Origin: Niallia alba
GTDB lineage: Bacteria > Bacillota > Bacilli > Bacillales > Cytobacillaceae
Direction: 5' to 3'
Assembly (NCBI RefSeq): GCF_012933555.1
Contig: NZ_JABBPK010000001.1
Location: forward strand, 1,094,001-1,158,000
Length of the DNA: 64,000 nucleotides
Made by a program: the position numbers and the translations under genes. Within the stretch, counting starts at the first letter, position 1. Every line of letters begins with the position of its first letter. Under the pieces are notes generated by a model. It saw only the letters and a program-made list of their open reading frames with translations. It was not told the origin of the DNA and did no database searches. Positions 1-64,000 of the stretch are shown here, piece by piece.

Positions 1-1
1 G

Positions 2-694
2 CAAGTTAAAGAAGCAGAGGCTATTCAGACGTTTCGTGTCATAGGTGTGGACGGGATTATTATTTTTCCTGCAGAAAAGGAAATGTATAATGAAGCTGTT
101 CTTCGGCTTACGCTAGACAAGTTTCCGCTTGTATTGATTGATCGATATATGAAGAATATTTCTACATATAGTGTAAGTTCCGAAAATACGCAAGGAGCGT
201 TTGAGGCCGTTTCTTATCTGTTGAATAAAGGGCATGAACAGATTGCGCTTATCTCTCCATTAATAACAAATACGGTGACGGAAGAACGTGCAAAAGGATT
301 TGAACAAGCTTTTTTAAGAAAAGACATTACAATCGATAAAAACCTTTGGCTAACGTTACCATTTGATAAAATATCCGTTCATGAAACGCCTGTGATGATT
401 AAACAATTTTTAATGGAAAATCCTCAGTTGGCTTGCCTGTTTACGATGAATGCGGAGTTGGCACAGTATGCTCATCGTGCTATTGTAGAAGTCCAAAAAG
501 AGTCTTTACGTCCAATAGAGTTAGTCACATTTGATTCCCCTGGAATAGAAGGCATCACTTATGTGCAACAAGATATTCAGCAATGCAGCAAGCAAGCTGT
601 GAAATTATTAATGCAACAAATAGCTGGCGAATATAATCCAAAGCGAATTTATATACCAGTAAATTTAGTGATTGCTACAGACAAGGAAAAATAA
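2..694 (+). CDS. LacI/GalR-type regulator, effector-binding domain (5' truncated by window edge)
   Basis: The reading frame is open to the left edge, so the gene begins outside the window; the GTG at 47 is internal. What remains is the periplasmic-binding-protein-like effector domain of a LacI/GalR-type or GntR-LacI hybrid repressor: the dimer-core pattern DGIIIFP, the later PLVLIDRY strand, the NTQGAFEAVSYLLNKGH helix and the ERAKGFEQAF stretch are typical. The DNA-binding domain is not visible. It is followed by a hairpin terminator and then a cre-controlled hemicellulase gene, so control of plant-polysaccharide or pentose use is a reasonable inference, but the effector cannot be read. AraR-like identity is possible and unproven. 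Confidence 0.75.
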   Translation, partial: QVKEAEAIQTFRVIGVDGIIIFPAEKEMYNEAVLRLTLDKFPLVLIDRYMKNISTYSVSSENTQGAFEAVSYLLNKGHEQIALISPLITNTVTEERAKGFEQAFLRKDITIDKNLWLTLPFDKISVHETPVMIKQFLMENPQLACLFTMNAELAQYAHRAIVEVQKESLRPIELVTFDSPGIEGITYVQQDIQQCSKQAVKLLMQQIAGEYNPKRIYIPVNLVIATDKEK

Positions 695-709
695 AGTGAG
701 AAAGAGGAT

Positions 710-738
710 GCTACCTATTAATGGTAGCTATTTTTTTG
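710..738 (+). terminator. Rho-independent terminator after the regulator
   Basis: GCTACC and GGTAGC form a 6-bp stem around a short AT loop and are followed by a run of seven T. It lies 16 bases after the stop codon. Confidence 0.85.
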
Positions 739-836
739 CTCTAACATAATTTTCGTCCTGCCTTTTCCTCTATAATAAATGCCTTTTTTTTCTATTAAGT
801 AGGACTTTTAAATCAAAATAATATAAAAGGTATAAT

Positions 837-856
837 ATATACTAAGTTTAGTATAT
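837..856. promoter_or_regulatory. 20-bp perfect palindrome, operator-like
   Basis: ATATACTAA-GT-TTAGTATAT has perfect 9-bp arms. It overlaps a TATAAT sequence (831-836) and lies about 200 bp before the GH43 gene. It could be the operator of the adjacent regulator; that link is inference. Confidence 0.45.
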
Positions 857-885
857 GTTTGCGAAGTGAGATAATATAAGATATT

Positions 886-899
886 TGTAAGCGCTTTTA
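886..899. promoter_or_regulatory. Catabolite-responsive element (cre, CcpA site)
   Basis: TGTAAGCGCTTTTA matches the Bacillus cre consensus TGWNANCGNTNWCA at every defined base except the penultimate C. It lies in the leader of the GH43 gene, as expected for a glucose-repressed extracellular hydrolase. Confidence 0.65.
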
Positions 900-1062
900 A
901 TAATCGCAATACAACATGTTTAGATTGAGTTTAATAGTTTTCCTTTCTTCTAAGATTTTTACTAGAATACTGGTATTCAGGGTGTACTAATCAAGTTATG
1001 GCTGATCTGGTATACCCTTTTTATATAAATAGTTGTTCAACAAATATGAGGAGGGGATTATC

Positions 1063-4000
1063 CTGAAAAAGTTAGTAAAAGTCTTACTGTGTGTTAGTTT
1101 ATGGCTTTCTTTACCGTATGCAGCATTCGCATATAGTAACCCAATGGATTTACCAGAATCTTGGACATGGGATAGTGGGGAGTATTATGGGGAAGGAGAC
1201 CCGTATATTCTAAAGTACAATGGTATTTATTATCTTTATGTTAGTACAGTAGATGATAAAAGTGGTGTGAAGGCGTGGACATCGGAAGATTTAGTGAATT
1301 GGACATATGCTGGTCTTGTTACAGAAGAACCTACTACGAAGGCTGCATATGCACCGGAAGTTGTTTACTGGAATGGCGATTTCTATATGTATACATCTCC
1401 AGGTGGCAATGGGCATTATGTCTATAAAAGTTCAAGTCCTCTAGGTCCGTTTAAAAAACAAACAGATAACCTTGGGATGGGTATTGATGGACATGTATTT
1501 ATTGATGATGATGGAAAGTGGTATTTTTATAGTACTGGAGCAAACAGAATAGATGCTCGGACTATGCCATCGCCAACTGAATTTGGAAAAGCAACAGATA
1601 CTGGTGCTAAGATGAATGGCTGGACTGAAGGGGCAACGGTACTGAAAAGACAAGGCAAATACTATATGACTTATACAGGAAACCATATTTGGAATAAAGC
1701 ATACCGTATTGACTATGGAGTAAGTGATTCTCCTGATGTTGGTTTTACAACCAATAAAGAGCAAAATCCTCTCTTATTAAATACAGAAGGAGAAAATGTA
1801 GGATTAGGGCATAACACAGTTGTCCGAGGGCCAGACCTTGATTCCGACTATATCGTGTATCATAGTCATGCAAACCCTGGGCGTAATATAAACTTTGATC
1901 GAATAGCATGGAATGGGGATAAAATGCTAGTGTTGGGGCCAACAACCTCTGAGCAATCAGATCCTGCTTTACCGGATTTTAGTGATCGATTTGATCGAAA
2001 AGACATCGGAAAGAATTGGAAAAGTGTAAATGGAGGGAAATGGGGAATAACCAACAGCAGTCCTAATTGGCTTGAACAGAAGACTTTAGGCAAAAAAACA
2101 TGGTATAGACAAGTGAGTAAGGCATCTACAGAGAAGGAATATACAGTAGAATTCAATATGAAAATGGTAGAAAAGGGGAAAAGCGAAAATCCGCGAATTG
2201 GTGTGGTTTTCTCCTATAAAGATGAAAAAAATTACGGGACAGCTGTCTTAAGTCCAGAGCATAATCGACTGGAAACAAATTTTGTTGTTAATGGTGTTGA
2301 ACAAGGTTGGGAGTACGCAAATCTACCAGAAGGGTATGATTACAAAAACCTACATCAAATTAGAGTAGAAAAGTCAGAAGCTACGTTTAGAATCTTTGTC
2401 GATGACATGCAAAAGCAAACACGTGAAGTTCGAAATCTTGGTGCTGGTAGCATCGGTTACACTACATCAGATGTACACGGAGCATTTGGCTATACAGCAT
2501 ATAGTAATAAGGTAGATGGAAGTAATATCTTTGATGCATACAAGCCTTTACCAGGGAAAATTGAGGCTGTTCATTACAATGCCGGTGGTGAAGGTGTTGG
2601 GTATTATGATAAAACAAAGAAAAAAGAGGTTAATCCTTATCGCCAAGACAAGGTAGATATTGCTGAGCAATCAGACGGTAGTTATTATATTGAATCAAAT
2701 GAAAAAGGGGAATGGCTGAAATACAATGTAAATATTGCAAAAGAAGGCTTATATAATCTAGATTTACGAGTCGGAGAATCTTCTAAAGATGCTAAGGTAA
2801 GAATCTTGTTAGATGGAAAGACGGATATAACTGGGGATGTAAGTATTCCGCAGTCAAATGATTGGAGAACCTTCTCTATCGAAAAGCTTAAATTACCAAA
2901 AGGAAAGCATACACTTACCATTGAAGTGAAAAAAGGTTCGTTTGATTTTGCAAGCTTTAAAGTACAAGGGTATAAAGCAGTTGACAGCTTGTCTGATGAC
3001 TTTAATGATGGAGATGCAGACGGATGGGACGAAGTGGAGGGTACATGGAAAGTAGGTCCTTTTGAAGAGGTTAATATTGATTTTGATGAATATAAACAGG
3101 TTCCTGGAGTAATAAATGCAGCTTATTACAATACTGGTGGTGAAGGGGTCGCCTATCATGATACGACGACCGAAAACATTGGGGGAGTATTCAGAAGAGA
3201 TTCAGTAGATATTCGAACCAATCCAGAAGGCGGCGGATATGCTGTTGGGTGGAATCAGACTGGTGAATGGCTTAAGTATAATGTAAATGTTCAAGAAGCT
3301 GGTGAATACAATCTTAAGCTTTATATGGCGACAACTTTCACAACTGCAAAGGCACGCCTCTGGTTAGATGATGAAATAGATTTGACCGGCGTATTTGATG
3401 TCCCGTCTACTGGAGGTTGGAACAATTGGACACCAGTAATTAAAAATGGAATTACTTTGCCTGAGGGAAATCATACGTTGAAATTAGAATTTGTAGAAGG
3501 GGAATTCGATTTTACTAAAATGGAATTCACATCATTTGATATTCATCAACCATTACCAGGGCTCATTGAAGCGGAAGACTATAATGTCGGTGGCCAAAAT
3601 GTAGCTTATTATGATAGCACGGAAGGCAACACTGGGGAACAATACCGTAACGATGATGTCGACATTCGCAAAATATCTGAAGGGGATTATGCAGTTAGCT
3701 GGATTCAAACTGGAGAATGGTTAAAGTATGATGTAAATATTTTAGAAGAGGGAAGCTATGGACTTGATTTACTCGTATCAACTGTAAGTGATGGAGCGAA
3801 AGTGAAGGTTCTATTAGATGATGAGATAGATTTAACTGGGGAAATTGATTTGCCGAAAACAGGCAGCATAGATACTTGGAAGAATGTATCCTTACCAAAT
3901 ATAACCTTACCAGCAGGTAAACATACGTTAAAAGTGGTTGCTGTAGAGGGTGGCTTTGATCTTTCGAAGTTTATGTTCCAGCAATTTGATAAGTATAAGC

Positions 4001-5187
4001 AGCTTCCAGGTAAAATAATGGCGGCAGATTATATTACTGGTGGAGAAGGTGTAGCGTATCACGATAACACAATCGAGAATATTGGTGGAGAGTATCGACA
4101 GGATGCAGTAGATATTCGTGTTAACCCTGAAGGTGGTTACAATGTTGGTTGGAACCAAGCAGGAGAATGGTTAAAGTATAATGTCGATATCGCAGAAGCC
4201 GGTACCTATGATTTAGCAATAAGAGTAGCGACAACGTTTAAAGATAGTCAAATCCGATTATGGCTTGATGATTCGCTTGATTTAACAGGGGTTATTGATG
4301 TCCCTAGTACTGGCGACTGGAATAATTGGGAAAATGTTATTAAAGAAGATGTTTCCTTACCAGCTGGACAACATACCATTAAAGTGGAAATTGTAAAAGG
4401 CGAATTTGATTTTTATCAATTTGAATTCTTAGAGGAAATAGAAGGAACAGAGCCAGAAATAATTGGTGAGTACAATGCGAGTAGTGCCACATTTGCAAAA
4501 TCAGTTATCGGTGAAAAAGAGTGGAAAGACTACATCGTTGAAGCCGATGTTAAAGTTGCTGAAGGAGCTGGAGATGGAGGAGTTATTTTTAGAGTAAACA
4601 ATCCTGCAAATGGAATCGAGCTTAGTCAAAATAATGCTGATTTTATGCAAGGATATGTTGCTTATATAAATGAAGAAGGAGTCCACCTTGGAAAGCAAAA
4701 TTATAATTGGGAGTATCTTGATGGTGCCTCTATCAAAGAACCTTCATCTACTTGGCATCATATGAAAATTGAAGTGAGTGGAACAACGATTAAAGTATTT
4801 GTGGATGATATGAAGACACCAAAAATTAATTATACGGACAAGAGTAGTACTGCCTTTACACAGGGGAAAGTAGGAGTAAGGTCCAATTATAATAATACAA
4901 AGTTTGATAATTTCTCTGTTAGATCAAACAAAGCCGATCACACGTCTATTCAAGCATTATTGGATAAGTATAAGGACTCAGGGGAACTAAAGCATAGTCT
5001 TTATAAAAGCTTAAGCAATAAACTGAAGCAATCGAAACAACATCTAGACAAAGGGAGAGAAGACCAAGCAGCTAAATTTCTCCGTGATATGATCAAGCTG
5101 ATTAATAACGACAAAAATAAGGAATTACCTGCTGATAAAAAAGAAATCTTGAAGGCAGATTTAGAAAAATTGATCGAACAATTGTGA
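1063..5187 (+). CDS. Secreted glycoside hydrolase family 43 with four CBM6 modules and nested LamG-like domain
   Basis: A secreted enzyme, probably acting on arabinan, xylan or arabinoxylan. Numbering is from the upstream TTG at 1033. A signal peptide (KKLVKVLLCVSLWLSLPYAAFA) precedes a GH43 beta-propeller at about 35-300, with GDPYI (general base), DGHVFIDDDG and WTEGATV (acid) motifs. A LamG/DUF1080-like sandwich (about 310-500) follows. Four CBM6-type modules start near 507, 690, 845 and 1000, each with a GEWLKY(N/D)V core. A final sandwich and a helical tail (about 1297-1384) complete it. Start: GAGGAGGGG (1048-1056) is six bases before a CTG at 1063, which begins exactly at the signal peptide. 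The TTG at 1033 lies upstream of this ribosome site and adds ten unlikely residues. The second sandwich is split around CBM6 modules 2-4. Sure of class, unsure of substrate. Confidence 0.9.
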   Translation: MKKLVKVLLCVSLWLSLPYAAFAYSNPMDLPESWTWDSGEYYGEGDPYILKYNGIYYLYVSTVDDKSGVKAWTSEDLVNWTYAGLVTEEPTTKAAYAPEVVYWNGDFYMYTSPGGNGHYVYKSSSPLGPFKKQTDNLGMGIDGHVFIDDDGKWYFYSTGANRIDARTMPSPTEFGKATDTGAKMNGWTEGATVLKRQGKYYMTYTGNHIWNKAYRIDYGVSDSPDVGFTTNKEQNPLLLNTEGENVGLGHNTVVRGPDLDSDYIVYHSHANPGRNINFDRIAWNGDKMLVLGPTTSEQSDPALPDFSDRFDRKDIGKNWKSVNGGKWGITNSSPNWLEQKTLGKKTWYRQVSKASTEKEYTVEFNMKMVEKGKSENPRIGVVFSYKDEKNYGTAVLSPEHNRLETNFVVNGVEQGWEYANLPEGYDYKNLHQIRVEKSEATFRIFVDDMQKQTREVRNLGAGSIGYTTSDVHGAFGYTAYSNKVDGSNIFDAYKPLPGKIEAVHYNAGGEGVGYYDKTKKKEVNPYRQDKVDIAEQSDGSYYIESNEKGEWLKYNVNIAKEGLYNLDLRVGESSKDAKVRILLDGKTDITGDVSIPQSNDWRTFSIEKLKLPKGKHTLTIEVKKGSFDFASFKVQGYKAVDSLSDDFNDGDADGWDEVEGTWKVGPFEEVNIDFDEYKQVPGVINAAYYNTGGEGVAYHDTTTENIGGVFRRDSVDIRTNPEGGGYAVGWNQTGEWLKYNVNVQEAGEYNLKLYMATTFTTAKARLWLDDEIDLTGVFDVPSTGGWNNWTPVIKNGITLPEGNHTLKLEFVEGEFDFTKMEFTSFDIHQPLPGLIEAEDYNVGGQNVAYYDSTEGNTGEQYRNDDVDIRKISEGDYAVSWIQTGEWLKYDVNILEEGSYGLDLLVSTVSDGAKVKVLLDDEIDLTGEIDLPKTGSIDTWKNVSLPNITLPAGKHTLKVVAVEGGFDLSKFMFQQFDKYKQLPGKIMAADYITGGEGVAYHDNTIENIGGEYRQDAVDIRVNPEGGYNVGWNQAGEWLKYNVDIAEAGTYDLAIRVATTFKDSQIRLWLDDSLDLTGVIDVPSTGDWNNWENVIKEDVSLPAGQHTIKVEIVKGEFDFYQFEFLEEIEGTEPEIIGEYNASSATFAKSVIGEKEWKDYIVEADVKVAEGAGDGGVIFRVNNPANGIELSQNNADFMQGYVAYINEEGVHLGKQNYNWEYLDGASIKEPSSTWHHMKIEVSGTTIKVFVDDMKTPKINYTDKSSTAFTQGKVGVRSNYNNTKFDNFSVRSNKADHTSIQALLDKYKDSGELKHSLYKSLSNKLKQSKQHLDKGREDQAAKFLRDMIKLINNDKNKELPADKKEILKADLEKLIEQL

Positions 5188-5199
5188 TAGAGGATATTG

Positions 5200-5247
5200 G
5201 TGTCAGGTACCGTAAAAAGACAGTTGTCTTTTTATGGTGCCTGACAC
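5200..5247. repeat. GGTGTCAGGCACC-type palindromic repeat, copy A
   Basis: A near-perfect long hairpin with outer arms TGTCAGG and CCTGACA and inner arms TAAAAAGACA and TGTCTTTTTA. It starts 12 bases after the GH43 stop codon and may also act as its terminator. The same element recurs at 11455 and 24494, with partial derivatives at 26338 and 29791. Confidence 0.85.
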
Positions 5248-5421
5248 TATTTTAAAATCACTTTATAATATAGTCCATCTTGTTTTACAATTGACCTAAG
5301 GCTGTACTCTTATATAACAACCAATTCCAATTAATAAACTAGCAATTGGAAAGGTGAAAAAAGGAAGAAACCACTATTGCAGCTATCTTATAGCTGGACT
5401 AATAATAAAGGAGACTCATCC

Positions 5422-6819
5422 ATGAATTACGATGAAAAAATAATACTTAAAAAGGTTCAATTACCATATACATTTAACGATGTTGAACCAGTATACCTAA
5501 CTGAAGCAACGATGGAACAAAGAGCGAAAAAAGTACTGGACCTAATGAAAGAAGATAATTTCGATTCTCTAGTTATTTATGCTGATAAAGAACATGGAAG
5601 TAATTTTGAATACTTAACTGGTTTTATTCCTAGATTTGAAGAAGGGCTGTTCGTACTAAAGAAAACAGGACAAGCATCTTTTATTCTCGGCAATGAAAAC
5701 TTAAAAATGTCAAAATATGCACGCCTTCAAGGAGAACTTTATCACTATCCACTATTTTCATTACCAAATCAACCTATGGAAAATGAGAAAAGTCTGGATT
5801 CCATCTTATGTGATATAGATTTTTCAAATGATAAAAAAATTGGGCTTATTGGCTGGAAAATGTTTACCTCTACTCAATATGATAATTCAGCAATATTTGA
5901 TATCCCTCATTTTATTGTTGAGGCTGTTCGTAACATATGTACTATAGAAGCAGAAATTGTAAATGCAGCTTATTTATTTATTGGTGGCGGTAAGGGTGCA
6001 CGAACGATTAATAATGCGAACGAGATTGCTCACTATGAGTACGGAGCCAACCTGTCTTCAACTAGTATGCTTAAAGCTATGAATGCTGTTGAAATCGGTG
6101 TGAAAGAAAGCTATCTTGGTAATTTGCTAAATGCTGAAGGTCAGACAAATAATGTAGTTACAATTGCTGCAACTGGTGTAAGATTTGAAAAGGCAAATTT
6201 ATATCCCACTAGTAAGCAACTAAAATTAGGAGATACTCTTTCTCTTACTACCGGTTACAAAGGAGGATTATCCAGTCGAGCTGGATTCGTGGTTGAAAGT
6301 GCGGAACAACTGCCTGATAATCAACGTGATTATCTTGAGAAGGTAGCAATTCCTTACTTTAAGACGGTGGTTTTTTGGCTAGAGAATATTCGCATTGGAA
6401 TGTACGGTGGCGAGTTTTACAAAATGATTGAGGAAGTATATCCAAAAGAAAAGTATCATTGGCATTTGAATCCTGGGCATCTTGTTGCAGATGAAGAATG
6501 GATGTCCTCGCCAATTTATCCAAGTTCAAAAGAGACTCTAAAAAGCGGGATGGTGTTTCAAATAGATATAATCCCATCTATAACTGGTTATGGGGGAGTA
6601 AGTGCAGAAGAGTGTATAGCGTTGGCAGATGAGGAGCTTAGAAACCAGATTAATAATGAATATCCACATTTATGGGGACGAATCGAAAAGCGAAGATATT
6701 ATATACAGCATGAGTTAGGAATTAATCTACCGGAACACGTTATCCCACTTTCCAATTTGGTGGCTTATCTTCGACCGTTCTTTTTAAATAAATCAGCTAC
6801 ATTAACATGTGTTAAATAG
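5422..6819 (+). CDS. M24 (creatinase/aminopeptidase P-like) family protein lacking most metal ligands
   Basis: N-terminal creatinase-like domain (about 30-160) followed by a pita-bread M24 domain (about 190-430). The start is ATG 5422, eight bases after AAAGGAG; the frame is open further upstream to a TTG without such a site. Active M24 metallopeptidases bind metal through D, D, H, E, E. Here the first Asp positions read LTTGYKGG and SSRAGFVV, with no aspartate where YxDxxR is expected, and the first conserved Glu is Asp (FQIDIIP). Only the His (NPGHL) and last Glu (SAEEC) are recognisable. It may therefore be a non-peptidase member (creatinase-type or methyl-transfer-type chemistry) or a pseudo-enzyme. 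It appears monocistronic. Function unknown. Confidence 0.75.
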   Translation: MNYDEKIILKKVQLPYTFNDVEPVYLTEATMEQRAKKVLDLMKEDNFDSLVIYADKEHGSNFEYLTGFIPRFEEGLFVLKKTGQASFILGNENLKMSKYARLQGELYHYPLFSLPNQPMENEKSLDSILCDIDFSNDKKIGLIGWKMFTSTQYDNSAIFDIPHFIVEAVRNICTIEAEIVNAAYLFIGGGKGARTINNANEIAHYEYGANLSSTSMLKAMNAVEIGVKESYLGNLLNAEGQTNNVVTIAATGVRFEKANLYPTSKQLKLGDTLSLTTGYKGGLSSRAGFVVESAEQLPDNQRDYLEKVAIPYFKTVVFWLENIRIGMYGGEFYKMIEEVYPKEKYHWHLNPGHLVADEEWMSSPIYPSSKETLKSGMVFQIDIIPSITGYGGVSAEECIALADEELRNQINNEYPHLWGRIEKRRYYIQHELGINLPEHVIPLSNLVAYLRPFFLNKSATLTCVK

Positions 6820-7138
6820 TAAACAATGATGAACAATATATTAATAGTAGATAATTTAAGGAATGATAAAATTATGTTACTTTAAAAAAGTAAAAAAAAA
6901 AGTGGCTTTTCATCGCGAGCGAGGGATATGTCTTGGGAGATAAAGAAGACTGAATGAGCTTCTAAATGTTTCTTTTATCAATTATTAGTAAATACATATT
7001 AAACTATCGGGTGTTTTTCTTAAATGAGGAAGCTCCTTTCTTATGTTGCTATAGGGCAGGATGCTAGTAATAATAGAAAAATTTTGCTTATGGAAGAAAA
7101 AAGGCAAGTTAGAATCAGTGTTATTTATTATACAATAT
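6820..7138. other. Intergenic region before the IS element
   Basis: AT-rich, no credible open frame. It ends at the left target duplication of the IS. The sequence before the IS joins to that after it to restore the leader of the gene at 8579, so a promoter for that gene probably lies here. Confidence 0.5.
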
Positions 7139-8543
7139 CACTAGTGTTGCATTAATTTAAATTCACTATTAAAAATACTCAAAATGTTCAATATTATTAT
7201 TTTGCGCAAAGAAAAAGTCCTTTATAATGGATTAGTCAGGTGGTAACCCGTCCAAATCCACTAAAAAAGGACCATCACATGGACAAGATTACACGAAAAA
7301 CTTCATTTGGACAATGGTTTTCACCTATAAATCTTCAATTATTTGAAGAAAACGTGAAAACGATGAAATTAGATTACTATACGAAAAAATTAACGACAGA
7401 GTCATTTCTAAAATTACTACTTTTTGCGCAGCTACAAGAAATTGAAAGTCTGCATGCGCTGGGTGATTGTCTTTTCGATGACCAGCTTCAAAAAGGGATA
7501 GACCTTGATTCTATTAGTATTTCTCAGTTGTCACGGCGGTTAAACGGCATAAACCCTGATCTATTTCAAAGGCTTTTCCTTGATTTAGTGTCACAAATTC
7601 ATGCCAAAACGCATTACACGAAACTCGTGATGCCGTTAAAAATCATTGATTCAAGCACATTGCCACTTAATTTGACCAATCATAAATGGGCTAAATTCCG
7701 CAAAACAAAAGCAGGTGTAAAGTTACATTTGCGCCTTGTGTTTATGGAAAAGGGTATATCCTATCCTGAAAAGGCCGTTATGACAACGGCAAAAGAACAT
7801 GACCGTGGTCAGCTTGAAATCATGGTGGATGACAAGGAATGCATGTATGTGTTTGACCGTGGTTATCTAGACTACGAGCGCTTTGATCGCATGACTGATG
7901 ATGGCTACTTCTTTCTTTCACGGCTACGCAAAAATGCAGTCATACGGAACGTTTACGATTTTAAGCTACCCAAGGATACAGCTGTTTTATCAGACCAAAT
8001 GGTGTTGATAGGTACGACTCAAAACCGTGCTGAAAATTACTTTCGGCTTCTAAAAGTGATGGACTCAAAAGGAAATGAACTTCATTTAATTACAAATCGT
8101 TTTGATTTAAGCGCCGAAGAAATTTCAGAAATGTATAAATCACGGTGGGCAATTGAGCTGTTTTTTAAATGGATCAAACAACATCTCAGCATCAAAAAGT
8201 TCTACGGTCAAAGCGAATGGGCGATTCAAAATCAAGTATTTATCGCACTAATTGTTTTTTGCCTACATGTTCTCGTGCAAATCGAGACCAGAAGCAAGCG
8301 AAAAACCTTACAGATTAGCCGTTATCTAAGGGCTGCATTGTGGAAACCAGCGAATGTTTGGCTTCGAAAGATTGAAGGAAAAGCCATCCCTTAAATATGC
8401 AAATTGTCGTCGTTGCAAAAGTCTAATTGTAAATAAATTTCCAAATGGATGGGGCCACCTTTGATTGGGTATTTACTTTTTTGCCTCTAAACAGGGAAGG
8501 TGAGTAAACTGAAAATTATGACACTATTTATGCAACACTAGTG
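7139..8543 (+). mobile_element. IS4-family insertion sequence, copy 1, intact
   Basis: 1405 bp. Terminal inverted repeats read CACTAGTGTTGCATTAA at the left and the complement of CACTAGTGTTGCATAAA at the right. It is bounded by a perfect 9-bp target duplication ATACAATAT at 7130-7138 and 8544-8552. One transposase gene fills it. It inserted about 27 bp in front of the start codon of the small membrane-protein gene at 8579. A second copy is at 26747-28187. Confidence 0.95.
7279..8394 (+). CDS. IS4-family DDE transposase
   Basis: 371 aa from ATG 7279, which follows AAAAAAGGA at good spacing; the frame opens 13 codons earlier but without a ribosome site. DDE signatures are visible: IIDSSTLPL (first D), YVFDRGYLDYERF (second D, DRGY), and the YREK box YKSRWAIELFFKWIK holding the catalytic Glu. 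All residues appear intact, so this copy may be active. Nearly identical to the transposase at 26895-28010; differences are scattered substitutions such as RNVYDF versus REVYDF. Confidence 0.95.
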   Translation: MDKITRKTSFGQWFSPINLQLFEENVKTMKLDYYTKKLTTESFLKLLLFAQLQEIESLHALGDCLFDDQLQKGIDLDSISISQLSRRLNGINPDLFQRLFLDLVSQIHAKTHYTKLVMPLKIIDSSTLPLNLTNHKWAKFRKTKAGVKLHLRLVFMEKGISYPEKAVMTTAKEHDRGQLEIMVDDKECMYVFDRGYLDYERFDRMTDDGYFFLSRLRKNAVIRNVYDFKLPKDTAVLSDQMVLIGTTQNRAENYFRLLKVMDSKGNELHLITNRFDLSAEEISEMYKSRWAIELFFKWIKQHLSIKKFYGQSEWAIQNQVFIALIVFCLHVLVQIETRSKRKTLQISRYLRAALWKPANVWLRKIEGKAIP

Positions 8544-8578
8544 ATACAATATAAATAAAAATATATGGAGGTATAGTT

Positions 8579-8863
8579 ATGTGGATAATATTTGGGGTTA
8601 TTGCAATAGTAACAACTTTTATTAATCTTTATATGTATAAAGCAGGAAAGGATTATAAGCTTGCTATGGCGGTGGGATTATCATTTACAGCTTTAACTCT
8701 TTGTGCAGAATACAGTCTTGTATCGTCGTGGGTAGAAGTGGAAGATTGGGCAGCTTTAATGGATGTAGTACCTGGTATGGAAAGAGCATTATGGTTTTTG
8801 ACAATTGTTTCTATCTTCCTAAATATAGCTCCTATACTTTTAGAACTAAAAGATAAGAAATAG
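8579..8863 (+). CDS. Small three-helix membrane protein of unknown function
   Basis: 94 aa starting at ATG 8579, preceded by GGAGGT seven bases upstream. Three hydrophobic segments are visible (about 2-20, 29-48 and 70-88), with a short acidic stretch EVEDW between the last two and a lysine-rich cytoplasmic-looking tail ELKDKK. Conserved-looking hypothetical; I do not recognise a function. The IS4 element sits between its ribosome site and whatever promoter drove it, so present expression may depend on read-through from the IS. Confidence 0.75.
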   Translation: MWIIFGVIAIVTTFINLYMYKAGKDYKLAMAVGLSFTALTLCAEYSLVSSWVEVEDWAALMDVVPGMERALWFLTIVSIFLNIAPILLELKDKK

Positions 8864-8890
8864 AAATTAGGCAATGCAATTAAGAAAAAA

Positions 8891-9275
8891 ATAAAGAGAA
8901 TAAGACATAACTAAATAGATACGCTGTAAAGACGAACAATTTCTAATCTAGCTAGTAAATAGCGGCTGCTTTCGTATACTTTTTACAAGAGGAAACATAA
9001 TTATTGGGGAAAACAGAGCAGCCGGAATACACGAAGACGCCACGGGGATTAGCGAGACAGCCTGAAACCCTGCAGGCGAAGCCGAAGCGGCTCAGCGCGA
9101 GCCCCACGGAAAGCGAAGTGTATGCCGGCTGTGGGGAATCGCACTAAACTTCATGGAAACATCCTTTAAAAAACAAATAAAAAAACCAAACATACGGAAC
9201 TTTCATTAGCATCTTCATATCATTGTTCGGATTTACCCTTGGCTGGAATACTTATGTCCCAGTCTCTGTCTCTTT
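8891..9275. repeat. MITE-like composite intergenic repeat, copy 1
   Basis: About 385 bp, related to the element at 17884-18457. Shared landmarks: CTGTAAAGACGAACAAT near the left end, a central GC-rich palindrome with arms GCAGCCGGAATACAC and GTGTATGCCGGCTG, and the right end TGGAATACTTATGTCCCAG. The left terminal repeat has decayed (AGACATAACT in place of GGCTGGGACAAAACT). Non-coding; locally GC-rich against an AT-rich background. The remaining bases to 9430 show nothing recognisable. Confidence 0.75.
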
Positions 9276-9430
9276 GGAAAACAAGGTAGACACGTGCAAA
9301 ACGCACGAATTTGTAAAACAATTCAATTAAATTAACGAGTGTGATCGTTGCATAGGATTCGGAGTTAAATAACAAAAAAATTCTCCAATATTAATACAGT
9401 ATTCTTTGTAAGAAAAATAACTCAAATCTG

Positions 9431-9461
9431 AAAGCTCCAAGGAGTGATTCCTTGGAGCTTT
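9431..9461. terminator. Long hairpin at the 3' end of the DinB gene
   Basis: Perfect 13-bp arms (AAAGCTCCAAGGA and its complement) around a 5-base loop, ten bases beyond the minus-strand stop codon. The T-run is short on either strand, so termination efficiency is uncertain. Confidence 0.65.
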
Positions 9462-9470
9462 ATTAGTAAC

Positions 9471-9944
9471 TTATGTTTGGTTTGGGACTTTGATCGATTT
9501 GATCATTTGTCGTATTGATCCGAGATGGTAGGCAGAGTGAGCGAGCGCCCCCAACAAACCATTCGATGTCTGTTCATCTAAAGAGTCAAGTGAATCAATC
9601 CTTTTTAACAGTATTGTGTATTCTTGTTGAAGTTCGTCAGTAAATTGAGCCCATGTGATTTTATCAACGGTTGTGATTTTCCATGATGCTCCCCAGTCCT
9701 TACTGGGTTCTTCCCCATTTAAGTAGGAATTCGCAACCCATAAATAATAGCGGGTATGATCTGTTTGTGCGGCGATTGTTGTACCATTGATAGGTATTGA
9801 AGCATCTTCTGCCGATATCTTTTCAAGTGTTCCGAATAAACCACTACCAGGTTTCGCTTCTGTGTACCAGCTTGCGTTTTCTTTAGGCCCATCATATGTT
9901 TCTTTCAACAATGTTCTAACAGCTACCAACATCGGATTGTCCAT
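9471..9944 (-). CDS. DinB-superfamily protein
   Basis: 157 aa, ATG at 9944 with AGGAGGT eight bases upstream. The fold is a four-helix DinB/YfiT-type bundle. The three histidines that bind the metal in this superfamily are present: TDHTRYYL near residue 54 and AHSAYHLGSIRQM near 133-137. Members include thiol S-transferases and damage-induced proteins; the specific reaction cannot be read. It is divergent from the CGNR regulator at 10064, and the shared 120-bp gap holds two matched inverted repeats, so that regulator probably controls it. Confidence 0.85.
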   Translation of the reverse strand: MDNPMLVAVRTLLKETYDGPKENASWYTEAKPGSGLFGTLEKISAEDASIPINGTTIAAQTDHTRYYLWVANSYLNGEEPSKDWGASWKITTVDKITWAQFTDELQQEYTILLKRIDSLDSLDEQTSNGLLGALAHSAYHLGSIRQMIKSIKVPNQT

Positions 9945-9967
9945 CTTAGTACCTCCTGAATTAGTGT

Positions 9968-9997
9968 TTAACCATCAAAACTGCTTTTGATGGTTAA
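9968..9997. promoter_or_regulatory. Operator-like inverted repeat 1 (DinB/CGNR divergent region)
   Basis: TTAACCATCA-N10-TGATGGTTAA; the symmetry actually extends to perfect 14-bp arms (9967-9980 and 9985-9998). It lies just upstream of the DinB gene. Same half-site and same 10-base gap as the repeat at 10016-10045. Confidence 0.7.
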
Positions 9998-10015
9998 ATT
10001 ATAACTGAGTTGATT

Positions 10016-10045
10016 ATAACCGTCAATATGCATTATGATGGTTAT
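10016..10045. promoter_or_regulatory. Operator-like inverted repeat 2 (DinB/CGNR divergent region)
   Basis: ATAACCGTCA-N10-TGATGGTTAT, one half-site base different from site 1. It sits directly before the ribosome site (AAAGGAG) of the CGNR gene, where a bound protein would block transcription. Confidence 0.7.
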
Positions 10046-10063
10046 AGTAAAGGAGCTTTGATT

Positions 10064-10669
10064 ATGTCGGAAATGAACGCTTATATGATGGTCGGAGAAC
10101 GTTTGTGTATGGATTTTATCAATACTGTTAGTTGGCGAGAAAGTACGGAGAAAAGGCGGGATTGGTTTACTAGTTACGCCAAATTGGTCGACTGGTGCAT
10201 CCATGCTGAAGTCTTGACCGAACAACAAGCTAAAGCCCTTCTTTTAAAGGCGCAGGAGAAACAGTCTGAAGCTGGAGAAGTTCTAAAACAGTCTATCGAA
10301 ATGCGGGAGGTCATGTATCGAATCTTCAAGTCCATTTCAAAGGGGACATCGCCACATCCGCTAGACCTAAAAAGTTTCAATGATTTTGTAAGCCACTTCT
10401 ATCAAACTTTGCTTGTAATCCAAGAAAAGGATCATTACACGTTGAAGTTCATGTATAACGAGGAAAACTTGGACACTATGCTCCCTCCAATTTTACAATC
10501 TGCTGTTGATTTACTCGTTTCTAAAAACGACCTGGAACGAGTCAAACAATGTGAGGGAGACTCTTGTGGATGGTTATTCTTTGATACGAGTCGGAACCGG
10601 AGCCGACGTTGGTGTTCAATGGCCGATTGCGGTAACCGAGCTAAAGCACGGCGGTTTTACCAAAAATAA
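10064..10669 (+). CDS. ABATE/CGNR zinc-finger transcriptional regulator
   Basis: 201 aa from ATG 10064 (AAAGGAG upstream); the frame also opens at 10010 but that start would lie inside the operator. The N-terminal ABATE domain begins with GERLCMDFINTV. The C-terminal CGNR zinc finger carries four cysteines in CEGDSCGWLFFD and RRWCSMADCGNRAKARR, including the family-defining CGNR motif. Members are predicted ligand-binding stress-related transcription regulators. The paired inverted repeats in the divergent promoter suggest autoregulation together with the DinB gene. Confidence 0.9.
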   Translation: MSEMNAYMMVGERLCMDFINTVSWRESTEKRRDWFTSYAKLVDWCIHAEVLTEQQAKALLLKAQEKQSEAGEVLKQSIEMREVMYRIFKSISKGTSPHPLDLKSFNDFVSHFYQTLLVIQEKDHYTLKFMYNEENLDTMLPPILQSAVDLLVSKNDLERVKQCEGDSCGWLFFDTSRNRSRRWCSMADCGNRAKARRFYQK

Positions 10670-10758
10670 AAGTGATTAGATACTGTTTTTGTGGATTGTA
10701 TACCTACTAAATTATATCGTACCACTACCGTAAAGAAGGATAATATTTAATTTTTGAA

Positions 10759-10797
10759 AAAAGCTGTTGATTATTCAAAATCAGCAGCTTTTGTTTT
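10759..10797 (+). terminator. Terminator downstream of the CGNR gene
   Basis: AAAGCTGTTGATT pairs with AATCAGCAGCTTT (one mismatch) and is followed by TTGTTTTT. Confidence 0.75.
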
Positions 10798-10938
10798 TAA
10801 AAGGGATATTCAACAATATTTTATAAAATTTTCTAACTGTATTACCATCAAGATAACCAGACTTTGTATCACTTTATCTCCAACTTTATTCGGACTTTCG
10901 GTACCAAAATTAAAGGATTCGTTTGGTTGAATAAAGGG

Positions 10939-10972
10939 AGCAGGTACCCATATTGTTAGGTATCTGCTTTTT
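10939..10972 (+). terminator. Terminator-like hairpin in the gap before the HGPY gene
   Basis: AGCAGGTAC and GTATCTGCT (one G-T pair) flank a 12-base loop, followed by TTTTT. It has no obvious upstream gene of its own within 250 bp. Confidence 0.5.
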
Positions 10973-11010
10973 CATTGAGTGTATTTAAATTCTTTAACGA
11001 GTTATCTCCG

Positions 11011-11325
11011 TCAGTATCCTGGATAATAAGGAGTTGTATATGGATACGGATACGGGGATGGATAAGGATACGAATATGGGTAAGGAGCAGGTACTGGGTA
11101 CGGAGCTGGTGTTGCCGCTGCGCCAAGAGCTAATCCTGTAAGAGTACCTAATGCAAATCCTCCTCCTGGATAATATCCACCTTGATGATGCCAGTTTCCA
11201 CCGTGTCCCCAATTTGGATTTCCGCCGCCATGTTGGTGCCAATTAGCGTTACCACCATGGCCTCCTGATGCATGACCGCCACCGCCATGATGTGATCTCA
11301 TACCTGTTTGATTAAAATTCACCAT
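11011..11325 (-). CDS. His/Gly-rich, Pro-Tyr-rich small protein, copy 1
   Basis: 104 aa of strongly biased composition: an N-terminal half rich in Gly, His, Asn and Trp (HHGGGGH, NWHQHGGG), a short hydrophobic segment FALGTLTGLALGAAA, and a C-terminal run of PYP/YPY repeats. There is no classical signal peptide. A strong AAAGGAAAGGGG ribosome site lies upstream; ATG 11325 or the next GTG codon may be the true start, the latter aligning with the ATG of copy 2. Such composition is seen in coat-type or surface proteins and metal-binding peptides, but I do not recognise the family. A paralogue with about 90% identity is at 29341-29652. Confidence 0.65.
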   Translation of the reverse strand: MVNFNQTGMRSHHGGGGHASGGHGGNANWHQHGGGNPNWGHGGNWHHQGGYYPGGGFALGTLTGLALGAAATPAPYPVPAPYPYSYPYPSPYPYPYTTPYYPGY

Positions 11326-11454
11326 TGTTTTTTTGGAGCCCCTTTCCTTTAAAATCTCTATATCATATGCCTATACTTTCCAAATGGATATAACATAGTT
11401 GATAAAAAAAACGCATTTAGGGAATAGGATGTTTTCCAAGTAGTATTTCAAAGT

Positions 11455-11507
11455 CGGTGGCACCGTAAAAAGACAGTTGTTTATTTATGGTGCCTGGTAC
11501 CATTTTT
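11455..11507. repeat. GGTGTCAGGCACC-type palindromic repeat, copy B
   Basis: GGTGGCACCGTAAAAAGACA and the matching right half ending TGGTGCCTGGTACCA, followed by a T run. It separates the HGPY gene region from a gene remnant whose similarity to the GH43 tail begins immediately after the repeat. Confidence 0.8.
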
Positions 11508-11949
11508 TCAAGATATGATTAAGCTTCTTCATAACGATAAAAACGAGAAATTGCCTACTGTAAAAAATGTTGATAAAGAGGCAACAGATGAAATTTATAT
11601 GTCGCCTACCGTGAAGGTACTTAAATCGGAGGAAGATGCATGGAACTATGCTGGTGAAGAAGGAATTGCAAAACACAGTATTATGTCAGGGGAGATTGAT
11701 TATCTAGAACCTCACGGAAAGGGAAAATCCTTTTACAACATAGGAATTATCAAGCCAGGGCAAACGATGACTATTAACTTAGGTTATTTTGTAGATGAAG
11801 ATAAAATGGATTCCATTTTTCTAGATGCTTTTCACTACACTGGCTCAGGTGAAACAGAAGAAGAACTTGAGATAGTTCAGTTTTTTTATTTTAATTTGAT
11901 TTTAAAAAATCACATATTTTTCCGCATTCGACTTTTAAATATCGGTTAA
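11508..11949 (+). pseudogene. 3' remnant of a multidomain exoenzyme gene
   Basis: The frame reads FQDMIKLLHNDKNEKLP directly after the palindrome, matching FLRDMIKLINNDKNKELP in the C-terminal helical region of the GH43 protein. About 100 residues of unknown domain follow, ending in a low-complexity hydrophobic tail that looks out of frame. There is no ribosome site at the first ATG (11515), so this is best read as the 3' end of a gene related in its tail to the GH43 enzyme, whose 5' part has been lost at the palindromic repeat. Confidence 0.6.
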
Positions 11950-12049
11950 ATCTTATAAAACCTAGCTATATGTTGTAACTCATGCTCTTTTTCACTTTTA
12001 GTTTGAATATAACAGAAAATAGAAGTCCTCCTTCCAATTGTAACATTCT

Positions 12050-12069
12050 GTTCATCTTTCATTCACAGA
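12050..12069 (+). promoter_or_regulatory. Candidate HssR direct repeat upstream of the efflux operon
   Basis: GTTCATCTT-N2-ATTCACAGA resembles the staphylococcal HssR direct repeat (GTTCATATT-N2-GTTCATATT) in the first unit and keeps TTCA in register with an 11-bp period in the second. It lies about 45 bp before the hrtB start codon. Confidence 0.35.
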
Positions 12070-12114
12070 ACGAATTTAAAATAAAGTTGTTAATAAGAGA
12101 TGGGAGGAAAGAAA

Positions 12115-13152
12115 ATGAACATTGCATGGAAAGAATTAAAGAAAAATAAATCAAGGTTTTACATTTTAGGATCAATTGTACTCTTAATTAGCCTTTTAAC
12201 ATTTATTATATCAGGATTAGCAAATGGGTTATCTCAAGATAATGCATCATTAATAAAGCATTTACCAAATGGTGAATTTTATATGACGAAAGATGCAAAT
12301 CAAACATACAACCTTTCAAAAATCAATCATACTACTCAGGAAAAACTGTTAAATACAGAAAAAGATGCACTAGCTCTATCCATTCAAATGGGATTTCTAA
12401 ACGATGTGGATGGAAAACAGCGAAGTGTTTCATTTGTTACAGCTACTGATTCGAAGTTTTTTCCAGATGTTAGTGCAGGAGAGATTATTTTAGACAGTTC
12501 TATGAAAGAAAAAGGGATACAAGTTGGAGATAAATTAACGAATAATCAATATAGTGGGGAGTTTATTGTAAAAGGATTTGTGGAGCAAAGTAAATATAGT
12601 CATGCCCCAGTTGCCTTTATAAATATCAAAGACTATGAAGAGATATATAAATTAGCCGAGATGCAATTAATATACATGCCAGAGAAGGTTATTTCACAAG
12701 ATGAAACGAATGATTTACAATCATTCTCAAATAAAGAATTTCTCAATACTATTTCTAGTTATAAAGCAGAACAATTAACTTTGAATATGATTATTTGGTT
12801 TTTAGTGGTAATCAGTGGTATGCTCTTTGCTATCTTCTTCTATATGATGAATGTACAAAAAATAGGATTGTTTGGAATTCTGAAAGCTATAGGTGTTAAA
12901 ACAAGTAGCCTATTTTATATGATGTGGACACAAATGAGCTTTATTACTGTTGTTGCGTTGGTAATATCTATTAGTATTAGCCATCTATTAAATGTTTTTG
13001 CACCAAAAGGAATGCCATATTATTTATCTATGGAAACCACAGTGGTTTTGTCAATCATGTTTCTCTTTATAGGGTTTATTGGAGCTACACTCTCTGGTAT
13101 TCAAATCAAAAAAGTAGAACCACTACAAGCAATACAAAGAGGAGAAGGGTAA
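12115..13152 (+). CDS. hrtB: HrtB-like haem efflux ABC permease
   Basis: 345 aa from ATG 12115 (GGGAGG upstream; the ATG at 12100 overlaps the ribosome site). FtsX/MacB-type topology: one N-terminal helix (about 20-40), a roughly 180-residue extracellular domain, then three C-terminal helices (about 220-335). The N-terminal ISGLANGLSQDN region resembles HrtB ISGLAQGL. Followed two bases later by its ATPase and then by an HssRS-type two-component pair, the classical haem-tolerance arrangement in Firmicutes. HrtAB removes toxic haem from the membrane. Identification rests on size, order and partner similarity; another amphiphile substrate remains possible. Confidence 0.75.
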   Translation: MNIAWKELKKNKSRFYILGSIVLLISLLTFIISGLANGLSQDNASLIKHLPNGEFYMTKDANQTYNLSKINHTTQEKLLNTEKDALALSIQMGFLNDVDGKQRSVSFVTATDSKFFPDVSAGEIILDSSMKEKGIQVGDKLTNNQYSGEFIVKGFVEQSKYSHAPVAFINIKDYEEIYKLAEMQLIYMPEKVISQDETNDLQSFSNKEFLNTISSYKAEQLTLNMIIWFLVVISGMLFAIFFYMMNVQKIGLFGILKAIGVKTSSLFYMMWTQMSFITVVALVISISISHLLNVFAPKGMPYYLSMETTVVLSIMFLFIGFIGATLSGIQIKKVEPLQAIQRGEG

Positions 13153-13153
13153 T

Positions 13154-13840
13154 ATGTCCATACTAAAATTAGCTAATATAAAAAAGACCTTTATAAATGG
13201 GGAAGTAAAAGAACAAATTTTAAAAGGGATTAATCTTTCTCTTAGGGAAGGAGAAGTTACTGCGTTAAGAGGTGCTTCCGGTTCTGGAAAAAGTACCTTG
13301 TTAACGATTGCTGCTGGACTTCAACCTGCTACGAGTGGCCAAATCTTGTTTGAAGAGCAAAATATCGCTAATATGAGTTCAGAACAAGTTAGAAAAATAA
13401 GAGCAAGCAAGTTTGGATTTATCTTTCAATTTTCTCATCTTATTCCTTTTTTAACTGTAGAAGAGCAGCTAATGCTCATGTTGGAAGTGTCAAAATCAAA
13501 ACTTACAAAACAACAGAGGAAAACGGAAGTAAACAGATTATTAAACTTAGTGGAAATGGAACATAGGAGAAATACCTATCCACCTTCCTTATCAGGTGGA
13601 GAAAAACAACGTATTGCTATTGCACGAGCAATCGTCCATAAGCCTAAGGTTCTCTTTGCAGATGAACCAACAGCAAGTTTAGACTCAAAAAAATCTAAAG
13701 ATATTATGAAAATTATTCGGGAAATAACAAAAACATTAAACATTACTACTTTACTCGTTACACACGATGAAGATATGCTTCTATTTGCAGATCAAGTTAT
13801 AGAAATGAGTGATGGGCAAATCTTACAAGAAGAAAGATGA
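13154..13840 (+). CDS. hrtA: HrtA-like ABC transporter ATPase
   Basis: 228 aa with all ATPase motifs: Walker A GASGSGKS, Q-loop FQFSHLIPF, signature LSGGEKQR, Walker B VLFADEP, H-loop VTHDED. It belongs to the MacB/LolD-like subfamily that pairs with FtsX-type permeases. Its start follows the hrtB stop directly and is translationally coupled. It powers the permease encoded upstream. Confidence 0.8.
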   Translation: MSILKLANIKKTFINGEVKEQILKGINLSLREGEVTALRGASGSGKSTLLTIAAGLQPATSGQILFEEQNIANMSSEQVRKIRASKFGFIFQFSHLIPFLTVEEQLMLMLEVSKSKLTKQQRKTEVNRLLNLVEMEHRRNTYPPSLSGGEKQRIAIARAIVHKPKVLFADEPTASLDSKKSKDIMKIIREITKTLNITTLLVTHDEDMLLFADQVIEMSDGQILQEER

Positions 13841-13860
13841 TAACTAATTAAATAATGATA

Positions 13861-13917
13861 TAGTAGACCTAAGTTTAGTAGACCTAAGTGTTTAACTTTA
13901 GGTTTACTTGTATTTTT
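13861..13917. repeat. Tandem 15-bp repeat and hairpin between hrtA and hssR
   Basis: TAGTAGACCTAAGTT is followed at once by TAGTAGACCTAAGTG. The second copy also pairs with CTTTAGGT downstream, ahead of a TATTTTTT run. It could be a weak attenuator or terminator separating the transporter from the sensor genes. Confidence 0.45.
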
Positions 13918-13986
13918 TGCGATTTGTATAAATGGCTAGGAAAAGACAAAAGACTAAATAACCTAAGATTCAAGGAGATATATGGT

Positions 13987-14667
13987 ATGCCTAATATTTT
14001 AATTGTTGATGATGACATAAATATTTTAAAACTTGTAGAAATTCACTTATCCCAGCAAGGATATGTCGTGCTATTAGCCAAAGATGGTATGGAAGCACTT
14101 AAAATCCTTCAAAAACACCAGTGTCAACTAGCGGTTGTGGATATAATGATGCCTTATCTGGATGGATATGAACTCACAAAAGAAATAAGGAAAAAATATG
14201 ATATTCCTGTCATCATGTTAACTGCTAAAAATCAATTGGAAGATAAAGAGCAAGGTTTTCAAGCAGGAACGGATGATTATCTTGTTAAGCCTTTTGAACC
14301 AAGGGAATTAGCTTTTCGTATAAGAGCGTTGTTGAGAAGATATGATAAGCAACAAGATGATAGTATTATTCAGATTGGAAATACGATGATTAATAAGAAA
14401 AGTTATATGGTTCAAATAGGAGATCGGACTATTATCTTGCCTTTAAAGGAATTTGAACTTTTATATTTTTTATTTACGAATCCAATGCAAGTTCTATCTA
14501 GGAATCATTTAATAGAACAGGTTTGGGGAGTAGAATATGAAGGGGATGAACGAACAGTAGATGTTCATATCAAAAGATTGAGGGAAAGATTCTCTAATCT
14601 AACAGATGATTTTCAGATTAAAACAGTTCGTGGAGTTGGATATTTATTGGAGGCAAGGCGTGGATGA
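13987..14667 (+). CDS. hssR: HssR-like OmpR-family response regulator
   Basis: 226 aa from ATG 13987, nine bases after AAGGAG; the longer frame from 13888 has no such site. Receiver domain 1-115 with acidic pair IVDDD, phospho-Asp in VVDIMMPYLDGYE, and Lys in DDYLVKPFEP. Winged-helix DNA-binding domain at about 130-225. The motifs LPLKEFELL and YEGDERTVDVHIKRLR match staphylococcal HssR closely. It should activate hrtBA when haem is sensed by the kinase that overlaps its 3' end. Confidence 0.75.
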   Translation: MPNILIVDDDINILKLVEIHLSQQGYVVLLAKDGMEALKILQKHQCQLAVVDIMMPYLDGYELTKEIRKKYDIPVIMLTAKNQLEDKEQGFQAGTDDYLVKPFEPRELAFRIRALLRRYDKQQDDSIIQIGNTMINKKSYMVQIGDRTIILPLKEFELLYFLFTNPMQVLSRNHLIEQVWGVEYEGDERTVDVHIKRLRERFSNLTDDFQIKTVRGVGYLLEARRG

Positions 14668-16043
14668 GATCACTTTATGTCAAATTTGTTGTTATCACTA
14701 TTGGTATAATGCTTTTCAGTAGTGTTATTGCCTTTATTTTATCTAATGTCTATTATCATCAGAAATTAAAGCCTGTTAACGATCAAAAAAACACCAAGAT
14801 TGCCGAATCGATTGCTTCCTTTATAGACAATAATCCAAATATGGTACTTAACGATTACTTAGAGAATATCTCGGATGTCGGATATCAAGTCTACCTTGTT
14901 GATAGAAATGGCACAGAAACTTATTATGGGGCTTCCTTTAGAGATAAAACTCTTTCTGCTATATCAATAGAATCTGTGCTAAGCGGAGATATTTATCATG
15001 GGATGCTTAATTTTCCAAACAAAACGTTTGTAACTGGATTTTTTGCAAATGAGTTAAAAAATACTATTGGGGTTCCACTTAAATTTAAAGATAAAGATTA
15101 TGCTTTATTTATAAGGCCAGATATAAAACTACTTTTTAATGAAATGCACTTTTTGTTTGCATGGATATTAATACTTTCCATTACTTTGAGTATTGTTTTG
15201 GTAGTATTCAGTACCAAGTATTTAATAAAGCCGATTGCAAAGCTAACTCACGCAACCAAATTATTAGCAAGTGGACAATTCCATGTGGATCTACCCGTGA
15301 CTCGGAAAGATGAATTAGGACAATTAACTGCTAGCTTTTTGAGTATGGCGAAAAAGTTAGAACAAATGGAAGATGTAAGAAGAGAATTTATTTCAAATAT
15401 ATCACACGATATTCAATCACCATTGTCCAACATTAAAGGATATACAAATTTATTGGAAAGTAAGTCATTATCTGATAATGTCAGAAATAAGTATATCTCT
15501 ATTATTAATGGTGAAATTAAACGATTATCTATTTTAACCAAACAATTATTGTTACTGGCATCATTGGATAGAGATGAAAATATACTGAAGAAAAAGAATT
15601 TCAATTTAGGAAGTCAACTAAGAGAATTAGTATCTCACTACCAATGGTTAATTAATGAAAAGGAAATAATGCTTAGTTACTCTATTCCGGATATAGAAAT
15701 TTGTGGCGATCCCTCCTTGTTAAATAATGTATGGGACAATTTGTTGTCAAATGCTATTAAATATAATAAACAAAATGGTAGCATAGACATATCAGTTACA
15801 GAGAAAGATGAAGTAATTACTGTTACATTTGAAGATACTGGGATAGGAATGAGGCAAAAGGAATTAAAAAGAATTTTCGACCGATTTTACAGAGCAGATA
15901 AGGCTCGGATAAGAACAGTTGCAGGAACAGGTTTAGGCTTAGCTATTGTTGAGAATATAGTGAAACTACATGGCGGACACGTGACGGTCAAAAGTAAAGA
16001 AGGAGAAGGATCCATCTTTATTGTAAGAATACCGTTGCTATGA
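14664..16043 (+). CDS. hssS: HssS-like membrane histidine kinase
   Basis: 459 aa, start ATG overlapping the hssR stop (ATGA). Two membrane helices (about 8-28 and 163-185) enclose an extracytoplasmic sensor of about 135 residues. They are followed by a HAMP domain, a HisKA domain with phospho-acceptor in FISNISHDIQSPLSN, and an HATPase domain with N box NLLSNAIKYN, G1 DTGIGM and G2 GTGLGLAI. The length matches HssS (about 457 aa). The position directly after hssR and hrtBA supports haem sensing. Confidence 0.75.
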   Translation: MRSLYVKFVVITIGIMLFSSVIAFILSNVYYHQKLKPVNDQKNTKIAESIASFIDNNPNMVLNDYLENISDVGYQVYLVDRNGTETYYGASFRDKTLSAISIESVLSGDIYHGMLNFPNKTFVTGFFANELKNTIGVPLKFKDKDYALFIRPDIKLLFNEMHFLFAWILILSITLSIVLVVFSTKYLIKPIAKLTHATKLLASGQFHVDLPVTRKDELGQLTASFLSMAKKLEQMEDVRREFISNISHDIQSPLSNIKGYTNLLESKSLSDNVRNKYISIINGEIKRLSILTKQLLLLASLDRDENILKKKNFNLGSQLRELVSHYQWLINEKEIMLSYSIPDIEICGDPSLLNNVWDNLLSNAIKYNKQNGSIDISVTEKDEVITVTFEDTGIGMRQKELKRIFDRFYRADKARIRTVAGTGLGLAIVENIVKLHGGHVTVKSKEGEGSIFIVRIPLL

Positions 16044-16144
16044 TAGAAATTTAGTGTATTAATCCAATAGGATTAATATTCTATTTGGAAAATTTGTGAA
16101 GAATTAAACTTAACTAACCGGGGCTTACGTTTTTAATACGCATG

Positions 16145-16181
16145 AACGTCTAATTTCATGATATAAAAATTAGACGTTTTC
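16145..16181 (+). terminator. Terminator of the hrtBA-hssRS operon
   Basis: Perfect 12-bp arms AACGTCTAATTT and AAATTAGACGTT with a 10-base loop, followed by TTCTTT. Confidence 0.8.
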
Positions 16182-16209
16182 TTTATTAATGGGGGGACTA
16201 TACGACTAA

Positions 16210-16562
16210 AACTACTTTTTCAGTGTCTTTCAGCTTGGAGGGGGGAAGGCTAGAGAAGTAAGCAGGGAAAAAACACTTAATTCTTACAATAAATATTTTG
16301 ATCAATTTACCAGAAATGTCGATTCACTTAGAAGTTTTGAAATTGGTGTTCTTAAAGATTTATTATTTATAGGTGTAATAGATCAAGCATTTAAATCTAT
16401 AAAAAATCCAACTGTTGCAAACATCACAAAGTTTTAAAAAAAAATTTAAAAAGTATACCGGGTGTTTCAGTAATTGTCTCGATGGTTCAATATTTAAATT
16501 TATCAACCAAAACGATGTATTCATATGAAGATATTCCTGGTTCGGAAAAACGTTGGAAATAA
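16210..16562 (+). pseudogene. Small unrecognised gene remnant with frameshift at an A-run
   Basis: From 16210 a frame without an ATG, GTG or TTG start reads a plausible protein segment (SREKTLNSYNKYFDQF then SFEIGVLKDLLFIGV) to a stop at 16435. Just after a run of nine A, a second frame continues in the same style (SIPGVSVIVSMVQYLNL, SYEDIPGSEKRWK) to 16562. This is best explained as one short gene that lost its 5' end and suffered a frameshift. The family is not recognised. Confidence 0.45.
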
Positions 16563-16584
16563 TAACTATGAGGAAATGTGTACT

Positions 16585-16773
16585 ATGAAAAATAAACAAA
16601 GTGTACTGTCGATTTCTTTAATAATTATCAGTATTATTGTCTTATTCTATTCGATAATAGAAATTTATCAAAAAATAACAATTAGTAATTTTCCAAGGGT
16701 TTCTACCATTATTTTATTTTTATATGCAACAATTACTCTATCGATACTATTATTCAAAAAGAAAAAAAATTAA
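16585..16773 (+). CDS. Small two-helix membrane protein, unknown function
   Basis: 62 aa from ATG 16585 (M-K-N-K-Q). Hydrophobic helices at about 6-27 and 38-56 are linked by a short polar loop (EIYQKITISNFPR), with a KKKKN tail. GAGG upstream is a modest ribosome site; the frame also opens at 16525 with less convincing residues. It directly follows the frameshifted remnant and may have been its operon partner, for example a small immunity-type or holin-like membrane protein, but nothing in the sequence proves a function. Confidence 0.45.
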   Translation: MKNKQSVLSISLIIISIIVLFYSIIEIYQKITISNFPRVSTIILFLYATITLSILLFKKKKN

Positions 16774-16796
16774 CTATTTAATGACAGTTTGTAGAT

Positions 16797-16834
16797 AAAA
16801 GGGGATCAGAATGTTTTTATTTTGGTCTCCTTTT
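16797..16834 (+). terminator. Terminator after the small membrane gene
   Basis: AAAAGGGGATCA pairs with TGGTCTCCTTTT through two G-T pairs; the stem ends in TTTT. Confidence 0.65.
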
Positions 16835-17063
16835 GTAATTCCGGATTTCTTATTTATTATTTAATTGTATCTTGATCTATTCTTTTCATTCTTCTTAGGC
16901 CATTTCTGAATTACCTAAATCCGTTTTTTCATTTCTTCAAGTTTATGGATGCAAAAACACGTTGAATCGTTCCTTTTCGCTTGGCGGAGTATAAATTAAT
17001 CGTTGTTCAGCAATCGAGAATGAAAAATACTCCATAAATTATCTTAAATAATTAATCTTTTTA

Positions 17064-17093
17064 ATTGAGAACTGTTATCATTTGCTGTATATT
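17064..17093 (+). promoter_or_regulatory. Sigma-A promoter overlapped by a Fur-like box
   Basis: TTGAGA (17065) and TATATT (17088) are 17 bp apart. TGAGAACTGTTATCA (17066-17080) matches 11 of 14 defined positions of the 7-1-7 Fur consensus TGATAAT-N-ATTATCA and covers the -35 element, as expected for iron repression of the following reductase. Confidence 0.6.
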
Positions 17094-17132
17094 AGATAGT
17101 ACGATACAAATAATGGAGTAAGGAGAATATAC

Positions 17133-17849
17133 ATGCAAATATACTGGACTAAAATAAATAAGATTATTGAGGAAACGCCAGAGGTTAAAACGTACCTACT
17201 CGACAGTCCGAAAGACTTTACATGGGAAGAAGGTTCCCACACCCATTTCGCACTGAAGGGTTTCAATGCCGGAGACAAACCAAACCGCAGTTTGATTCGC
17301 CATATGTCCATCTCTTCCTTACCGCACGAAAATGCAATCGGGATCACAACACGCATCAGAGAGCAGTGTTCTGAGTTTAAATCGATTTTAAGAAGCCTTG
17401 AAGTCGGCAATGAAGTTGCCATATTTAAAACTCATTCGAATTTACCGCTGAAAAGAGAAGACAAAAATGTTTACCTGCTGTCATCAGGTGTCGGTCTGGC
17501 AACTTATAGACCGATTGTATTGGATTATTTCGAACGTGCTGACAACGTCAATCAGATTCATTCTTTGAACATCGATTCGTCAAAAGCTTTCTTATTCACC
17601 GATATTTTTACATCTGCACCTGATAAGAAGTTCGAGGCACAGTTCGTCGATAACCGTAAAGATTATTATGAAGAAGTGAAAAATCTTGCTGCAGACAAGG
17701 ATGGTCTTTTCTATATTGTTGGCAGTGACGACTTCCTTGTGCAAAACATTGAAGTATTGCGTGAACAGGGTATCAAGCCAGAACAGATTATGCTTGATAA
17801 GCGTGCACAAGAATTGCCTAATTTTTTTTCAATTGAATCGTCCCTTTAA
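17133..17849 (+). CDS. FNR-type flavin oxidoreductase, probably iron-regulated
   Basis: 238 aa, ATG 17133 after AAGGAG. Ferredoxin-NADP reductase-like fold: an FAD-binding barrel with RHMSISSLP (the RxYS-type flavin motif) and a nucleotide-binding half beginning LLSSGVGLATYRPI and ending with YIVGSDDFLVQN. No Fe-S or haem domain is attached. The Fur-like box over its promoter suggests a role in iron acquisition, for example reduction of ferric siderophore or release of haem iron; that is inference. A truncated duplicate of its first 35 codons and its ribosome site is at 26210-26344. Confidence 0.75.
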   Translation: MQIYWTKINKIIEETPEVKTYLLDSPKDFTWEEGSHTHFALKGFNAGDKPNRSLIRHMSISSLPHENAIGITTRIREQCSEFKSILRSLEVGNEVAIFKTHSNLPLKREDKNVYLLSSGVGLATYRPIVLDYFERADNVNQIHSLNIDSSKAFLFTDIFTSAPDKKFEAQFVDNRKDYYEEVKNLAADKDGLFYIVGSDDFLVQNIEVLREQGIKPEQIMLDKRAQELPNFFSIESSL

Positions 17850-17883
17850 GCGGAATTTATGAAAAATGGTGATTGTAAATAAA

Positions 17884-18457
17884 AAATGAGGCTGGGACAA
17901 AACTAGATAGCCAATCTGTAAAGACGAACAATCTCTAATTTATCTCTTAAATAAAGGTTCCTTTTATACAATGGTTATTTATGTTTTTAAATATAGTCAA
18001 GTGTAAAAACTAATTCGTTCCATTGCGCTACAGAAACTCGCTTTCCGCGGGGAGCAACCTAAGCCTCCTCGGCTAAAGCCTGTGGGGTCTTAGGTTTTGC
18101 TCTACTTCCCGCAGGAGTCGAGTGTCTTCCGCTCCATTCCACTCTGTTTTTAAAGGCAATTCCCTAAAAAATATTGTTTTTTTAGAAAAAATGAATTAGT
18201 AGGAAATATGGAGCAGCCTGAATACACGTAGACTCCTATGGGAGCTGCGAGAAAGTCCGAGACCCTGCAGGCCATAGGCCGAAGCGGCTCGGCGCTCGCC
18301 CCATGGAAAGCGAAGTGTATTCAGGCTGCGGATATTAACACTAACTGTACTGAAACAGCCTTTTATAAAACTAATAAAACCCGAACAATCATTTAGGATT
18401 ATTTGATAGTTGTTCGGGTTTATCTATGACTGGAATACTTATGTCCCAGCCTCATTT
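17884..18457. repeat. MITE-like composite intergenic repeat, copy 2, with terminal inverted repeats
   Basis: About 574 bp with inverted ends AAATGAGGCTGGGACA and TGTCCCAGCCTCATTT. Inside are a region of CGCTTTCCGCGGGGAGC-type GC-rich palindrome (about 18030-18145) and a second palindrome with 15-bp arms GCAGCCTGAATACAC (18213-18227) and its complement (18315-18329). It is non-coding. The right end overlaps the desR stop codon, so the inverted repeat could terminate desR. The shorter related element is at 8891-9275. Confidence 0.8.
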
Positions 18458-19051
18458 AAACCATCCTTTTTCCTTAAATCTGGTGATGGCTTCTATTCGG
18501 TTTTTTACTTCTAGTTTATCTAGTATCATGCTGATATAGTTACGCACGGTTCCTGTTTTAATGGATAGCTCTTGGGCAATTTCTTTTGTGTTTTTGCCGC
18601 TCGCAACTAGCATAAGAACTTCTTTTTCCCGTTCTGTAAGGGGATTTTCTTCTTTATAGACATCATCAACCAATTCTGGTGCGTAAATTCTTCTACCTTC
18701 CATCACACTGCGGATGCTATTTGCCAAATCATCGCTTGGGCTATCCTTGAGCAAATAAGCCGATACGCCAGCTTTCAATGCACGCTGGAAATAGCCAGAT
18801 CTGGCAAAGGTAGTTAAAATAATGACCTTGCACGGATGGCTCATCAGTTCTTCAGCTGCTTCTAAACCTGTTTTAGCAGGCATTTCTATGTCCATTATAC
18901 AAATATCAGGATTTTTCTCTTTGACTAGCTGGATTGCTTCTTCACCATTGTTTGCTTTGCCGACAACCGTGATATCCTCTTCCAGATCAAGTAATGAACC
19001 CAATGCCCCTAAAAGAAGGCGTTGGTCTTCAGCAATGACAATGCGGATCAT
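18452..19051 (-). CDS. desR: DesR-like NarL-family response regulator
   Basis: 199 aa. Receiver domain at 1-115 with phospho-Asp in DICIMDIEMPAKTG, and a LuxR-type helix-turn-helix at about 135-195 (PLTEREKEVLMLVASGKNTKEIA, read in two parts). It overlaps the kinase gene by four bases. In Bacillus, DesR-P activates the acyl-lipid desaturase gene at low temperature; the desaturase lies upstream of this pair on the same strand, giving the classical des-desK-desR order. Its stop codon is inside the terminal inverted repeat of the downstream MITE-like element. Confidence 0.9.
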   Translation of the reverse strand: MIRIVIAEDQRLLLGALGSLLDLEEDITVVGKANNGEEAIQLVKEKNPDICIMDIEMPAKTGLEAAEELMSHPCKVIILTTFARSGYFQRALKAGVSAYLLKDSPSDDLANSIRSVMEGRRIYAPELVDDVYKEENPLTEREKEVLMLVASGKNTKEIAQELSIKTGTVRNYISMILDKLEVKNRIEAITRFKEKGWFK

Positions 19052-20181
19052 AATAAGTCCTCCTTTTCTATTATTTTTCCATCCCGTGGAACGGCGATTT
19101 TTACTATTGTTCCCTCATTGGCGGTAATTTCTAAAGTGCCGTTGATAAAATCCAATCTTTCTCTCATGCCCGCCAATCCGCTTCCTTTGTGAGCATCTTC
19201 CTTCTTAAAAGGAGTGGTTCCATTATCTTTGATTTCCATGATTGTTTCTTTTTTATTTTGGTTGATGCTTATGGAGCAAGCAGTAGCATGGCTATGTCGA
19301 ACCACATTTGTAACAGCTTCTTTTAAGCACATGCTAATAATGTTTTCTGCAATCGCTGAAACTCTTAGATTGGAAGCTATATCGTAAGTTAGGCTGATCT
19401 CAGCCGCTCCTAATATTTTTTTTACGAGTAGGAGCTCGTCTTTTAATTTTATGCCGCGCATTTCAGAGACCATTTTTCTGACTTCGTTTAGTGCTGTTCT
19501 AGAAGCATGCTGAATATCTTTCAGTTCCAGTCGGGCTTGCTCTGGATCCTTATAAACTAGCTTTCTTGCTAAATCACTTTTTAAACCAATAAGGGATAGT
19601 TTTTGTCCAAGAGTATCATGAAGATCTCTGGCAATTCGCTGTCTTTCTTCTAGTTTTACTAAATCGGAAATACGCTTATTCGCATCTTCTAGTTTTTCCT
19701 GTAGCTGATCCTTCTCTTTACGGTTCTGGATGGTCAAGGGTAATAAAATAACGCCAAACCAGATGATTAGCACAAAGGGAAGCTGCTTTATCAGCAAGGA
19801 ATCACCTATGATGATTTTGAAGTAAATCGCGAATGTTGTAACCGCTAAGTGTATAAAGTAAAGGATAAAAAAGGGAATCCGTTTTTTTATATTGCCGATA
19901 AAATAGGAAAGAAAAAAAGAAAAATACACATAGCTGTATGCATAAATGGCGATAGTAGATATCCCAATTAATAAGGATGGCCATAAATAAATTGTCCAGC
20001 CTTTTGAAAGATACGCGATTCTGTAAAATAGAAAAAATAAAATGGTTAGGATGATGCCAGCTATCACATCAACTGCTGCCGAGGCGTGGAATATAAAATA
20101 AAAGGGCAAAATGGTAAGCAACGTCCAAATATAAGGAGAAATGCCAGTGCTTTTTTTTAAAATCTCTAATCTTTTTATCAT
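19048..20181 (-). CDS. desK: DesK-like membrane-thickness/cold-sensing histidine kinase
   Basis: 377 aa. Five hydrophobic segments occupy about residues 15-155, the compact sensor seen in B. subtilis DesK. They are followed by a coiled-coil linker (REKDQLQEKLEDANKRISD), the HisKA_3 phospho-acceptor in ERQRIARDLHDTLGQKLS, and an HATPase domain with EAVTNVVRHSHA and GSGLAGMRERL. DesK changes from phosphatase to kinase when membrane lipids order at low temperature. It is coupled to desR and downstream of des. Confidence 0.9.
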   Translation of the reverse strand: MIKRLEILKKSTGISPYIWTLLTILPFYFIFHASAAVDVIAGIILTILFFLFYRIAYLSKGWTIYLWPSLLIGISTIAIYAYSYVYFSFFLSYFIGNIKKRIPFFILYFIHLAVTTFAIYFKIIIGDSLLIKQLPFVLIIWFGVILLPLTIQNRKEKDQLQEKLEDANKRISDLVKLEERQRIARDLHDTLGQKLSLIGLKSDLARKLVYKDPEQARLELKDIQHASRTALNEVRKMVSEMRGIKLKDELLLVKKILGAAEISLTYDIASNLRVSAIAENIISMCLKEAVTNVVRHSHATACSISINQNKKETIMEIKDNGTTPFKKEDAHKGSGLAGMRERLDFINGTLEITANEGTIVKIAVPRDGKIIEKEDLL

Positions 20182-20234
20182 TGTTTAGAACCTCGTTATT
20201 TATTGGCTGTTATTCATCCATTTTAACATAATCA

Positions 20235-20272
20235 AGCAGCAATTAATGGCATTAAACCTTATAATTGCTGCT
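20235..20272. other. Stem-loop between des and desK
   Basis: AGCAGCAATTA and its exact complement form an 11-bp stem with a 16-base loop. There is no T-run on the minus strand, so it is more likely a partial terminator or RNA-processing/stability element that sets des above desKR. Confidence 0.45.
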
Positions 20273-20308
20273 CAGATTAGTTGCTTCCATCAAAAGAGAC
20301 TTTTCGTT

Positions 20309-21340
20309 TTACTGCATTTCAGATCTTGCAGACATAGAAAGAGCTTTCTTTTGTTTTTTCCATTCATAAAAACTGATAAACTTTTTGTCTTTTTCATCCC
20401 ATAAACGGAATTTTAAAGAACGAAGACTGCTTGCCAGTGTTATAGTTGGAACATTCTGAAGAGGCTCCGTCTGTTGATGGACATGCTCTAAGTTGTAATT
20501 AGGCACTCTCGGACTTAAATGATGCACATGATGGTAGCCAATATTGCCAGTCAGCCATTGCATCCATTTTGGAAGGCGATAGAAGGAGCTTCCTTCTACT
20601 GCAGCCTTTACGTAATCCCAATTTTTATCTTCCTCAAAGTAAGTGTCTTCAAAGGTATGCTGCACATAAAACAGCCATACCCCAACAGATCCAGAAATAA
20701 GAAAGATCGGCAGCTGGACGAGTAAGAAAGAAGACCAGCCAAGCGTTGTTCCAAGAAGAACTACTAATAGCACGATAGAAATATTCGTTACATACGTATT
20801 TAACCTTTCCTTCGATCTAGCTCCTTTACGGTTGAATCGATTAGCTAATAGGAATTCATAAATAGGTCCTAATATAAACATGATGAACGGATTGCGGTAT
20901 AAACGATATTGGATTTTTACCATTAAAGAGGCATTTTCATACTCCTCTATCGTCATCATCCATAAATCGCCAACTCCGCGCTTATCCAGGTTGCTGCTTG
21001 TTGCATGGTGAATAGAATGGCTATGCTGCCATTTGCTATAGGGAAATAAGGTTAAGATTCCAGTAATTGTTCCTAAAATCTTATTGGCCTTACGGTTCTT
21101 GAAGAAAGAAAAGTGGCAACAATCATGAAAGATGATAAAAATTCTCACCAAAAATCCTGCCGCTGCTATTGAAAACACGAGGGTTAACATATATGAAATA
21201 CTCAAGCTTTTATAGGCAATAAACCAGAGTAAAAGAAAGGGCACAATAGTGTTGGCAAGCTGCCAGACACTTGCCTTTACAGTGGATTTCTCAAAAGGCG
21301 CAACAGCGGTTTTCAATTGTTTTAAGTTTTTTATATTCAT
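20309..21340 (-). CDS. des: Acyl-lipid fatty acid desaturase (Des)
   Basis: 343 aa from ATG 21340, preceded by GAAGGGAAG; the longer frame to 21415 overlaps the promoter. Integral-membrane desaturase with three histidine boxes binding the di-iron centre: HDCCH, HSIHH and HHVHH. Four to six hydrophobic helices lie between them. It introduces cis double bonds into membrane phospholipid acyl chains on cooling. The adjacent desKR pair supports DesKR-dependent regulation. Confidence 0.92.
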   Translation of the reverse strand: MNIKNLKQLKTAVAPFEKSTVKASVWQLANTIVPFLLLWFIAYKSLSISYMLTLVFSIAAAGFLVRIFIIFHDCCHFSFFKNRKANKILGTITGILTLFPYSKWQHSHSIHHATSSNLDKRGVGDLWMMTIEEYENASLMVKIQYRLYRNPFIMFILGPIYEFLLANRFNRKGARSKERLNTYVTNISIVLLVVLLGTTLGWSSFLLVQLPIFLISGSVGVWLFYVQHTFEDTYFEEDKNWDYVKAAVEGSSFYRLPKWMQWLTGNIGYHHVHHLSPRVPNYNLEHVHQQTEPLQNVPTITLASSLRSLKFRLWDEKDKKFISFYEWKKQKKALSMSARSEMQ

Positions 21341-21420
21341 TTTTTGCTTCCCTTCTATTAATGGATATCTATAGTATAAAGATGTACCAAACATATTTGC
21401 AGACATACATGTCATGTTGG

Positions 21421-21442
21421 CTATATGATATTTGTCATATAG
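21421..21442. promoter_or_regulatory. Candidate DesR operator
   Basis: CTATATGA-N6-TCATATAG is a perfect 8-bp inverted repeat 81 bp upstream of the des start. TGTCAT occurs both within it and a few bases closer to des (21410-21415). Assignment to DesR is inference from position. Confidence 0.45.
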
Positions 21443-21605
21443 AGAAATTTGCCCTTGAAAAAGTCATGTAATCAAGGGGCAAAGCGTAAGCTGAAATGAC
21501 AGTAATCAAGCATATTAAGTTTATATGTTTATCTTTTCCAAATTTGGAGAAGCCTATGTTTTTTTACTTTTTGTTTTGAAGTCATATCATAAAGGGAGGC
21601 TTGTT

Positions 21606-22181
21606 ATGAAAGAAATCCTTATGAAATATATGGAGAAATATACAACGCTAAAGGAAGAAGAGCAGCAGGCGATTATAGAAGAGATAGTAATAAAGGAATT
21701 TAATAAGGGGACTTATTTAATTAAACAGGGAGATTTCCCGACTAAGCATTGTTTTTTTGTATTGAAAGGGTGTGTAAGGCAATACCATGTAGAGGTGGAT
21801 GGAAAAGAAGTTACCACCAATTTTTTTACAGAAGAACAAGCAATTATGCTGGTTAATTTGGAAGAAGCGGGTCAAGCATCGAATTACTCCTTAAATTGTT
21901 TAGAAGACTGCGTATTGGTTGTTGCAGATGTTGAATCGGAACAAGAAGTGTACCAGCAATATAAGGGACTGGAATCTATGACCCGTCGTATGAGGGAAGC
22001 TTATCTAATTCATGCGCAACATGAATATGCAAAATTTATTCGTTCTTCCCCTGAAGAGCGCTATAAAGCAATCATTCAAACACGAGCAGATTTACTCCAA
22101 CGTGTACCCCAACATCAATTGGCAAGCTACCTAGGTATAACCCCTGAGTCATTAAGCAGAATCAAAAAGCGAATGCAATAA
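21606..22181 (+). CDS. Crp/Fnr-family transcriptional regulator
   Basis: 191 aa from ATG 21606 (AAGGGAGG upstream); the upstream open frame adds a non-conserved hydrophobic stretch. The cyclic-nucleotide-binding-type barrel spans about 10-120 (KGTYLIKQGDFP, FFVLKGCVRQYH). A C-terminal winged helix-turn-helix includes RVPQHQLASYLGITPESLSRIKKR. No Fe-S cysteine cluster like FNR is seen, and the cAMP-binding residues are not conserved, so the ligand is unknown. It is 33 bases upstream of the dehydrogenase gene, which it may control. Confidence 0.85.
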   Translation: MKEILMKYMEKYTTLKEEEQQAIIEEIVIKEFNKGTYLIKQGDFPTKHCFFVLKGCVRQYHVEVDGKEVTTNFFTEEQAIMLVNLEEAGQASNYSLNCLEDCVLVVADVESEQEVYQQYKGLESMTRRMREAYLIHAQHEYAKFIRSSPEERYKAIIQTRADLLQRVPQHQLASYLGITPESLSRIKKRMQ

Positions 22182-22214
22182 ACCTTCCCGATATATCTCT
22201 ATTAACTTAAGTCA

Positions 22215-23243
22215 ATGCAGTATCTGTATGATCCATCTACAATGATGAAAAAGGAATTCAAGGAGATAAAGAAGAAAGCTATTATTTCGGAAAAGTATGG
22301 AACGCCAGATACGCTTAAAGTAGGGGAGGTAGATAAGCCTATACCAAAAGATAAGGAAGTGCTTGTAAAAGTTTATGCATCATCCATTAATTTTGGCAAT
22401 CTTGCTCTTTTAACAGGAAAACCGCTGCCAGTGCGGTTGGCATTTGGACTTAAGAAACCGAAATATCGTATTCCTGGTGGGGACATTGCAGGAGTAGTGG
22501 AGGCTATAGGGAAGGATGTTACTAAACTACAGATTGGGAATCGGGTATATGGTGACTTAGCTAGTAGCGGCTGGGGTGCCTTTGCAGAGTATGCTGCTGT
22601 GGATGAAAAAGTATTGGCTTTAATGCCTAGTAATCTATCGTTTACAGAAATAGCCGGCGTCCCAATGGCAGGAACCACTGCACTACAAGCGATTAGAGAT
22701 ATAGGGAAGGTAAGGGCTGGACAAAATGTACTAATTCATGGCGCCTCAGGTGGTGTAGGAACATTTGCTGTCCAAATCGCAAAGGCATTGGGGGCAGAAG
22801 TAACGGCGGTGGTCAGTACTAGAAACGTAGATATTGTAAAATCCCTTGGTGCTGACCATGTGATTGATTATAAAAAAGACTACTTTGCGAATGATAGCAA
22901 GACCTTTGATGTGATTTTCGGAGTGAACGGATCCCAATCTATTTTTACCTATAAGAAAAAGCTAAAAGAAAATGGCGTATTCATTCATGTTGGTGGAGCT
23001 AATAGTCAATTCTATCAAACGATGCTATTAGGTCCCTTGTTATCCCTATTTGGAAAAAAGAAATTTATCCCCTTCCTGCAGAGACCAAATCAACAAGATT
23101 TAGTTTTTATAAATGGGCTAATAGAAGAAGGGAAAGTAAAGCCAGTAATGGATAGAAGCTATTCTCTAAAGGAGGTTCCAAAAGCATTTCAATATTTCGA
23201 AAAAGGGCATGCACAGGGAAAAGTGATTATTACAATAGAATAG
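22215..23243 (+). CDS. Zinc-free MDR-family NAD(P)-dependent oxidoreductase with altered start
   Basis: Quinone oxidoreductase/enoyl-reductase-like member of the medium-chain dehydrogenase family. GroES-like domain (about 20-140) with SSINFGNL and GGDIAGVV; Rossmann domain with GASGGVGTFAVQIAKALGA; C-terminal KAFQYFEKGHAQGKVII. No catalytic or structural zinc cysteine cluster. Relatives begin M-K-A-I-I; here the equivalent position (22272) is AAG, six bases after a good AAGGAG. The native start codon thus appears mutated, and translation must begin at an upstream ATG (22215, 22242 or 22245), none with a clear ribosome site. Expression may be weak. Confidence 0.8.
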   Translation: MQYLYDPSTMMKKEFKEIKKKAIISEKYGTPDTLKVGEVDKPIPKDKEVLVKVYASSINFGNLALLTGKPLPVRLAFGLKKPKYRIPGGDIAGVVEAIGKDVTKLQIGNRVYGDLASSGWGAFAEYAAVDEKVLALMPSNLSFTEIAGVPMAGTTALQAIRDIGKVRAGQNVLIHGASGGVGTFAVQIAKALGAEVTAVVSTRNVDIVKSLGADHVIDYKKDYFANDSKTFDVIFGVNGSQSIFTYKKKLKENGVFIHVGGANSQFYQTMLLGPLLSLFGKKKFIPFLQRPNQQDLVFINGLIEEGKVKPVMDRSYSLKEVPKAFQYFEKGHAQGKVIITIE

Positions 23244-23258
23244 GTCGAATAGTTTTCA

Positions 23259-23288
23259 GGGACAAGGGGTCTGTCCCTTTTGTCCTTG
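23259..23288. repeat. GGGACA/TGTCCC palindromic repeat, copy 1
   Basis: GGGACAAGGGGTCTGTCCC followed by TTTTGTCC. The same design recurs at 28214-28241 and 29313-29340. Confidence 0.6.
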
Positions 23289-23441
23289 GGAGCGCTCAGT
23301 TTGGGACATAGGGCTATTGACAAGTGAAGCTATTCTGCGATACTATATACCGGTAGTAAGTAATACTTAATATGTGTGACACATACTACCTAAGAATATA
23401 GTACTTTGAAAATATGGTGAATTATAAATGGGGTTGAAAAG

Positions 23442-23786
23442 GTGGAAAATATTACAGAAATGCTAAAAGGAGTGCTTGAGGGGTGTGTGCTTGAGATCAT
23501 CAGCCGTGGGGAAACTTACGGATATGAAATCACGCAACAGCTGCGAGAACTTGGCTTCACGGATGTAGTGGAAGGAACAGTTTATACGATTACCATGCGG
23601 TTGGAGAAAAACAATTTGGTGGATATCGAGAAAAAGCCATCTAATATGGGACCTCCAAGGAAATTTTATACTTTAAATGGAGCTGGCCAAGAGCAACTTA
23701 AAATGTTTTGGGCAAAATGGGAATTTGTCTCTAGCAAAATTACTGAACTTAAAACAAAAAAATCAAAAGGGGATAACATTATATGA
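23442..23786 (+). CDS. PadR-family transcriptional repressor
   Basis: 114 aa, GTG start at 23442. PadR winged helix: [20 protein letters not shown] (helix 1-2), then [15 protein letters not shown] (recognition helix) and the [16 protein letters not shown] wing and dimer helix. Short PadR-s subtype. It overlaps the DUF1048 gene by four bases (ATGA). Such pairs normally repress a drug or peptide ABC transporter immediately downstream; here only the first codons of that ATPase survive (24398). Confidence 0.9.
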
Positions 23787-24124
23787 GTATTTTTGATAAA
23801 ATTATTGGCAGTTTGGAAGATGAGCGTGAATGGAAGGAGATGGAGGCACGTGCGAAGGCTCTTCCGGTTGAGTACCACCATGCATACAAAGCTATTCAAA
23901 AATATATGTGGACTGCTGGTGGTGCTCCGACCGACTGGAAGGACAGCAGTCGTATCTTTTCCGGTATACTGGAGCTCTTGGAGGAAGGAGCAGCGGAAGG
24001 CAAGCGAGTTACTGACCTAACAGGCGAGGATGTAGCAGATTTTTGTGACGAGCTAGTGAAGGATGAGCAAACTTGGAAGGATAAGTATCGTAAGAAGTTG
24101 AACGATACCATTGGTCGTGGATAA
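23783..24124 (+). CDS. DUF1048-family protein, PadR partner
   Basis: 113 aa, mainly helical and acidic, start overlapping the padR stop. The sequence pattern [20 protein letters not shown] and the [17 protein letters not shown] region are those of DUF1048 proteins, which nearly always follow PadR genes in Bacillus and whose molecular role is not established. A terminator-like stem (24247-24300) lies between it and the broken ABC gene. Confidence 0.85.
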
Positions 24125-24246
24125 CGGTCACACTCTAGTGAACCTTAACCAAATATTTACGATGCAAATCTGAAAATTTAGTTTGAGTTGCTTTACACGA
24201 AAATATTGGGAATGAGAGCATTATGAACCAAATAATAGCTATATGG

Positions 24247-24300
24247 ACTGAATAGTTGTTACCAAGGTAAATTACCATCTTAACTATTCAGTTATATTTT
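24247..24300 (+). terminator. Terminator after padR-DUF1048
   Basis: ACTGAATAGTT and AACTATTCAGT form an 11-bp stem; the loop contains a weaker inner pairing (GGTAA with TTACC). It is followed by TATATTTTTT. Confidence 0.6.
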
Positions 24301-24397
24301 TTAACTGTGTAGTCAGTAATACAGAATATCAGTATGGCTAAGTAGAGATGGAGTCAATATAGCTTCCGCAGGCACTTTAAATAAGGAGGAAATTTAT

Positions 24398-24493
24398 ATG
24401 AGTAATGTACCAATTTCTGTAAAAGGGGTTAAAGAAATCCTTTAAAGACAAAGAAGTATTAAAGGAGGGGATTTTGAGGTTCGGCGTGGATGT
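24398..24493 (+). pseudogene. ABC transporter ATPase, first ~30 codons only, frameshifted
   Basis: After a strong AAGGAGG site the ATG at 24398 reads MSNVPISVKGVKE. A frameshift hides the expected SFKDKEVLKG and DFEVRRG segments, the N-terminal strands of a bacitracin/drug-type ABC ATPase, which can be read in adjacent frames. The sequence then stops at the palindromic repeat (24494); Walker A and the remainder, and any permease, are gone. It matches the gene expected downstream of padR-DUF1048. Confidence 0.7.
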
Positions 24494-24550
24494 TGGTGTC
24501 AGGCACCGTAAAAAGACAGTTGTCTTTTGATGGTGCCTGACACCATTTTT
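24494..24550. repeat. GGTGTCAGGCACC-type palindromic repeat, copy C
   Basis: The most perfect copy: TGGTGTCAGGCACC at the left, GGTGCCTGACACCA at the right, inner arms AAAAGACA and TGTCTTTT, then TTTTT. It abuts the truncated ABC gene on one side and the 3' end of the Rieske oxidoreductase on the other. Confidence 0.9.
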
Positions 24551-24560
24551 CATAATTTAG

Positions 24561-26138
24561 TTAATAACCAGAGTCTTCTGAGGTAAGATTATCTATCAGT
24601 TTATAATCATATTTTTGTAATGGCTTCTCTGCAGGTCCTTCCAGCACTTCCCCTGCATACGAGAATCTAGAACCATGGCACGGGCAATCCCAAGATCGTT
24701 CACCATTATTCCATTTCACTTCACACCCCATATGAGTACAAGTTGTATCTACGATATGAAGCATACCCTCTTTATCTTTATAAGCCCCTTTTCTGTGCCC
24801 ATCAATGTCAATAACAGCCCCCTCATCGTTGGCTAGATGATGGATACTCTTCTGAGGAATTTCTAATTTCCCTTTAATTAAATGACTAACAACGTTCGCA
24901 TTTTCCGTTAAGAAGTTTTTCAGACTTGGATTCGGATGAAAACGGGAGGGAGAATATAATTCCTGGTATTTGTTCTTTTTTCCTAGTATGATATCACGGA
25001 ATAAAAGCGCAGCTACGGTTCCATTTGTCATCCCCCATTTCCGATATCCACTAGCGATTAATATATTTTTTTGACCAGGGGTAATTTCGCCAATGTAAGG
25101 AATCTTATCCAGTGTAACTAAATCTTGAGCTGACCAACGGTATGTAATATTTTCAATGCCGAATACTTGTTGACCGAAAGTCTCCAAGGCCTCGTAATGT
25201 TTGAGTGTTTCCCCTCCTTGTCCTGTTTTATGACTTTCTCCAGATATAAGAATCATTTCTTCGCCATTGATTGTTGCATAGCGGAGAGATCTTTTCGGTT
25301 CCTCGGCACTAATATACATTCCACCTGGATATTCTGTTTTTATTTTAGCAGCAATAATATAGGAACGGTCTGCATGCATTCTTGTAGAGTAAAGTCCTGC
25401 CCCTTCATAAAAAGGGAAATGAGAACAGGTAAGAACGTATTTTCCTGTAATTCGAGCTCCTCCACGGGTAAGCACGACGGGGTGTTCGCCAGTTTCTATA
25501 TCTACAGCTGTTGTATTTTCAAAGATGTATCCACCTTTTTCGGTAATTATTTTTGTAAGATGAGCCAAGTATTTAAGTGGATGGAATTGTGCTTGATTTT
25601 TCATAACAAGTGCATTAAATATTTCTAAATCGAAAGGGAGTTTATTTACGAGTTCGCCTTCAATAAGAAGCTCCTTATAGGCATCTGCCTCTTTTTCTAG
25701 TTTAAGTGCATATTCTTCTGTTGTGCTATAAACATATGCATCTTGCTGAGTGAACTCACAATCAATTTGATGTTTATTGATTGTTTCTTGAACAAAGTTT
25801 AAAGCATCTGTGTTCGCCTCGTAGTATAATCTTGCCATAGTGTTCCCAGCATAGCGGATTAGTTCATCATAGATTAAATCATGCTGGGCAGTGATTTTAG
25901 CTGTGGTATGTCCTGTTGTCCCGTTCAGTAATTTGTCTGCTTCGATAATAGCAACTTTCAGCCCTTCATTCGCCAGCAGATAGGCAGAAGTAATGCCTGT
26001 AATGCCACTACCTACAATAACGACATCAACTTGCACGTCATGCTCAAGGCGGGGGTACTCTGGTAAATGAGTCGTGTTTATCCAATATGATTCTGCGTTA
26101 GGCGGTAATTTTCCATTGTAATTAGCGTTGGTGGTCAC
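24561..26138 (-). CDS. FAD-dependent oxidoreductase with C-terminal Rieske domain (YhfW-like)
   Basis: 525 aa, GTG start at 26138 behind GGAGG. N-terminal DAO-type FAD domain (about 35-390) with the dinucleotide motif VVIVGSGITGITSAYLLANEG and a later ILIASGYRKWGMTNG flavin-contact segment. A Rieske [2Fe-2S] domain occupies about 430-520, with ligands in CTHMGC and CPCHGSRF. This two-domain layout is that of Bacillus YhfW. The substrate is unknown; amine or amino acid oxidation coupled to the Fe-S centre is plausible. Monocistronic. Confidence 0.88.
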   Translation of the reverse strand: MTTNANYNGKLPPNAESYWINTTHLPEYPRLEHDVQVDVVIVGSGITGITSAYLLANEGLKVAIIEADKLLNGTTGHTTAKITAQHDLIYDELIRYAGNTMARLYYEANTDALNFVQETINKHQIDCEFTQQDAYVYSTTEEYALKLEKEADAYKELLIEGELVNKLPFDLEIFNALVMKNQAQFHPLKYLAHLTKIITEKGGYIFENTTAVDIETGEHPVVLTRGGARITGKYVLTCSHFPFYEGAGLYSTRMHADRSYIIAAKIKTEYPGGMYISAEEPKRSLRYATINGEEMILISGESHKTGQGGETLKHYEALETFGQQVFGIENITYRWSAQDLVTLDKIPYIGEITPGQKNILIASGYRKWGMTNGTVAALLFRDIILGKKNKYQELYSPSRFHPNPSLKNFLTENANVVSHLIKGKLEIPQKSIHHLANDEGAVIDIDGHRKGAYKDKEGMLHIVDTTCTHMGCEVKWNNGERSWDCPCHGSRFSYAGEVLEGPAEKPLQKYDYKLIDNLTSEDSGY

Positions 26139-26236
26139 TATATAAATCCTCCATCTAATAGGTTAGGTTATATCTTTATTATTTCCATTTACTAGAAGGA
26201 TGAAACTTGCAAATAATGGAGTAAGGAGAATATACA

Positions 26237-26344
26237 ATGCAAATATACTGGACTAAAATAAATAAGATTATTGAGGAAACGCTAGAGGTTAAAACATATC
26301 TATTTGACCGCCAGAAAGACTTTATATGGGAGGTTGCTGCTTGA
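26237..26344 (+). pseudogene. Truncated duplicate of the FNR oxidoreductase gene start
   Basis: From about 26210 the sequence repeats the ribosome-site region and first 35 codons of the gene at 17133 (AATGGAGTAAGGAGAATATAC, then MQIYWTKINKIIEET). It breaks off after W-E and runs straight into TTGACACCATTTTTTT, the right end of the GGTGTCAGG palindrome, which supplies a stop codon. Fossil of a duplication cut at the repeat. Confidence 0.85.
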
Positions 26345-26357
26345 CACCATTTTTTTC
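26338..26357. repeat. Right-half fragment of the GGTGTCAGGCACC palindrome (copy D)
   Basis: Only the terminal TTGACACCATTTTTTT survives, fused to the truncated FNR copy. Confidence 0.6.
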
Positions 26358-26746
26358 CCTTACTCCCCATGCGCAAAGGAAAGAATTTAAATTAACTTAA
26401 AAGTAAATTAGCTATAGTATGTAGATAAGCAGTTGGTGACAAAAGATGAAAACATCAATAATCAGTATCTGGTAATCTAGATTAGCCTTTCATTTTTTTC
26501 TTCATCAGCTCATTACCAAATGGACTTATTATTTAACAACGGGGATTAACATGCAACAAATATAAAACGCTAACTTCTAAAGAGCTAAAATAATTTTACG
26601 AGAGACTTAGGCACAACCCGTCAAAATCGTTAGTGAGAAATTTAAAATCTATTAATTGTGTATTGGAAATCATGTTATAGGGTTTGAATTTTCTCAGTCT
26701 ATAATTGTTGGGATATTCTAATAGCATCACATATTAATAAAAAAAA
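26345..26746. other. Intergenic AT-rich region before IS4 copy 2
   Basis: No credible gene, promoter or structured RNA seen beyond the repeat fragment at its left edge. It ends with the A-rich target duplication of the IS. Confidence 0.5.
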
Positions 26747-26894
26747 CACTAGTGTTGCATAAATTTTGTTAGAATATTCAGTTTAAATATGTCCCCTGTT
26801 AAGAGCCAAAAAAGTAAATACCCAACTAAAGGTGGATCCATCCATTTGGAAATTTTTTTACAATTAGACTTAAGAGACGACGACAATTTGTTTA

Positions 26895-28010
26895 TTAAGG
26901 AATGGTTTTTCCTTCAATCTTTCGAAGCCAAATATGTGCTGGTTTCCACAAAGCTGCCCGTAAATATCGGCTAATTTGTAGGGTTTTTCGTTTACTTTTT
27001 GTCTCGATTTGTGCGAGAACATGCAGGCAAAAAACAATAAGTGCGATAAACACTTGATTCTGAATTGCCCATTCGCTTTGGCCGTAAAACTTTTTGATAT
27101 GGAGATGTTGTTTAATCCATTTGAAAAATAACTCAATCGCCCAGCGTGATTTATACATCTTTGAGATTTCTTCAGCACTTAAATCAAAACGATTTGTGAT
27201 TAAATGAAGCTCATTTCCTTTTGAATCAATCACTTTTAGAAGACGAAAGTAATTTTCGGCACGGTTTTGCGTCGTACCAATCAACACCATTTGATCCGAC
27301 AAAACAGATGTATTCTCGGGTAGTTTAAAATCGTAAACCTCCCGTATGACTGCGTTTTTTCGCAGCCTAGAAAGGAAAAAGTAGCCGTCATCTGTCATCC
27401 GATCAAAGCGTTCGTAGTCTAAGTAACCACGGTCAAACACATACATACATTCCTTGTCATCAACCATTACTTCAAGCTGACCGCGGTCATGTTCTTTGGC
27501 CGTTGTCATAATGGCCTTTTCGGGATAGGATATACCTTTTTCCATAAACACAAGGCGTAAGTGCAATTTAACACCCGCTTTTGTTTTGCGGAATTTTGCC
27601 CATTTATGATTAGTCAAATTGAGAGGCAATGTGCTTGAATCAATGATTTTTAATGGCATCACAAGTTTCGTGTTGTGCGTTTTGGCATGAATTTGTGAAA
27701 CTAAATCAAGGAAAAGCTTTTGGAATAAGTCTGGATTCATGCCATTTAAACGGCGTGAGAGTTGGGAAATACTGATAGAATCAAGATCAATGCCCTTTTG
27801 CAGTTGATCATCGAAAAGACAATCGCTCAGCGCATGCAGACTTTCGACTTCTTCTAGCTGCGCAAAAAGTAATAATTTTAGAAATGACTCTGTCGTTAGT
27901 TTTTTCGTATAGAAATCTAATTTCAACGTTTTCACGTTTTCTTCAAATAATTGAAGATTTATTGGTGAAAACCATTGTCCAAATGAAGTTTTTCGTGTAA
28001 TCTTGTCCAT
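26895..28010 (-). CDS. IS4-family DDE transposase, copy 2
   Basis: 371 aa from ATG 28010, equivalent to the start used in copy 1; the frame extends upstream to 28109 but without homologous need. The motifs IIDSSTLPL, FDRGYLDYERF and YKSRWAIELFFKWIK are all intact. It differs from copy 1 by scattered substitutions (for example QLEEVESLHALSD, HIKKFYG), so the two are not a very recent transposition pair. Confidence 0.93.
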   Translation of the reverse strand: MDKITRKTSFGQWFSPINLQLFEENVKTLKLDFYTKKLTTESFLKLLLFAQLEEVESLHALSDCLFDDQLQKGIDLDSISISQLSRRLNGMNPDLFQKLFLDLVSQIHAKTHNTKLVMPLKIIDSSTLPLNLTNHKWAKFRKTKAGVKLHLRLVFMEKGISYPEKAIMTTAKEHDRGQLEVMVDDKECMYVFDRGYLDYERFDRMTDDGYFFLSRLRKNAVIREVYDFKLPENTSVLSDQMVLIGTTQNRAENYFRLLKVIDSKGNELHLITNRFDLSAEEISKMYKSRWAIELFFKWIKQHLHIKKFYGQSEWAIQNQVFIALIVFCLHVLAQIETKSKRKTLQISRYLRAALWKPAHIWLRKIEGKTIP

Positions 28011-28111
28011 GCGATAGTCCTTTTTAGTGGATTTGGACGGGTTACCACCTAACTTATCCATTATAAAGGACTTTTTCTTTGCATAAAATGATAAAATTGA
28101 ACATTTCAAGT

Positions 28112-28187
28112 ATTTTTAATAGTTAAATTAAATTAACGCAACACTAGTGATTTTTAATAGTTAAATTAAATTAACGCAACACTAGTG
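28112..28187. repeat. 38-bp tandem duplication of the IS end
   Basis: Two exact consecutive 38-bp units, each beginning ATTTTTAATAGTTAAATT and finishing GCAACACTAGTG, the IS terminal sequence. Confidence 0.9.
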
Positions 28188-28213
28188 TAAAAAAAATATA
28201 AAATAATTACAAT

Positions 28214-28241
28214 GGGACAAGGAGACTGTCTCCCTAGTCCC
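28214..28241. repeat. GGGACA/TGTCCC palindromic repeat, copy 2
   Basis: GGGACAAGGAGACTGTCTCC with CTAGTCCC; imperfect member of the family at 23259. Confidence 0.5.
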
Positions 28242-28293
28242 TTACTTTGCTATAATTATGTCATCAAATATGATATTCGGAGTGTAAAAATAA

Positions 28294-29004
28294 ATGAAAA
28301 AGAATAGATTCAAGCATGATGATTTTGAAGATGATACAAACGATGAATTTTATTTTATAGCTGGTCACACGGATGGTGGTGCAACATTTGGACTTCATTG
28401 GGAAGATATTATCCCAGAAGAATTGAATTTCAGACCAGCTATCAAAAAAGATGCAGAAGAAGTTGTAGAGCTAATTCATCTTGCAATTGGAGATATCGCT
28501 GAGCAGTTAACCGGTCAAACGAAGGTGGAAAATATTCATGCGACTCTTGCAAAATTTTTTCGTGAAGAAAACAATCGTCTTAGCTATCAAAATGTGATAG
28601 TTGCGGATATTTTTGACGAGATAACTGGAATTATCGTAACTTATTCTGGAACAGATGCTTACCAATTGGACAAGCCTCTACTTGAACGTTTAAGAAGAAA
28701 AACAAGGAATCAGAACATTAACTTTGATCAAGAGGCGGATATTGGAGATTTATATATTGACACGATTTCTGTCTCACCAAAGTTTCAGGGCTATGGAATT
28801 GGGTCGAAATTGCTGAGAAAGGCTGAAGAATTAGCGTTACAGAAAGGATATGAGCGAATATCCCTCAATGTCGCCAAGGATAATCCCGATGCAAAAAAGT
28901 TATACACTCGTAGGGGATATCAAGAAGTTAAAGAGATACAGATTAATGGTCATACTTATGACTATATGGTGCATACATTGAATTTTCATGCTAGTAGGGA
29001 TTAA
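28294..29004 (+). CDS. GNAT-family N-acetyltransferase
   Basis: 236 aa, ATG 28294. An acidic N-terminal extension of about 50 residues (FKHDDFEDDTNDEFYF) precedes a GNAT domain at about 50-230. The acetyl-CoA binding strand and loop is DTISVSPKFQGYGIGSKLL, and the later helix has NVAKDNPDAKKLYTRRGYQE. The family resembles YitH/YhbS-type acetyltransferases of unknown acceptor. Monocistronic, next to the IS4 end. Confidence 0.88.
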   Translation: MKKNRFKHDDFEDDTNDEFYFIAGHTDGGATFGLHWEDIIPEELNFRPAIKKDAEEVVELIHLAIGDIAEQLTGQTKVENIHATLAKFFREENNRLSYQNVIVADIFDEITGIIVTYSGTDAYQLDKPLLERLRRKTRNQNINFDQEADIGDLYIDTISVSPKFQGYGIGSKLLRKAEELALQKGYERISLNVAKDNPDAKKLYTRRGYQEVKEIQINGHTYDYMVHTLNFHASRD

Positions 29005-29312
29005 TTTATGCTGTTTCATCCACTGTCTATTTCGGCGATTTTACAAAGGAGAGCATCTTCTTAAATTAGGAACCAATAAAGCAAGAGCGATTGAGTGATT
29101 CAAGCGGAAGCGAACATTGATGTGGAACGCGATAAGTAAGGATAATTTAATATACTAAATAAACTTATAGAGTCATATTAGAAAAAATTCAATTGTTAGA
29201 TGGGTAAACGTTTTAATTAATTTATGATAATAGGACAAATGGAATGAAACGGAATAGTCAAAGGTTTAGAAGATTGTAGAGAAATGATATCTCAAAACTA
29301 TTAAAGTTTCAG
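29005..29312. other. Intergenic region after the GNAT gene
   Basis: A short stretch (about 29050-29130) reads like protein (KGEHLLKLGTNKARAIE) before a stop and may be a decayed gene end. Nothing else is recognisable. Confidence 0.35.
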
Positions 29313-29340
29313 TGGACAAGAAATCTGTCCCCTGGTCCCT
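29313..29340. repeat. GGGACA/TGTCCC palindromic repeat, copy 3
   Basis: GGACAAGAAATCTGTCCCC then TGGTCCC. It abuts the 3' boundary of the duplicated HGPY segment. Confidence 0.5.
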
Positions 29341-29652
29341 TTAGTATCCTGGATAATAAGGATTCGAATATGGATATGGATACGGGGATGGATAAGGATA
29401 TGCATACGGGTAAGGAGCAGGTACTGGATAAGGAGCTGGTGTTGCCGCCGCGCCAAGTGCTAATCCTGTAAGAGTACCTAATGCAAACCCTCCTCCTGGA
29501 TAATTTCCACCTTGATGAGACCAGTTTCCACCATGTCCCCAATTTGGATGTCCGCCTCCATGTTGATGCCAATTAGTGTGACCACCATGGCCTCTTGATG
29601 GATGACCTCCACCGCCATGATGTGACCTCATACCTGTTTGATTAAAATTCAT
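29341..29652 (-). CDS. His/Gly-rich, Pro-Tyr-rich small protein, copy 2
   Basis: 103 aa, ATG 29652 behind AAAGGAAAGGGG. Same architecture as the protein at 11011-11325: GGGGH and NWHQHGGGH repeats, the identical FALGTLTGLALGAAATPAPYP core and a PYPYAYPYPSPYPYPY tail. Differences are mostly His/Asn/Ser exchanges. The 5' flank is also shared to about position 29800, so the whole locus was duplicated, not just the gene. Function unknown; His-rich content would allow metal binding. Confidence 0.65.
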   Translation of the reverse strand: MNFNQTGMRSHHGGGGHPSRGHGGHTNWHQHGGGHPNWGHGGNWSHQGGNYPGGGFALGTLTGLALGAAATPAPYPVPAPYPYAYPYPSPYPYPYSNPYYPGY

Positions 29653-29790
29653 TATTGTTTTGGGCCCCTTTCCTTTAAAATTTCTATATCATATGCCTAT
29701 CCTATCCAAATGGATATAATATAGTTGGTAAAAAAACAACCTCACCCGTAGTTAGGGAATGGGATATTTTCCAAATAGTATTTCAAAGTC

Positions 29791-29820
29791 GGTGGCACCA
29801 TTTTTTTGTGACACCATTTT
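29791..29820. repeat. Internally deleted GGTGTCAGGCACC palindrome (copy E)
   Basis: GGTGGCACCATTTTTTT followed by GTGACACCATTTT: two outer halves without the central GACA/TGTC stem. It occupies the same place relative to the HGPY gene as copy B. Confidence 0.6.
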
Positions 29821-29899
29821 AAATGAAAGTAGGGGTTATGCCTTTACAAATTTGTGGTATAACAACCATGAAAACATATTTTATTTTTCAGAATTCAAT

Positions 29900-29937
29900 T
29901 GAGAATCGTTTTCACCAAATGGGATTTAGTGTATAAT
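29900..29937 (+). promoter_or_regulatory. Promoter with Fur-like box upstream of the transporter-mevalonate operon
   Basis: TGAGAATCGTTTTCA (29900-29914) matches 11 of 14 positions of the 7-1-7 Fur consensus. Its last bases form a -35 (TTTTCA, 29909) exactly 17 bp from a perfect -10 TATAAT (29932). The geometry is that of a repressible promoter 68 bp before the first start codon. Confidence 0.55.
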
Positions 29938-30004
29938 CTTCCTGGGGAAGTAGAACCTATCAGTATGCTCATTTCTGATCATTAAATACAAGGAGTTTGA
30001 TTGT

Positions 30005-30250
30005 ATGGATAATAAAAAGAAGCAAGATGCAAACGATAATATTGAGGTCTGGGAGGATCTTGTTCAAATAAAGGATTTGGTTATGGCACTAGTTATTTGT
30101 AGTATAACGACTATGGGTGCCTATTTTATCGCGCCAAATGAAGCGCCAAAGCCATTGTTTTTTGGCCTTGCTGGTGCACTTATTGGGTTTATCATTTGCA
30201 GTTTTATTATTAAGCCAAAAAGAAACTTTAAGGGAACAGGAGAAAAATAA
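30005..30250 (+). CDS. Small two-helix membrane protein, possible TctB-like subunit
   Basis: 81 aa, ATG 30005 after AAGGAG. A charged N-terminus (DNKKKQDANDNIEVWEDL) precedes two helices at about 27-44 and 50-68 and a basic tail. It overlaps the TctA-like permease start (TAATG). In tripartite tricarboxylate transporters the small TctB subunit accompanies TctA; this one is about half the usual TctB length with two helices instead of four. It may be a reduced TctB or an unrelated accessory. No TctC-type binding protein is nearby. Confidence 0.6.
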   Translation: MDNKKKQDANDNIEVWEDLVQIKDLVMALVICSITTMGAYFIAPNEAPKPLFFGLAGALIGFIICSFIIKPKRNFKGTGEK

Positions 30251-31599
30251 TGGACATCGTATTAATTATAGAGATGATTGCTGCTGCCGTTTTAGCAGCT
30301 GTTTTATATACAATAATCGGCGTTGCGCCAGGGACAGATGAAACGGCTGTTTTAGCACCGGTGACGTTAGCGATCGTATTGGCAGGGGTAGAGCCAATTG
30401 TAGTTTTAACCTTCTTTATTTCTGCGATTGTGGCCAATAAAGTAACAGATTCGATTCCGGTTGCTCTCGCTGGTATTCCTGGCGGGGTGATGGCGACTCC
30501 GATGGTGGAGCATGCACTCGTGTTAAAAAAACATGGCATGCCTGATATCAGTATTCGCAAAATGGCATCCGGTTCTGTCATCGGGACGCTCGTTTCGGTT
30601 CCCGTAAGTTTACTGATGGCACAAGCTTTAATCCCATTTTCTGATGTCATCAAAGAATACGCAAATCCTCTCTTTTTCATTGGTGCCGTTTTACTTGCAT
30701 TAATGACAAAAAATAAGTTGTTAGCACTTGTATCGATTTTTCCGTTTGCTCTATTAATTGAAGGCTTGCGCTATCTTTATTGGGGAATTGGCGTTGTACC
30801 AGAGGGAACGAATGTCTTCACTTCTTTCTTCTTAGGAATCACAATCGGTCCCGTCATTCTGACCTTGTTTGAACTTTTACATAAAGAAAAACGAGATAGT
30901 ATGCCAAGATTTCCGAAGAAAACCATTGATTTTGCGCAAACGAATCCCATTAAAGGATTCCCCAGTCCCTTTAAACTATTGACAAAACAGGAAACTGGAT
31001 CGAGTATGCTTGCTAGTTTTATTGGCTCGATTACCTTTATTATGAGCCCTGTTGGCATGACTATTTTCCTTGGAGAACTTTTTTCAAGCAGGGTCAAAGA
31101 TCCGGTGAAAAAAGCTTCTGTAGCTATCGCGTCTATGGAGGGGCTGACTAATGCTACCTATATTTCTGGAACCTTGATTCCGTTAATTGCACTCGGTATC
31201 CCATTGTCTCCAATGGCGATTGGTCCAGCAAATGCACTTTTTAATGCACCGCCAGTGTTTACAACAGAGCATAATCTGCATCACCTCTTATCGAATGCAG
31301 ACTTTGTCTGGGCAACTCTCATTGGTGCAACGATTGCCCTTGCGATCACGTATTTTGTTACCGTAAAATATGCCCACAAAATCTGTGCTTTTGTGTTCCG
31401 GTGGGTTCCCCACGAAGCAATCCTAGGACTATTTTTTGGACTTGTGCTATTATTAGCTTTTATGGACGCTGGTTTTATCAATATTATCGGTGTTCTAGTC
31501 ATTGGGTTATTTGCTGGTATGCTTCATCGATGGGGCGTGAATTATGGCGTACAGTTTATGATCCTTTATTCAGCGCCATGGATTATTACTTGGTTTTAA
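30250..31599 (+). CDS. TctA-family (tripartite tricarboxylate transporter) permease
   Basis: 449 aa, ten or more hydrophobic segments. A TctA-type conserved loop APGTDETAVLAPVTLAI lies near residue 28, in place of the PGLGP motif, and the second repeat carries a GIPLSPMAIGPANALF loop near 310; ALAGIPGGVMATPM near 75 is another family feature. TctA permeases import carboxylates such as citrate, using an ion gradient. It is coupled to the small protein upstream and 63 bp before the mevalonate kinase gene on the same strand with no terminator. The context suggests the substrate may be mevalonate or another small carboxylate feeding those enzymes; this is inference. Confidence 0.8.
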   Translation: MDIVLIIEMIAAAVLAAVLYTIIGVAPGTDETAVLAPVTLAIVLAGVEPIVVLTFFISAIVANKVTDSIPVALAGIPGGVMATPMVEHALVLKKHGMPDISIRKMASGSVIGTLVSVPVSLLMAQALIPFSDVIKEYANPLFFIGAVLLALMTKNKLLALVSIFPFALLIEGLRYLYWGIGVVPEGTNVFTSFFLGITIGPVILTLFELLHKEKRDSMPRFPKKTIDFAQTNPIKGFPSPFKLLTKQETGSSMLASFIGSITFIMSPVGMTIFLGELFSSRVKDPVKKASVAIASMEGLTNATYISGTLIPLIALGIPLSPMAIGPANALFNAPPVFTTEHNLHHLLSNADFVWATLIGATIALAITYFVTVKYAHKICAFVFRWVPHEAILGLFFGLVLLLAFMDAGFINIIGVLVIGLFAGMLHRWGVNYGVQFMILYSAPWIITWF

Positions 31600-31662
31600 A
31601 AATTAGACAAGAGATATTCATCTAGATGAACATCCAATATTTCGATGAAAGTGGGGATATCG

Positions 31663-32613
31663 ATGCTTGAAACTCCACAAAAAGTTGCGGTAGGCCGAGC
31701 ACATAGTAAGCTAATTTTAATTGGAGAGCATTCGGTTGTTTACGGACAACCGGCGATTGCTTTCCCATTTAAACAAATAGAAGTTAAAGTGACAGTGAAA
31801 AATATCGAGGGCAATGCGATCCAAATCGAAAGCCCCTTTTATCAAGGACCGCTAGAACAGATTCCTGAAAAGATGGAGGGAATTGGTGATTGCATCATCC
31901 AAACATTAAAGGTTCTTGAACAACGTTCCTCAGGTTTACATATTCAGATTGCATCCTCGATTCCAATTGGACGTGGATTAGGTTCAAGTGCAGCGATTGC
32001 GATTGCACTTGTTCGCGGTCTTTTTGTCTTTTTCAATCAAGAACTCAGCGATAGTCAGCTGATGGCCTTGGTGGAACGTGCGGAAAAATTTGCCCATGGA
32101 ACACCAAGTGGAATCGATATGATGACTGCTTCTAGCGCCAATCCGATTTGGTTCCAAAAACAACATGTGGTAGAACATGTGAAAATTGGTGCTCCTTTTC
32201 ACTTTGTCGTAGCAGACAGTGGTAGAGTTGGTGACACTTATGCAGCAGTAAAATCGATTCGAGATAAGTATGAAATCAAACCGGAGAAAATCGAGGAATC
32301 AATTACACTGCTTGGCAAATTGGCACTAGAAGTGCGACAAGGACTAGCAGCTGGTGATTCTCAACAGGTTGGCGATAAATTAAATCAAGCACAACAACAT
32401 TTAGCTTTGTTAGGTGTCAGTGACCCAGGATTAGATGGTCTAGTAGATACGGCTCGAACTGCTGGAGCAATAGCCGCGAAATTAACCGGTGGCGGCCGCG
32501 GTGGTTGTATTTTAGCATTGGTAGAAAATGAACAGCTCGGAAAAAAAGTAGCTGATGCCTTGATTCAAGCTGGTGCCGCACAAACATGGCAGTACACGAT
32601 AGCTAAATGCTGA
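31663..32613 (+). CDS. mvaK1: Mevalonate kinase
   Basis: 316 aa from ATG 31663 behind GTGGGG; an ATG six codons earlier is possible. GHMP kinase: N-terminal GRAHSKLILIGEHSVVYG, ATP loop PIGRGLGSSAAIAIAL, GTPSGIDMMTA with catalytic Asp, and C-terminal KLTGGGRGGCILAL. Converts mevalonate to 5-phosphomevalonate, the first step of the lower mevalonate route. Followed 22 bp later by mvaD. Confidence 0.93.
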   Translation: MLETPQKVAVGRAHSKLILIGEHSVVYGQPAIAFPFKQIEVKVTVKNIEGNAIQIESPFYQGPLEQIPEKMEGIGDCIIQTLKVLEQRSSGLHIQIASSIPIGRGLGSSAAIAIALVRGLFVFFNQELSDSQLMALVERAEKFAHGTPSGIDMMTASSANPIWFQKQHVVEHVKIGAPFHFVVADSGRVGDTYAAVKSIRDKYEIKPEKIEESITLLGKLALEVRQGLAAGDSQQVGDKLNQAQQHLALLGVSDPGLDGLVDTARTAGAIAAKLTGGGRGGCILALVENEQLGKKVADALIQAGAAQTWQYTIAKC

Positions 32614-32635
32614 TAATAAATGAGGAGTGTGGTTA

Positions 32636-33625
32636 ATGGAAGCGATCGCTCGAGCTCACACAAATATTGCATTAATAAAATATTGGGGAAAACGAAATTC
32701 GCAATTGTTTTTACCGACAAATAGTAGTTTATCCATTACATTGGATCATTTTTACACAGAAACAAAGGTCCAGTTTTCTGACCAGTTTGAAAAGGATAGC
32801 TTGCTATTAGATGGCAGCCAAGCAACAGATAAAGAAATAGTAAAAATAACAGCTTTTCTAAATCATGTGCGCAATCTTGCAGGTACTAAAACCTTTGCAA
32901 AGGTGACATCGGTTAACCATGTGCCAACAGCTGCTGGTTTTGCTTCCTCTGCTTCTGGTTATGCGGCATTAGCTACAGCTGCAAGTAAAGCGTTACAGTT
33001 AGATTTAACAGGCACAGAGCTATCTGCCTTAGCTCGTCAAGGTTCTGGTTCTGCTTCTCGCTCCATTTTTGGAGGGTTTGTCGAATGGCATAAAGGGGAG
33101 AATGAAGCAGGAACCGATTCGTTTGCGACGCAAATTTTAGACGAAAAAGCGTGGAATGTTAGTGTGTTATCGGTTGTAGTGGAAGCAGGTCCAAAATCTG
33201 TTTCAAGCAGAGATGGTATGCAGCGGACAGTAGAGACTTCACCTTTCTATGACGGCTGGTTAGCAACAGTCGAAGAGGATCTGAAGTTGATGAAGGAAGC
33301 AATTAACGATCGTGACTTCACAAAGCTAGGGGAAATTGCTGAAGCGAACGCTTTAAAAATGCATGCTACAACGTTAGGAGCAAAGCCGCCATTTTTATAT
33401 TGGCAAAGTGCAACACTGGACGTTATGCAGAAGGTCATGGAATTGCGCCAACAAGGCTTGGAAGCTTATTTCACCATTGATGCCGGACCGAATGTAAAAG
33501 TACTTTGTGAACCAGAGAATGAAGAGATGATTAAAGAAAAGCTAGCTGCTTTATCCTCTGTTCGAGATGTAATTGTATGTCATCCAGGACCAGGCATTCA
33601 GTACTTATCTGATTGGAACGGATAA
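32636..33625 (+). CDS. mvaD: Diphosphomevalonate decarboxylase
   Basis: 329 aa, ATG 32636 with GAGGAG upstream (the GTG at 32627 overlaps the ribosome site). Typical N-terminus ARAHTNIALIKYWGKRN, substrate and ATP loop PTAAGFASSASGYAALA, and C-terminal AYFTIDAGPNVKVL. Converts mevalonate diphosphate to isopentenyl diphosphate with ATP hydrolysis. The order mvaK1-mvaD-mvaK2-fni is that of Gram-positive cocci mevalonate operons, unusual for Bacillaceae, which generally use the MEP pathway. Confidence 0.95.
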   Translation: MEAIARAHTNIALIKYWGKRNSQLFLPTNSSLSITLDHFYTETKVQFSDQFEKDSLLLDGSQATDKEIVKITAFLNHVRNLAGTKTFAKVTSVNHVPTAAGFASSASGYAALATAASKALQLDLTGTELSALARQGSGSASRSIFGGFVEWHKGENEAGTDSFATQILDEKAWNVSVLSVVVEAGPKSVSSRDGMQRTVETSPFYDGWLATVEEDLKLMKEAINDRDFTKLGEIAEANALKMHATTLGAKPPFLYWQSATLDVMQKVMELRQQGLEAYFTIDAGPNVKVLCEPENEEMIKEKLAALSSVRDVIVCHPGPGIQYLSDWNG

Positions 33626-33684
33626 TGGTAAAATAAGTAGGAAAAGGTAACGATAAATGAGGACTTTAAAGGGAGTGAGTCCGG

Positions 33685-34761
33685 ATGCATGAAATGAAAG
33701 TTCCCGGGAAACTGTTTATTGCTGGGGAATATGCCGTATTGGAACCAGGTTATCCGGCAATCGTGGTGGCAGTGGACCGGTTTATTACAGCACGCGTTAC
33801 GATGAGTGAACAGCAGACTCTTTCTTTGCCACAGCTAGGTCTCGCCAATGTAGCTTGCCGATTTGAGCATGGACAAGTGATTTTTGAAGAGACAGATGCA
33901 AGATTGGCTTTTATCAAAAACACATTGGATGTGGTCCATCACTATTTACGGGAAAGCTCTATAGAGACCAAGCCCTTTTCGCTTACAGTTACAAGTGAAT
34001 TGGATGATGTCGCCTCAGGCCGAAAATATGGATTGGGTTCAAGTGCAGCAGTAGTTGTCGCAGTGGTATCCTCTGTTTTAACATTGTATCGGGATCAATT
34101 GATGGTTTCGAAAAAACTTATTTATAAACTAGCTGCGATTGCTCACTATCAGACACAAGGAAGTGGTTCTTGTGCAGATGTAGCCGCCTCAACATATGGC
34201 GGTTGGCTCCACTACACAGCTTTTAAAGCAAGCTGGTTAAAAGAAAAGCTTTTGGAACAAAGTTCTATTGCCCAATTGGTTGAAGCAGATTGGCCATATC
34301 TGGAAATAGAGCAGCTGGAAGCACCACAAGAATTAGTGCTTGCGGTTGGGTGGACAGGTAGTTCTGCTAAAACAGCTTCTTTGATTAAAAAAATAGAACC
34401 GCTTAAGCTTCAGGGTTCTACTATTTATCAAGCGTTTCTTCGGAAAAGTCGTGATGCTGTTTCTACTATGGTGGAAGGTTTTAAGCAGAACGATAGGAAG
34501 CTGGCTATGACAAGTCTATCCGCTAATCGGTCTGCATTGCTAGAATTAAGTCAAGAAACTGGCGGGGCTATTGAAACGGTTCATTTAGAAAAGTTGATTC
34601 AAATTGCTAATCACTATGGAGCCGGGAAATCATCTGGAGCTGGTGGCGGCGATTGTGGTATTGCTTTTACGAGTACGGACAAGCTTGAACAATTACATAA
34701 AGAATGGCGGGATGTTGGCATTGTTCCATTAGATATCCTTCCAGCAACAAAATATAATTAG
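33685..34761 (+). CDS. mvaK2: Phosphomevalonate kinase
   Basis: 358 aa, ATG 33685. GHMP kinase with KVPGKLFIAGEYAVLEPGYP at the start, ATP loop RKYGLGSSAAVVVAVVSS, QGSGSCADVAASTYGGW (catalytic segment) and GAGKSSGAGGGDCGIAF near the C-terminus, all hallmarks of bacterial-type phosphomevalonate kinase. Makes mevalonate diphosphate for MvaD. The next gene starts 15 bp after its stop. Confidence 0.95.
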   Translation: MHEMKVPGKLFIAGEYAVLEPGYPAIVVAVDRFITARVTMSEQQTLSLPQLGLANVACRFEHGQVIFEETDARLAFIKNTLDVVHHYLRESSIETKPFSLTVTSELDDVASGRKYGLGSSAAVVVAVVSSVLTLYRDQLMVSKKLIYKLAAIAHYQTQGSGSCADVAASTYGGWLHYTAFKASWLKEKLLEQSSIAQLVEADWPYLEIEQLEAPQELVLAVGWTGSSAKTASLIKKIEPLKLQGSTIYQAFLRKSRDAVSTMVEGFKQNDRKLAMTSLSANRSALLELSQETGGAIETVHLEKLIQIANHYGAGKSSGAGGGDCGIAFTSTDKLEQLHKEWRDVGIVPLDILPATKYN

Positions 34762-34776
34762 ACTGGAGTTTGGAGA

Positions 34777-35796
34777 ATGACTGATTCAATTGACAAAAGA
34801 AAAGCCCAGCATATTGAGTTGGTTTTAAATGAAAAAGTAACAGGTGATAACATTTCGACTGGTCTTGAAAAGTATCGCTTTTTACATAATGCCTTGCCGG
34901 AAATTGATTTTGATGAGATTACATTAGATACACCGTTTTTAGGTAAAAAGCTTCGGACTCCTTTTTTGGTAAGCTCAATGACGGGTGGCGCTGCGATGGC
35001 AGAGACGATTAACCGAAACCTAGCAATTGCCGCAGAAGAACGAGGTTGGACGTTTGCTTTAGGCTCTACAAGAGCACTAATTGAACATGAAAAATATCGA
35101 GAATCTTTTCAAATTCGAAAATATGCACCAACGATTCCAATCATCGCTAATTTAGGTGCGGTGCAGTTTAATTATGGATTTGGAGTGGATCAGTGTAAAC
35201 AAATTATGGAGATGACGGAAGCTGACATGCTCGTTCTCCATTTGAATAGTATCCAAGAAATCGTTCAACAAGAAGGAGATCGTAATTTTAAAGGTCTGTT
35301 AGAGAAAATTGAACAAGTATGCACACAGCTGGATGTTCCAGTTGGGGCAAAAGAGGTTGGCTTTGGCATCGATGGCACCATCGCGAAAAAATTGACCGAC
35401 GTTGGAATCTCCTTTATTGATGTCGCTGGTGCAGGCGGAACATCATGGAGCCAAGTGGAAAAACTACGCTCAAACGAAAAGATTAAGAAAATAGCAGCCG
35501 AGGCTTTTAGTAGCTGGGGAATCCCCACTGCTGAATGTATTGTTTCCGTTAGCGAAGCGATTGACCAACCGATTATTGCTAGCGGTGGGATTAAAAATGG
35601 ACTAGAGGCTGCTAAAGCAATAGCACTTGGATCAGATATGGTTGGTTTTGCTCGTTCGATTTTAAAAGAGGCTACTGAATCACCAGAAGATCTGATAGAG
35701 GTTTTTGAAATTAGAGAGCTAGAACTGCAGATGGCTATGTTTGGAGTTGGAGCGGCAACTGTTGGAGAATTAAAGGGAACGGATAGGATTAAGTAG
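34777..35796 (+). CDS. fni: Type 2 isopentenyl-diphosphate delta-isomerase
   Basis: 339 aa, ATG 34777 after TGGAG. FMN-dependent TIM-barrel isomerase: R-K-x-x-H near the start (DKRKAQHIE), SSMTGGAAMAETINRNLA, AKEVGFGIDG, IDVAGAGGTSWSQVE, ASGGIKNG and the end GVGAATVGELKG. Interconverts IPP and DMAPP, completing the route from mevalonate. Last gene of the operon, followed by a terminator. Confidence 0.95.
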   Translation: MTDSIDKRKAQHIELVLNEKVTGDNISTGLEKYRFLHNALPEIDFDEITLDTPFLGKKLRTPFLVSSMTGGAAMAETINRNLAIAAEERGWTFALGSTRALIEHEKYRESFQIRKYAPTIPIIANLGAVQFNYGFGVDQCKQIMEMTEADMLVLHLNSIQEIVQQEGDRNFKGLLEKIEQVCTQLDVPVGAKEVGFGIDGTIAKKLTDVGISFIDVAGAGGTSWSQVEKLRSNEKIKKIAAEAFSSWGIPTAECIVSVSEAIDQPIIASGGIKNGLEAAKAIALGSDMVGFARSILKEATESPEDLIEVFEIRELELQMAMFGVGAATVGELKGTDRIK

Positions 35797-35797
35797 G

Positions 35798-35832
35798 GAA
35801 GCAGAGTGACGGTTCTTTTGCTTCTTTTTTTT
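35798..35832 (+). terminator. Terminator of the mevalonate operon
   Basis: GAAGCA and TGCTTC flank a 15-base loop and are followed by eight T. Confidence 0.75.
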
Positions 35833-36034
35833 GCTATTCTTTATTTTGGACTGTGAGCTGAAGGGTGTGATTTGTTTCTCTTTCTCTTGTATTATCGATT
35901 ATTATAGTTTTACGCATTGATACTAGAAAAGGAAAACTTACATTCTTAATTATTGTATGTTCGTATAAAACAATATAAATATAATATGGTAAAATATTCA
36001 TAAAGATTATATGAAAACGGAAGGTATTGTCCCC

Positions 36035-37705
36035 ATGAACACGTTAGAAATAATATCCATGCCATTTACTCATTCGTCTGCAAACGCTTTGTATGGTAAA
36101 CCTTATTCTGATTTCCCAGTTGTGTATTTTTTAAATAATAACAGTATGGTTTACATTGGAGAGACAGCAGCAGTAAGAAATCGTATGAAAAATCATTTGA
36201 AGAATTCAGAAAGAAAGTCTTTAGATAAGATGACAGTGATTTTTCATGAAAAATTTAACCGTTCAGCAACCTATAATATTGAAACGAAATTGATTAATTA
36301 TTTTTTGGCAGATGAACGCTATAAGCTACAGAATAAGAGTCAGACGGTAGACAATGTCAGCCATAATTATTATAATAAGCCATTTTATAATGAAAAATTG
36401 TTTAATGAATTATGGGACCAGTTGAAGGAAAAGAATTATGTTACCCACTCAAGAGAAGTTATTGAAAATAAAGATATATTTAAACTCTCTCCCTTCAAGG
36501 AACTGTCGATGGAGCAAATTGAATTAAAAGAAAAAATAATTAATGTTTGTGAAAAACACATTAAAGACGAAGTGCCATTTGTTTTTCTTGTAAAAGGTGA
36601 AGCAGGAACTGGTAAGAGCGTTGTATTAAGTGCTGTTTTTAATCGGATTCAAGAGCTAGCAAAGGAGAAATCTTCAGCACTTCATGACACTAACAACTTT
36701 TTATTAGTAAATCATAGCGAAATGTTAAAAACCTATCAAAAAATTGCTAGGAAATTAAAAGAGCTAAAAAAGAATAATTTTGATAAGCCTACTTCTTTTA
36801 TAAATAAAAGAAAAAAAACTAATCAAAAAGCTGATATTGTATTTGTAGATGAAGCCCATTTATTATTAACGAAAGCCGACAGCTTTAATAATTTTAAAGA
36901 GAATAATCATTTAGAAGAGATTATAAAAAATAGTAAAATTGTCATTTTGGTATTTGATGATAAACAAGTATTAAAAATGAAAAGCTATTGGGATATAAAT
37001 AAGCTGATGAATCTTGTAGACAGTAAACATTCGGAAGAATATGTCTTAACTAATCAATTTCGTATGCATGCAAGTTACGAAATGATAAGCTGGATTGACC
37101 ATTTTGTGGAGAAAAAGATATTACCAGTGCCTAAAAAAGAAACTTTTGATTTTCAAATTTTTGATTCAGCAGCTAAGATGTACAGAAAAATATGCGAGAA
37201 AAATAATAGATTTGGTTTAGCAAGAATGGTATCAACCTTCGATTATGTTCATAAAAAAGATGGCCAAACCTATTATATAAAAGAAGATCAACTTAAATTA
37301 CCTTGGAATACTACGATGGGAGATTCGACCTGGGCTGAAAGGGAAGCTACAATAAGCGAGGTTGGCTCTATCTATACAATTCAAGGTTTTGATTTGAATT
37401 ATGTTGGTGTAATTTTAGGACCGTCCGTTACATATGACTATGAAAATGATCAATTGAAAATCATTACAGGAAATTATAAGGATACAGAGGCATTCAAAGG
37501 TAAGGATGAATTTGATGACCCAGAATTTATTAAGGAAACAATTATATTAAATTCGATAAATGTTTTATTGAAAAGGGGAATAAAGGGGTTATATATTTTC
37601 GCGAGTGATCCGGTGCTAAGAGCACATTTGATAAAACTTTATGAGACACGAACAGATGCTTATGGAAGAATGAGGGTTGCGGAGGATAAAAGTGATTATC
37701 ATTAA
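36035..37705 (+). CDS. GIY-YIG nuclease fused to DUF2075 SF1-type helicase/NTPase
   Basis: 556 aa from ATG 36035 (GGAAGG upstream); an ATG eight codons earlier lacks a ribosome site. N-terminal GIY-YIG domain (about 25-115): VVYFLNNNSMVYIGETAAVRN with Arg and a later catalytic Glu in NIETKLINYF; the first tyrosine motif is VVY instead of GIY. The DUF2075 (COG3410) P-loop domain follows: Walker A KGEAGTGKSVV, Walker B IVFVDEAHLL, DDKQVL, TNQFRMH, and a C-terminal helicase-like segment IQGFDLNYVGVILGPS. Predicted to couple NTP-driven nucleic-acid movement with cleavage. First gene of the island; 30 bp before the MazG-like gene, with which it appears co-transcribed. Confidence 0.88.
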   Translation: MNTLEIISMPFTHSSANALYGKPYSDFPVVYFLNNNSMVYIGETAAVRNRMKNHLKNSERKSLDKMTVIFHEKFNRSATYNIETKLINYFLADERYKLQNKSQTVDNVSHNYYNKPFYNEKLFNELWDQLKEKNYVTHSREVIENKDIFKLSPFKELSMEQIELKEKIINVCEKHIKDEVPFVFLVKGEAGTGKSVVLSAVFNRIQELAKEKSSALHDTNNFLLVNHSEMLKTYQKIARKLKELKKNNFDKPTSFINKRKKTNQKADIVFVDEAHLLLTKADSFNNFKENNHLEEIIKNSKIVILVFDDKQVLKMKSYWDINKLMNLVDSKHSEEYVLTNQFRMHASYEMISWIDHFVEKKILPVPKKETFDFQIFDSAAKMYRKICEKNNRFGLARMVSTFDYVHKKDGQTYYIKEDQLKLPWNTTMGDSTWAEREATISEVGSIYTIQGFDLNYVGVILGPSVTYDYENDQLKIITGNYKDTEAFKGKDEFDDPEFIKETIILNSINVLLKRGIKGLYIFASDPVLRAHLIKLYETRTDAYGRMRVAEDKSDYH

Positions 37706-37735
37706 AATAGGAACAGGAATGAATAAGTAAAGAAG

Positions 37736-38311
37736 GTGTTGACTTTGAAGCAGTTGGATTTATGTCAAAAGGGCGACAAGAAAAAAATAGACAAATTATT
37801 AGCAGAGCTAAAATTTAACTATCCTGAAATCGATTGGCAAACAGAAAGTTACCAATATGAAAATATACCAGGTAATTATAAAAGTAATATTTCGGTAGTT
37901 GTCCCATCTTCTCAATTTGAAGAAGCAGAACAAATTTATAAGGAATTAAGAGACAAAGAATTTAAGTATGAATCATCAATCTTTGATCCACTAATGGAGG
38001 ACATTATAAGCTTTCGAGATGAAAGAAATTGGAAACAATTCCACAATCCTAAGGATTTAGCTATTTCGCTTTCGTTAGAGGCAAGTGAATTATTAGAAAA
38101 CTTTCAATGGAAAACAAGTGAAGAGGGCATAGCTGCCAATCTGGAGAATATTAAAGATGAAATAGCAGATGTGGTTATATATGCTATGCTTATGTCTAAT
38201 GAGTTAGGAATAAATTTGGAACAGACTATTAAAGAGAAAATCCGTAAAAACAATCAGAAGTATCCAGTTAATAAGTCATTTGGATCAAGTAAGAAGTATA
38301 CAGATTTGTAA
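37736..38311 (+). CDS. MazG-like nucleotide pyrophosphohydrolase
   Basis: 191 aa (GTG 37736; TTG 37745 has better spacing to AGAAGG and is a plausible alternative). The C-terminal half (about 95-180) is a MazG/dUTPase-superfamily domain: RDERNWKQFHNPKDLAISLS, the EAsELLE metal motif, and DEIADVVIYAMLMSNELG carrying the second acidic pair. The N-terminal 80 residues are a separate alpha/beta segment I do not recognise. It likely hydrolyses abnormal or signalling NTPs. Placed between the DUF2075 helicase and the Wadjet genes, it may starve or signal during infection; this is inference. A terminator follows. Confidence 0.85.
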   Translation: MLTLKQLDLCQKGDKKKIDKLLAELKFNYPEIDWQTESYQYENIPGNYKSNISVVVPSSQFEEAEQIYKELRDKEFKYESSIFDPLMEDIISFRDERNWKQFHNPKDLAISLSLEASELLENFQWKTSEEGIAANLENIKDEIADVVIYAMLMSNELGINLEQTIKEKIRKNNQKYPVNKSFGSSKKYTDL

Positions 38312-38389
38312 GGGAGAGCTAATAACTAGTATTAATTTAATAACTTTGAATTTAATGCGGGAAAGCAAGAAATAGCTCTCCCGTTTTTT
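38312..38389 (+). terminator. Terminator between the MazG and Wadjet operons
   Basis: GGGAGAGCTA and TAGCTCTCCC form a 10-bp stem around a 50-base AT loop, followed by GTTTTTT. It makes the two defence operons separate transcription units. Confidence 0.75.
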
Positions 38390-38534
38390 GTATATTAATG
38401 AGACTTACATAAAAAAATATTATTACTTCCAAAAAACGATTCTCTTTTCATTACATAAATTGTTAATTCTTTAATAGAAAGTAAATCCTTGCTCTATGAT
38501 AAAATAAAAGTACCGTTAGAGGGGGACAAAAGTT

Positions 38535-39812
38535 TTGATAAATAATGTATGGAAAGATTATTTATATAAATATATTTTATTGAAAAACGAGGAGCTTAAT
38601 TTACTGGACATTAGAGAAAATAATGGAATTTTAGATATTCCTGTGATAAAAAAGACTACTCGAACTAGAAGGACTGTTGCGATTTTGACGGTGGGGATTA
38701 ATAATCAAATTATCCCACCTGAACATTTGGTGAATGTGTTTGCAAGCCCAAAGGTTAAGAAACAATTTGTCCTTACAGATGAAATTTATGAATTTATTCG
38801 TAATGCATGGATTATTAGAGAGTATCGCTTGGCAAAAGACGAACGAACTGTGAAAAGTGAACAGTTTCGCATGGGATTGTCTTTATTTCAATATAAAAAA
38901 CAAATGGAGGATGAACAAGAAACAATGAGAACTGAATCCATTGTCGAATGGGAAAATCAATGGATTAAAATAAAGAATTCTTCTTCCACACCTAATCTTG
39001 AACGGATAGAAAAGCTTAATAGATTAAAAGATATATTAGATGAAATCGTAGTGGCAAATAAAATTAACAGTATTAATTCTAATTGGAGATTTCAAAAAAA
39101 ACTTTTATTTTTACACTTTTTAGTAGCTTTTTATCAAATTTCAATGGTTGAGCATCATTTTGATTGGAAGCAAATTGGAGCAAGGTATTATAGGAAAATA
39201 GGAGGTTCTAAGGAATTTGATTCATATAAAAAAGAATTTATTGAGGTTGCCGAAGAGTTACTTGAGTATCCATTACATTTACTTGGACTAAGTAGTTTAG
39301 GTACAATTACTCCCATCTATTTTACTGGACCAATGCAAGGTGATAGTGCTTCTTATAATTATGGAGCAATTCATGCAACTACAGATTTAGCGGTTTTCAC
39401 CGAGGAATTTAAAACGGAAGCCGAGGTATTGTGGTTAGTTGAGAATAGAGGGATTGTAACGCGGATGGGTTATGAAAGGGATTTTTTAATAGGCTCTAAC
39501 AGTTTTATATTAGGAATTGATGGCCAGTTAAGGTCCGCGCATCGACGATTAATTGAACAGTTGGCTTCTACTGTTAAACAAGTGATTATTTGGACAGATG
39601 TTGATGAAGCAGGACTCATCATTGCTAAAGAAGTAGGGGAAACGGTACGAAAATATCAGGTAATAACTAAATGGATTGTTCCGCCATTAGAAGTAGTACT
39701 AAATATTGAAGAGTTTCAATCACGGTATGAAAGAGCAATAGAGGTTAAGAAAGAAGAACAGGAGCAGGAGATTGGAGGAGTAATACTTTGGAAAAAATGG
39801 ATCAATCCTTAA
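38535..39812 (+). CDS. jetD: JetD/MksG-like Toprim nuclease subunit of a Wadjet system
   Basis: 425 aa, TTG start with AGAGGGGG upstream. Helical N-terminal half containing an arm-like KQIGARYYRKIGGSKEFD segment (DUF3322/DUF2220 style). The C-terminal Toprim domain (about 290-400) shows the conserved Glu in LVENRGIV and the metal pair in IIWTDVDEAGL. In Wadjet systems JetD is the endonuclease that cuts circular DNA after loop extrusion by JetABC. It is first here, overlapping jetA by 25 bp, instead of last as in the best-known operons. Confidence 0.85.
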   Translation: MINNVWKDYLYKYILLKNEELNLLDIRENNGILDIPVIKKTTRTRRTVAILTVGINNQIIPPEHLVNVFASPKVKKQFVLTDEIYEFIRNAWIIREYRLAKDERTVKSEQFRMGLSLFQYKKQMEDEQETMRTESIVEWENQWIKIKNSSSTPNLERIEKLNRLKDILDEIVVANKINSINSNWRFQKKLLFLHFLVAFYQISMVEHHFDWKQIGARYYRKIGGSKEFDSYKKEFIEVAEELLEYPLHLLGLSSLGTITPIYFTGPMQGDSASYNYGAIHATTDLAVFTEEFKTEAEVLWLVENRGIVTRMGYERDFLIGSNSFILGIDGQLRSAHRRLIEQLASTVKQVIIWTDVDEAGLIIAKEVGETVRKYQVITKWIVPPLEVVLNIEEFQSRYERAIEVKKEEQEQEIGGVILWKKWINP

Positions 39813-41197
39813 TTTCTATTTTTAACATGGATATGGAGAAACCAGAGCTACTCCAAACAATGCGGGATATGGCTGCTTTAGCTGGTGTATTGAATGAATT
39901 AAGTGATAAAGAATCATTTCAGGCCCCAAAGAATGTATTACGCTTTATACGCATACTTAATCTCATTAATCAGGAAGCACTTGGGATCACTGATCGAATT
40001 GAAAATGAGGACACACTCTTTTACCGGTATCGTCACATATATGGATACGATGAAGAGATGACTATTGAATATGTGAAGCACTTAATCTATATATTAGGGA
40101 AATTTAATTGGATAACGAAGACAGCAAAGCGCATTAAGATGCGCGATTTAGGAAAAAGAATGATGGATGTATTAATTCGATTGGCAAATGATTCACTAGC
40201 TTATTATATGAATGACGAAGTTGCCAGATCCTTGTTTCAAGCAAAAAGAGATGCAGAAATTAGTGAAGCTTATGATGACAAAGGTATTTCTGGAGGAAAT
40301 AAATTAGCTAGTATGATCAAAAATGTTGAAGAAGCCATTTTATTATTAATAGAAAGAGAGCTAGAATATTTAGCTGATCGAAATGCGTTATCCCAAGTAG
40401 AAGTAATTCATCAACTGATGACAGAATTGGAAATGAAAATGGTGGAACGTCTAGCTAAATTTGAGACATTGGATCAGGAATTAGTATTTGCATCTATCAA
40501 ACAGAGAGGTATGACAGCTATAAGTGAAGGAACCAAGATTAGCCTTGGGACCATTAATAAAATCCTGAAGTTTGCACATATACAAGAGACTAATTTTATT
40601 GAAACGATACAACCAGATTTACTAAGAAATTTTATCGTGCAATCTTTTGATCCGCCAATGGGTTCAGATATTCCAAATGCTCATCAAATTCTTAGTTTTA
40701 TGGAACAAGGACAGTATGAGGATGAAAATATGGAGGGCCTTTGGGTTCCGATTAAATTCGCTAGCCCATTATCTCCTACCGCTATTGTTGAAGGTATAGA
40801 CTATATTGAGAATTATGAACCTATCACAGATGAAATTGAAGAAAAGATGGATGCTGATTTTCAAGAGATTGAAGAAATCATGGAGGAGAAGTTAGAAGAA
40901 GTAATGGGTGATTCAAAATGGCAAATGACGAAGCAAATGATTCATACCGAGCATATTGAAAAATACCTTGCTGAGGTAGAAGAAGCCGGATTAGATGAGT
41001 TAGTTATACAAGCTGGCTCTGAAAAATGGAGTGATGTATTAAATGGTTTAATCGGAGTATCTGCACTGGTGGCAAATAAAAAGGCAGATATTGATGAAAA
41101 AGCAAACCGAAAATTACTAGGTAATATGGAAAAAAGAGATTGGAGGTGGACAGATGATGAACAAGGAAGCTATGGAATTAGAAAACGAGGCAAATGA
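39788..41197 (+). CDS. jetA: JetA/MksF-like kleisin subunit
   Basis: 469 aa, TTG 39788 eight bases after GGAGGAG, inside the end of jetD. Almost entirely helical: an N-terminal winged-helix-like region (about 1-130), a central helical bundle, an acidic stretch EEKMDADFQEIEEIMEEKLE near 370, and a C-terminal region. Size and position before a MukE-like protein and an SMC ATPase fit the kleisin of Wadjet/Mks complexes. Sequence conservation is low in this family, so identification rests mainly on operon context. Confidence 0.8.
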   Translation: MEKMDQSLISIFNMDMEKPELLQTMRDMAALAGVLNELSDKESFQAPKNVLRFIRILNLINQEALGITDRIENEDTLFYRYRHIYGYDEEMTIEYVKHLIYILGKFNWITKTAKRIKMRDLGKRMMDVLIRLANDSLAYYMNDEVARSLFQAKRDAEISEAYDDKGISGGNKLASMIKNVEEAILLLIERELEYLADRNALSQVEVIHQLMTELEMKMVERLAKFETLDQELVFASIKQRGMTAISEGTKISLGTINKILKFAHIQETNFIETIQPDLLRNFIVQSFDPPMGSDIPNAHQILSFMEQGQYEDENMEGLWVPIKFASPLSPTAIVEGIDYIENYEPITDEIEEKMDADFQEIEEIMEEKLEEVMGDSKWQMTKQMIHTEHIEKYLAEVEEAGLDELVIQAGSEKWSDVLNGLIGVSALVANKKADIDEKANRKLLGNMEKRDWRWTDDEQGSYGIRKRGK

Positions 41198-41864
41198 ATC
41201 TATTAACAATAATTCCTTGTATGCATTACAGTCGCTACAAGGATTTTTAACTAAAGAAGAAGAGCTTACTTTTATGCAAATTTTATTTTCCTCCTCGGCT
41301 ACAATTCGACAGGGGAACTTTGGTCTTTCCCGCAAAGAGGTGGAGAAATTACTTGGGGCAAATGATGAAGAAGCATTTTTTTCTTTTTTAAAGCGAGTAA
41401 ATCAAGCAGTTAGTCGGTATTTCAAAGTTGTTTATGATGAACGAAGAAATCAAGTAGTAGTGTTGATGCGTGTTCCTGCAAAACAAGCAAGAAACGTGTT
41501 AAATAAAGAGAGCTTGGCTATTCTTATGTTTATTTTTTATCATCAAGAAGTGCTTCAAAATGAATACACATTATTTTCTCAATTGATCAATAGTTTCGGT
41601 CATGAGTCCTTGCAGGTAACAAGAAAAATTCAAGCTAATTTAGATCCCTTAAAAAAAATCGGTGCAATCGAAATTTACAATACCAATTCGGATGAAGAGG
41701 CTTATCAATTAACAACTATTGGTGCCCATCTATTTTCTGATTCATTTTTACGAAGATATGCAGAGTTCAGCCAATCTAATCAGCTTCATATGGAGGATGT
41801 TCTTCGGTTCTTTAAACGTTACAACATGAATGGAGGTTTACTAAATGATACCTTGGAGGATTAG
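41154..41864 (+). CDS. jetB: JetB/MksE-like (DUF4194-type) winged-helix subunit
   Basis: 236 aa, ATG 41154 behind TTGGAGGTGG, overlapping jetA by 44 bp. Two predicted winged-helix segments, about 40-120 (FLTKEEELTFMQIL) and 125-205 (KIGAIEIYNTNSDEEAYQLT), correspond to the kite-type subunit that binds the kleisin. It overlaps jetC by 20 bp. The heavy overlaps throughout indicate tight translational coupling of a fixed-stoichiometry complex. Confidence 0.8.
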   Translation: MMNKEAMELENEANESINNNSLYALQSLQGFLTKEEELTFMQILFSSSATIRQGNFGLSRKEVEKLLGANDEEAFFSFLKRVNQAVSRYFKVVYDERRNQVVVLMRVPAKQARNVLNKESLAILMFIFYHQEVLQNEYTLFSQLINSFGHESLQVTRKIQANLDPLKKIGAIEIYNTNSDEEAYQLTTIGAHLFSDSFLRRYAEFSQSNQLHMEDVLRFFKRYNMNGGLLNDTLED

Positions 41865-44800
41865 ATTTTCAGGAATTCGAGATTATATTCCAACTGTAAT
41901 GGATTTATCTGGGGAACTCGATCATATTCTTATCTCTGGACCAAACGGAGCAGGTAAATCAACCGTAACATTTTGTATTGGTGGGGTTCTTTATTCCAGT
42001 AAAGTAGATGTAGAAGGACTTAAGTCTAATAATCTGCCTTCTGATCATACCTGGCGAGCAAAAATTGATTTTCTATTTAAAAATGAAGGGAGAATTAAGG
42101 TTGATGCCCCTCTTTATGTTCAATTCCGTTTGGAAATTGAACAAAAACCTGGAGAGCCAATAAAAAGAGAGTTCTATATTGAAGAGGGAGACGATATTGA
42201 CAAATGGGAGCGAACCACGAAATTCACTAGTGGTGGCAATTTGAATTTTTCGGAATATAAAAATCAAGTACTCTATAAGTATGCTGTCGATCCTGATGCT
42301 TTTTATTTGATTTGGTATCAAAAAGAAGTAAATCAGTTCGCAGTTATGCATCCAGAAGAACGTTTTCGAATCTTTAGTGAGATGAACGGTATTGATAAAA
42401 TCCAGAAAAACTGGGAAGAAAGTAAGGAGCTTGTTAAGGAAACGGAACAAAGCTTAAAAGAAGCAGAAAGTAAACAAGGTCTCAATAAAATGCATTTAAA
42501 GCAAAAGAAAATGGAACTTGATAGGTATCGTGATCGTAACCGGCGACGTGAAGAAGGCTTTAACCAATATTTTAGAGGATTAAAATGGTTGGGAGCATAT
42601 TATCTAAATCAAATCGACTCTTTGAAATTTCAAATTGAGGACTTATTAGAAGATAAAAAGGAAAAGATAGATACCAATCAGAAGATGAGAATTCATTTCG
42701 TTGAGAAAAAAGAAGAACTCGAACAGTTCAGAATGCTAATTGACCAGCTTGAAAATCAAGATAATGAATTTAGAATAGAAGTAAAAGAAATCAATGAACA
42801 GCTAAAAGAGACTAATGAAAAAATAAACTCTATTTCCGACCAGATTTCTGAGATCACGAAACAAGTTGACCGGATTGGTATGTCAGAAGAGGATGTATTA
42901 GTAAAATTAAGGGAAGCAGAGAAGAAATATAAAGAGATAGATGATTCTATTAAATCAATGGTTACAGAGGCGCAAAATTTATGGAATTACCTAAACGACT
43001 TAACTTCAAAAAAAGTAAAACTGTCTTTAGAAATTAAACAGGATAAAGCGCAGGAAAGAAAATTCAAAGATTTGATAGAAACTTATAAAAGCAGTAATGC
43101 AATTCAAGCGGAAATGGAAAAAAACAATCGTGATATAGAATTAAATAAAGATAAATTACGAGAGTTGAATGAAAAGGAACAAAAGATTGAAAAAGAGCTA
43201 CCCCTTTTAAAAAATAATAAAGTATATAATCCTCGTCAAGAGCAGTCCATCCGATTTTTCGAAAAAAATCAAATTGATGTTTTCCCGTTACGAGAACTTG
43301 TGGAATTAGATGAGACAGCTAGCCAGCAAGATGAATATTTATTCGACACGATTAAATATACTATATTCGTTAATAAAAAAGAATTTCAAGCACCTAATGA
43401 TCTATATCATGTTTCTTTACCTGACTTAGTCCCAGATAAAACACTGATGCATTTACCTGACAAACATTTAAAGGTTAAAGATCACCTAGATGAGTATCTT
43501 TATCCATATGCAATAAAAGCGCTATGGTGGGTAGAATCATTTTTTAAAGAAGAAAAGCCTTTAATCCTTAATGGCCAGCTTATTGATAATAAGGGGATTC
43601 GAGGACCACAAGAGGGAAAAAGAATTATTTTAAGTGAAAAAGTACTGAAATTTCACCAAGTTAAATTAGAGGAAGAGTTAACTCAAATAAAGAAAGGAAA
43701 GCTTCAATTGGAAAAGGAAATACAGGAGCTTTACAATCGAAACTCTATCTTATTTAGCAGGAGAGAGTCACTTAAAGAGGCTGAAGCATTTTTAACGAAA
43801 GAAAATGAAAGAGAATGGAGGCAAAGTCAGTTTAAAAAGGTAAGCCAAGAGAAAGAAGCTATAGAGAATCAGTATCATATGATTCAAGATGAATTAAATA
43901 AACAAAGAACGTCTTACGCTCAATGGGGACAAGCTGTGTCAAAGCATCGAGAATATTTAGATATCTACCAACGTTTTCGGAAAGAACAAGCAAAAATAAT
44001 GGAAGTGCAAAGATTAAATAGTCTGTTAGTTGAGCTTAATCAAAATAAAATAGATAAAAACAATCAATTAGATGAGGTTTCGGATACGCTAGATACAAAA
44101 CGTCGTGAAGAAAAACAGCTATTTAGGAAACTAGAAGATTTAGAAACAGATCTTAGTTATCAAGAACGAGAAATCGAACAAATTGAAAGGCAAATAAAAG
44201 TAAAATCAGAAGAGCGTGTATCAAACGAAGAGGGATATTCTCGTACAAGAAAAGAAGTACAAAAGCTTCAAGAAATCGTGGGAGATTTAGTGGATAAGTT
44301 CTATGATGAGATGGAGCATTTCTCTGAGGTGACAAAATCTCAGGCAGAGGAATTACGTAATAATGGGAAAGTAACCTTTGAATTTGCGATAACTGAAACG
44401 GGCATAGATGAAGCAGCCCCAGAGAACTATGCAAAAATGAAAGAAGAATATGATCGGTCAGAAAATGAAGTGAAAAAATCAAAAATCTTATTAGAAGAAT
44501 ATTCAGAACGAATGGAACAGTTTAAAGAGGATTTAGAAGATACGATCAATATGAAAATCATCGGTGTGAATCAGAAATTTATTAACTATATGTCTTTATT
44601 TGGTTTTGAAGGAAAAATTGACTGGGATATGAATACCGATCGACGCGGACAAATTCGATATACTCTATTTATTAAAGCAAGAAAAGAAGGACATCGTGGA
44701 AAGTTAGAAGATGTAAGTGTTAAAGCACGTGGTGGGAAAGTTGGGAAAGGAGTCTCTGGTGGAGAGGAGTCACTCAGTTCTTTATTGTTTGCGCTAGCAT

Positions 44801-45060
44801 TATTACAAACAATCGAAGCATCACCTGGCTACATTGTACTAGATGAATTTGATAGTGCACTTGATGAAGGAAGAAAGGAAAAAGTGTTTGGATTATATGA
44901 ACAAGAATTACAACGGAAAATGATTATCCTTACTCCAAAATCTCATGAAGAGGAATATTTATATCGTTTCTCTAAAGCTTATGTTGTTCACCACAATCCA
45001 AATATACCCAAAAGCACAGTGTTTAAAGTGAAACGAGTTAGGGATAAAGTGACTGATTAA
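41845..45060 (+). CDS. jetC: JetC/MksB-like SMC ATPase
   Basis: 1071 aa, ATG 41845 after GGAGG. N-terminal ATPase half with Walker A ILISGPNGAGKST and Q-loop region IWYQKEVNQ. Long coiled coil (about 190-470), a globular hinge-like segment (about 470-610, VFPLRELVELDE to LNGQLIDNKG), and a returning coiled coil (about 615-880). The C-terminal half has signature GVSGGEESLSSLLFALALL and Walker B YIVLDEFDSALDEG. The SMC motor extrudes DNA loops for JetD cleavage of small circular DNA. The family is divergent from chromosomal Smc. Confidence 0.92.
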   Translation: MIPWRIRFSGIRDYIPTVMDLSGELDHILISGPNGAGKSTVTFCIGGVLYSSKVDVEGLKSNNLPSDHTWRAKIDFLFKNEGRIKVDAPLYVQFRLEIEQKPGEPIKREFYIEEGDDIDKWERTTKFTSGGNLNFSEYKNQVLYKYAVDPDAFYLIWYQKEVNQFAVMHPEERFRIFSEMNGIDKIQKNWEESKELVKETEQSLKEAESKQGLNKMHLKQKKMELDRYRDRNRRREEGFNQYFRGLKWLGAYYLNQIDSLKFQIEDLLEDKKEKIDTNQKMRIHFVEKKEELEQFRMLIDQLENQDNEFRIEVKEINEQLKETNEKINSISDQISEITKQVDRIGMSEEDVLVKLREAEKKYKEIDDSIKSMVTEAQNLWNYLNDLTSKKVKLSLEIKQDKAQERKFKDLIETYKSSNAIQAEMEKNNRDIELNKDKLRELNEKEQKIEKELPLLKNNKVYNPRQEQSIRFFEKNQIDVFPLRELVELDETASQQDEYLFDTIKYTIFVNKKEFQAPNDLYHVSLPDLVPDKTLMHLPDKHLKVKDHLDEYLYPYAIKALWWVESFFKEEKPLILNGQLIDNKGIRGPQEGKRIILSEKVLKFHQVKLEEELTQIKKGKLQLEKEIQELYNRNSILFSRRESLKEAEAFLTKENEREWRQSQFKKVSQEKEAIENQYHMIQDELNKQRTSYAQWGQAVSKHREYLDIYQRFRKEQAKIMEVQRLNSLLVELNQNKIDKNNQLDEVSDTLDTKRREEKQLFRKLEDLETDLSYQEREIEQIERQIKVKSEERVSNEEGYSRTRKEVQKLQEIVGDLVDKFYDEMEHFSEVTKSQAEELRNNGKVTFEFAITETGIDEAAPENYAKMKEEYDRSENEVKKSKILLEEYSERMEQFKEDLEDTINMKIIGVNQKFINYMSLFGFEGKIDWDMNTDRRGQIRYTLFIKARKEGHRGKLEDVSVKARGGKVGKGVSGGEESLSSLLFALALLQTIEASPGYIVLDEFDSALDEGRKEKVFGLYEQELQRKMIILTPKSHEEEYLYRFSKAYVVHHNPNIPKSTVFKVKRVRDKVTD

Positions 45061-45226
45061 TTGTACCGGTAGGACGGATAATGTCTCTATTTTTATCAAA
45101 TAGAGATAGGTAACCAGTTACAATACAAGTAAGTTATAAAATTGCTTAAGAAATAAAGATTGTTCATCAAAGTTGAAAGTTTAGACACTACAATTTCAAG
45201 GATTAAGTAAAGTCACAATTTAAATC

Positions 45227-45255
45227 GTCTCTACAATTAAAGTAGAGGCTTTTTT
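45227..45255 (+). terminator. Terminator after the Wadjet operon
   Basis: CTCTAC and GTAGAG around a short loop, then GCTTTTTTA. A second hairpin without T-run (TCTCTATTT/AAATAGAGA) lies near 45082-45104. The rest of the 45061-45470 gap shows no gene. Confidence 0.65.
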
Positions 45256-45474
45256 ACGTTATTTTATAAGTAATGAGCACTTCAGGCCAATATGAAATAA
45301 CTATGTAAGTAAAAAGAAAATTGATTTTAATAATAGGTAGTTAGCCGAAATGAAGCAAAATAAAAATAAGGATGCAAACAGTATTTTCTTTATTAGGATG
45401 CCTCTTTTAATAAAAACTATCAATGTAAATACCCAAAAACCCTTGACATAAAAGAGAAGTAAATGTCAGTTTAT

Positions 45475-45496
45475 AAAACGTAATGATTACGATTTT
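45475..45496. promoter_or_regulatory. Zur box
   Basis: AAAACGTAATGATTACGATTTT contains the perfect 6-1-6 palindrome CGTAAT-G-ATTACG and flanking A/T tracts, essentially the B. subtilis Zur consensus. It is 31 bp before the zinc lipoprotein start codon. Confidence 0.85.
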
Positions 45497-45526
45497 AAAA
45501 AAAATACATAGAGAAGAGGGGAAAAA

Positions 45527-46180
45527 ATGAAAAGACTGTTATTTGGCTTTTCGTGCTTATTATTAGTTAGTTTGTTCTTAACCGCATGTCAAGGAACAGA
45601 AGATGAGAAAGAAGATAAAAAAGGAGAAGAAGCATCAGAGCAACAAGCTCCAGAAAGTATTAAAATGGAAGGAATTGCTGATCACTATCATACGGGAGAC
45701 AAAATGGAGTTAACTGCCGTTTTGGATGAAGAAACAGACGCTGATCATTGGCATTGGTATAGTAGGGAAAATGCCAATGATGAATGGGCAGTTGTTTCGG
45801 GACAAGAAACAGAAACATTTACTGGTGAAGCAACAGTTAATGGCTTAGAAATAAAGGCAGTCTTATTCGATCAGGATGATAAGGCTATTGCCCAATCCGC
45901 ACCTGCTCAAATCGTAATTGATGATCATCATGGACATGATGAAGCAAGCAAGAAAATATATCAAGGGTATTTTGAAGATAGTCAAGTAAAGAATCGTGAA
46001 TTGTCTGATTGGGAAGGCGACTGGCAGTCTGTTTATCCATATCTTTTATCTGGAGATTTAGATGAAGTGTTTGCACATAAAGCAGAAAATGGAGATATGA
46101 CGAAAGAAAAATACATGCTTTCATTAAAGCAGATCCAGATGGAAAAGACATTTATGAAAAAAATGCAGAAGCTTTTATGA
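45527..46180 (+). pseudogene. Zinc lipoprotein with ZinT domain, truncated by an out-of-frame deletion
   Basis: ATG 45527 after GAAGAGGGG. Lipoprotein signal with lipobox LTAC, a Glu/Lys linker, a small His-containing domain (ADHYHTGDKMELTA, DHWHWYS), an HHGHDE linker, then the start of a ZinT domain (YQGYFEDSQVKNRELSDWEGDWQ, read in two parts). The ZinT domain stops at about NGDMTKEKY near 46113; beyond this the frame reads Lys/Met-rich nonsense. The +1 frame carries ZnuA-type sequence from the same point. Under Zur control, so formerly part of zinc acquisition. A truncated secreted zinc-binding lipoprotein could still be made. Confidence 0.75.
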
Positions 46181-46572
46181 AAGAACTTCAATTATTAGAT
46201 GAAGAATATCAAGCGGCTTTAAAAGATGCCAAGAATCGTGTTTTTGTCGTACAACACCAAGCATTTGGATACATTGCGAAGCGATATAACTTAGAGCAGA
46301 TTGCCATTGGCGGCTTATCTACAGAAGTAGAACCGAGCGCAGCGCGTATGGCAGAGATCGGAAATCTTGTAAAAGAGCATAATGTCCCAGTTATCTATTA
46401 TCAACATGGAGCCAACTCTGCAATCGCCAAAACGGTTGCTGCTGAAACAGGGACAGAGACAGCTATTTTGTATGATTTAGAGGTTTTGTCTAGCGAGTTA
46501 CAAGAAAAGGATTTAGGATATGTGGATGCGATGCGTGATAACTTAAAAGCATTACAGCTAAGTGTTCAATAA
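46114..46572 (+). pseudogene. C-terminal half of a ZnuA/AdcA-type zinc-binding protein, fused out of frame
   Basis: From 46114 the frame reads AFIKADPDGKDIYEKNAEAF and continues through the conserved FVVQHQAFGYIAKRYNL (zinc ligand His), the LSTEVEPSAARM loop, PVIYYQHGANSAIAKTVA and the final LDYVDAMRDNL-like helix to 46572. This is the C-terminal domain of a cluster A-I zinc-binding protein. The N-terminal domain and its signal are missing. An ATG at 46177 has no proper ribosome site. No znuBC genes adjoin, so a deletion probably joined two neighbouring zinc genes or domains. Confidence 0.8.
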
Positions 46573-46581
46573 TTGCACCTA

Positions 46582-46612
46582 AAAAAACGTCTCCATGTAG
46601 AGGCGTTTTTTT
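46582..46612 (+). terminator. Terminator of the zinc locus
   Basis: AAAAAACGTCTC and GAGGCGTTTTTT pair with one G-T around CATGTA; the T-run is part of the right arm. Confidence 0.85.
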
Positions 46613-47036
46613 AGATATTTAAGACTATTAAATTATGTTAATCCGTTTACGGAGGATAAAATTATGTGCCTAAATGAAAGAGTACTTTACATAATAGTAA
46701 ATACTCCAAGAAAGTGAATTTTAACTAGAAAATCTTAAGGAATTAATAAAATATTTTAATATGAAAAGTAAGTTATGGAATGTAAGACCTTAAACGACTA
46801 TATATTATCTTAATGAATATTATTTTTGAAATTATCTCACACAAAGGAAGTCTAGAAAAATAGGGATGTAATTTCACTGCAAAAACTAATGAAATCCTAT
46901 ATATCAAAATAATATAAAAGCAATAGAGCAATAACAATAAATACCCGTTTACTTAATGAAATTCATATTATTAACATATTTTACTTCTCAAAGGAATTCT
47001 TCTAATGATTAAACGATATACAAAGGAGGAACCTTC
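46613..47036. other. Intergenic leader upstream of the hut operon
   Basis: 424 bp, strongly AT-rich, no open frame of note and no convincing cre site or HutP-type hairpin recognised. The hut promoter must lie here; AAAGGAGGA precedes hutH. Confidence 0.45.
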
Positions 47037-48542
47037 ATGATTACCTTAACTGGCAGCAAACTAACCCTATCCCAACTAAAAAAAATCCTCTATACCAGCG
47101 AACCCGTCCAAGCCTCAAAGGAAAGCCTAACCAAAGTAAAAAACAGCCGAAAAGCTGTTGAAGAAATCGTAAACCAAGAAAAAACGGTCTATGGTATTAA
47201 CACCGGTTTCGGCAAACTTAGTGATGTCCGCATTGATAAAAATGATGTAGAAACATTGCAGCTTAATTTAATTCATTCCCATGCCTGTGGAGTAGGCGAA
47301 CCTTTTCCAGAAGTGGTTTCAAGAGCCATGCTTCTTCTGCGCGCAAATGCCTTGCTTAAAGGTTATTCAGGAGTTCGTCCCCTCATTATTGATAGATTAC
47401 TAATACTTCTAAATAAAGCAATCCATCCGGTTATCCCCCAGCAAGGATCACTTGGTGCAAGCGGAGATCTTGCACCTTTATCTCATCTTGCCTTGACACT
47501 TCTCGGTGAAGGAGAAGTATTTTACAAAGGAACAAGAATTCCTGCTCAACAAGCTTTACAAGCGGAGGGTTTAGAACCAATCAAGCTTTCTGCTAAAGAA
47601 GGTTTAGCGCTTATCAATGGAACACAAGCAATGACTGCTATGGGTGCTGTTGCTTACTTAGAAGCGGAGAAGCTAGCCTATCAATCGGAACAAATTGCCG
47701 CAGTTACGATGGAAGGACTAAGGGGAATTATTGATGCATTCGATGATGACGTGCACCAAGCAAGAGGATATCAAGAACAAATAGATGTCGCTCAGCGAAT
47801 GCGCGCATATCTTGCTGGTAGTAAGCTAATAACGGTACAAGGGGAACTACGTGTTCAGGATGCTTATTCGCTTCGTTGTATTCCCCAAGTGCATGGTGCC
47901 ACTTGGCAAACATTGCAATATGTTAAAGACAAACTAGAGATAGAGATTAATGCAGCGACAGATAATCCACTGATTTTTGACGATGGCAAAAAAATCATTT
48001 CTGGTGGTAATTTTCATGGACAGCCGATTGCACTTGCAATGGACTTTTTGGGGATTGCGATGGCGGAACTGGCTAATATTTCAGAGCGACGGATTGAACG
48101 ATTAGTTAATCCGCAGTTAAATGATTTACCGCCATTTTTAAGCTCGAAGCCAGGTTTGCAATCTGGGGCGATGATTATGCAGTATGTTGCAGCTTCGCTT
48201 GTTTCGGAAAATAAAACACTTGCTCATCCTGCTAGTGTCGATTCAATTCCGTCTTCAGCAAATCAGGAGGATCATGTCAGCATGGGGACGATTGGTGCAA
48301 GGCATGCGTATCAAATCATTCAACATACCCGACAAGTGCTGGCAATTGAATTGATTTGTGCATCACAGGCTGCAGAAATTCGTGGCAAGGAAAAGATGGC
48401 AGCTTTTACGCAAAGGTTAGTAGAACAAGTCAGAAAGTATGTTGCATCAATAGAGGTGGACCGTATTTTTTCGAACGATATGGAGAAGTTAAGCAAGGCA
48501 TTAAAAAAATCATTTGAAATAGATTCAGAGGGAAAAAGCTAG
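47037..48542 (+). CDS. hutH: Histidine ammonia-lyase
   Basis: 501 aa, ATG 47037 after AAAGGAGGA. The Ala-Ser-Gly triad that forms the MIO electrophile is present in [14 protein letters not shown], and YGINTGFG supplies the catalytic Tyr region. Deaminates L-histidine to urocanate, first step of the hut pathway. Followed by hutU and hutI in the same direction. Confidence 0.97.
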
Positions 48543-48644
48543 AATCATTGAAGAAAGAAATAAGAGCATAGAAAAATTAACTTCCACAACACAGAATTAC
48601 TAGATATTAAAACAAGAAAATTTGCATTTAAGGGGCTGATACAT

Positions 48645-50315
48645 GTGACAAAAATAAATAGACAAGTAGAACAATATACAGGGACTACACTACACACGAA
48701 AAATTGGATTCAAGAAGCAGCATTACGGATGTTAAACAATAACTTGAACCCAGAAGTAGCGGAAAATCCTGATCAATTAGTGGTTTATGGCGGCATAGGA
48801 AAAGCAGCCCGTAATTGGGAATGTTATGAAGCGATTGTCCATGAATTAATGCAATTGGAAAATGATGAAACACTTCTTATCCAGTCAGGAAAGCCGGTAG
48901 CTGTATTTAAAACACATAAAGACGCACCGAAAGTATTAATTGCCAATTCCAATCTCGTTCCCGCATGGGCCAATTGGGATCACTTTAATGAATTAGATAA
49001 AAAGGGTTTGATGATGTACGGCCAGATGACTGCAGGAAGTTGGATTTACATCGGTAGTCAAGGAATTGTCCAAGGTACATATGAAACTTTTGCAGAATGT
49101 GCCCGCCAACATTTCGGTGGTTCGCTTAAAGGAACCATTACATTGACGGCTGGTCTTGGTGGAATGGGTGGTGCCCAGCCGCTAGCAGTAACCTTAAATG
49201 AAGGCGTCTGTATTGCGGTAGAAGTGGACCAACATCGCATCGACCGTAGATTAGAAACGAAGTATTTGGATACCTCTACAGCTAGCTTAGATGAAGCAAT
49301 TCGGTTGGCGAAGGAAGCAAAGCAAGAAGGTCGCCCCCTTTCCATTGGATTACTTGGAAATGCTGCCGAAATTTTACCGCAAATGATTGAAATGGGATTT
49401 ATCCCAGATGTACTGACAGATCAAACTTCTTCCCATGATCCACTAAACGGCTATGTGCCAGCAAACATGACACTTACTGAAGCGGCAGAGCTAAGAGTTT
49501 CCAACCCAAATGCTATCGCAGATTTAGCGAAAAAAAGTATTGCAACACATGTACAGGCGATGTTAGAGATGCAAGCAAAAGGAGCAGTAACCTTTGACTA
49601 TGGGAACAACATTAGACAGGTTGCCAAAGATGAAGGCGTAGCGAATGCTTTCGATTTTCCTGGCTTTGTTCCTGCATATATTCGCCCCCAATTTTGTGAA
49701 GGAAAAGGACCATTCCGTTGGGTCGCATTATCTGGAGATCCAGAAGATATTTATAAAACAGACGAGGTCATTTTAAGGGAATTTAGCGATAACGAATCTT
49801 TATGTAAGTGGATTAAAATGGCACAGGACAAAATTCGTTTTCAAGGTTTGCCATCTCGGATTTGCTGGCTTGGTTATGGAGAACGAGCACGGTTTGGAAA
49901 GCTTATTAATGACATGGTTGCAAATGGAGAATTAAAAGCACCAATCGTTATTGGGCGTGACCATTTAGACTCTGGCTCTGTTGCATCGCCAAACCGTGAG
50001 ACAGAGGGTATGAAGGATGGCAGTGATGCAGTAGCGGATTGGCCGATTTTAAATGCACTGATCAATAGTGTTGGTGGTGCTAGTTGGGTGAGTGTTCACC
50101 ATGGTGGGGGTGTTGGGATGGGCTACTCCCTACATGCAGGCATGGTCATTGTTGCCGATGGAACAAAGGATGCAGAAAAACGTTTAGAGCGCGTATTGAC
50201 CACAGACCCAGGGATGGGGGTAGTGAGGCATGTGGATGCAGGATACGAGGCTGCCGTAAAGACAGCTAAAGAAAAAGGGATTCATATTCCGATGTTAAAA
50301 GATGCGGAGGTGTAA
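48645..50315 (+). CDS. hutU: Urocanate hydratase
   Basis: 556 aa, GTG start (the ATG two bases earlier runs straight into TGA). NAD-dependent urocanase with [15 protein letters not shown] in the dinucleotide region, the conserved [19 protein letters not shown] stretch containing the catalytic Cys region, and [12 protein letters not shown] near the C-terminus. Converts urocanate to imidazolonepropionate. Separated from hutI by three bases. Confidence 0.97.
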
Positions 50316-50318
50316 AGC

Positions 50319-51593
50319 TTGGCAGAGATTTTATTTATAAAACATGCTGCACAATTGATTACAGTAGAAGGGCATACGGCAACACCAGCTAAAAAACAAG
50401 CGATGAACAAAATTACTGTAATTGAAAATGGTGCTGTACTTGTTAAGGATGGCAGGATTGTTGATGTTGGCGAAACAAGTGCAATCGAAGCAAAATATCC
50501 GGAATGGATTGCTCATGCTAAACAAATAAATGCGACGAATAAAACAGTAACGCCAGGTTTAATCGATCCACATACCCATCTCGTTCATGCTGGAACTAGA
50601 GAAAATGAATATGCGATGCGTCTTCAAGGCAAAACCTATATGGATATTATGAACGCGGGTGGAGGAATTCATGCTACTACTCGCGCGACGCAAGAAGCAT
50701 CATTCGAGCAGTTATACGAAGAGTCGAAAGCAAGATTAGATAAATTTTTACTTTATGGAGTGACGACAGTAGAAGCAAAAAGTGGCTACGGTTTATCGCT
50801 GGAACATGAAATAAAACAGCTTGAGGTAGCAAAAAAACTCCAGCAAGATCACCATATCGATATCGTTTCTACTTTTATGGGGGCACATGCCATCCCTCTC
50901 GCTGATAAAAATAATCCAGAACGCTTTGTCGAGGAAGTAGTAAATGAGATGATTCCAGAAGTCGCACGCAGAGGATTAGCTACTTTCAATGACGTCTTTT
51001 GTGAACGCGGCGTATTTACGCCAAAACAATCTCGGCGCATATTAGAAGCTGGAAAAGAACATGGATTAATTCCGAAAATCCATGCTGATGAAATTGAACC
51101 ATACGCTGGGGCAGAGCTAGCGGCAGAAGTGGGCGCGATATCTGCGGATCATCTATTAAGAGCTTCAGATCAAGGGATTGAACAGATGGCAGAGCGTGAT
51201 GTTATAGGTGTTTTATTACCAGGCACCGCCTTTTTCCTAATGGCAGAATTTGCGGAAGCAAGAAAAATGATTGACCGTGGCGTTGCCGTTGCTTTATCGA
51301 CAGATGCCAATCCAGGCTCCTCTCCGACACTATCACTTCCATTCATTATGAATCTTGGCTGCTTGAAGATGGGGATGACACCAGAAGAGGTTCTCACCGC
51401 AACAACCATAAATGCAGCACATGCCATTGGCCGTGCAGATACGATAGGCAGTTTAGAAAAAGGCAAACAAGCAGATATAACGATTTTTGACGTACCTAAT
51501 TATCTAACTTTATCGTATCAATATGGTATGAATCACGTTGATACAGTCATAAAAAAAGGCGTTCCAGTTGTCGTAGGAAAACAGTTTCAATAA
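50319..51593 (+). CDS. hutI: Imidazolonepropionase
   Basis: 424 aa, TTG start eight bases after GGAGGT at the end of hutU. Amidohydrolase-superfamily enzyme with metal motif DPHTHLVHAGTRENE, KSGYGLS, and the later KIHADEIEP and STDANPGSSP segments carrying further metal ligands. Hydrolyses imidazolonepropionate to N-formimino-L-glutamate. After it comes a hairpin and then two non-standard hydrolase genes instead of hutG. Confidence 0.96.
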   Translation: MAEILFIKHAAQLITVEGHTATPAKKQAMNKITVIENGAVLVKDGRIVDVGETSAIEAKYPEWIAHAKQINATNKTVTPGLIDPHTHLVHAGTRENEYAMRLQGKTYMDIMNAGGGIHATTRATQEASFEQLYEESKARLDKFLLYGVTTVEAKSGYGLSLEHEIKQLEVAKKLQQDHHIDIVSTFMGAHAIPLADKNNPERFVEEVVNEMIPEVARRGLATFNDVFCERGVFTPKQSRRILEAGKEHGLIPKIHADEIEPYAGAELAAEVGAISADHLLRASDQGIEQMAERDVIGVLLPGTAFFLMAEFAEARKMIDRGVAVALSTDANPGSSPTLSLPFIMNLGCLKMGMTPEEVLTATTINAAHAIGRADTIGSLEKGKQADITIFDVPNYLTLSYQYGMNHVDTVIKKGVPVVVGKQFQ

Positions 51594-51617
51594 AAGGAAG
51601 GAATGAGTGGTGGAGAT

Positions 51618-51653
51618 AGTCATCATTTTTCCACTGAAAGTATGATGACTTTT
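51618..51653 (+). other. Hairpin between hutI and the M20 hydrolase gene
   Basis: AGTCATCAT and ATGATGACT are exact complements around a 15-base loop; only TTT follows. Possibly a partial terminator reducing expression of the two downstream genes. Confidence 0.5.
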
Positions 51654-51751
51654 ATCCGACTTTTAACGGGGAGTAAGACCGAACTGATGGGAGTTCTTTC
51701 TTAATCAAGGATGATTGAGGGCATTGGATGAATGAGAGAGGGGGAGGATTG

Positions 51752-53002
51752 ATGAAGAAGCTTAGTGTAAATAAACAACGAATCGAAGCGAAACTTTTTG
51801 CATTAGGCAAAATTGGCCGTAATGAAAATGGAGGGTTGGACCGGACAACATTTACTCCAGCTGAAATCGAAGCGAGGAACTGGTTGAAAAAGGAGCTTAA
51901 TCGACTATGTTTAACTGTCCATGTTGATCAAGCGGCAAACATATGGGCGAGGAGAGAAGGGACTAATCCCGAATTGCCAGTCCTTGCTTTTGGTTCCCAT
52001 ATCGATTCTGTGCCAAATGGAGGCATGTATGATGGAGCGCTTGGTGTGATCCTTGCGCTGGAAGTAATGCATGTGTTGGAGGAATATGGAGTAAAGACAA
52101 AACATCCATTAGAGCTTGTTTCTTTTAGTGCAGAGGAACCAAACCCATTTGGTCTATCGACATTTGGCAGCAGAGCGATGACGGGAAAATTAACTGTTGA
52201 ATCTATCACTGGTGTCACCAATTCGGATGGCTGCCTGTTAACAGAAGCTTTACGGGAAGCTGGCGGTGATCCCGATAATTTTGCAAGAGCTGTAAGAAGC
52301 CCTCATGAATTTGCTGCCTATTTGGAAGTCCATATTGAACAAGGTAAAAGGTTACTACAACGTGAGATCCCTATTGGACTTGTAACTGGGATTACGGGGA
52401 TTTATCGTGAGGAAGTGACGGTTATTGGGGAAGCGAGTCATGCAGGGACGACATTAATGAAGGATAGAGTGGATGCATTCCTGGCAACTGTTAGCATGGC
52501 ACTTGCGTTAGAAGAGGTCTTACTACATGATCCCGATGAGGAAGTCGTTGGTACGATTGGTCAGGTTATTGTAAAGCCGAATGCAACAAATATTGTGCCA
52601 GGTGAAGTTACATTTTCTTTAGAAATTAGAGGGCAATCAAAGGAGAAAATCCAGGATGTGTTATCACAATGGGAAGATAAAGTACAAATCATTCATCGAC
52701 ATAGAAAAATCAAGGTCATACGAACAGTTAAGCTCAATCAAGCACCAGTAGCGATGAGTGAAAAGATAATAGCATGTTGTGAGGATCAGGCGAATAAACT
52801 GGGCTATCCTACTTATCGATTAGGAAGCATGGCGGGCCATGATGCAGCACATATGGCATCTATTACAACATCTGGTATGTTATTTGTTCCTAGTTTAGCA
52901 GGGAAAAGTCATTGTCCAGAAGAGGCAAGTCGGATTGTAGACATTGAAAAAGCTGGAAACGTATTATTGCATTCTATTTTGGCATTGGATAACAGCCTAT
53001 AA
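51752..53002 (+). CDS. M20-family amidase (allantoate amidohydrolase / N-carbamoyl-amino-acid hydrolase type)
   Basis: 416 aa from ATG 51752 behind GGGGGAGG (an ATG eight codons earlier precedes the ribosome site). The di-metal ligands of the hydantoinase/carbamoylase subgroup are present: GSHIDSVPNGGMYDGALG, SAEEPNPFG, VHIEQGKRL and AGKSHCPEEAS. Characterised relatives cleave N-carbamoyl or N-formyl amides of amino acids. In this position it could hydrolyse N-formylglutamate to glutamate and formate. Twelve bases separate it from the next gene, with which it is surely coupled. The substrate assignment is inference. Confidence 0.82.
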   Translation: MKKLSVNKQRIEAKLFALGKIGRNENGGLDRTTFTPAEIEARNWLKKELNRLCLTVHVDQAANIWARREGTNPELPVLAFGSHIDSVPNGGMYDGALGVILALEVMHVLEEYGVKTKHPLELVSFSAEEPNPFGLSTFGSRAMTGKLTVESITGVTNSDGCLLTEALREAGGDPDNFARAVRSPHEFAAYLEVHIEQGKRLLQREIPIGLVTGITGIYREEVTVIGEASHAGTTLMKDRVDAFLATVSMALALEEVLLHDPDEEVVGTIGQVIVKPNATNIVPGEVTFSLEIRGQSKEKIQDVLSQWEDKVQIIHRHRKIKVIRTVKLNQAPVAMSEKIIACCEDQANKLGYPTYRLGSMAGHDAAHMASITTSGMLFVPSLAGKSHCPEEASRIVDIEKAGNVLLHSILALDNSL

Positions 53003-53014
53003 GGAGGCAAAAGC

Positions 53015-54334
53015 ATGGGGCATTTATTTATAGCGGATAGTGTTTATACAAATGCAAAGTTTCATGACCAATATAGCTTCTTTGTGGAAAATGGTGTGAT
53101 AAAAGAGATTGGTCCGACTGGACAGTTAAAAGAAAAATATAAAGGGGCAAGTATCCATTCATTAGAAGGAAAGACGGTTATTCCAGGCACCGTAAATTCA
53201 CATAATCATTCCTTTCAAAGTTTACTGAGAGGGATTGCTGTAGATCGACCTTTTTTAGAATGGCGGGATGAAGCATTATATAAATATACACCTTACTTAG
53301 ATGAAGAGGCGATTTACACTGGTGCATTATTTGCGTTTGGGGAGATGCTACGCTATGGAGCGACGACTGTCAGCGATTTTTTCTATGTCCATAACAATGG
53401 GGTAGCGTATGATGAAGCCGTGATTCAAGCAGCAAAGGATGTTGGAATTAGACTCGTTTTAGCACGAACGATGTATGATTGGGATGGGGCTCCGAAAGCT
53501 TATATGGAGACAATAAATCAAGCTGTTTCAAGGACGTATCAGTTAGCAAAAAAATATCAAGGCAGTTCAATGGTACATATACAGCCTGCGCCACACAGCC
53601 CTCATGCCGCATCTCCAGAAATGATTAAAGCTGGGCATCGTCTCGCATGTGAAATAGATACCCCCTTCCATATTCATGTAGCAGAGGAACCGTTTGAGGT
53701 CGAAGAGACGTTAGAAAAATATCGACTTCGACCAGTTCATTATTTGGATTCATTAGGAGTAGTAGATGAGCGCATGATTGCGATTCATTTAGTTTGGCTA
53801 GAGCAAACGGAAATAGAGCTGTTAGGTTCACGAAACACATCCCTTGTATATTGCCCTTCCAGCAATATGTTTCTCGCTGATGGAATTACGAAAATTCCCG
53901 ACTTAGCCAAAGCAGGAGTGAACATCACCTTAGGATCAGACGGTGCATGTAGCAATAATCGAATATCTGTTTTTGAAGAAATGAGAATGTGTTCGATTTT
54001 ACAAAAAGTAGATAGACTTGATGGAACATGTGTGAATGCCCAGCAAGTATTTGAGATGGGAACGAAAAATGCCGGAGAAATATTGCATTTGCCAATCGGA
54101 AAATTAGAACAGGGGATGCAAGCAGATTTTGTAGCGATTGATACGAATGATCTATCGTTGCTGCCAAAGACAAATTTAATCGCAAATATTGTCTATTCAA
54201 TGCAGCCCAATGCTATTAAAGATGTTTTTGTAGAAGGAAAACAGATTGTAGGAGATGGGAAGCTCTTGACGGTTTCGGAGGATGCTATAGGGAAGCGGGT
54301 TAATGCTTTTTTTGAAAGAAATAGAGGGAGATAA
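53015..54334 (+). CDS. Amidohydrolase/deaminase, candidate formiminoglutamate deiminase
   Basis: 439 aa, ATG 53015 after AAGGAGG. TrzA/AtzA/HutF-type metal-dependent deaminase: metal ligands in NSHNHSFQSLLRG, HIHVAEEP, IAIHLVW and GSDGACSNN. The segment HSFQSLLRG followed by FLEWRDEALY resembles the region after the HxH motif in HutF. With hutHUI upstream and no HutG, a role converting N-formimino-glutamate to N-formyl-glutamate plus ammonia would complete the pathway. Guanine- or methylthioadenosine-type deamination is the alternative. Confidence 0.75.
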   Translation: MGHLFIADSVYTNAKFHDQYSFFVENGVIKEIGPTGQLKEKYKGASIHSLEGKTVIPGTVNSHNHSFQSLLRGIAVDRPFLEWRDEALYKYTPYLDEEAIYTGALFAFGEMLRYGATTVSDFFYVHNNGVAYDEAVIQAAKDVGIRLVLARTMYDWDGAPKAYMETINQAVSRTYQLAKKYQGSSMVHIQPAPHSPHAASPEMIKAGHRLACEIDTPFHIHVAEEPFEVEETLEKYRLRPVHYLDSLGVVDERMIAIHLVWLEQTEIELLGSRNTSLVYCPSSNMFLADGITKIPDLAKAGVNITLGSDGACSNNRISVFEEMRMCSILQKVDRLDGTCVNAQQVFEMGTKNAGEILHLPIGKLEQGMQADFVAIDTNDLSLLPKTNLIANIVYSMQPNAIKDVFVEGKQIVGDGKLLTVSEDAIGKRVNAFFERNRGR

Positions 54335-54363
54335 GGTGAAATTTCAAATATGGCTGAGCAGTA

Positions 54364-54744
54364 GGATTTCTTACTGCGTTTATATATATTGAAACAACTG
54401 GCTATATTTCTATCGAAGCAGAACATTATTTCTTGAATAAGGATGCTACGAATAAGCAAGGAGATATTTATCGATTTGATGTGCTTTAGGGCTATGGCAA
54501 GACTTTATCTGCTATGAAGGCTTTTCCAACAACTGAATATATTACTGCAGGAGAAGATGTACCTTATCTGGAGTATCATTTTGTTGTATCAGAAGCAGGA
54601 GCGCATGAAATAGAATTATATATGCAGCCTTCTAATCCAGTGACAAAGGATAATATGTTATTCTGTGACATCCAAGCAAATGAGGATGACACCAACGTTG
54701 TGAATATCATTATGTGGGAGGTATCTTTTTGTACAATATGTTAA
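54364..54744 (+). pseudogene. C-terminal remnant of a GH115 (alpha-glucuronidase) gene
   Basis: The frame GYISIEAEHYFLNKDA, then an in-frame TAG (54487), then GYGKTLSAMKAFPTT and GEDVPYLEYHFVVSEAG is the C-terminal domain of family 115 xylan alpha-glucuronidases. The catalytic region is missing, and the 3' end dissolves after NVVNIIM. It sits directly after the hut-linked genes with no promoter. A second hint, with the GH43 gene, that this lineage degraded glucuronoarabinoxylan. Confidence 0.7.
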
Positions 54745-54834
54745 GATATGGACAAAATAAATGATAACAATAGTTTTAAAAGAATTACCTATGTTACATT
54801 TAATGTAATAGACTTGAATCAATAGGAGTAAAAA

Positions 54835-55539
54835 ATGCAGAAAATCATGATTATTGAAGACGATGCGAAAATCGCAGAATATCTCAGCACCTACATAAAA
54901 AAATATGGATATGAGGCGATCATAACGATCGATTTTGAAAACATAATAGATACATTTAGAGAAGTGCAGCCGGACATTCTACTACTGGATATTAATCTTC
55001 CTAGTTATGACGGCTACTATTGGTGTCGGCAAATTCGTAAAGAATCCATTTGCCCAGTAATTTTTATTTCAGCGAGAACAGGTGAGATGGACCAAGTAAT
55101 GGCGATTGAAAATGGTGGGGATGATTTCATTACAAAACCCTTTCATCCCGATATTGTTATGGCGAAAATTAGAAGTCAATTACGCCGTGCATACGGCGAA
55201 TATGCGACTAAGCATGAGGAAAGAGTGCTTCATCAAGAGGGTTTGAGCTTATATCCGGAACGTTTTGAATTACGATTTAAAGACAAAGTGACCCAATTGA
55301 CTAAAAAGGAAACAGACATTATCGAAAGCTTACTTGATCGATATCCTCGTGTTGCTGGACGGCAGGATTTATTAGCAAAGCTTTGGGATGACGAAGCATA
55401 TGTTGATGAGAATACATTGAATGTAAATATTGCTCGTGTCCGGAAAAAGTTCCAAGAGCTAGGGATTGAAGAGGCTGTGGAAACGGTAAGAGGGGCGGGG
55501 TATCGTTTGCGTCCGACTTGGAAAGAGGGACATGCATGA
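54835..55539 (+). CDS. bceR: BceR-like OmpR-family response regulator
   Basis: 234 aa, ATG 54835 after AGGAG. Receiver domain with MIIEDD, phospho-Asp in ILLLDINLPSYDGYYWC and Lys in FITKPFHPD; winged-helix output (TQLTKKETDIIESLL, ENTLNVNIARVRKKF). This receiver subtype pairs with intramembrane-sensing kinases and BceAB-type transporters in cell-wall-antibiotic resistance. It overlaps the kinase start by four bases. Confidence 0.85.
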   Translation: MQKIMIIEDDAKIAEYLSTYIKKYGYEAIITIDFENIIDTFREVQPDILLLDINLPSYDGYYWCRQIRKESICPVIFISARTGEMDQVMAIENGGDDFITKPFHPDIVMAKIRSQLRRAYGEYATKHEERVLHQEGLSLYPERFELRFKDKVTQLTKKETDIIESLLDRYPRVAGRQDLLAKLWDDEAYVDENTLNVNIARVRKKFQELGIEEAVETVRGAGYRLRPTWKEGHA

Positions 55540-56537
55540 AGCTATTCCTTCGCGAGCATATTTTATTGATAATGGTACAACTGTTCCAATGTGTTTTGAT
55601 TCCTTTTCTATTTTGGTTGGATGGTTACCGGGGGATAGGAGTAAGTCTATATGCTATTTTTCTATCAATCGTATTTATAACAGCATTCCTGCTATATCAA
55701 TATATAAGTAGAAGAAAATTCTATCAAAGGTTGGAGAGTCCAATGGAAACATTGGATGGATCGCTTGAGACTGCCGAAGCAAAACCCATTGCAGAAGCTC
55801 TTGATCAATTATTAATCGCACAATATCGTTTATTCCAAGAAGAAATCCAAAAAGCAGAGGAACGACAGGATGAGCATTTACTATTTATGGATCGTTGGGT
55901 TCATCAAATGAAAACACCACTTTCTGTTATTGAGCTAACAGCACAAACGCTTGATGAGCCAGAATCATCAAGTATCCGGGAAGAGACGGACCGAATGCGA
56001 AACGGGTTGAATACCGTTCTTTATATGGCAAGACTTCGTACCATTACAGAGGATTTTCAGATTAAGCCTGTTATTCTTTCCAAGCTAATACACGAAGTGA
56101 ATCAGGAAAACAAGCGCTTTTACATTCGCAATGAAGTGTATCCTCAATTTAAAGAAGAAAAGCCAGGAATAACAGTAGAGACAGATGAAAAGTGGCTCTT
56201 TTTTCTCTTAACACAGCTTGTACATAATGCCGTTAAATATTCGACAGGAAAAGCAAAGCATCTTATTCTTTCCCTTTATGAAAAGTCAGGGGAAGCCATT
56301 CTTGAAGTGCAAGATTTTGGGGTGGGGATACCAGTTGTAGATGTGAAACGTATTTTTAATAAATTTTATACAGGAGAAAATGGGCGCAAATATCGAGAAT
56401 CTACCGGTATGGGGCTTTATTTAGTTAAAGAAGTAGCGGAAAGATTAGAACATCGTGTTGAATTGGAATCAAAGGTCGGAGTAGGCACAACGGTAAGAAT
56501 TATTTTTTCCAACACGCAAAACCTTACATCCATGTAA
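55536..56537 (+). CDS. bceS: BceS-like intramembrane-sensing histidine kinase
   Basis: 333 aa from ATG 55536 (ATGA overlap with bceR). Two closely spaced helices (about 8-28 and 33-55) with almost no extracellular loop, so it cannot sense a ligand alone and needs the transporter. HisKA phospho-acceptor in DRWVHQMKTPLSVIE, HATPase with LVHNAVKYS, DFGVGI and TGMGLYLVKE. It should report BceAB flux to BceR. Confidence 0.87.
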   Translation: MKLFLREHILLIMVQLFQCVLIPFLFWLDGYRGIGVSLYAIFLSIVFITAFLLYQYISRRKFYQRLESPMETLDGSLETAEAKPIAEALDQLLIAQYRLFQEEIQKAEERQDEHLLFMDRWVHQMKTPLSVIELTAQTLDEPESSSIREETDRMRNGLNTVLYMARLRTITEDFQIKPVILSKLIHEVNQENKRFYIRNEVYPQFKEEKPGITVETDEKWLFFLLTQLVHNAVKYSTGKAKHLILSLYEKSGEAILEVQDFGVGIPVVDVKRIFNKFYTGENGRKYRESTGMGLYLVKEVAERLEHRVELESKVGVGTTVRIIFSNTQNLTSM

Positions 56538-56541
56538 GGTT
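56520..56541. promoter_or_regulatory. Inverted repeat at the bceS/bceA junction
   Basis: AACCTTACAT-CC-ATGTAAGGTT, perfect 10-bp arms overlapping the bceS stop codon and about 80 bp upstream of the ATPase gene. No T-run follows, so an operator for separate induction of the transporter is more likely than a terminator. It does not match the B. subtilis BceR site that I know. Confidence 0.45.
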
Positions 56542-56619
56542 AATGAAAGCATAATCGATAGTATGGCATATCTCATTCAGGCTATACTTTTACTAGAATT
56601 GTTGGAGAGGAGAAAGATT

Positions 56620-57384
56620 ATGCTTAAACTTAAAAACGTAAGTAAGGTTTACGAAGGAAAAGTAGCTTACCGTGCCCTTACTGATATTAATTTTGAAATA
56701 GAAAAAGGCGAATTTGTTGTGATCATGGGTCCTTCTGGAAGTGGGAAGACAACTTTATTAAATATTATTTCTACGAATGACGCCCCTACGGCAGGCTCTG
56801 TTGAGATGGAAGGGAAAATGCCACATACGCTCAAAAAAAATGCACTGGCTAAGTTCCGAAGAAATGAATTAGGATTTATCTTTCAGGATTTTAATCTATT
56901 GCATACATTAACGGTGGAAGAAAATATTGTCTTGCCATTAACTTTAGATGGTTCTCCTGTCAAAGAAATGAAGAGGAAGGCAGAAGAGATTGCCAAAGAT
57001 TTGGGTATCTCAGCCATTCTAAATAAACGCACTTACGAAATTTCAGGTGGTCAGGCACAGCGGGTCGCTATTGCAAGAGCGATGATTCATGAACCTAAGC
57101 TATTATTGGCAGATGAGCCAACAGGAAACCTAGATTCGAAAGCAGCAAAAGATGTGATGAATATGCTTGTTTCCATTAATGAGAAGAAGCAAACGAGCTT
57201 GTTAATGGTAACACATGATCCACAAGCAGCTAGTTATTCAGATAGAGTAATCTTTATTCGTGATGGAAAGCTGCATTCGGAAATTCATAGAGGGGATAGT
57301 AGGCAAGCATTTTTCCAAAAAATAATCGATATGCTTTCGTTGATGGGAGGCGACGGAAATGACTTTTCGTCAGTTCGCGTTTAA
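56620..57384 (+). CDS. bceA: BceA-like ABC transporter ATPase
   Basis: 254 aa from ATG 56620 behind GGAGAGGAG; the upstream frame from 56563 lies in the intergenic repeat. Walker A GPSGSGKTT, Q-loop FQDFNLLHTL, signature ISGGQAQR, Walker B LLLADEPTGNLDS, H-loop VTHDPQ. MacB-like subfamily used by peptide-antibiotic resistance transporters. It overlaps bceB by 26 bp. Confidence 0.9.
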   Translation: MLKLKNVSKVYEGKVAYRALTDINFEIEKGEFVVIMGPSGSGKTTLLNIISTNDAPTAGSVEMEGKMPHTLKKNALAKFRRNELGFIFQDFNLLHTLTVEENIVLPLTLDGSPVKEMKRKAEEIAKDLGISAILNKRTYEISGGQAQRVAIARAMIHEPKLLLADEPTGNLDSKAAKDVMNMLVSINEKKQTSLLMVTHDPQAASYSDRVIFIRDGKLHSEIHRGDSRQAFFQKIIDMLSLMGGDGNDFSSVRV

Positions 57385-59257
57385 TAACGTCCTACGCAAT
57401 AAACGGCTGTATATTGCGTACTTCCTAAGCAGCATGTTTACGGTAATGGTTTTCTTCACTTTTGCTATCTTTGCTTTCCATCCGGCCTTTTCAGATGCCA
57501 GCGTTAATGAAACGGCTGTATTTGGAATGGGGGTTGCTGGCGGAATTATTTATGTGTTTTCTTTCTTTTTTGTTTTATATTCGATGAGTTCTTTCTTACA
57601 GTCACGAAAGAAAGAATTTGGCTTATTAATGATGTTTGGAGCATCCAATCGGCAGATTCGCCTCTTAGTTTTCTTAGAAAATATATTAATTGGATTTTTT
57701 GCGACAGTAAGTGGTATTTTAACAGGATTAGTATTTGCAAAAGTCATTCTTTTGATTGCTGAGAATGTTTTAATTATTAGCGAATCATTGGATTTTTATT
57801 TCCCTACATGGGCAATTATCGTGACATTTATTAGTTTTCTTATTCTCTTTTTCCTTATTTCGGTCTTTGTTTCGTTTATTCTTCGTACCAATAAATTGAT
57901 TGATTTAATAAAGGGAGACAAAAAGTCAAAAGGAGAGCCGAAAGCTTCTTTACTTCTATCCATTCTAGCAGCGTTGCTTCTGCTTGTAGGTTATGGTACT
58001 GCGGTTTATGTGAAGGGGTTATTTGTGATTTACGCAATGATACCAGTTATTGTCGTAGTGACACTAGGGACTTATCTTTTATTTACTCAATTGAGCGTGT
58101 ATGTCATCCGAAAGCTAAAAGGCAATAAGTCTATCTTTTGGAAAAAAACAAATATGCTACTGTTCTCCGATTTATCCTTTCGGATGAAGGATAATGCAAG
58201 AACCTTTTTCTTGGTGGCAATTATCTCCACAGTTGCTTTTAGTGCAATTGGGACCCTATACGGTTTCCAAGCGTACTTTACAAAAGGGATAAAAGATATA
58301 AATCGATACACTTTCACTTATTCTCCATTAGGAGATGATAGCAAAGAGGTAATCGAAAAAGATATTAGCCAAGTGAATGCTATTCTTAAAGATGAAAAAT
58401 TGGATGCGATGATAGAACAGGTTCAGCTGAACTATTATCAAGTAACTGGAAAAAAGGAGAGCGTCTTAATTGCGAGAGCATCTGATTATAATAGCTTTGC
58501 TGGGCTAATTGGAGAGACAGAACTTCATCCTAAGGAAAACGAAGCGATTGTCGTGGAACAAAGTGATGCAGTCTTAATGAATGGGAAATCGAAAGCCAGT
58601 AAAGAGTTAATGGAAACAGCTATTCCTTTAAAAAGCGGTCAAGAAATATCTCCGACTCGAGTAATCGAAGCGTCTGTTTTAACAGAAATAAAGGCTTATT
58701 ATGTAGTGAATGATAAGATTTATGACCAGCTTAATGAACCAATAGAAAGTAATCACAGTGTCGTATGGCAAGTGAAAGAAGGACAAACAGATAAAGTAGT
58801 TGAAGTAGGGAAACAATTAGATAAAGAATTACCGTTTAAAGCTTTTTCTGTTGACTATACAATTTATCAAATCAATAAAGCATATGGACCGATTCTCTTT
58901 ATCGGCTTGTTTATTGGAATTGTATTCTTCGTTTCTGCAGGAAGCTTTCTCTACTTCCGCTTATTCACCGATTTAGAAGAAGAAAAGCGCAAATTCCAAT
59001 CGATTGCGAAAATTGGATTAACGGAGAGTGAGTTAAAAAGAGTCGTGAATAGACAAATAGCCCTGTTATTTTTCTCACCGATTATAGTAGCATTAATTCA
59101 CGGTTCCGTTGCACTAACTGCCTTATCTCATTTCTTTGACTTTAATATCACAGTAGAGGCCTCGTTAGTATTAGGAAGCTTTGCTTTTATTCAGCTTCTT
59201 TATTTCTTGATTGTTCGCTACTTCTACGTTAAACAGGTGAAAAGAATCATCCTTTAA
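57359..59257 (+). CDS. bceB: BceB-like ABC permease of a peptide-antibiotic resistance module
   Basis: 632 aa. Ten hydrophobic segments in the BceB pattern: an N-terminal helix (about 18-38), three around 57-175, two near 195-250, one near 284-304, a large extracellular domain (about 310-510) between helices 7 and 8, then three C-terminal helices (about 515-630). FtsX-like folds at both ends (KKEFGLLMMFGASNRQIR, EKRKFQSIAKIGLTESELK). Together with BceRSA it likely frees lipid-II-cycle targets from bacitracin-, lantibiotic- or defensin-type peptides. Specificity cannot be read. Confidence 0.9.
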   Translation: MTFRQFAFNNVLRNKRLYIAYFLSSMFTVMVFFTFAIFAFHPAFSDASVNETAVFGMGVAGGIIYVFSFFFVLYSMSSFLQSRKKEFGLLMMFGASNRQIRLLVFLENILIGFFATVSGILTGLVFAKVILLIAENVLIISESLDFYFPTWAIIVTFISFLILFFLISVFVSFILRTNKLIDLIKGDKKSKGEPKASLLLSILAALLLLVGYGTAVYVKGLFVIYAMIPVIVVVTLGTYLLFTQLSVYVIRKLKGNKSIFWKKTNMLLFSDLSFRMKDNARTFFLVAIISTVAFSAIGTLYGFQAYFTKGIKDINRYTFTYSPLGDDSKEVIEKDISQVNAILKDEKLDAMIEQVQLNYYQVTGKKESVLIARASDYNSFAGLIGETELHPKENEAIVVEQSDAVLMNGKSKASKELMETAIPLKSGQEISPTRVIEASVLTEIKAYYVVNDKIYDQLNEPIESNHSVVWQVKEGQTDKVVEVGKQLDKELPFKAFSVDYTIYQINKAYGPILFIGLFIGIVFFVSAGSFLYFRLFTDLEEEKRKFQSIAKIGLTESELKRVVNRQIALLFFSPIIVALIHGSVALTALSHFFDFNITVEASLVLGSFAFIQLLYFLIVRYFYVKQVKRIIL

Positions 59258-59276
59258 GTCATAATATGTGGAAAAG

Positions 59277-59326
59277 AATAAGGCGTATAAATTGGTTGGG
59301 AAAAACTAATTTATACGCCTTATTTG
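59277..59326 (+). terminator. Strong terminator after bceB
   Basis: Perfect 17-bp arms beginning AATAAGGCGTATAAATT, loop of 14 bases, then TG-TT. Unusually long stem and nearly symmetric, so it could act on both strands. Confidence 0.8.
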
Positions 59327-59419
59327 TTAACCGCAAAGCGAGTTTTCGATCAGTCTTCCCCGTTCTTGATCGGACTTAACGAGGGATAGTAGTTTTCGAG
59401 ATTTTCAGGAAATATCAAA

Positions 59420-59448
59420 TTGACAGTAGAAATTACCTATGCTAGACT
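59420..59448 (+). promoter_or_regulatory. Sigma-A promoter of the licT operon
   Basis: TTGACA, 17-bp spacer, TAGACT. The start point predicted about seven bases later places the first RAT hairpin at the extreme 5' end of the transcript. Confidence 0.75.
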
Positions 59449-59457
59449 GACTTTAAA

Positions 59458-59488
59458 GGATTGTTACCGCTTTATTGTGGGCTATACC
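59458..59488 (+). promoter_or_regulatory. Ribonucleic antiterminator (RAT) 1
   Basis: GGATTGTTACCGC followed by TTTATTGTGGGCTATACC fits the RAT pattern bound by LicT/SacT-type proteins. TATTTTTTG follows immediately, so the licT leader is itself probably attenuated and LicT autoregulates. Confidence 0.8.
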
Positions 59489-59534
59489 TATTTTTTGTTG
59501 TAGATGAAGAAAATAAAAGAATAGGGACTATCTT

Positions 59535-60371
59535 ATGAATGTATTGAAAGTGATTAATAATAATATCGTATTGTCTAGGAATGATGATAATCAAGAACTT
59601 GTCGTGATGGGGAAAGGGCTAGGCTTTAAGAAAAAGGTCGGCGACACTATTGATGAAACGAAGATTGAGAATATGTATCTCAGTTCAAAAGAGTGGAGTG
59701 TCAATAAATTAACCCAGATGTTATCTTCGATTCCGATGGAACATATTCAGGTAGCAAATGAAATCATCAGCTTTGCAAAAGTTTCGCTTGGGAAAAAACT
59801 AAGTGAAAATATCTTCTTAACATTAACCGATCATATCAGTTATGCAATTGAGCGCTATGAGAATGGAATGGAAATCAAGAATGCTCTTCTTTGGGAGATT
59901 AAACGATTTTATAATCATGAATTCTTGATTGGAAAAGAAGCGTTATCGATTGTAAAAAACCGACTCAGTGTTGATTTACCAGAAGATGAAGCTGGATTTA
60001 TCGCCTTGCATATTGTCAATGCGGAGCTTGATATGGGCCAAGTTAGTCGAGTATCAGAAATGGCAAAGGTTATCCAAAATATCCTTAATATTGTAAAATA
60101 TCATTTTAAAATTGATTTGGACGAGTATTCGCTTAATTATGAACGATTTATCACGCACTTGAAATTTTTCTTTCAACGAATGTTCAGTGGTGTTAAATTG
60201 GATGATGCAGGAACGTCCAGTTTCATTTTCATGCTGAAGGAAAAGTATACTAATGAGTATGCTTGTGCATTGAAAATTAGAGAGTATATTAAGAAAGAAT
60301 TTGGAAGAGAACTAGAAGAAGATGAGTTAATCTATCTGACGATTCATATAAAAAGAATAACCAGTGATTAG
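59535..60371 (+). CDS. licT: BglG/LicT-family transcription antiterminator
   Basis: 278 aa. N-terminal RNA-binding CAT domain (1-56; KVINNNIVLSRND, VVMGKGLGFKKKVGD), PRD1 (about 65-170) and PRD2 (about 172-278) with regulatory histidines in TDHISYAIERYENG, GFIALHIVNAE, ITHLKFFFQR and LTIHIKRI. PTS phosphorylation of these controls dimerisation. It binds the RAT hairpins before its own gene and before the PTS gene to prevent termination when beta-glucoside is transported. Confidence 0.93.
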   Translation: MNVLKVINNNIVLSRNDDNQELVVMGKGLGFKKKVGDTIDETKIENMYLSSKEWSVNKLTQMLSSIPMEHIQVANEIISFAKVSLGKKLSENIFLTLTDHISYAIERYENGMEIKNALLWEIKRFYNHEFLIGKEALSIVKNRLSVDLPEDEAGFIALHIVNAELDMGQVSRVSEMAKVIQNILNIVKYHFKIDLDEYSLNYERFITHLKFFFQRMFSGVKLDDAGTSSFIFMLKEKYTNEYACALKIREYIKKEFGRELEEDELIYLTIHIKRITSD

Positions 60372-60399
60372 GATTGTTACTGATAATGCAGGCTATACC
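60371..60399 (+). promoter_or_regulatory. Ribonucleic antiterminator (RAT) 2
   Basis: GGATTGTTACTGATAATGCA then GGCTATACC, close to the LicT consensus. Its 3' end overlaps the 5' arm of the terminator at 60397-60448, so the two structures exclude each other. It overlaps the last base of the licT stop codon region. Confidence 0.9.
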
Positions 60400-60448
60400 T
60401 AAATGAAACACCGCTAACTGTTGTGGGGTTTCATTTAGGTATTTTTTT
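60397..60448 (+). terminator. LicT-regulated leader terminator before the PTS gene
   Basis: Perfect 13-bp stem ACCTAAATGAAAC / GTTTCATTTAGGT with an 18-base loop, followed by ATTTTTTTT. Confidence 0.92.
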
Positions 60449-60480
60449 TATTCCTTTTCTACTACAACAAACATTTTTAG

Positions 60481-63833
<3,353 letters not shown>

Positions 63834-63848
63834 TATAGGATAGTTAGT

Positions 63849-63880
63849 AATGCGTACAAGAGTTTCTTGTACGCATTATT
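63849..63880 (+). terminator. Terminator of the beta-glucoside operon
   Basis: Perfect 13-bp arms AATGCGTACAAGA / TCTTGTACGCATT around a 3-base loop, then ATTTG. Confidence 0.8.
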
Positions 63881-63890
63881 TGAGTCTTAT

Positions 63891-64000
63891 AAGGGAGAGT
63901 CGCAAGTAAAAGGGGGAGAGTCGCAAGTAAAAGGGGGAAAGTCGCAAGTAAGAGGGGGAAGTCGCAAGTAAGAGGGGGAGAGTCGCAAGTAAGAGGGGGA
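63891..64000. repeat. Tandem repeat of a 21-bp G-rich unit, cut by the window edge
   Basis: Five consecutive units of GGGGAGAGTCGCAAGTAARAG, the fourth one base shorter, with the next beginning at the edge. Purine-rich on the plus strand. One frame reads G-G-E-S-Q-V-K repeats but is broken by the 20-bp unit, so it is unlikely to be a gene. Confidence 0.85.

What the first reader, a model, noticed from the sequence alone, without database searches (positions are those of the whole stretch)
29900..35832. Possible mevalonate salvage operon: TctA-like importer fused to the lower mevalonate pathway under a Fur-like promoter
Seen: one promoter (Fur-like box, -35/-10), then a small membrane protein, a TctA-family carboxylate permease, mvaK1, mvaD, mvaK2 and fni, all same strand, 63 bp or less between genes, terminator only at the end. 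HMG-CoA synthase and reductase are not in the window. Known: Bacillaceae normally use the MEP route; TctA permeases import carboxylates; mevalonate is a C6 hydroxy-carboxylate. Inference: the operon imports external mevalonate (or mevalonolactone-derived acid, or mevalonyl moieties of fungal siderophores, which would fit iron control) and converts it to IPP/DMAPP.
Basis: partly seen in the sequence, partly recalled or inferred. Interest (0 to 1): 0.85.

Follow-up and report, generated by a model that had tools for sequence, protein, structure and literature searches.

The report
Iron-controlled mevalonate uptake and salvage operon
This Bacillus relative carries one operon that appears to import ready-made mevalonate from its surroundings and turn it into the building blocks of isoprenoids by iron-free enzymes, switched on when iron is scarce, which points to an unrecognised bacterial mevalonate importer and a backup for the iron-dependent standard pathway.

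Summary
The operon is real (29900-35832): Fur-type box over the -35, smp, tctA, mvaK1, mvaD, mvaK2, fni. The complete genome has no HMG-CoA reductase or synthase but has MEP genes, so mevalonate must come from outside. The transporter pair tracks mevalonate enzymes: among 249 genomes of the order 17 have tctA, 20 have mvaD, 16 have both, and the seventeenth has degradative HMG-CoA reductase beside smp-tctA. Eighteen Firmicute loci and four plasmid loci of Proteobacteria place the pair beside degradative HMG-CoA reductase; three of the latter also carry HMG-CoA lyase. Mevalonate is the only metabolite that mevalonate kinase and this reductase share. The Fur box is at 25 of 31 salvage operons and 2 of 39 complete-pathway operons, also where gene order differs, though few of these contrasts are phylogenetically independent. 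In this genome the same box marks siderophore uptake genes and a flavodoxin. Salvage genomes keep the Fe-S enzyme IspG; most complete-pathway genomes lack it. Uptake, Fur binding and physiology are untested. No report of such an operon turned up in the papers held.

The parts
29900..29914 (+). Fur-type operator TGAGAATCGTTTTCA (11/14 to TGATAATNATTATCA)
   Evidence: conserved in Niallia; 14/14 in other salvage operons; same box marks siderophore genes in this genome
29909..29937 (+). sigma-A-type promoter, -35 TTTTCA and -10 TATAAT, spacer 17; the -35 lies inside the Fur box
   Evidence: 10 of 12 matches; -10 invariant
30005..30250 (+). smp: 81-aa membrane protein, two predicted transmembrane helices, predicted small subunit of the transporter
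   Evidence: directly upstream of tctA in all loci compared; about 30% identical to the 150-180-aa protein between HMG-CoA reductase and tctA in Proteobacteria
30250..31599 (+). tctA: 449-aa TctA-family permease, predicted mevalonate importer
   Evidence: Pfam TctA 6e-27; co-occurrence and linkage; AlphaFold model pLDDT 85.3
31645..32613 (+). mvaK1, mevalonate kinase
   Evidence: TIGR00549 264 bits
32627..33625 (+). mvaD, diphosphomevalonate decarboxylase (more likely start: ATG at 32636)
   Evidence: TIGR01240 368 bits
33685..34761 (+). mvaK2, phosphomevalonate kinase
   Evidence: TIGR01220 343 bits
34777..35796 (+). fni, type 2 isopentenyl-diphosphate isomerase (FMN enzyme)
   Evidence: TIGR02151 415 bits
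35798..35832 (+). possible intrinsic terminator, GAAGCA/TGCTTC stem then eight T
   Evidence: sequence; not listed by the scan; fold z-score -0.27

Best explanation
The operon encodes a mevalonate uptake and salvage system. Smp and TctA form a two-part secondary transporter that brings mevalonate from the surroundings into the cell. MvaK1, MvaK2 and MvaD convert it to isopentenyl diphosphate, and Fni makes dimethylallyl diphosphate. The host also has the MEP route, whose last two enzymes IspG and IspH need [4Fe-4S] clusters. The operon is repressed by iron-loaded Fur at a box over the -35 element; when iron is short it is derepressed and supplies isoprenoid precursors by an iron-free route. 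Shown by sequence: gene content and order, absence of mvaS and mvaA, presence of dxr and ispG, co-occurrence of tctA with mevalonate enzymes, and the box. Inferred: direction and substrate of transport, Fur binding, and the iron-sparing purpose.
For: Co-occurrence: in 41 relatives tctA is in 7 genomes, all with full-length mvaK1 and none with HMG-CoA reductase. In 249 genomes of the order, tctA 17, mvaD 20, both 16, and the odd one has degradative HMG-CoA reductase beside smp-tctA. Where tctA is not next to mva genes, 36 of 46 genomes have mvaD elsewhere and the other 10 all have adjacent HMG-CoA reductase. Substrate: the pair is linked to mvaK1-D-K2 in one set and to HMG-CoA reductase of the degradative type (TIGR00532) in another. 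Three Alphaproteobacterial plasmid loci have HMG-CoA reductase, small subunit, tctA and HMG-CoA lyase; Burkholderia has the first three. The shared metabolite is mevalonate. Salvage: mvaS is over cut-off in exactly the 39 of 79 genomes that have both mvaD and HMG-CoA reductase; salvage genomes lack both upper-pathway genes and keep ispG. Iron: a Fur box of 11 or more matches of 14 in 25/31 salvage against 2/39 complete operons, 12 or more in 20/31 against 1/39. In Sporolactobacillus-type operons with another gene order the box is upstream of mvaK1, 14/14 in two. Boxes in this genome precede FecCD and siderophore-binding genes and a flavodoxin.
Against: No experiment has shown transport, Fur binding or expression. 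The box in the window itself is only 11/14; single sites of that quality appear in about 8-10% of shuffled upstream regions, so its weight comes from conservation. The contrast between salvage and complete operons rests on few independent events: 3 independent pairs, 2 in favour, 0 against, 1 tie, sign test p 0.5, so the Fisher p values overstate it. Six of 31 salvage operons lack a box. TctA transporters usually work with a TctC binding protein and none is near. The model has no significant match among solved structures, so the binding site could not be examined.
Confidence: 0.72

Rival explanations
1. Mevalonate import and salvage is right, but Fur control is not about sparing iron in isoprenoid synthesis; for example low iron signals the presence of plants, fungi or other mevalonate donors, or a general starvation state.
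For: The salvage anatomy does not depend on the reason for regulation; 6 of 31 salvage operons have no box.
Against: The box is confined almost wholly to genomes with the Fe-S MEP route plus a lower pathway, as the bypass predicts; but independent contrasts are few.
Confidence: 0.15
2. One reading: the operon uses mevalonyl or anhydromevalonyl groups released from fungal hydroxamate siderophores.
For: Fur control; several fungal siderophores carry mevalonate-derived acyl groups (established knowledge, not tested here).
Against: No siderophore esterase or siderophore transporter recurs within 6-7 kb in the neighbour clusters. Anhydromevalonate is not a mevalonate kinase substrate as far as I know. 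The same transporter without a Fur box serves catabolic operons.
Confidence: 0.05
3. TctA carries another carboxylate, or exports mevalonate, and merely sits beside the mva genes.
For: TTT carriers with known substrates are mostly citrate-type; in complete-pathway genomes export is conceivable.
Against: Nearly perfect co-occurrence over 249 genomes, two different mevalonate enzyme contexts, and absence of mevalonate synthesis genes in salvage and catabolic genomes leave nothing to export there.
Confidence: 0.05
4. The lower pathway is a decaying remnant of a once complete mevalonate pathway.
For: Relatives show decay: G198 has only a 116-aa tctA remnant, and G022 has lost tctA and has a stop inside mvaK1.
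Against: All six window genes are intact and conserved in six Niallia genomes and many genera, with a conserved promoter and operator.
Confidence: 0.03

Closest known systems
Tripartite tricarboxylate transporter (TTT) family, TctA subunit (PF01970)
   Same: TctA family by sequence; a small membrane protein encoded directly upstream, as TctB often is.
   Different: Small subunit is 81 aa with two predicted helices and has no significant Pfam match; no TctC nearby; TTT substrates named in PMC13390454 are citrate-type acids, glucarate and now alginate oligosaccharides, not mevalonate.
Bacterial mevalonate catabolism (degradative HMG-CoA reductase plus HMG-CoA lyase, Pseudomonas mevalonii type)
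   Same: Uses outside mevalonate; homologous transporter genes sit in such operons.
   Different: The window operon phosphorylates mevalonate to make IPP; no reductase or lyase; Fur box instead of a sigma-54 or other catabolic regulator.
Mevalonate-requiring bacteria: hiochi lactobacilli (from memory) and the S. aureus mvaS mutant (PMC6052127)
   Same: Growth on external mevalonate through the lower mevalonate pathway.
   Different: Those are auxotrophs that depend on mevalonate; here the MEP route is kept and salvage looks like an iron-linked supplement. I know of no identified transporter in them.
Dual-pathway bacteria (Listeria, Mycobacterium marinum; PMC12632256, PMC13001223)
   Same: Genes of both isoprenoid routes in one genome.
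   Different: Those have a complete mevalonate pathway; here only the lower half plus an importer.
Known mevalonate importers: mutant mammalian MCT1 F360C and evolved yeast JEN1 (PMC12405511)
   Same: Same substrate predicted.
   Different: Unrelated carrier families, and not natural mevalonate importers. TRAP binding proteins that bind mevalonate have been reported (from memory), also unrelated.

Membership tests
TctA (TTT) transporter family | Match to PF01970 above its cut-off over nearly the whole length | tested here: met
   94.7 bits against 28.9, residues 11-431 on profile 2-417 of 423
TctA (TTT) transporter family | Classical TctB subunit (four helices, about 150 aa, Pfam TctB) | tested here: not met
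   smp is 81 aa with two predicted helices and no significant Pfam match; homologous to a 150-180-aa small subunit in Proteobacteria, also without a Pfam TctB match
TctA (TTT) transporter family | TctC solute-binding protein | tested here: inconclusive
   none in the operon or among recurring neighbours; the rest of the genome was not searched
Lower mevalonate pathway | Intact mvaK1, mvaD, mvaK2 above equivalog cut-offs | tested here: met
Complete mevalonate pathway | HMG-CoA synthase and HMG-CoA reductase in the genome | tested here: not met
   no PF00368 match; only FabH-like matches far below the TIGR01835 cut-off (41.9 vs 360 bits)
Fur regulon | Operator of the 7-1-7 type at the promoter, as at iron genes of the same genome | tested here: met
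   11/14 match over the -35, conserved in relatives; same motif before siderophore genes
Fur regulon | Fur binding and iron-dependent expression | not testable with these tools
   needs EMSA and expression data
Mevalonate catabolism operon | Degradative HMG-CoA reductase with HMG-CoA lyase | tested here: not met
   no HMG-CoA reductase in this genome; met beside relatives of the transporter

The most novel reading that the evidence does not exclude
A widespread bacterial strategy: Fur-derepressed import of environmental mevalonate and its conversion by an iron-free half pathway, which replaces the Fe-S-dependent end of the MEP route in iron starvation, served by a distinct mevalonate-specific two-subunit branch of the TctA carriers that spans Firmicutes and Proteobacteria.
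Probability: 0.6. Interest if true: 0.88.

Novelty: new variant of a known kind. Interest (0 to 1): 0.8.

Why it matters
It would give the first natural mevalonate importer identified in the literature I could search, explain why many MEP-using Bacilli carry only half of the mevalonate pathway, show mevalonate as a scavenged nutrient, and add isoprenoid synthesis to the processes that bacteria re-route to save iron. It also makes testable which bacteria can bypass a blocked MEP route when mevalonate is present, and supplies a part for metabolic engineering.

Tried and rejected
mvaS signal in the own genome (27.5 bits with PF01154): rejected as FabH-like, since the specific model TIGR01835 gives 41.9 bits against a 360-bit cut-off and similar weak matches occur in B. 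subtilis and E. coli. Rfam scan of the window: no match. Solved-structure search by sequence and by fold: nothing significant. Terminator by fold: not distinguishable from shuffles. Tree-independent test of box against pathway type: too few contrasts. The 22 loci with an MBL-fold hydrolase downstream were first suspected to have a different function, but every one of those genomes has mvaD, mvaS and HMG-CoA reductase.

Full report
Observation. The six genes lie on one strand from 30005 to 35796, with gaps of -1, 45, 13, 59 and 15 bp. The enzymes are unambiguous: mvaK1, mvaD, mvaK2 and fni all exceed NCBIfam equivalog cut-offs; the permease is TctA family. The promoter has TTTTCA and TATAAT with a 17-nt spacer, and a Fur-type box TGAGAATCGTTTTCA at 29900-29914 covers the -35. 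In five relatives box and -10 are kept while flanks drift. A possible terminator follows fni, but statistically it is weak.

The genome. The window lies in a 5.24 Mb, two-contig, 100% complete genome. It has no HMG-CoA reductase and no HMG-CoA synthase: the best match is 41.9 bits against a 360-bit cut-off, FabH-like. dxr and ispG are present. So mevalonate cannot be made by the known route, the lower pathway has no internal feed, and the MEP route exists.

Co-occurrence of the transporter. In 41 relatives tctA is found in 7, and these 7 all have full-length mvaK1 and no HMG-CoA reductase; the other 34 lack tctA, and only G022 among them has an mvaK1, with a stop inside. In 249 genomes of the order, tctA 17, mvaD 20, both 16 (Fisher p about 1e-20, not corrected for kinship). 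The one genome with tctA but no mvaD has HMG-CoA reductase, smp and tctA in a row. Of four with mvaD but no tctA, one keeps a 116-aa tctA remnant in place with a 13/14 Fur box.

Three contexts. Eighty named loci plus relatives were compared. smp lies directly upstream of tctA in all of them. (a) 39 loci have mva genes adjacent: mostly smp-tctA-mvaK1-mvaD-mvaK2 with or without fni; in Sporolactobacillus and kin mvaK1-mvaD-mvaK2-fni-smp-tctA with more divergent enzymes. (b) 18 have HMG-CoA reductase of the degradative type upstream (the three scanned score 406-446 bits against 260), six with a sigma-54 activator further upstream. (c) 22 have an MBL-fold hydrolase downstream and the mva operon elsewhere. 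Eight fit none of these. Of 46 genomes with tctA not beside mva genes, 36 have mvaD elsewhere and the 10 without it are all of type (b). About 40% identical homologues on plasmids of Roseomonas, Rhizobium etli and Lichenicola sit beside degradative HMG-CoA reductase, a small subunit and HMG-CoA lyase; Burkholderia has reductase, small subunit, tctA. The one metabolite common to mevalonate kinase and HMG-CoA reductase is mevalonate. This is the main argument for the substrate and, because salvage and catabolic genomes lack the genes to make mevalonate, for import.

Salvage against complete pathway. mvaS is over cut-off in exactly 39 of 79 genomes, those with both mvaD and HMG-CoA reductase. 36 of these 39 lack ispG; the salvage genomes have it, apart from one metagenome assembly. 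So complete-pathway genomes have mostly given up MEP, while salvage genomes run MEP plus an importer-fed half pathway.

Iron. A box with at least 11 of 14 matches to TGATAATNATTATCA is within 300 nt of the operon start in 25 of 31 salvage operons and 2 of 39 complete ones; at least 12 of 14 in 20 and 1; shuffles give 8-10% and about 1%. Perfect boxes occur in L034, L035, L039, L043, L108 and L109. In the rearranged operons the box is upstream of mvaK1, not of smp: it follows the promoter. The smp-tctA promoters of types (b) and (c) have no box of 12 or more. In the own genome several such boxes precede FecCD permeases, siderophore-binding proteins, an ABC ATPase of the siderophore type and a flavodoxin. 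Caution: on the tctA tree there are only three independent contrasts between salvage and complete types, two in favour, none against.

Mechanism. Smp-TctA imports mevalonate; MvaK1, MvaK2, MvaD and Fni make IPP and DMAPP. IspG and IspH are [4Fe-4S] enzymes (established knowledge; discussed in PMC13001223), the lower mevalonate enzymes are not, and Fni uses FMN. Fur derepression in iron starvation would thus open an iron-free route. Sequence shows the parts and the box; substrate, direction and iron logic are inferred.

Known work. [quoted passage not shown] PMC13001223 reviews incomplete and dual pathways; the passages read name no importer. Searches for mevalonate together with the Fur regulon, IspG/IspH under iron limitation, or bacterial uptake gave no report of such an operon. 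Only open-licence papers were searched. The hiochi lactobacilli and TRAP mevalonate-binding proteins are from memory.

Structure. The AlphaFold model is good (pLDDT 85.3, pTM 0.85) but has no match at E 0.001 in the PDB and no sequence match there, so the site could not be compared.

Noticed in passing
L118 6433-10378 and L223 6545-10172 (genome G022, same family): smp with overlapping Fur-like boxes, tctA gone, a stop inside mvaK1; its HMG-CoA reductase sits with a carboxyltransferase and an enoyl-CoA hydratase, as in leucine breakdown, which could make mevalonate from leucine.
   Followed up: partly
L042 11468-12442 and 21 similar loci: In complete-pathway genomes tctA is followed by an MBL-fold hydrolase; it might open mevalonolactone.
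   Followed up: partly
L047 11480-12796 and 10 similar loci: An alpha/beta-hydrolase (EstD-like) with a lipoprotein-like start lies directly downstream of tctA in some Virgibacillus, Oceanobacillus and Lentibacillus.
   Followed up: no
L040 6888-8285 and five other loci: Sigma-54-dependent PAS activator upstream of HMG-CoA reductase-smp-tctA: probable regulator of mevalonate catabolism in Firmicutes.
   Followed up: partly
L214 8850-9468 (genome G198): tctA reduced to a 116-aa remnant between a 13/14 Fur box and mvaK1-D-K2-fni: apparent loss of the importer.
   Followed up: partly
L218 5946-7729 (genome G249): A 44% identical TctA with a 144-aa small subunit in a genome whose mva operon includes HMG-CoA reductase: possible sister transporter.
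   Followed up: no
window 7240-8394 and 26895-28109: Two very similar transposase genes in opposite orientation, about 19 kb apart, upstream of the operon.
   Followed up: no
window 11011-11325 and 29341-29652, - strand: Two close copies of a glycine/histidine-rich small protein (MNFNQTGMRSHHGGGGH...), one just upstream of the operon on the other strand.
   Followed up: no
genome G031 (C31 13410-14189; L224): Degradative-type HMG-CoA reductase, dxr present, no ispG match, and a divergent HMG-CoA synthase-like protein on the same contig: unusual isoprenoid gene set or assembly gap.
   Followed up: no
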